Source: a virus. Taken from it: a stretch of DNA of 21,055 nucleotides. The first letter of the stretch is position 1. Each line of letters opens with the position of its first letter. This document shows positions 1 to 21,055 of the stretch, piece by piece. Made by a program: the position numbers and the translations under genes. The notes beneath the pieces were generated by a model, which ran no database searches, was not told where the DNA came from, and was given only the letters and a program-made list of their open reading frames with translations. The stretch spans positions 1 through 21,055 of the IMG/VR virus record IMGVR_UViG_3300025141_009337; one strand, 5' to 3'.

Positions 1-2726
1 CAGAGGGTCGCAATCCAGCAGGGATCCGTTGTCTCCGGATGAGGTGTGTAATGATCCATGTTATCAATAAACTCACACCCAGATCCAAACCAGTTATAAA
101 AAACGCCGGAAACAGCAGCGGGACTGATCCCAAACTTAAAATCCACTAAATCAATGTCAACATCCGAATTATCAATCGCCCGAACACACATACCTCCCGT
201 AGTACCAGAGACATGATTGGCAATCTGAGCGTCTCCAGTCCCGGAAAGTAACCCCACACTCCTGTCTGTAGTAAGCAAATAATCTGCCTGAATCACAGAG
301 CTGAAATCTCCGTTATAAGGAGTAGTCTCGCTCCCTAAACGAGCATTTTGAGTATAACCATTCGGGAAAAACATGGCATAACCACCTTTGGTACGCTCAT
401 GAAATAACGACAAGGGCTGCCTGGGGGTCTCCGTAGAAGATGCAGTTGAGGAAGCCCCCAACCCATACAAACTTATTTTAGATTCGTCGTGCCCCACTAA
501 ACAAGCACGAGTAGAATGAAGCTCAACTTTAGAATGGTTTGCAGACGAATCTAATCCATACTTCTGCGCATCTTTAATAGAGCCAATCCCTCCCGTTTTA
601 GGAGGTCCGAAATAAGCTTGAGAGGATTCCTGAGCCAGGACATCCACCCCGACTCTAGAAATTTTGGTAGGGCCATGAAAATCAACTCTAGAATTGTTAA
701 AAACTATAAAGGCGACTGAGCACCAATTTCTTTGTAGCCTGCCAAGAGAACTAAGCGACTGGTATGAGGTGATTGTGGTCCACCGCATGTCCCCAAAACT
801 AATAAATTGAAAACTAGAGTTATTCTCTGCGTAACCACAAGCCCCCTTCGAAGTTACGATCCCGTCAAAGATGTATCCAAGCCCAACAAGCGTAACATTA
901 GAATTGTTTACCGCCACCAGGGCTGGGGATTTGACGGACGCCGCCGAAACCTGCATCCCATGATTCCTCATAAGATAATTCGAAGAGACGGTGGTATCAC
1001 CAGCGGAAAGAATAGTGTTACCACCCCACATTCCTAGAGCTGAATATTCTGATACATCTTGCTGGATTTCAACAGTAGAGTTATTTTCTACTTTTAGATT
1101 TATTCCGTTGAAATCACAATGAAACATGGGCGCATTAAAAGAACCCCCACTAAAGCCGCCCAGAGCATTAATCTCATCTGCGTATTTGCCGTAGGATAAG
1201 ATAGAATTATCTAAAAGAAATCCCTCATTTTGATTATCATTTACACTGAATTGAGGAGTTACTATTCGTGAGTTTGTAGCTTCAATACCACGCAAATTTA
1301 AAAAAGAATTTAAGCGGCCGTCAAAATCTACTAAACTATTTTCTAATTTAAACCCCGCATTATTTCGGGAGCATTGGAGATGCGAGGTAAGTGTATCTGA
1401 ATCTCCAGCATTCTTAGTATAGGCCGTCGTTCTAAGAGTGTTCCGCGCACCTCCTCCTACAAAGGAATTTACAGCATGAATACCCGTGTCGCATGATCCG
1501 GTGATGTATCGACTATAACGTCCACTATCATTTGAAGCGCTTGTATCAAAAACCAAAATGGAATCTTGAAGGTATATTCCTATGCCACGAGCGGAGCCCA
1601 CAGTATATGAAGCGTTCTCCTGGGTATAAATTCTATAAACCACTAAAGATTTAGTAGAAGCTACTGTAGAATTAATAGCAAGAATTCCTGTCGAGGAGCA
1701 GCGACTAATAGCAACATCTTCTAGAAGAACGTCCGAATTTTCTACAGTTAGTCCATTTTCAGAACCATAACTAACATGGTAAGTAATACCGAAGCCATCG
1801 TCCACACCAATCGCAACTGCGGAGTCTATACACACTCCTTTCAATTTTACCTTATTGCAGTCCTTTATTGTGATGTCAGTAAAGTTTGCTCCAAACCCAA
1901 GGATACTAGCTTTATCCGCCGGTACAGGATCTTGTCTTCCCCAAATTAAAGATACCCCATCGGTTTGGTTCACAGGAATAATATCATAAGGTATACTAGG
2001 ATCATAAGTTGTATCATTAACATACCACATGGAACTTACATTATTGCCAGCAGATGACAGTGTGTAGCTGGGTCCCGCAGCGCCACTTCTAGCGTCAGCA
2101 AACGAAAGGGCCATCGTTTCTTTTTGAGAATCCGGGGATCTCTGCGAGTAAACGAGGGCATTCGAATTCCAGGATGTATTGCTGTAAGTGTTGTCGGAAG
2201 TCCTAGTAGAAGTTGCTGTGGATATATCGTATAAAAAAGAGGAGGTAGTAACTTTGTCTATATAGGAAACGGAAGGGCTCTCGGGTCCCACACCAACTGA
2301 CGATACGATTGCGCTAACATCAGAAGCATAATTTAAAAGGCCAATCTGTAAGGCTCCAGTACCCTCACACTTTATACCAACTATACTAAGGGAACCCAAT
2401 GAACCGTAGGAGGCAACCTCAATAACAACGGGGTAGGTCAACACACGAGGAAGATCATCGACAGCTGCCTGAGTGCTGCTGTATACACCATTAGCCGGGT
2501 CATGCACAGACGAGACGCAGAGCGTAACTCCGGAATAGCCAGAGGATCCAGGGAAACCTACACCCTGGGCGAGATAGAGGTCCCGGAGTTCCATCCCCGA
2601 AGAACCTTTGTTATCATAAGTATAATTATAATACGTGCTAGGATCAAAATGAAATGCAAGGGGATACCCTGACACTATTACGTCGGTGCCTCCAGTTACA
2701 TCATAATATTCATAAACACGACTCAT
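1..2726 (-). CDS. Parallel beta-helix tail fibre/tailspike-like protein B (3' end outside window)
   Basis: The frame opens at ATG 2726 and stays open to the left edge, giving 908 visible residues; the C-terminus lies outside. The start overlaps the TAA of the preceding gene as TAATG. The protein begins MSRVYEYYDVTGG and is collinear with the neighbouring 1,248-residue protein: shared features are the N-terminal YEY-DVTGG element, SGVTL-VS near residue 65, CEGTG-LQI near 120, a block with FGPP, NH-KV and LHSTRACLV near 705-750, and TGGMCVRA followed by FGSGCE near 840-885. Between these run many short strands punctuated by N-N-S or D-N-S turns, the look of a right-handed parallel beta-helix. 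Such proteins in phage tails bind or cut host surface polysaccharides; no catalytic residues can be assigned here. The beta-helix and paralogy are seen in the sequence; the receptor-binding role is inferred from fold and position after the baseplate genes. Confidence 0.82.
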   Translation of the reverse strand, partial: MSRVYEYYDVTGGTDVIVSGYPLAFHFDPSTYYNYTYDNKGSSGMELRDLYLAQGVGFPGSSGYSGVTLCVSSVHDPANGVYSSTQAAVDDLPRVLTYPVVIEVASYGSLGSLSIVGIKCEGTGALQIGLLNYASDVSAIVSSVGVGPESPSVSYIDKVTTSSFLYDISTATSTRTSDNTYSNTSWNSNALVYSQRSPDSQKETMALSFADARSGAAGPSYTLSSAGNNVSSMWYVNDTTYDPSIPYDIIPVNQTDGVSLIWGRQDPVPADKASILGFGANFTDITIKDCNKVKLKGVCIDSAVAIGVDDGFGITYHVSYGSENGLTVENSDVLLEDVAISRCSSTGILAINSTVASTKSLVVYRIYTQENASYTVGSARGIGIYLQDSILVFDTSASNDSGRYSRYITGSCDTGIHAVNSFVGGGARNTLRTTAYTKNAGDSDTLTSHLQCSRNNAGFKLENSLVDFDGRLNSFLNLRGIEATNSRIVTPQFSVNDNQNEGFLLDNSILSYGKYADEINALGGFSGGSFNAPMFHCDFNGINLKVENNSTVEIQQDVSEYSALGMWGGNTILSAGDTTVSSNYLMRNHGMQVSAASVKSPALVAVNNSNVTLVGLGYIFDGIVTSKGACGYAENNSSFQFISFGDMRWTTITSYQSLSSLGRLQRNWCSVAFIVFNNSRVDFHGPTKISRVGVDVLAQESSQAYFGPPKTGGIGSIKDAQKYGLDSSANHSKVELHSTRACLVGHDESKISLYGLGASSTASSTETPRQPLSLFHERTKGGYAMFFPNGYTQNARLGSETTPYNGDFSSVIQADYLLTTDRSVGLLSGTGDAQIANHVSGTTGGMCVRAIDNSDVDIDLVDFKFGISPAAVSGVFYNWFGSGCEFIDNMDHYTPHPETTDPCWIATL

Positions 2727-5700
2727 TACAATAATCTATCAAGATCAAACATATTAAGAGATTTCACGCCAACGCCATAAGTCGGGTTATCCCCCGTAAG
2801 AGAATCACGACCTTCGCCACCTTCCAACCCACGAGTGTTTGAACGATAAATGGATAACAAGTTAACTTTTTTATTAGCAGCGTGCCGTGCGTTGGCAAAA
2901 ACGCTAACCGCAGATTCGTCTAACCAGTTCCTCAAATAGCCCTGCCAATCTAAATGAATGGGAGGCACAGCAAACTGCGGGTGGAGTTGACCCATGTCCC
3001 AAAGCATTCCTATTCCCTCTACCATGGAAGCGTGTGTTATCATACCATTTATCTTACCGGGAGCGTTCGCCATACCTGCTAAGCCTCGCCCAAACACGGG
3101 TTCAGTCCCGGGTGACGCCCCTCCTTCTAGCCCAACATGTCGCGTAACATCCTGAGCGCCGCTGACTGCGATAGCGGCATCATACATGGTTTGGTATCCC
3201 TGCGCGCCAGCCTGATCCAGGGGAGAACCACCCCCATAATATTGAGATGTTATAGGGTTACCCGCCCAGTCAACCTCTCCATACATTTTCAAATATCCAC
3301 GGTGGGATCCGAGAATACGAAAAATACCAAGATTATAAAATTTATCAGGAGTTCTGTGCTGAGTAAGACTACTCGCATCAAAAGCATCCGCCGCTAAGCC
3401 ATACCTACCATAATAATCACAAGCCGCACCATTCTTCCACCGACCCGTAGGCCCGTGGTAGGGGGCTGTAACGCAAGCAGATACGGGGTCTGAACCATTA
3501 ATAAGCAAGTTCGCCGCATGCAGCCTGGAGGTATCCGCTATATTCCACATATGGATCTGCGTTCCCACGCATGCGAACTCCTGTGGGGGAGCAGGACATG
3601 GGGGTACTTGACCCTCTTCCTCAGCGTAAATTCCCTCGTCGAACATATGGGGAGTGGGGGGAGTAGGCAGTGACGTGTAGGGGGTTGTTGTAGAGGTAGT
3701 TGTAGTCGTAGTCGTAGACGTAGTCGTAGTCGGAGTCGTAACCGTAATTGTTGTAGTCGAAGTGGGTATAGGGGTAGTGGGTATAGGAGCACAACACGTA
3801 GAGGGAATTAAGTCGCATATATCAGTTGTGGGGGAGGTACACACGCCAGAAGTGGCGTTCCCATCCCACTCACACCCAGTTCCAAAATAATTATAAACTA
3901 CACCCGACACATCCTCACTATCCAACGCACATTTGAAATTAACAAGATTAACATTAATTTTACTATTACCTACAGCACGAACGCACATTCCACCTGTTGT
4001 TCCAAGTGGATGATTGGAATCGAGCGCTAATGCCATCATCGAACGAGTAAACAAATCCAAATTAGTAGCTTCTACTTCTGAAGTCCCGGCTGCATTTTCT
4101 GTAAATCCATTTGGGAAAAAGCGAACAAAGCTCCCAGAAGTAGCCGAGGTAAAGGCATCATAAATAGCGCTAGTTCCCGTTCCTGATGTCGCTACAATGT
4201 CCACCGAGTAGACGTCATCTAGTGCGGAGCCCCCTAGAGATACCATGTCAATAGTTGATTTATTATTAGCAACTAGACACGCACGAGTTGAATGCAAATC
4301 AACTTTCGTATGATTTCCAGCATTAGAAAGATCATATTTACTCGATTCGGGAACCCAACTATTAGACTCCTTCGAGGGTGGACCAAACAATGCATGAGAA
4401 TTATTATCTGCTAAGACACATATACCATACCGCCCAATCTTTGTAGGTCCCGTGAACGTAATATTTGAATTGTCGATAGCCGCTGTCGCCGCTGAAGTCC
4501 AATTCTTCTTAAGATTATATGCACCTAACTCACCATACGACCCAATGCTGGTAGTCGCGCTAAGCGTCCCACGAAACACCACACTAGAATTCTTAGAGGC
4601 AAGCGCACATGCCCCCACCGTACCTTGTATGACCGCCCTGCCCGCAAACCCTAGATTAGTTAATTCAACATTAGAATTATCTGAGGCAACAATAGCAGGC
4701 GATGCCGCTACGGAAATGCCATCATAAATCCCGTGTGAAGCCATGGCAAGCTTGTTGATTGCGTTTTGGCTCGTGCCCGACCACGAACCGCCCCACCATC
4801 CTAACTTAGGGATGGAACTGCAATCCTCCACAGGAGCAACGAGAGACCCGTTGTCAGCATAAATATTAGTCCCGTTTAGGTCACTCGTAAAAGTAGGTTT
4901 TGGTTTTGCCGCACCTGTCGTTGCTGACAGACTTCCTGGCAACGTGTAAAAGCTCCCGTAACGCAAAACTGATTTAGACAATCCAAACCCAGACTCTTGG
5001 TTAGCATCGACGCTAAACTGTATTAATGTTAACGATGAGTCTCTAGCATCTATAGCCTCTAAATTACAGTAGACCTCTGGTCTTCCCTCATAATCTACTA
5101 CAGAATTATCCAACAGAATACCAGTATTACTATTGGCCACGTAGAGTTTAGTTGTTTCAGTATCTAAACCACCAGCGTTTTTAGGATAAGTTGTTGACGC
5201 TACGCTGCTCTTAGCTCCTCCGGTAATTCTGGAATTAATTGCATGAATTCCTATACCACATTTTGAAATGGAAGTTAAATATTTCCCTCCCCGCGTGTAG
5301 GCGCTCGTATCAAAAGCAATACTAGAGTCTGCGAGATAAAGCCCAACGCCCTCGGAAGGACGGGTGCCATCTAGTTTGCGCTCATAAATTCTATTAATTA
5401 CAAAAGATTGAGCGGTGTTTATCACCGAGTCCTGAGCATAGACTCCAACTTTATTAACCCTACTGACTGCAACATTCTCTAATAAAATATTAGAATTCCT
5501 AACATCAATTCCTCTATCACACAGATACTGAATCTTATTAGGGTAAATAGAGTCTGATCCAGACGCGGAATCTACGCATATATTTTGTAATTTAACCCGG
5601 GAACAATTTACTATTTTAATCTTTCTAAAGTAAGCCCCATAAGCTGCCACGGTTATAAGGTCATCAACAGCCAGCACTTCCCGTTCTTCAATTAAACTTA

Positions 5701-6472
5701 GGCCAATACCCCCCTCCATCCTAGGATGTACATCATCTAATACCGTAGACTCATCACTCGCGTTATAGTTGTAACTTCCAAAAGCGGCAGCGCTCAGAAA
5801 GAGAGAGCCGTTAGGTCGGGGGAACGGAGCAAACCCCAGTGTTTGCGGTTCGTCTTGCGAATCTGGGGCTTTCTGGTAGTATAGCCTACAGTATCTCTCC
5901 CAGGGCTGATCTGCGGAGCAGTTAACCGCCAACTTCGTGGAGGAAACCTCCTTAATCATTGAACTCAACACAGTCGATGAGAAAGACGTGGGGAGAGTCT
6001 GTGAAGCAGAAGGTCCATAAGCGGATGCAGCCAGGACGCTTGAGACAGTCCCAGAAGTGTGTTGGCCAAACTGACGGCATGCAATCTGGAGACCTCCAGT
6101 CCCTTCACACTGAATATCAGAAATTTCTAACTCCCCCAGATCCCCAAAATCTAATATTTCAATAAGTAACGGGAATCTCAACCTTCGTGGAACTATTTCT
6201 AGAGCTTTCTGAACTGTAGGAAAAATACCAGATTCAGCAGCTTCAGCAAGGGCTCCTGCTGAGACGGTCAGAGTCACCCCCGATAACGCAGCCCCCAGCC
6301 CCAGGTACTGCCGTATAACATCTGAACGCGTGGTTAGATCATCAATTGGAAGATTATCTTGTTCCCAGTTATAAAAAGAAGTCGCATCATATTGGTGGAC
6401 TGCTGGGAACGCGTACCCTGAGAGGGTCTGCCCTCCTCCGGTAACATCAAAGTATTCATAAAGGCGTGCCAT
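2726..6472 (-). CDS. Parallel beta-helix tail fibre/tailspike-like protein A with Thr-rich linker
   Basis: This 1,248-residue protein starts at ATG 6472 in a TAATG overlap with the preceding gene. Residues 1-130 form an N-terminal region shared with the next gene (MARLYEYFDVTGG; SGVTLTVS; QCEGTGGLQI at 121-130), the probable anchor to the baseplate. Residues about 280-875 are a long beta-helix with repeated N-S or D-N-S turns followed by alternating hydrophobic strands. Residues about 830-895 contain several Cys, including a CC pair. Residues about 894-940 are a Thr/Pro/Ser linker, and about 940-1248 form a separate, non-repetitive domain with further Cys and Gly/Trp/Tyr-rich stretches, which I do not recognise. 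The layout anchor, beta-helix stalk, flexible linker, tip domain suggests a receptor-binding or polysaccharide-binding protein. No enzyme active site is identifiable. Function is inferred from fold and context. Confidence 0.82.
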   Translation of the reverse strand: MARLYEYFDVTGGGQTLSGYAFPAVHQYDATSFYNWEQDNLPIDDLTTRSDVIRQYLGLGAALSGVTLTVSAGALAEAAESGIFPTVQKALEIVPRRLRFPLLIEILDFGDLGELEISDIQCEGTGGLQIACRQFGQHTSGTVSSVLAASAYGPSASQTLPTSFSSTVLSSMIKEVSSTKLAVNCSADQPWERYCRLYYQKAPDSQDEPQTLGFAPFPRPNGSLFLSAAAFGSYNYNASDESTVLDDVHPRMEGGIGLSLIEEREVLAVDDLITVAAYGAYFRKIKIVNCSRVKLQNICVDSASGSDSIYPNKIQYLCDRGIDVRNSNILLENVAVSRVNKVGVYAQDSVINTAQSFVINRIYERKLDGTRPSEGVGLYLADSSIAFDTSAYTRGGKYLTSISKCGIGIHAINSRITGGAKSSVASTTYPKNAGGLDTETTKLYVANSNTGILLDNSVVDYEGRPEVYCNLEAIDARDSSLTLIQFSVDANQESGFGLSKSVLRYGSFYTLPGSLSATTGAAKPKPTFTSDLNGTNIYADNGSLVAPVEDCSSIPKLGWWGGSWSGTSQNAINKLAMASHGIYDGISVAASPAIVASDNSNVELTNLGFAGRAVIQGTVGACALASKNSSVVFRGTLSATTSIGSYGELGAYNLKKNWTSAATAAIDNSNITFTGPTKIGRYGICVLADNNSHALFGPPSKESNSWVPESSKYDLSNAGNHTKVDLHSTRACLVANNKSTIDMVSLGGSALDDVYSVDIVATSGTGTSAIYDAFTSATSGSFVRFFPNGFTENAAGTSEVEATNLDLFTRSMMALALDSNHPLGTTGGMCVRAVGNSKINVNLVNFKCALDSEDVSGVVYNYFGTGCEWDGNATSGVCTSPTTDICDLIPSTCCAPIPTTPIPTSTTTITVTTPTTTTSTTTTTTTSTTTPYTSLPTPPTPHMFDEGIYAEEEGQVPPCPAPPQEFACVGTQIHMWNIADTSRLHAANLLINGSDPVSACVTAPYHGPTGRWKNGAACDYYGRYGLAADAFDASSLTQHRTPDKFYNLGIFRILGSHRGYLKMYGEVDWAGNPITSQYYGGGSPLDQAGAQGYQTMYDAAIAVSGAQDVTRHVGLEGGASPGTEPVFGRGLAGMANAPGKINGMITHASMVEGIGMLWDMGQLHPQFAVPPIHLDWQGYLRNWLDESAVSVFANARHAANKKVNLLSIYRSNTRGLEGGEGRDSLTGDNPTYGVGVKSLNMFDLDRLL
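3640..3795 (-). repeat. Thr-rich linker with in-phase hexanucleotide repeats
   Basis: Within beta-helix protein A the coding strand becomes a run of Thr codons (mainly ACT/ACG/ACA) with scattered Pro and Ser. The core, 3696-3749, is nine consecutive hexamers in phase. Four are exact gtagtc on the plus strand (3702, 3708, 3720, 3726); the others are gtagtt, gtagac, ggagtc, gtaacc and gtaatt. Most hexamers encode a Thr-Thr pair, so gain or loss of a unit would keep the frame and only change linker length. The protein segment is mucin-like, probably extended and flexible between the beta-helix and the C-terminal domain. Confidence 0.85.
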
Positions 6473-7059
6473 TAAAACTCAATTGTCCATTTGAATAAAA
6501 CTGAGAAGCTAGTAGCTTTGGTGAGTGGTGTGAAATATCTATATGCACACAACAAGCTAGTCTCCGGAGATGCTGTTCCTATAGGATTTTTACTGAATAA
6601 CCCAATTTCATCAAGCTCCACGCCGTCGCAGGCGTTGTCCCCTAGAAAAATATTATACATAACCCTAGTAGGACTGATTTTATTTATGTATGGGAAAGGA
6701 ATTACTCCAAAAACCTTGTTCGTATGGGTAGTGGTACTAGACAGGTAATTGTGAGTATCTAATTCAAAATTAGCAGTCCCATAATCCACTTCCGCTAACT
6801 CACCTCCTAAAGCTCCAGTTGTGGATACCTGTAGTCCTACGCTCCCCCCGGACCCGCACTGGAAGTATATAATTTGGAACGCATCAACAGCACTGGCCGA
6901 GCCCGTGCCACCCTTAAAAGCATTAAGGAGCGTTTTTCCCATTCCAGATGTAATTATATTTTCATCCGAAAAGTGTATTTCTTCCCTGCCATCGGGATAA
7001 ACCTTAATCACCTCAAGGTATCCTTTTACATCATTACTATAATCTAACAATTTTTCCAT
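6472..7059 (-). CDS. Small tail/baseplate protein with ends matching the 1,238-aa neighbour
   Basis: Encodes 195 residues from ATG 7059, eight bases after the TAA of the preceding gene. A GTG at 7092 would add 11 residues but overlaps the upstream gene by 25 bases and has no clear ribosome binding site; neither start has a good one. Near the N-terminus is DG-EEIHFSDENIITSG (about 23-39), then a helix-like stretch, then a strand ending QCGSGG. The C-terminus has DEIGLFSKN, LLCAYRYFTPL and ends in a strand FSVLFKWTIEF. The neighbouring 1,238-residue protein has comparable elements at its two ends (SIEFSD...NLIVEG; VGLW...RIKWKVIF). No known family was named with certainty. Position between wedge and beta-helix genes suggests a baseplate-peripheral or fibre-adaptor protein; this is inference. 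Confidence 0.7.
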   Translation of the reverse strand: MEKLLDYSNDVKGYLEVIKVYPDGREEIHFSDENIITSGMGKTLLNAFKGGTGSASAVDAFQIIYFQCGSGGSVGLQVSTTGALGGELAEVDYGTANFELDTHNYLSSTTTHTNKVFGVIPFPYINKISPTRVMYNIFLGDNACDGVELDEIGLFSKNPIGTASPETSLLCAYRYFTPLTKATSFSVLFKWTIEF

Positions 7060-7067
7060 GGCTCTTT

Positions 7068-10000
7068 TTACGGTAAGAATATAACCTTCCACTTAATGCG
7101 TATAGCGCCGCCCCCACCAATGGAAACCGGAGTCCGAAAGACTTTCTTTGAAAACAATTTATACACCAAATTCCTATCAGAATCGTTCACATTATATAGA
7201 TTGCCAGTCCTGGGGCCCGGACTATCGTATAGCGCCGTCACGTCATAACCACCCGTGTGCAAACTATCGTATGTCTTCTCCACATCTAAAACCCATAACC
7301 CTACAGCTCCAATACCCCCCTGAAAATCAAAAAATGTTATATCGTCGGATCCAATATCAAACCAATACGTAACCGAGCTTACGTTTGAAGACGCTTGAAA
7401 GCCCGAAAGTGCTAAGCCTCCATTATCAACTACTGGCCGTCCTGTACCCGTTACAGGGTACATCATCCCGTCTGAATTAATGACGGCGAATTTATTAGCC
7501 GAGCCCTCCAATGAATCACCGCTCAAAGTAATTCCTGAACCAGCCAACCATCCTCCATCTGCATGGGCTCTATCCTCACTAATACCGGACAAGGATGATC
7601 CAATGTAACTGGGCCAATTAATGTAATTAACATACTGACCGAGCAATCCAGCCGAACCAGATACCACAGGCTGAAGAGTTCTATCAAGCGGGGACGGGAA
7701 AACAGGTAAATCCTTTACTGGGTAAGGAGATATCCTGTAAAATTCCCAGTCCTTAACAGCAGTTATGTTGGATGCGTCCCAATCCGTTTTTGATGCCTGG
7801 GAGATAGCAAATCTTATTTTAGTAGTGGGTGTAAATCTAGCGTCAGTCAGTAACACCTTAGTACTGAATATTCTCTTTATATTTTTATCCTCATCCGTTG
7901 CCATGAATCCTCTTCTAAACGTATAAGAAAAATCATTGTAAGGCACAGAAGCCCCCTCAAAGGCTTCCTCATATGGCTTCCAACCAGAAGGAGCGTCCGC
8001 ATCCCAATATAGAAGGTCTCCACTGTCCAGTTGAGCCAGAGCGGTCCATAAAGTTTCGGGCTTCCCCCCAGAGTCATCCTCCATCTGTTGATATTTGAGA
8101 CTGAACGCAATCTCAGTAGAGCTTACCGGGAGAACAACATCCCCTACCTTAAAGGTGCGACAAAGCTCAATGGGGGCTCGTGTAGCCACCACGGGGGCAT
8201 TATACGTTCCGAGTAAAAATCCAGTAGACTCATCCCAGAGGCTCCACCCTCCTGAGGTTGGCGAGATGGGTGTCACGCCAGGAAAAAGAGAAGAGTAAGA
8301 GGTTCCAATATTACTAACATCATTAAAATATTGAACGGTAGGACTCCCCTCCAATTCAAAACGAGGTACAGGTAGGTATGATTCAGAAGTCCAAACATCA
8401 TCTCCAACTGGGAGTGTGTAAGGCATAAGACCAACATCACAGATGGCAGCACAGGATATCCTCTGAAAACCCCCTGTCGCTAAATTATTATTCCGTGTAT
8501 TAAAAACAACAAGTTGATACTCCGTTTCAGAAGTATGTGTACTACCTGATGCTAAATTCATACTATCCAAACAATTTAAACCCCACCCATTTATCCCCGT
8601 AGCGCTCTTTGTCTCAGTATACTCAGTAGTGGAAATACCACTAAGAACGTATTGACCAGAGTAAGTTGAAGGTTGAACAGTCCACCGCGAGGGTCCCGTC
8701 AGAGCACTCCATGAAAAATACTCATGTATATCTTCCGCGTACGTTTTCGCATAAGAATCCATTCGTAAGTTTTTAATGAAAGCGGGAGCAGCTGTCTCAT
8801 TATGAATTTTAAGAATCAAGGAAAAGGCCGTACCAGTTGTCCCCGTGGTCGAGGGTACAAGACCTAACAAGAGATTAGAATTAACTAATGGAGTACTTCT
8901 AAATGAGGCATATTCTTCGGAGCCTGTCGAAACTGAACTTGTAAAAAACTTATTTCTGTCCGGGATGCTTGCCCCCGCTGGAAGAGAGTTCCAATCCCCG
9001 ATAGTAAAATCAAAATACCTATGATTACCGGAGGAATCTATTCCAGAAGTATGTAAAGTAAAATACACATCGGATCCAGAGACCCCAGAAATGTCTCTAA
9101 ATTTTTTCAATATCGCCCCTTCAAAAACGGCGGGTTTATTTAAAGGCAACTCAAAGAGCCCGCTCAGAGTAGAGGATGTGACTACCTCCAAACAAAGTTC
9201 AGACGGTTTTGGTTTAAGGGAATTAGCTAACTTTAAGGCATGCTGTGGATTTGTTACCCAAGGAATTGTGCTATTTATACGGGGGCTCGCGGCTACGGAC
9301 GCTCCCAAATTACTTTCGATTAAATCAGAAGCAGATGCATACGTTAAATAATTATATTTGCCAATCTTCTTAGATTGGGAAGTAGACTTCTTAAGTACAC
9401 CAACATCTAAATAGTGATCGATAGCCGTGGCTCCCCCCATAAGCCCTCCGAAAATAAATCCTCCATATTTCTTAAGAGGACTCATAGAAAACACTTGAGA
9501 CAAATAGCTAACGCTACTAAGTGGAAGCGCACTTCCTTTTGTACCCCCAGATCCACTGGTTGTCATGAACACACCCGGGTCTGTGTAATCTCCACCAACA
9601 ACCCGGAACATGGAGTCGTTAGGTGCTAAGTTACCATACAACCACCCATCCATAAAGGAAACACCGGCATCCCAAAAATAACATTCAAGGATGTCACTAT
9701 TGTCATGTGAAGCGAATTGATACGTTAGTTCCAGCTTATGAGACATTCGTGTATTTGTAATATTAACAAAGAACGATATGCACGAGGAAGTATCCTTACT
9801 CGCATCAAATACTAGAGGAAACCCAGTAAAGTTCCACTCATGCCGATCCCCAGAAAAATCATACCTCTCACCCGTAGTCTTGTCTTGTAAGTAAACTAAA
9901 ATACAAGCATCCGCACCTCCTGAAATAGAATGATATTTTGCAGAAATCTCTGCCAATGAACCTAAAGATTCATCGTAGCGGACTTGTGGACTCCTGCCCG

Positions 10001-10784
10001 ACACGTAAGGAACAAACTGCTGGGAAAGGTTAACCGCTCCTGACGTAGTTCCCTCGTCGCTGGGCGAGAAGGATCTAACGTAAAGGACCCCATCGTCTGG
10101 TTCCGCATACCCAGCGGATACAATGCTTGAAACAGTAGAGACATCCTTAATATCATGCCGAGCTAAAGAGCCATAGCGGGGGGTCGCACTATACTCAGTT
10201 AATTTATTCACATACCGCAGAGTACTTCTAATGTCCCACTGAGACAACTCATACAATCCAAGAACAATATTTAAATGGACTCCAGTCAAACTATCATCAA
10301 TACTATAGTCTCTAAATTTAGAGTTAGATAAAACATTGGTAACGCTAGAAAATGTTGGATTTTGAATAACGCTGTTAGGATACTTTGAGCCTGAGACCCC
10401 CCCATTAATACTAGAAAATGAGAAATTTGGAAAATCAGGAAGATAAGACCAAGCCGTTCCATCAGAAGGATCCAAATCCACAAAACCTACTCCAGGACTA
10501 CCCGTAACTTGATACCCTGATACAGCAGCAAGTGCCTGACATCTCAAAAAAGCAGATTTGTTTGGTGACACTGAAGTCCCATGAACAATAAAATTAGAAA
10601 CATCGTACAGAGAAGACACGCTAGATAAAATTGAGGAGGGGGAAGGAATCCAGGTTAACATGTCCACTATATGTTCTTTGGCCCCTTCAACAATCAAATT
10701 ATTATCTACATGTATAGGGGTATCTGAAAACTCAATTGAGTCTCCTCTGCAAAATCCCTGGTATACTTCTACACTTCCCCTCAT
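7068..10784 (-). CDS. Large beta-rich structural protein of unknown family, probable baseplate/tail component
   Basis: A 1,238-residue protein starting at ATG 10784, one base after the TGA of the gpI-domain gene (TGACATG), so translation is probably coupled. Composition is rich in Ser, Gly, Thr, Tyr and Asp with few Lys clusters, and strands alternate with loops over most of its length; no signal peptide or membrane segment is seen apart from a short Gly-rich hydrophobic patch (GGFIFGGLMGG near residue 460). Residues 1-75 (SIEFSD, NNLIVEGAKEHI, FIVHGTS) and the last 80 (YWFDIGSDD, VGLW, FRTPVSIGGGG, RIKWKVIF) resemble the corresponding ends of the small gene that follows. The roughly 1,000 residues between are unassigned and could hold several jelly-roll or fibre-like domains. 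A structural role is inferred from size, composition and location; I do not recognise a family. Confidence 0.72.
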   Translation of the reverse strand: MRGSVEVYQGFCRGDSIEFSDTPIHVDNNLIVEGAKEHIVDMLTWIPSPSSILSSVSSLYDVSNFIVHGTSVSPNKSAFLRCQALAAVSGYQVTGSPGVGFVDLDPSDGTAWSYLPDFPNFSFSSINGGVSGSKYPNSVIQNPTFSSVTNVLSNSKFRDYSIDDSLTGVHLNIVLGLYELSQWDIRSTLRYVNKLTEYSATPRYGSLARHDIKDVSTVSSIVSAGYAEPDDGVLYVRSFSPSDEGTTSGAVNLSQQFVPYVSGRSPQVRYDESLGSLAEISAKYHSISGGADACILVYLQDKTTGERYDFSGDRHEWNFTGFPLVFDASKDTSSCISFFVNITNTRMSHKLELTYQFASHDNSDILECYFWDAGVSFMDGWLYGNLAPNDSMFRVVGGDYTDPGVFMTTSGSGGTKGSALPLSSVSYLSQVFSMSPLKKYGGFIFGGLMGGATAIDHYLDVGVLKKSTSQSKKIGKYNYLTYASASDLIESNLGASVAASPRINSTIPWVTNPQHALKLANSLKPKPSELCLEVVTSSTLSGLFELPLNKPAVFEGAILKKFRDISGVSGSDVYFTLHTSGIDSSGNHRYFDFTIGDWNSLPAGASIPDRNKFFTSSVSTGSEEYASFRSTPLVNSNLLLGLVPSTTGTTGTAFSLILKIHNETAAPAFIKNLRMDSYAKTYAEDIHEYFSWSALTGPSRWTVQPSTYSGQYVLSGISTTEYTETKSATGINGWGLNCLDSMNLASGSTHTSETEYQLVVFNTRNNNLATGGFQRISCAAICDVGLMPYTLPVGDDVWTSESYLPVPRFELEGSPTVQYFNDVSNIGTSYSSLFPGVTPISPTSGGWSLWDESTGFLLGTYNAPVVATRAPIELCRTFKVGDVVLPVSSTEIAFSLKYQQMEDDSGGKPETLWTALAQLDSGDLLYWDADAPSGWKPYEEAFEGASVPYNDFSYTFRRGFMATDEDKNIKRIFSTKVLLTDARFTPTTKIRFAISQASKTDWDASNITAVKDWEFYRISPYPVKDLPVFPSPLDRTLQPVVSGSAGLLGQYVNYINWPSYIGSSLSGISEDRAHADGGWLAGSGITLSGDSLEGSANKFAVINSDGMMYPVTGTGRPVVDNGGLALSGFQASSNVSSVTYWFDIGSDDITFFDFQGGIGAVGLWVLDVEKTYDSLHTGGYDVTALYDSPGPRTGNLYNVNDSDRNLVYKLFSKKVFRTPVSIGGGGAIRIKWKVIFLP

Positions 10785-10785
10785 G

Positions 10786-13700
10786 TCAATTACTCACAGA
10801 AAATTCCATCACGGTAACACTATCAATTATAGAAGATGAGGAATACGTAGCCCCACCTAACAGTTCCACATACTCAGCTCTGCTCCCCCCAAGTGTTTCA
10901 AAATAGGGCGCTGAGTAAGTTGCATTACGAGATAAAGACCCACTTACTAAACCATCCCAGAACTTATAAATCTCATAAATCTCTGGACTAGTGAAATGTC
11001 GCATCATGTTGTTTAAGCCTGTATCGACTATAGAAATTTCATAAAGATTAATACCGTCCTCTACGATACCACCTGATACGCGGCTCGGAGTCGCGCCTTT
11101 AACTTTTAAAACATACTCAGTAGCAGATGTGTGAACATCCCCCTCAAAGATAGCTCCGCTACACGGAACATATTTATCGGTCGAATCCTCTAATGTATTA
11201 AAATCAACCGAACAAACATTAGGACATTCTAGACCAGCATCTGCGCACAATTTATTTTTAAATAAACTAGCTTTTGAATCATCATATACACGCCACCTAT
11301 TGTCATACCAATCATATGCCCAGGTCATTGCATCTGAGGATGAGGGGGTAATAAATAATTCAACCTCTAATTCTTGATCGAAAGTATTGGTAGCAGTTCG
11401 TAAAATAAAATCAGCCCTAAATTTAGATTGAGGCCGCAATTTATTGTAAGTGATCTCGCCTATCAAAGAGGGTTTAAACGGTATAGCCACCTCAAGCCCC
11501 TCTCCATATATTCCGAGAGAATAGGCAGTTATAGAATTATACTCAGAAAATCCAGACTTTTCATTGGCAACAATAAAGGCTTTACTCCCCGAGTCAAGTT
11601 GTCTAATCTCAAGCCCTGATAAAATTTCATTAGTCTTTTTTATAGACTTATTTGCCTCATCAACAGTGCTTATAACACCTGACAGAGCGGACAGAGACGA
11701 AGCATCAGGGGCATCGGAAAAATAAGTTTTACTATTTAATGTAATAGCACTCCCCCCATAATTTAAATACTTCTGCCCGCCCGCATTTTGAGCACCTACA
11801 ATGTAGCGCCATTCAGCCAGATACCCGTAATTAGGACTCGTCTGCCCCGGCAGAATATCTCCGGGGGCCAAAGCATTTTGTGTTATCTTTCCTTTATAAC
11901 GAAAATCACTGTTCCAAAAAGTAGGACCAAAAGCATAAGATATAAAATTATGACCGCCATAAAAAGGAACACCTGGCGAAACCGTGTTTTTCAGAACCCC
12001 GCTAAATTCATCATTGTAAATATCATACCCCTGATGAACCGATTTACCAAAAGAATACTTTTTATAATCTGCATCACTAAACAATAAACTACTAGAATCA
12101 GGGGCTTCACGAATCTTTGCACGAGTCATAACCTTCATAATAGTTTTCAAGTCACCGCGCCTGCGCGGCACGGAACTACAATCTTGCACATCGTCTGGGA
12201 CCACCCGCATCGGGTAGGTGTTAGACAGGTCAAACTCACCTGAGTCCCCGCTAACAGCACAATCATTCCCTGATATCCAAAAGCCGCTAAGACCCCATAC
12301 AGAGGAAGACATATCCAAGTATCTCTGACGTGCGTAATCAAAACCTTTTATAATATATTCAGAAGTATTTAAATACCCGTTAGCCGTCACAGCAGTCGCA
12401 TCACACCCCGGAACAATTCGAAAATGATTTAACGCGACGGGCATCGCAGTGCCCTCCCGACCAAGAGGGTAACACGGCAACGCATATCTATAATCTCTAC
12501 GCCTAGACGTATTTCTATCTAAATCTGACGCGCTAGCATTCCAAAATAAAGATGTAACCGAACTAACATAAACGGGCAAAACTCTCCCATCACCGTTAAC
12601 ATAAATAGGACTCAAATCCCCAGTACCGCTTGCGCCTGCCCAAAAATTGGCTCTCTTAGAATTCAGATATCCAGTATTATAATCATCTATACATTCCTCT
12701 GCAATTACACATAAGTTGGATATCGCGCAATGAGTATCTTCTAAATCCAAATATAAAACTATTCTAGCAACAACATGTAACGGAATAAACTCTCGCAATA
12801 CATCTCGATAAACTTCTAAAGCAGCTTTGTTTCTAAATGTATCATAACCATCTACAGTATAATCAAAGGAAGAAGCGGCGAGGACCGAAAATACATGGGA
12901 TGATTTAGTATTCCATAGATCAAAATCTGCCACTTCATCTGTGTTACCAAACTTAACATACTTTGCATAATTGGGGGGCAGCTCATGAGCACTGGTAAAG
13001 AAGAGGAACTTATCATTGACGGACCACGTTGGGGGTCCCGTTAAGGAGAAGACGCTCTTTATTGCGGTATTTACTAAGGTCTTGAATGACCCCACGTAGG
13101 AGGCATTAATCTCAAATCCAAAACTCTCTCTTGTCCCAGACAAGATTTTACATATCTCATCAACTTCTTTATCCGTAAGAAATGATTCTCTATAAAATCC
13201 ATATTTTTCCCAAGGAGGAACCATAACTGTGAGAGGTTTCATAGAAGGAACACCTACAGCACTGAGACTGGCAGTCGTGATAGCTTTCGGGTCATTCGGA
13301 TGATTTCTGTGATAAAAGCCAGTCCCTGAGAGACACGTCCACATAGGCAGTTGACGAAAATCCCGACCTCTAAGTTTAATTACCTTATATTTATTGTGAA
13401 CGTATTGTAGAATAGCATCTACGAGAAATCTGTAATTTCTATCTTTAGCATCTGCGTATGTCGGACCAACTTGGTTGAATTTAATACCGGGGGCCACGTC
13501 CTTAAACGTGCTGCTGAAAAGAGGTTGAAACTCCAAACCATCTTTAGCAATGTAAGATTCAGTTTTGATAAGGTAGTATAATAAATTCGGAAGATAACAT
13601 TCCCATGTCTCAGAAATATCATTTATAGAAAATAGGCCGTCCGGGAAAACTAACTTTAGAACTGCGTCTAGACCCACAATGCTTCCTTTAGTTTTGTATA

Positions 13701-14790
13701 CCATTACCGCATTCGCAAGTTGCGCACGCCATTTATCGTAATCCCCCGTGAGATATCGCCATCCAATATTGTTTGCAAGAAGTTCCAGGAATCTTTCCGG
13801 GCACTCATCTATACTGAGCAAGTCGCTAATTTCTTCTAGAATAAGATTAATATCCGCAACACCCAAACTAATAGCTTTTAGGAATCGTTGGAAAGATCCT
13901 GCATCCCTCATAACACTAGGGTAAGGCCCCATAGAAGCAGTATTTACCCAATCCCCGATAACAGTTTCCAAAGACCCCGTTAAGAATTCATGATTTTTAA
14001 GACGCGCGTCCGTCCATGTATTAAGATGAAGCAACACAGAATTCAACAACTGGGTCCCAGAAGCATACGTATTGGCAGATATAGAAGCAGACCCGCTAGC
14101 AAACGCCGTGGGTATAAAACCTTTATAGAAAGTACTCTCCTCCCTATTGTGCCAAAAATATTTAAACAATAGACCAATAGCATCCCCATCTGTAGCGACT
14201 TGTCCACTGTTGAGGCCCCCTACTAAAGCTTCTGTTAATAGGGAAGATGCATATGCAGAAGCTTGGGTAGAGGATAAAGCAGAAGTGTTCATGAAATAAA
14301 ACATCCCCAGTGTTTCTATCAAATATTCATGAGTCAGCAGAAGGCTGCTATAAGGATACGTGGGCGTGTCTGGGGCCGATGACTTCCCTCCACTAATTCC
14401 CGACATGATAGCAAAAAATCCAGAAGGGTTGTTTAGTTCAGCATCTGGGAGGAATGTGGCCGATACAAAAGTATATAAATCTGATATACTGCTAAAAGAC
14501 TCGAAAGTTAAACCATAGGGCGCTAAAATTTTGCCAGCAAAAGTATTGGGGCTAATTATAGTTTTTTTATTAGCGGGATCAAAAAACAAAGCCACTGATG
14601 ATTTGTCTAAAGTACTGACATCAAAAAACAGGTCATTCTGCACCGCAGCTTTTATAATTCTTCCCGCAAAATCTAGACTGATATCCTCCTCTGACCCAAA
14701 TTGGTAATAATCTACTGACCGGTAAAATTCCGGAACAAACTTATTAACTACGTCAATGTAATTGTATTTTGTTGTAGAGGAAAAAGCCAT
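10786..14790 (-). CDS. gpI-domain baseplate protein, probable T4 gp7 counterpart
   Basis: A 1,334-residue protein starting at ATG 14790, overlapping the gpJ/gp6-like stop by one base (TAATG). Residues about 315-400 match the phage tail protein I type (P2 gpI / tail-protein domain): a helix ISDLLSIDECPERFLELLA, then NNIGW, then a WRAQLANAV-MVYKTKGS helix leading into GLDAVLKLVF. In contractile tails the J and I products form the wedge that surrounds the hub and joins it to the fibres; in T4 this pair is gp6 and gp7. The order 25-6-7 seen here supports that reading. The N-terminal 300 residues are mostly helical; the 900 residues after the gpI region are beta-rich and unrecognised. It is far longer than stand-alone gpI proteins (about 200 residues) and longer than T4 gp7 (about 1,030). 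Direct homology to gp7 beyond the gpI region is not shown. Confidence 0.82.
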   Translation of the reverse strand: MAFSSTTKYNYIDVVNKFVPEFYRSVDYYQFGSEEDISLDFAGRIIKAAVQNDLFFDVSTLDKSSVALFFDPANKKTIISPNTFAGKILAPYGLTFESFSSISDLYTFVSATFLPDAELNNPSGFFAIMSGISGGKSSAPDTPTYPYSSLLLTHEYLIETLGMFYFMNTSALSSTQASAYASSLLTEALVGGLNSGQVATDGDAIGLLFKYFWHNREESTFYKGFIPTAFASGSASISANTYASGTQLLNSVLLHLNTWTDARLKNHEFLTGSLETVIGDWVNTASMGPYPSVMRDAGSFQRFLKAISLGVADINLILEEISDLLSIDECPERFLELLANNIGWRYLTGDYDKWRAQLANAVMVYKTKGSIVGLDAVLKLVFPDGLFSINDISETWECYLPNLLYYLIKTESYIAKDGLEFQPLFSSTFKDVAPGIKFNQVGPTYADAKDRNYRFLVDAILQYVHNKYKVIKLRGRDFRQLPMWTCLSGTGFYHRNHPNDPKAITTASLSAVGVPSMKPLTVMVPPWEKYGFYRESFLTDKEVDEICKILSGTRESFGFEINASYVGSFKTLVNTAIKSVFSLTGPPTWSVNDKFLFFTSAHELPPNYAKYVKFGNTDEVADFDLWNTKSSHVFSVLAASSFDYTVDGYDTFRNKAALEVYRDVLREFIPLHVVARIVLYLDLEDTHCAISNLCVIAEECIDDYNTGYLNSKRANFWAGASGTGDLSPIYVNGDGRVLPVYVSSVTSLFWNASASDLDRNTSRRRDYRYALPCYPLGREGTAMPVALNHFRIVPGCDATAVTANGYLNTSEYIIKGFDYARQRYLDMSSSVWGLSGFWISGNDCAVSGDSGEFDLSNTYPMRVVPDDVQDCSSVPRRRGDLKTIMKVMTRAKIREAPDSSSLLFSDADYKKYSFGKSVHQGYDIYNDEFSGVLKNTVSPGVPFYGGHNFISYAFGPTFWNSDFRYKGKITQNALAPGDILPGQTSPNYGYLAEWRYIVGAQNAGGQKYLNYGGSAITLNSKTYFSDAPDASSLSALSGVISTVDEANKSIKKTNEILSGLEIRQLDSGSKAFIVANEKSGFSEYNSITAYSLGIYGEGLEVAIPFKPSLIGEITYNKLRPQSKFRADFILRTATNTFDQELEVELFITPSSSDAMTWAYDWYDNRWRVYDDSKASLFKNKLCADAGLECPNVCSVDFNTLEDSTDKYVPCSGAIFEGDVHTSATEYVLKVKGATPSRVSGGIVEDGINLYEISIVDTGLNNMMRHFTSPEIYEIYKFWDGLVSGSLSRNATYSAPYFETLGGSRAEYVELLGGATYSSSSIIDSVTVMEFSVSN

Positions 14791-16466
14791 TAAACAAATT
14801 TTATAGTCAAATCAACATTATTCAGTTGCAAAATTTCATTAAAATCCACGTAGATATCATTCTCGTAATTATCAATACTTAAAAATCTTACACCCGCATC
14901 CTTGAGCAAGAAATTTTGTAATTTAGAAAGATTCAATGGCATTCCAAAATCCATGAGATTAGTAGAAAAAAATGAATAAATATTGTTGGCTACCCTTTGC
15001 TTAATATTATCCGCACTCAATTTTTGAACTTTATCCACATACAAAGTGCATTTCATATCTAAGGTTCTCACAATGCCATCAACAACGGTTATTTCATCCG
15101 TAAGCATTCTATACTTATTCAAATATTCTAAAAGTTCCTTTTTAAATTCAAAAGACGCTCTTTCCAAATGATCCGCTGTGGCTTGTTGCAGGACATAAAT
15201 ATCAATCATATTTCCTGCACTTCCATTATCACGCAACGTAGCAAGAGCCTTTCCAGTTTTCCCAGCAGTGCTTATAAATTTATGTGCAAATGTAGTATAG
15301 TCATGACCGGTTACGGCACGATATTGGGTAGCAAACCACATCGGACCAAATCTCCGTGCCTCTTCAATAGACTGCGCGTCTACCCCTCCAGTTCCAGCCC
15401 GAGGGTTTGTAACATCCAGAGTTACATCCGTAGGAGATACGCTTCTCACTCCAGTAGAAGCCTTACTTAATTTCCCAGAGGTAACGTTCCCTCTCAAGCC
15501 ACCCCCCGTCCGGAACATTATTACATAGTCTTGGTTTGGTGTGGGTGTCTTCCCTACCGCGCCGCGTCCAAACTTAAGCCTACAAGAAAAATCCTCATTA
15601 TAGATTTTCTCAAAAACAAAAGCCTCGGCAGATGCAAACCATATATTATCAATTTCAGTATAAAAACCATCCCCCGCTGAAACTACAACACTTCCTTCAA
15701 TTACCGATGGCAGAGTAATAGAAATTTCCTCAGCGGGATCTATATGAGAAAAAGTACCTGTCTGGGTTTGAAAGCTGCCTTCTAGTAATACAAGATTTTC
15801 AAACGTAGATCCGTCATAATCAGCAGGTGCCGGATTCCCGGTAGGCTTTGAATCTTCAAACGTCAATACCATGGAATCTTCTTGCATATTGATATTACCA
15901 TTACTTTCCACGGAATACAAAGTATATGTTAGAGGTAGATTGTCCCTGGTACTGACACCTTGTATAACTCTATTTCCCGCATCAATTGTTATCTGCTGCC
16001 CTGTGGCAATAGCCCGTGAGGCGTCTGTTACAGTAGCAACGGCATTAGCCTTAGCCGATACGGGGCCTCTCAAGGAAACTCCAATAAGTTCTAATAATTT
16101 AGTAACACTTTCGGAGGTTTTGGCCGTAGCCAAATAATTCTCCTGAGCAATAGCATCGGCCTTATAAGAAAGGACCCCCCCGAGATATGCAACTAACTCT
16201 ACCAACATAATCCCTAAATCAGATTCTATAAAATTATTATAATTATCAGGATAGACTGCTTTTAAATAATTAGAAAAGCTTGTTTTAAAATCATCAAAAT
16301 CTGAAGTGGAAAAATCAATTAGGTCTTTTCTTAGAGCCTCGGGGATACCACCCAAGCGCATGAAATCAGAAGTAACCTGACCAGTAAATCCACTTGGATT
16401 ATAGATAGCCTCAAACTGAGGATTACTACCTGGTACTGCCTCTGGACCTTTGCTTATGTGTGCCAT
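14790..16466 (-). CDS. gp6: Baseplate wedge protein, gp6/gpJ family
   Basis: A 558-residue protein starting at ATG 16466 directly after the gp25 stop codon, with no gap. Family marks of Baseplate_J/gp6 are clear: the N-terminal helical stretch ESDLGIMLVELVAYLGG with LSYKADAIAQENYL (81-112) and LLELIGVSLRGP (124-135), the FGRGAVGKTP loop (299-308), GGGLRGNV (321-328), NPRAGTGG...SIEEARR (355-372) and RAVTGHDYT (383-391). In the virion this protein dimerises to form the inner ring of the baseplate wedge, bound to gp25 on one side and the gp7/gpI protein on the other. Length is close to T4 gp6 (about 660) and longer than P2 gpJ (about 300). No odd features; the upstream sequence is AT-rich without a clear ribosome binding site, so translation is probably coupled to gp25. 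Confidence 0.95.
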   Translation of the reverse strand: MAHISKGPEAVPGSNPQFEAIYNPSGFTGQVTSDFMRLGGIPEALRKDLIDFSTSDFDDFKTSFSNYLKAVYPDNYNNFIESDLGIMLVELVAYLGGVLSYKADAIAQENYLATAKTSESVTKLLELIGVSLRGPVSAKANAVATVTDASRAIATGQQITIDAGNRVIQGVSTRDNLPLTYTLYSVESNGNINMQEDSMVLTFEDSKPTGNPAPADYDGSTFENLVLLEGSFQTQTGTFSHIDPAEEISITLPSVIEGSVVVSAGDGFYTEIDNIWFASAEAFVFEKIYNEDFSCRLKFGRGAVGKTPTPNQDYVIMFRTGGGLRGNVTSGKLSKASTGVRSVSPTDVTLDVTNPRAGTGGVDAQSIEEARRFGPMWFATQYRAVTGHDYTTFAHKFISTAGKTGKALATLRDNGSAGNMIDIYVLQQATADHLERASFEFKKELLEYLNKYRMLTDEITVVDGIVRTLDMKCTLYVDKVQKLSADNIKQRVANNIYSFFSTNLMDFGMPLNLSKLQNFLLKDAGVRFLSIDNYENDIYVDFNEILQLNNVDLTIKFV

Positions 16467-16907
16467 TTATTTTATTAATATATTTTTTGTTGCGCCCACA
16501 GTCAAAAAAATACTCTCTGTGGTGAGGACATTATTCTTAAGCGAAAATACTAAAGATAAGTCGAGTTCTGAAGTTTCCTCATTGGGGATAAGTTTAAAAT
16601 CAATAATCGTCACTCTTGGCTCATACTTTTCAATAGCTGTCAAAATACTTTTTTCCAAAGCGCCAATTGTTATACCGTCCATTGGCTCAAAAGGTGCGGC
16701 ACGCAGATTGGTTCCATAACCAGGTCGCATAGGGCGTTCCCCCTTTTGAGTTAATATTAATTGTACAAGACCGTCTTTAACAGCTTCTTGGTTATAAGCA
16801 CACGAGAACATGCCACCAGTGTTTTCCTGCTTAACAGGCCATTGCACACCCCTAATAACCTTTTGGTTTTTGCGTGTAGCAAATTGTAAATCTCCATAAC
16901 TAGCCAT
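16467..16907 (-). CDS. gp25: Baseplate wedge / sheath initiator protein, gp25/gpW family
   Basis: A 146-residue protein with the signature of the GPW/gp25 family: GERPMRPGYGTNLR at 56-69, a helix IGALEKSILTAI, the YEPRV motif at 95-99, and a final pair of strands. In T4 and P2 the gp25/W product sits at the top of the wedge, carries the handshake fold that starts sheath polymerisation, and couples baseplate change to sheath contraction. Length matches the family (about 130-150). The ATG at 16907 overlaps the TAA of the LamG gene by one base and has an AGGA at 16915-16918 on the complementary strand, seven bases upstream. It is followed immediately by the gp6/gpJ gene, the canonical neighbour. 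Confidence 0.95.
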   Translation of the reverse strand: MASYGDLQFATRKNQKVIRGVQWPVKQENTGGMFSCAYNQEAVKDGLVQLILTQKGERPMRPGYGTNLRAAPFEPMDGITIGALEKSILTAIEKYEPRVTIIDFKLIPNEETSELDLSLVFSLKNNVLTTESIFLTVGATKNILIK

Positions 16908-19900
16908 TATAGTATCCTGGGCTCTCCTGCCGCATTAACCTGAATTCCGGTAAAGAAAGGTTTCTGAGCTTTGTAATTCACTTGAACGGCATTACTTGTT
17001 AAACCTACATTATATATCTTGAAACTTCCTAAGTACCCATCTAAGCCACTGCGAGGAATTTTAAGAGTAGCACCCGTAGCGGTATATCCACCCAGGCCAG
17101 GGACTGCATCATCCGCCGGAGGGTCGAGCCTAGTATGTTGTCCTACAGGACCCCCAGGAAGTGGGGCCATGGCTACCCTGAAATAATCGTCATTAGTATT
17201 AACCCCCAAGAAGCCTGGGAATGTCTCGGTCTTAAAGATAGGGGGGACCTCATGGGCAATACCGTCCGTAAAGCCTCCACCAAGAATCCAAGGTGTAAAA
17301 ATAGGAATAGAGGGAAATGCCCCAGTATACAAGCGTTCTCCATTCTTCCCGGTGTTATCATGAAAATGACCTTTAGTTGCGGCGGTAGGTATATTAATTG
17401 GTCTTCCAGGATATCTCTGAAAAGACGTGCTTGCTAAGGCAGACGCAATAAATTGCCCATTTACATAGACCGTTATCGTATCAGAAGATAAATCGCAAGC
17501 TATAGCATAGTGAGTAAATGCAGCACTACAACTCCCAATAGTGTATCCCGAAACCGTTGTAGTTGTAATCGGAATTTTAACCCCCAATTCAGTACGGCAC
17601 GTAGGACCACCACCGTCACCACTTACGCTTTCCGCAATGCAAATACTCTTACCCCACCTCTCGCTATTTTGTGATACCGTTGGCAAAATAACAAACTCTA
17701 AACCACTAGCCCCATCGGTACCTGGGTATCCCTTATCCCGAAAACCAATAACCATCCCGAGCGTTCTTCGATCCCGTTGCCCCTGAATAATACCACTTAA
17801 TTGCGCAGTTGTACGGGGATTGCCTCCATGGTACATACCACCATAAAACCCCGATCCACAATTTTCATTGGCAGCAATCAACTTATATCGATGATCGTAA
17901 GTTAGCGATGAAGATACATCCGGAACATGCGCCCAAAAATCAAAAGACCATCCATTCTCATTATACATTAGATTATCCAATGGCTGCGAAGGAGGGTATG
18001 GCTTGTTGTTCCTAAAATTATTGGGAAGTCTAACATAGGAGCCCTTGGGAATAGCTGCATATTTCAATCCATATTTGGATGTCGCATCATAGAGAGATCC
18101 AGTGAGATATGGAATAGTTACTCCAGAAACAAAAATAGCAGACGCGTGAGCCCCTACTAACTTAGCATCCAAAGCAGCGCCTGTTTCACTATAGTTTTTA
18201 ACACCGTATACATCGGAGCTGGGGCTGACGACCGCAGAAGGCTCTAAGAAGTTATAACAGGCTACCAAACCTGGTTTAACGATAGAACTCTCAAGAGTTC
18301 TAAGATAAGGTGCTGTGCCAGTTAGATCAGTATCTCCAGATGTAGTAATCCAATCCGTTATACCATAATCCGGAACAGACATCTCCGGGATACCATCCAC
18401 GTTCTGAGGCACTCCCGATGTAATAAATTTGGCAGATGCGGGCTTAAAAGGTAATGTCGTATCATCTAAATCAGATGAATGGAGCATTGCGGACTTTTGC
18501 ATCTGTATAGACGGGACAAGAGAAATATCCTTTAAATACGTAAAATCATTCACCGGGATACGATCAATATATTCAATCGAGCTTGGGGAACTGGGAGGAG
18601 GAACCGCAGGAGAGGTTACTCTACAGACCTCAGGGGGAATAACTTTCCCAGGTTTGTCCAGCTCCCGATAAAACACTCCTTCTCCTATAATACTTTTCGT
18701 ATCAGTTATCCCATAGGGCCCAAACAAAGCCGCTACTTGAAGCTGTTTTTTACGTTTCTTAATCTTGCTGTCATAAGCGTATGCTATAGCACCGTAACTT
18801 TCCTTGTAATTTTGTATTAGCGCAGAATCTTCAGAGTAGCCGGAAGCCACAAGATCATCAATTTTAGCTGACGCATCCATTATCTGTAAATTTCTATCAT
18901 TTAATAATGCTCTAAGAACGTCATCAAATTCATAAAACTTTAAAACATCCCCGCTTTCATTCTGGTACTCATCATCAAAAATTGTATTAGCTAAACGACT
19001 AACTTGATTTGGTGCGTATAGTTCTCCCTTCCCCCCCTTATTGGATGCATAGCGCAACTGCCACGAGGCCGCATCTATCTTCTGAGACACGATAGTAGGA
19101 ATCGAGCCAGTTCTAGAATCGTAGTATAGACCATCCTGCGATAAAATAAATTTTCCAGCATAGGACACAGGCGGCGCAAAAATAGTACGGAATATGTCTT
19201 CCGAGGGAGTAACCTGAACCCCTTTAATCTGAGCTACAATTATATCCATAGCAGCCTCATTCTCAGAGTATGGAATAATAATTCTATCCGTAACAAACTT
19301 CTCAAATTGAGTTATGTCTTTATCCATCTGAGAAGTTAATCCATCCCGCAATATTTCTAGTGCAGAAGGGTCTAAAGGGATACCGACACCAGGTATGCCC
19401 GATATCGCATACCCATCAATTATATTAGTTAACGCAGTCTCAATATCCCCAACCAGGAGAACCGGGTCAGGAAGAGCCCTAGGGTCATCTGTAGGTAGAC
19501 CACGCCTTTCTATGATATTGTTTATCTGATCTAAGTCCTGTCGCACTTCATCAAGCTCTTGGCGCTTATTTGCTATGTCTATCTGAATTGCTTGTTTTTG
19601 ATAATCTAAAGTTTCACTCGTCCACTCCGCATCAGCAGTCTTAGCTGCCTCGTCCCCAAGCTCGACATTCATGGCTTCAATATCCGCCGGGCCACTTTTG
19701 GTCCCTTTTGCTAAAGATCCAGCGGCGAAAACAGGCATGCCCCCCTGTGCTAAAACACCGGCAAGCTTCCCCGCAGAAGTAGCACCAGTGGTTTGCTCAG
19801 AATTAGCTTCTTGTGCGTGTTTAACATTCTTAAGCTCAACAGTTGTGCGTCCCTGGTTAGTTGTGGGTACTTCATCATACCCATCTAGCTTTTGGGCTCG

Positions 19901-20014
19901 CGCTTTCTTAGCGGATAACTCCGAAGATTTATTCATAGCCTCCGCAGTCTTACCGTTAGATAAAGAGGCTAACGCCTTGGTGGGCAAAAGATTTAGTGTA
20001 TTTTCTGAAAACAT
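16907..20014 (-). CDS. LamG/concanavalin-like domain protein in the baseplate operon
   Basis: A 1,035-residue protein. The first 130 residues are polar and probably disordered; residues about 130-172 are a coiled coil (KRQELDEVRQDLDQINNIIERR); 180-450 are mixed with several helices, including a basic patch KIKKRKKQLQ at 417-426; 455-580 is Pro/Ser-rich; about 580-1015 looks like a large LamG-type jelly roll: GLVACYNFLEP (582-592), YVRLPNNF (660-667), GWSFDFWAHVP (688-698), AFTHYAIACDLSSDTITVYVNGQ (strand pair, 832-854), and GYLGSFKIYNVGLTSNAV (993-1010), the typical closing strand and 'position of fragment' motif. LamG domains usually bind glycans or proteins. The start has a strong AAGGAG. 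Lying between spike and gp25, it is probably a virion protein; whether it acts as adhesin, tail-tip component or assembly factor cannot be told. Confidence 0.78.
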   Translation of the reverse strand: MFSENTLNLLPTKALASLSNGKTAEAMNKSSELSAKKARAQKLDGYDEVPTTNQGRTTVELKNVKHAQEANSEQTTGATSAGKLAGVLAQGGMPVFAAGSLAKGTKSGPADIEAMNVELGDEAAKTADAEWTSETLDYQKQAIQIDIANKRQELDEVRQDLDQINNIIERRGLPTDDPRALPDPVLLVGDIETALTNIIDGYAISGIPGVGIPLDPSALEILRDGLTSQMDKDITQFEKFVTDRIIIPYSENEAAMDIIVAQIKGVQVTPSEDIFRTIFAPPVSYAGKFILSQDGLYYDSRTGSIPTIVSQKIDAASWQLRYASNKGGKGELYAPNQVSRLANTIFDDEYQNESGDVLKFYEFDDVLRALLNDRNLQIMDASAKIDDLVASGYSEDSALIQNYKESYGAIAYAYDSKIKKRKKQLQVAALFGPYGITDTKSIIGEGVFYRELDKPGKVIPPEVCRVTSPAVPPPSSPSSIEYIDRIPVNDFTYLKDISLVPSIQMQKSAMLHSSDLDDTTLPFKPASAKFITSGVPQNVDGIPEMSVPDYGITDWITTSGDTDLTGTAPYLRTLESSIVKPGLVACYNFLEPSAVVSPSSDVYGVKNYSETGAALDAKLVGAHASAIFVSGVTIPYLTGSLYDATSKYGLKYAAIPKGSYVRLPNNFRNNKPYPPSQPLDNLMYNENGWSFDFWAHVPDVSSSLTYDHRYKLIAANENCGSGFYGGMYHGGNPRTTAQLSGIIQGQRDRRTLGMVIGFRDKGYPGTDGASGLEFVILPTVSQNSERWGKSICIAESVSGDGGGPTCRTELGVKIPITTTTVSGYTIGSCSAAFTHYAIACDLSSDTITVYVNGQFIASALASTSFQRYPGRPINIPTAATKGHFHDNTGKNGERLYTGAFPSIPIFTPWILGGGFTDGIAHEVPPIFKTETFPGFLGVNTNDDYFRVAMAPLPGGPVGQHTRLDPPADDAVPGLGGYTATGATLKIPRSGLDGYLGSFKIYNVGLTSNAVQVNYKAQKPFFTGIQVNAAGEPRIL
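16915..16918 (-). promoter_or_regulatory. Ribosome binding site of the gp25 gene
   Basis: AGGA on the minus strand lies seven bases before ATG 16907, inside the last codons of the LamG gene. A second CAGGAG lies at 16924-16929 but is 16 bases from the ATG. The closer copy supports the chosen start. Confidence 0.6.
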
Positions 20015-20018
20015 TAAG

Positions 20019-20396
20019 TTACTGCTCCTTATCTTGGATACATATAAACTGCTCAGGGAGCTTAGGAGGAGCAGACGATTTAAAATCTATCGCATAATTA
20101 TCTTTATACTTCTTTCTAAATTCTTTCACTCTCTCAAAGGCAGCCGTCCTCGCAGTCCCAGCAGTGTTAATCTTGGTAATTGCCTTAGAGAGTTGAGACG
20201 ATGTAAACACCTTTTCTGAAGAGGACACTTGATAAATTTTTACAGCGGTTGTGTCTTTGTCAACATAATCCGCTCGATGCGTAACATCCGCCAATTTAAG
20301 CGCGGAATATAATTCAGTTAAAGCGTCCAAGCACGCTGACGTTGATAATTCTAGTTTATTAAAACAATCTTTAACGTCTTCAATATAGTCTGCCAT
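20019..20396 (-). CDS. Small helical protein of unknown function in the baseplate operon
   Basis: Encodes 125 residues from ATG 20396, 17 bases after the stop of the spike gene. The frame is open further upstream (to 20597), but that part overlaps the spike gene and its translation lacks any protein-like pattern, so the internal ATG is preferred; an AAAGGAA lies 13 bases before it, a little far. The protein is mostly helical and charged: residues about 3-40 (ADYIEDVKDCFNKLELS, LDALTELYSALKL) and 65-100 (SQLSKAITKINTAGTARTAAF, RVKEFRKKY) would form amphipathic helices, and the tail is APPKLPEQF. No family is recognised. Placement between spike and baseplate genes suggests a small structural or assembly protein; this is inference only. 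Confidence 0.7.
   Translation of the reverse strand: MADYIEDVKDCFNKLELSTSACLDALTELYSALKLADVTHRADYVDKDTTAVKIYQVSSSEKVFTSSQLSKAITKINTAGTARTAAFERVKEFRKKYKDNYAIDFKSSAPPKLPEQFICIQDKEQ
20025..20030 (-). promoter_or_regulatory. Ribosome binding site of the LamG gene
   Basis: AAGGAG on the minus strand, ten bases before ATG 20014 and inside the 3' end of the preceding small gene. It is the strongest Shine-Dalgarno match at any gene junction in this window and supports the chosen start. Confidence 0.75.
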
Positions 20397-20413
20397 AATA
20401 TTATATATTTCCT

Positions 20414-21055
20414 TTAATTCTGTGGTAGAGAAGTCGTGAATCCTGGGATAAAGCCGTCCATATGCTGGTGTGCATTCAAAAGCGATTCGCCAGTTATATT
20501 TTCTACTGGGGCTAGCGTCATCATACCATTTACAGTGATGATTGGGGATGTTATATCTATAGATGCCGGAGTTATAGTAATTTGGGAAGCTCCGCACGTA
20601 ATGACAATTCCCTGGGTCGCCGTAAGATTTATGCTGCCAAGTTGAGCTTCGTGGGTTATATCCCCCTTAACACAAATTCTAGAAATGTCTTTTTCTGCAA
20701 GAATATTATGAGATCCTTGATATGCATTATCCTCAATATTACCTGTACCCTTATTATCTCTAATTTGATCCCCGGCACCCTTCATGATAATAGAATGCTG
20801 AGCGCCATTTATTGACACCTGTTCTTGGTCTCTCTCACTATGAACAAGAATAGAATCAGGTTGCTTCCCTCCGGTTCTTATCGCAATAGAATTGTGATTT
20901 TCATCTCTCATCGTAATGCGATCCATATGAAGCTCAGCCGGACCAGAATCTACATGGAGTCTCTTACCATCTCGGGCCTGAAGCAGGAGGCTATCATTAG
21001 CTCTTCCCTGTTCAGTAACCTTCTTAGATAACACCAGCTTATGACCTCGATACTT
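20414..21055 (-). CDS. Baseplate spike protein, gpV/gp5 C-terminal part (5' end outside window)
   Basis: The frame is open to the right edge with no start needed inside the window, so the gene is 5'-truncated here; a GTG at 21034 is internal. The first residues read KYRGHKLVLSKK, the typical gpV/VgrG strand at the junction of OB domain and spike stem. Then come short repeating strands with the pattern ...LLLQARDGKRLHVDSG, ITMRDENHNSIAIRTGG, SITINLTATQ-like, DITSPIITVNG, as expected for an intertwined triple-stranded beta-helix needle. The C-terminus holds an HQH motif (codons at 20462-20470) followed by Gly/Pro-rich sequence, comparable to the HxH that binds iron at the apex of the P2 gpV and phi92 gp138 spikes. 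The trimer would form the membrane-piercing tip at the centre of the baseplate. Whether a lysozyme domain exists upstream cannot be seen. Confidence 0.87.
   Translation of the reverse strand, partial: KYRGHKLVLSKKVTEQGRANDSLLLQARDGKRLHVDSGPAELHMDRITMRDENHNSIAIRTGGKQPDSILVHSERDQEQVSINGAQHSIIMKGAGDQIRDNKGTGNIEDNAYQGSHNILAEKDISRICVKGDITHEAQLGSINLTATQGIVITCGASQITITPASIDITSPIITVNGMMTLAPVENITGESLLNAHQHMDGFIPGFTTSLPQN

Follow-up and report, generated by a model that had tools for sequence, protein, structure and literature searches.

Two paralogous beta-helix proteins, probably tail-tip adhesins, encoded in tandem near the baseplate genes of an uncultured T4-like marine phage

Here we have shown that two adjacent giant genes of an uncultured virus, B and A, are paralogues. 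Members of their family follow the baseplate genes in over 250 contigs of uncultured phages. Both proteins are probably adhesins, similar to tailspikes or fibres, at the tail tip of a T4-like marine myovirus, whose virions would then carry two non-equivalent adhesins.

Gene organization of the window

The window, which is the whole 21,055-base record of the uncultured virus, contains on its minus strand, in this order, genes for a gp25-like wedge protein, a gp6/J-like wedge protein, proteins of 1334, 1238 and 206 aa, B and A:

16467..16907, minus strand: gp25/gpW-like baseplate wedge protein (PF04965, E 2.8e-14)
14790..16466, minus strand: gp6/gpJ-like baseplate wedge protein (phrog_219, E 1.9e-34)
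10786..14790, minus strand: 1334-aa gpI-like baseplate protein (Tail_P2_I)
7068..10784, minus strand: 1238-aa neighbour (ORF); the N-terminus of its family is homologous to that of the 206-aa family
6472..7092, minus strand: 206-aa conserved structural neighbour (phrog_5417), directly upstream of the family gene in relatives
2726..6472, minus strand: B (copy 1), complete ORF of 1248 aa, beta-helix plus C-terminal domain, with full-length orthologues that are 52% identical
3..2726, minus strand: A (copy 2), open ORF of 908 aa, cut by the contig edge at the start of the Thr-rich linker; the orthologues in L026, L028 and L030 run on

A preliminary description of this DNA placed the pair directly after the wedge genes. 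The pair does lie in the same cluster, but three ORFs (1334, 1238 and 206 aa) intervene. The structural-gene neighbourhood that was also proposed is borne out by the profile matches of the wedge and baseplate genes and by the gene order in relatives, which is wedge, gpI-like protein, a protein of ~1200 aa, a protein of ~200 aa, family gene, VDNLPL protein, prohead protease, major head protein and sheath. The last three of these, located downstream in the contigs of the relatives, are of the T4 type, and the gene order places the beta-helix family gene between baseplate and head genes in more than 60 loci. The wedge protein is ~23-26% identical to phage wedge proteins, mostly from cyanophages, and its nearest relatives, encoded by an uncultured huge phage, cyanophages and other phages, all show less than 30% identity. 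The families of the 206-aa and 1238-aa proteins have a homologous N-terminal segment (family-level hhalign E 1.7e-10), and constitute another set of consecutive paralogues.

Region-by-region comparison of A and B

The minus-strand ORFs B and A are collinear, and their homology extends over the entire part that both have (36.5% identity over 903 aa, E 2.7e-163), in agreement with the two adjacent collinear giant genes of the preliminary description. The size of about 900 residues given there for both proteins had to be corrected: B has 1248 aa, and A is truncated where its linker and C-terminal part begin. The regions of the two proteins are the following:

6083..6472, minus strand: B N-terminal region, residues 1-130, the most conserved part within copy 1 (73%); 39% identical to A
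6296..6415, minus strand: B N-terminal motif (SFYNWEQDNLPIDDL), residues 20-59, common to the protein after the pair in relatives
4007..6082, minus strand: B beta-helix coils, residues 131-822 (AlphaFold2 model)
4223..4492, minus strand: B late conserved block, residues 661-750 (FGPP...LHSTRACLV), 46% identical to A and 60% within copy 1
3869..4006, minus strand: B helix end block, residues 823-868 (GTTGGMCVRA...GCE), 59% identical to A and 67-72% within copies
3557..3868, minus strand: B Cys/Thr-rich linker, residues 869-972 (104 aa, 31% Thr)
2729..3595, minus strand: B C-terminal domain, residues 960-1248, 25-71% identical across 54 relatives
3..71, minus strand: start of the A linker (FIDNMDHYTPHPETTDPCWIATL) at the contig end, aligned to the FIDSLDYYSELSQTTETCWIAKLCCEC-Thr-rich stretch in L026

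Identity between A and B is 39% in the N-terminal residues 1-130, 25, 40 and 37% in the three coil thirds (residues 131-660), and 46, 33 and 59% in the late regions (661-750, 751-822 and 823-868, respectively). When B-type proteins are compared with single-copy relatives, the same seven regions give, in the same order, 40, 25, 29, 28, 45, 25 and 50%, and the A-B profile is therefore the rate profile of the whole family. Hence, the conserved islands named previously are present but are not specific to the pair, and the statement that the intervening coils differ strongly applies only to residues 131-300 and 751-822, residues 301-660 being as similar as the N-terminus.

N-terminal identity is 73% within copy 1, 66% within copy 2 and 43% between the copies of one genome; compared with single-copy relatives, it is 40% for copy 1 and 36% for copy 2. 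The view that both copies keep the same baseplate socket is not supported by this comparison, because the 43% between copies is close to the 40% and 36% found between phage lineages. The safe statement is that the sequences give no sign of a common socket constraining both copies. No gene conversion was seen, A-B identity within a genome being equal to that across genomes in every region. The ratio of between-copy to within-copy branches is 0.70-0.74 for residues 1-130 versus 0.26 for the rest (with 95% ranges, 0.72 (0.49-1.05) versus 0.26 (0.21-0.32)). A control split of two single-copy clades gave 0.68 versus 0.31; the effect is thus not specific to the duplication, and a duplication-specific divergence of the N-terminus was rejected.

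Predicted beta-helix structure

Residues 1-885 of B, modelled with AlphaFold2 as a single chain, are predicted to form a right-handed parallel beta-helix (pLDDT 84.7, pTM 0.88), which is the long helix that had been proposed for the pair; A would have the same fold by homology. The best fold match to B with VIA is the receptor-binding protein of Staphylococcus phage Andhra (8egr_B; Z 22.3, 438 aligned, rmsd 3.5), gp15, which is a trimer (PMC9710869). Further VIA matches are CBA120 TSP2 (Z 19.4), the tailspikes of cyanophage Pam1 (Z 15.7) and Sf6 (Z 14.8), and phi29 gp12 (Z 14.2), and the list after the Andhra protein contains alginate lyase, viral and phage tailspike and pectinase-type helices. 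The Foldseek E-values support the beta-helix class, but the whole-protein TM-scores are low (at most 0.31 by query length). A predicted beta-helix is by itself no proof of adhesion, since enzymes with the same fold also rank high in the list; an active site was not identified.

A Thr-rich linker and a conserved C-terminal domain

According to the preliminary description, the two proteins have the same helix cap. The cap block is indeed shared (59% between A and B), but the real C-terminus, which had been missed, consists of a linker and a separate conserved domain. The copy-2 orthologues in L026, L028 and L030 have 1303-1620 aa and pass the point at which A stops (..TTDPCWIATL), after which the orthologues have a CCxC element, a Thr/Ser-rich linker of 163-452 residues, the longest (452 aa) being that of copy 2 of L028, and the C-terminal domain. 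B is organized in the same way, its linker being shorter (104 aa). This domain of ~290 aa is conserved, as is the C-terminus of the family (SLNxFDLxRL). Its AlphaFold2 model has a pLDDT of 73 and a pTM of 0.74, and neither Foldseek nor VIA found a PDB counterpart above noise; the model being only moderately confident, a new fold is only a suggestion.

In six members of the clade (the window, L027, L029, L031, L033 and L045), the record stops at the Thr-rich linker or within it, and assembly thus apparently breaks at the Thr-rich repeat, hiding the C-terminal domain and the second copy. In the clade of L041, L048 and L050-L057, a Gly/Asp/Pro-rich linker of about 140-190 residues takes the place of the Thr-rich one, and the most distant clade has no linker at this position. 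The literature yielded nothing useful on Thr-rich phage linkers.

Copy number and age of the duplication

The tandem pair was found in seven records only, six contigs and the window, which form one clade; a copy-2-specific scan returned the six contigs, two of which are near-identical. The next gene is visible for 72 family genes and encodes a second family member in six; in the other 66, the next protein has a NDPYYYEVDNLPL-type N-terminus (64 by pattern, 2 by eye). Among twelve long records, two copies are present only in the two of the close clade. At each of the six further copy-2 loci found, the gene adjoins copy 1 within a virion gene cluster, and these loci give no sign that homologues of the second gene are single-copy non-virion genes.

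In the tree, the two copies separate into reciprocally monophyletic sister clades, both with 100% SH-aLRT, which implies that the duplication predates the clade, and is as old as had been suspected. A and B share common descent, as their homology shows, and belong to separate clades of the tree. L034 falls inside the copy-1 clade and has no copy 2, which is best read as a loss.

Distribution of variation

In the closest phage pair compared (L027 versus L045), copy 2 has no amino-acid changes in residues 1-120, 63 in residues of about 121-400, none in 400-599 and many again in the linker. On average, all regions are under purifying selection. The proximal coils are the fastest-evolving part, the highest dN/dS is that of the copy-2 coils (0.30), and the nonsynonymous share is larger in the copy-2 than in the copy-1 coils (Fisher p 0.007). 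The sharp edges of the copy-2 hot segment suggest recombination, which may account for this segment in the one phage pair; in that same pair, the pattern would also fit a surface under changing selection.

A shared N-terminal motif in consecutive genes

Columns 26-65 of the family N-terminal profile match the N-terminus of the next protein (hhalign, 40 columns, probability 91%, E 1e-6), and the helix-family profile independently matches the next protein in L103 (E 2.5e-4). These matches support a short N-terminal element common to consecutive genes. The shared 40-residue motif is probably a docking element, and the baseplate would be the site to which it docks. The next protein starts with NDPYYYEVDNLPLxDL (L026 17592-19295, L093 13483-15999 and equivalents); no match to this VDNLPL-type protein was found in cultured phages.

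Occurrence of the family

The family was opened by a two-row alignment of A and B, and by the wedge protein. The A+B alignment scan of IMG/VR confirmed 332 related loci, the best 80 of the 332 being kept, and a scan with copy-1 sequences confirmed 257 loci; A alone, used as query against IMG/VR, gave no match. Tblastn with five family members found no relative among 50,697 records of cultured phages, no relative was found among PDB sequences, and the PHROG and Pfam profiles gave no family match, beyond some isolated weak ones, when A, B, the C-terminal domain and ten distant relatives were compared with them. As far as our searches reach, the family, its C-terminal domain and the Thr-rich stalks are undescribed. 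One relative (L104) is located on a 130.6-kb contig (QCKN01000003.1) of the Prochlorococcus sp. AG-409-P03 single-cell genome. According to the paper on that data set (PMC6122165), virus-infected cells may be the source of some of its single-cell genomes; Prochlorococcus is thus only a hint at the host, and for the L104 branch alone. L104 also encodes (6477-9341) a 954-aa protein that starts like the 206-aa family and has an inserted stretch that by eye looks like an esterase-type hydrolase (GCHG, GFSNGG).

Discussion

If A and B are adhesins, as we consider probable, the N-terminal region with its SFYNWEQDN-PL-DL motif would dock to the baseplate, and the helix would project so that the fast-changing proximal coils meet the glycans of the host surface. 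The Thr-rich linker may be a flexible, possibly glycosylated stalk, and the C-terminal domain, conserved across lineages, would have a common job (oligomerisation, folding or a shared contact) and not determine host specificity. After the ancestral duplication, the copies would each have retained a conserved N-terminus of their own, and both remained in the genome, most simply as two non-equivalent adhesins of one virion. That a virion has two host-binding surfaces is plausible, and would be compatible with the fast-evolving coils.

The conservation of the C-terminal domain and the gene order in more than 60 loci would also fit a structural part of the baseplate. The family might thus be a component of the baseplate periphery, a connector or platform like T4 gp9-gp12, with copy 2 as a clade-specific extra subunit and specificity carried by the VDNLPL or another gene. 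Nearly all relatives have one copy at a constant position, which agrees with such a role, as do the conserved C-terminal domain and C-terminus (SLNxFDLxRL) and the N-terminal motif common to the next protein. Yet the proximal coils evolve fastest, copy 2 having a segment rich in amino-acid changes, and the top fold neighbour is a receptor-binding protein followed by tailspikes, so that we regard this role as unlikely, though deserving attention. Still less probable is that A and B build one hetero-oligomeric fibre, for instance of serially joined segments, instead of two independent spikes. The genes are always adjacent with overlapping stop and start, both are kept in the six contigs and the window, and their N-termini are copy-specific and strongly conserved, as such a fibre would have it; but neither copy has lost any part (both have a full N-terminus, a helix, a linker and a C-terminal domain), which is what two complete spikes would show, and L034 has copy 1 alone. 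That absence of copy 2 from L034, and its somewhat faster evolution, might point to a second copy that arose recently or is decaying, and has no role. This is already disfavoured and very improbable, given the deep split into sister clades, the open frames in all lineages, the overall dN/dS of 0.21 and the unchanged residues 1-120 between L027 and L045.

The reading as paralogous adhesins can be extended, in a form that we hold only tentatively and that is doubtful as a whole, to a large unnamed adhesin family of uncultured T4-like phages of the ocean. Its C-terminal domain would have a new fold, one clade would have long mucin-like Thr stalks, and consecutive proteins would use a common docking motif. 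Different fibres would then compete for, or tile, equivalent baseplate sites, and the duplication in one clade would have produced a two-spike virion. Many contigs of marine T4-like phages carry the family as a constant part; since neither cultured phages nor the PHROG and Pfam libraries have it, predictions of host binding for ocean viruses miss it.

Comparison with known systems

The window resembles T4-like cyanophages in its wedge protein (~23-26% identical) and, through its relatives, in the T4-type protease, capsid and sheath genes. It differs from their baseplate and fibre region in the beta-helix family, which has no match in 50,697 phage records (tblastn). Like B, Andhra gp15 (8EGR) and the phi29 gp12 appendage are parallel beta-helices over most of the chain. 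However, their identity to B in structural alignment is at most 14%, they belong to short-tailed phages, they do not have the Thr-rich linker and the C-terminal domain of the B family, and their trimers have been shown, whereas B is known from a single-chain prediction. The beta-helix tailspikes (the CBA120 TSP1-TSP4 cluster, P22, Sf6, Det7 and Pam1) have a fold like that of B, but no sequence relationship with A or B was detected, no endoglycosidase site was identified in A or B, and the conserved C-terminal domain of B has no fold match. Several paralogous spikes on one virion are known from CBA120 and Klebsiella phage K64-1, and the multi-spike concept to which A and B would conform is therefore not new.
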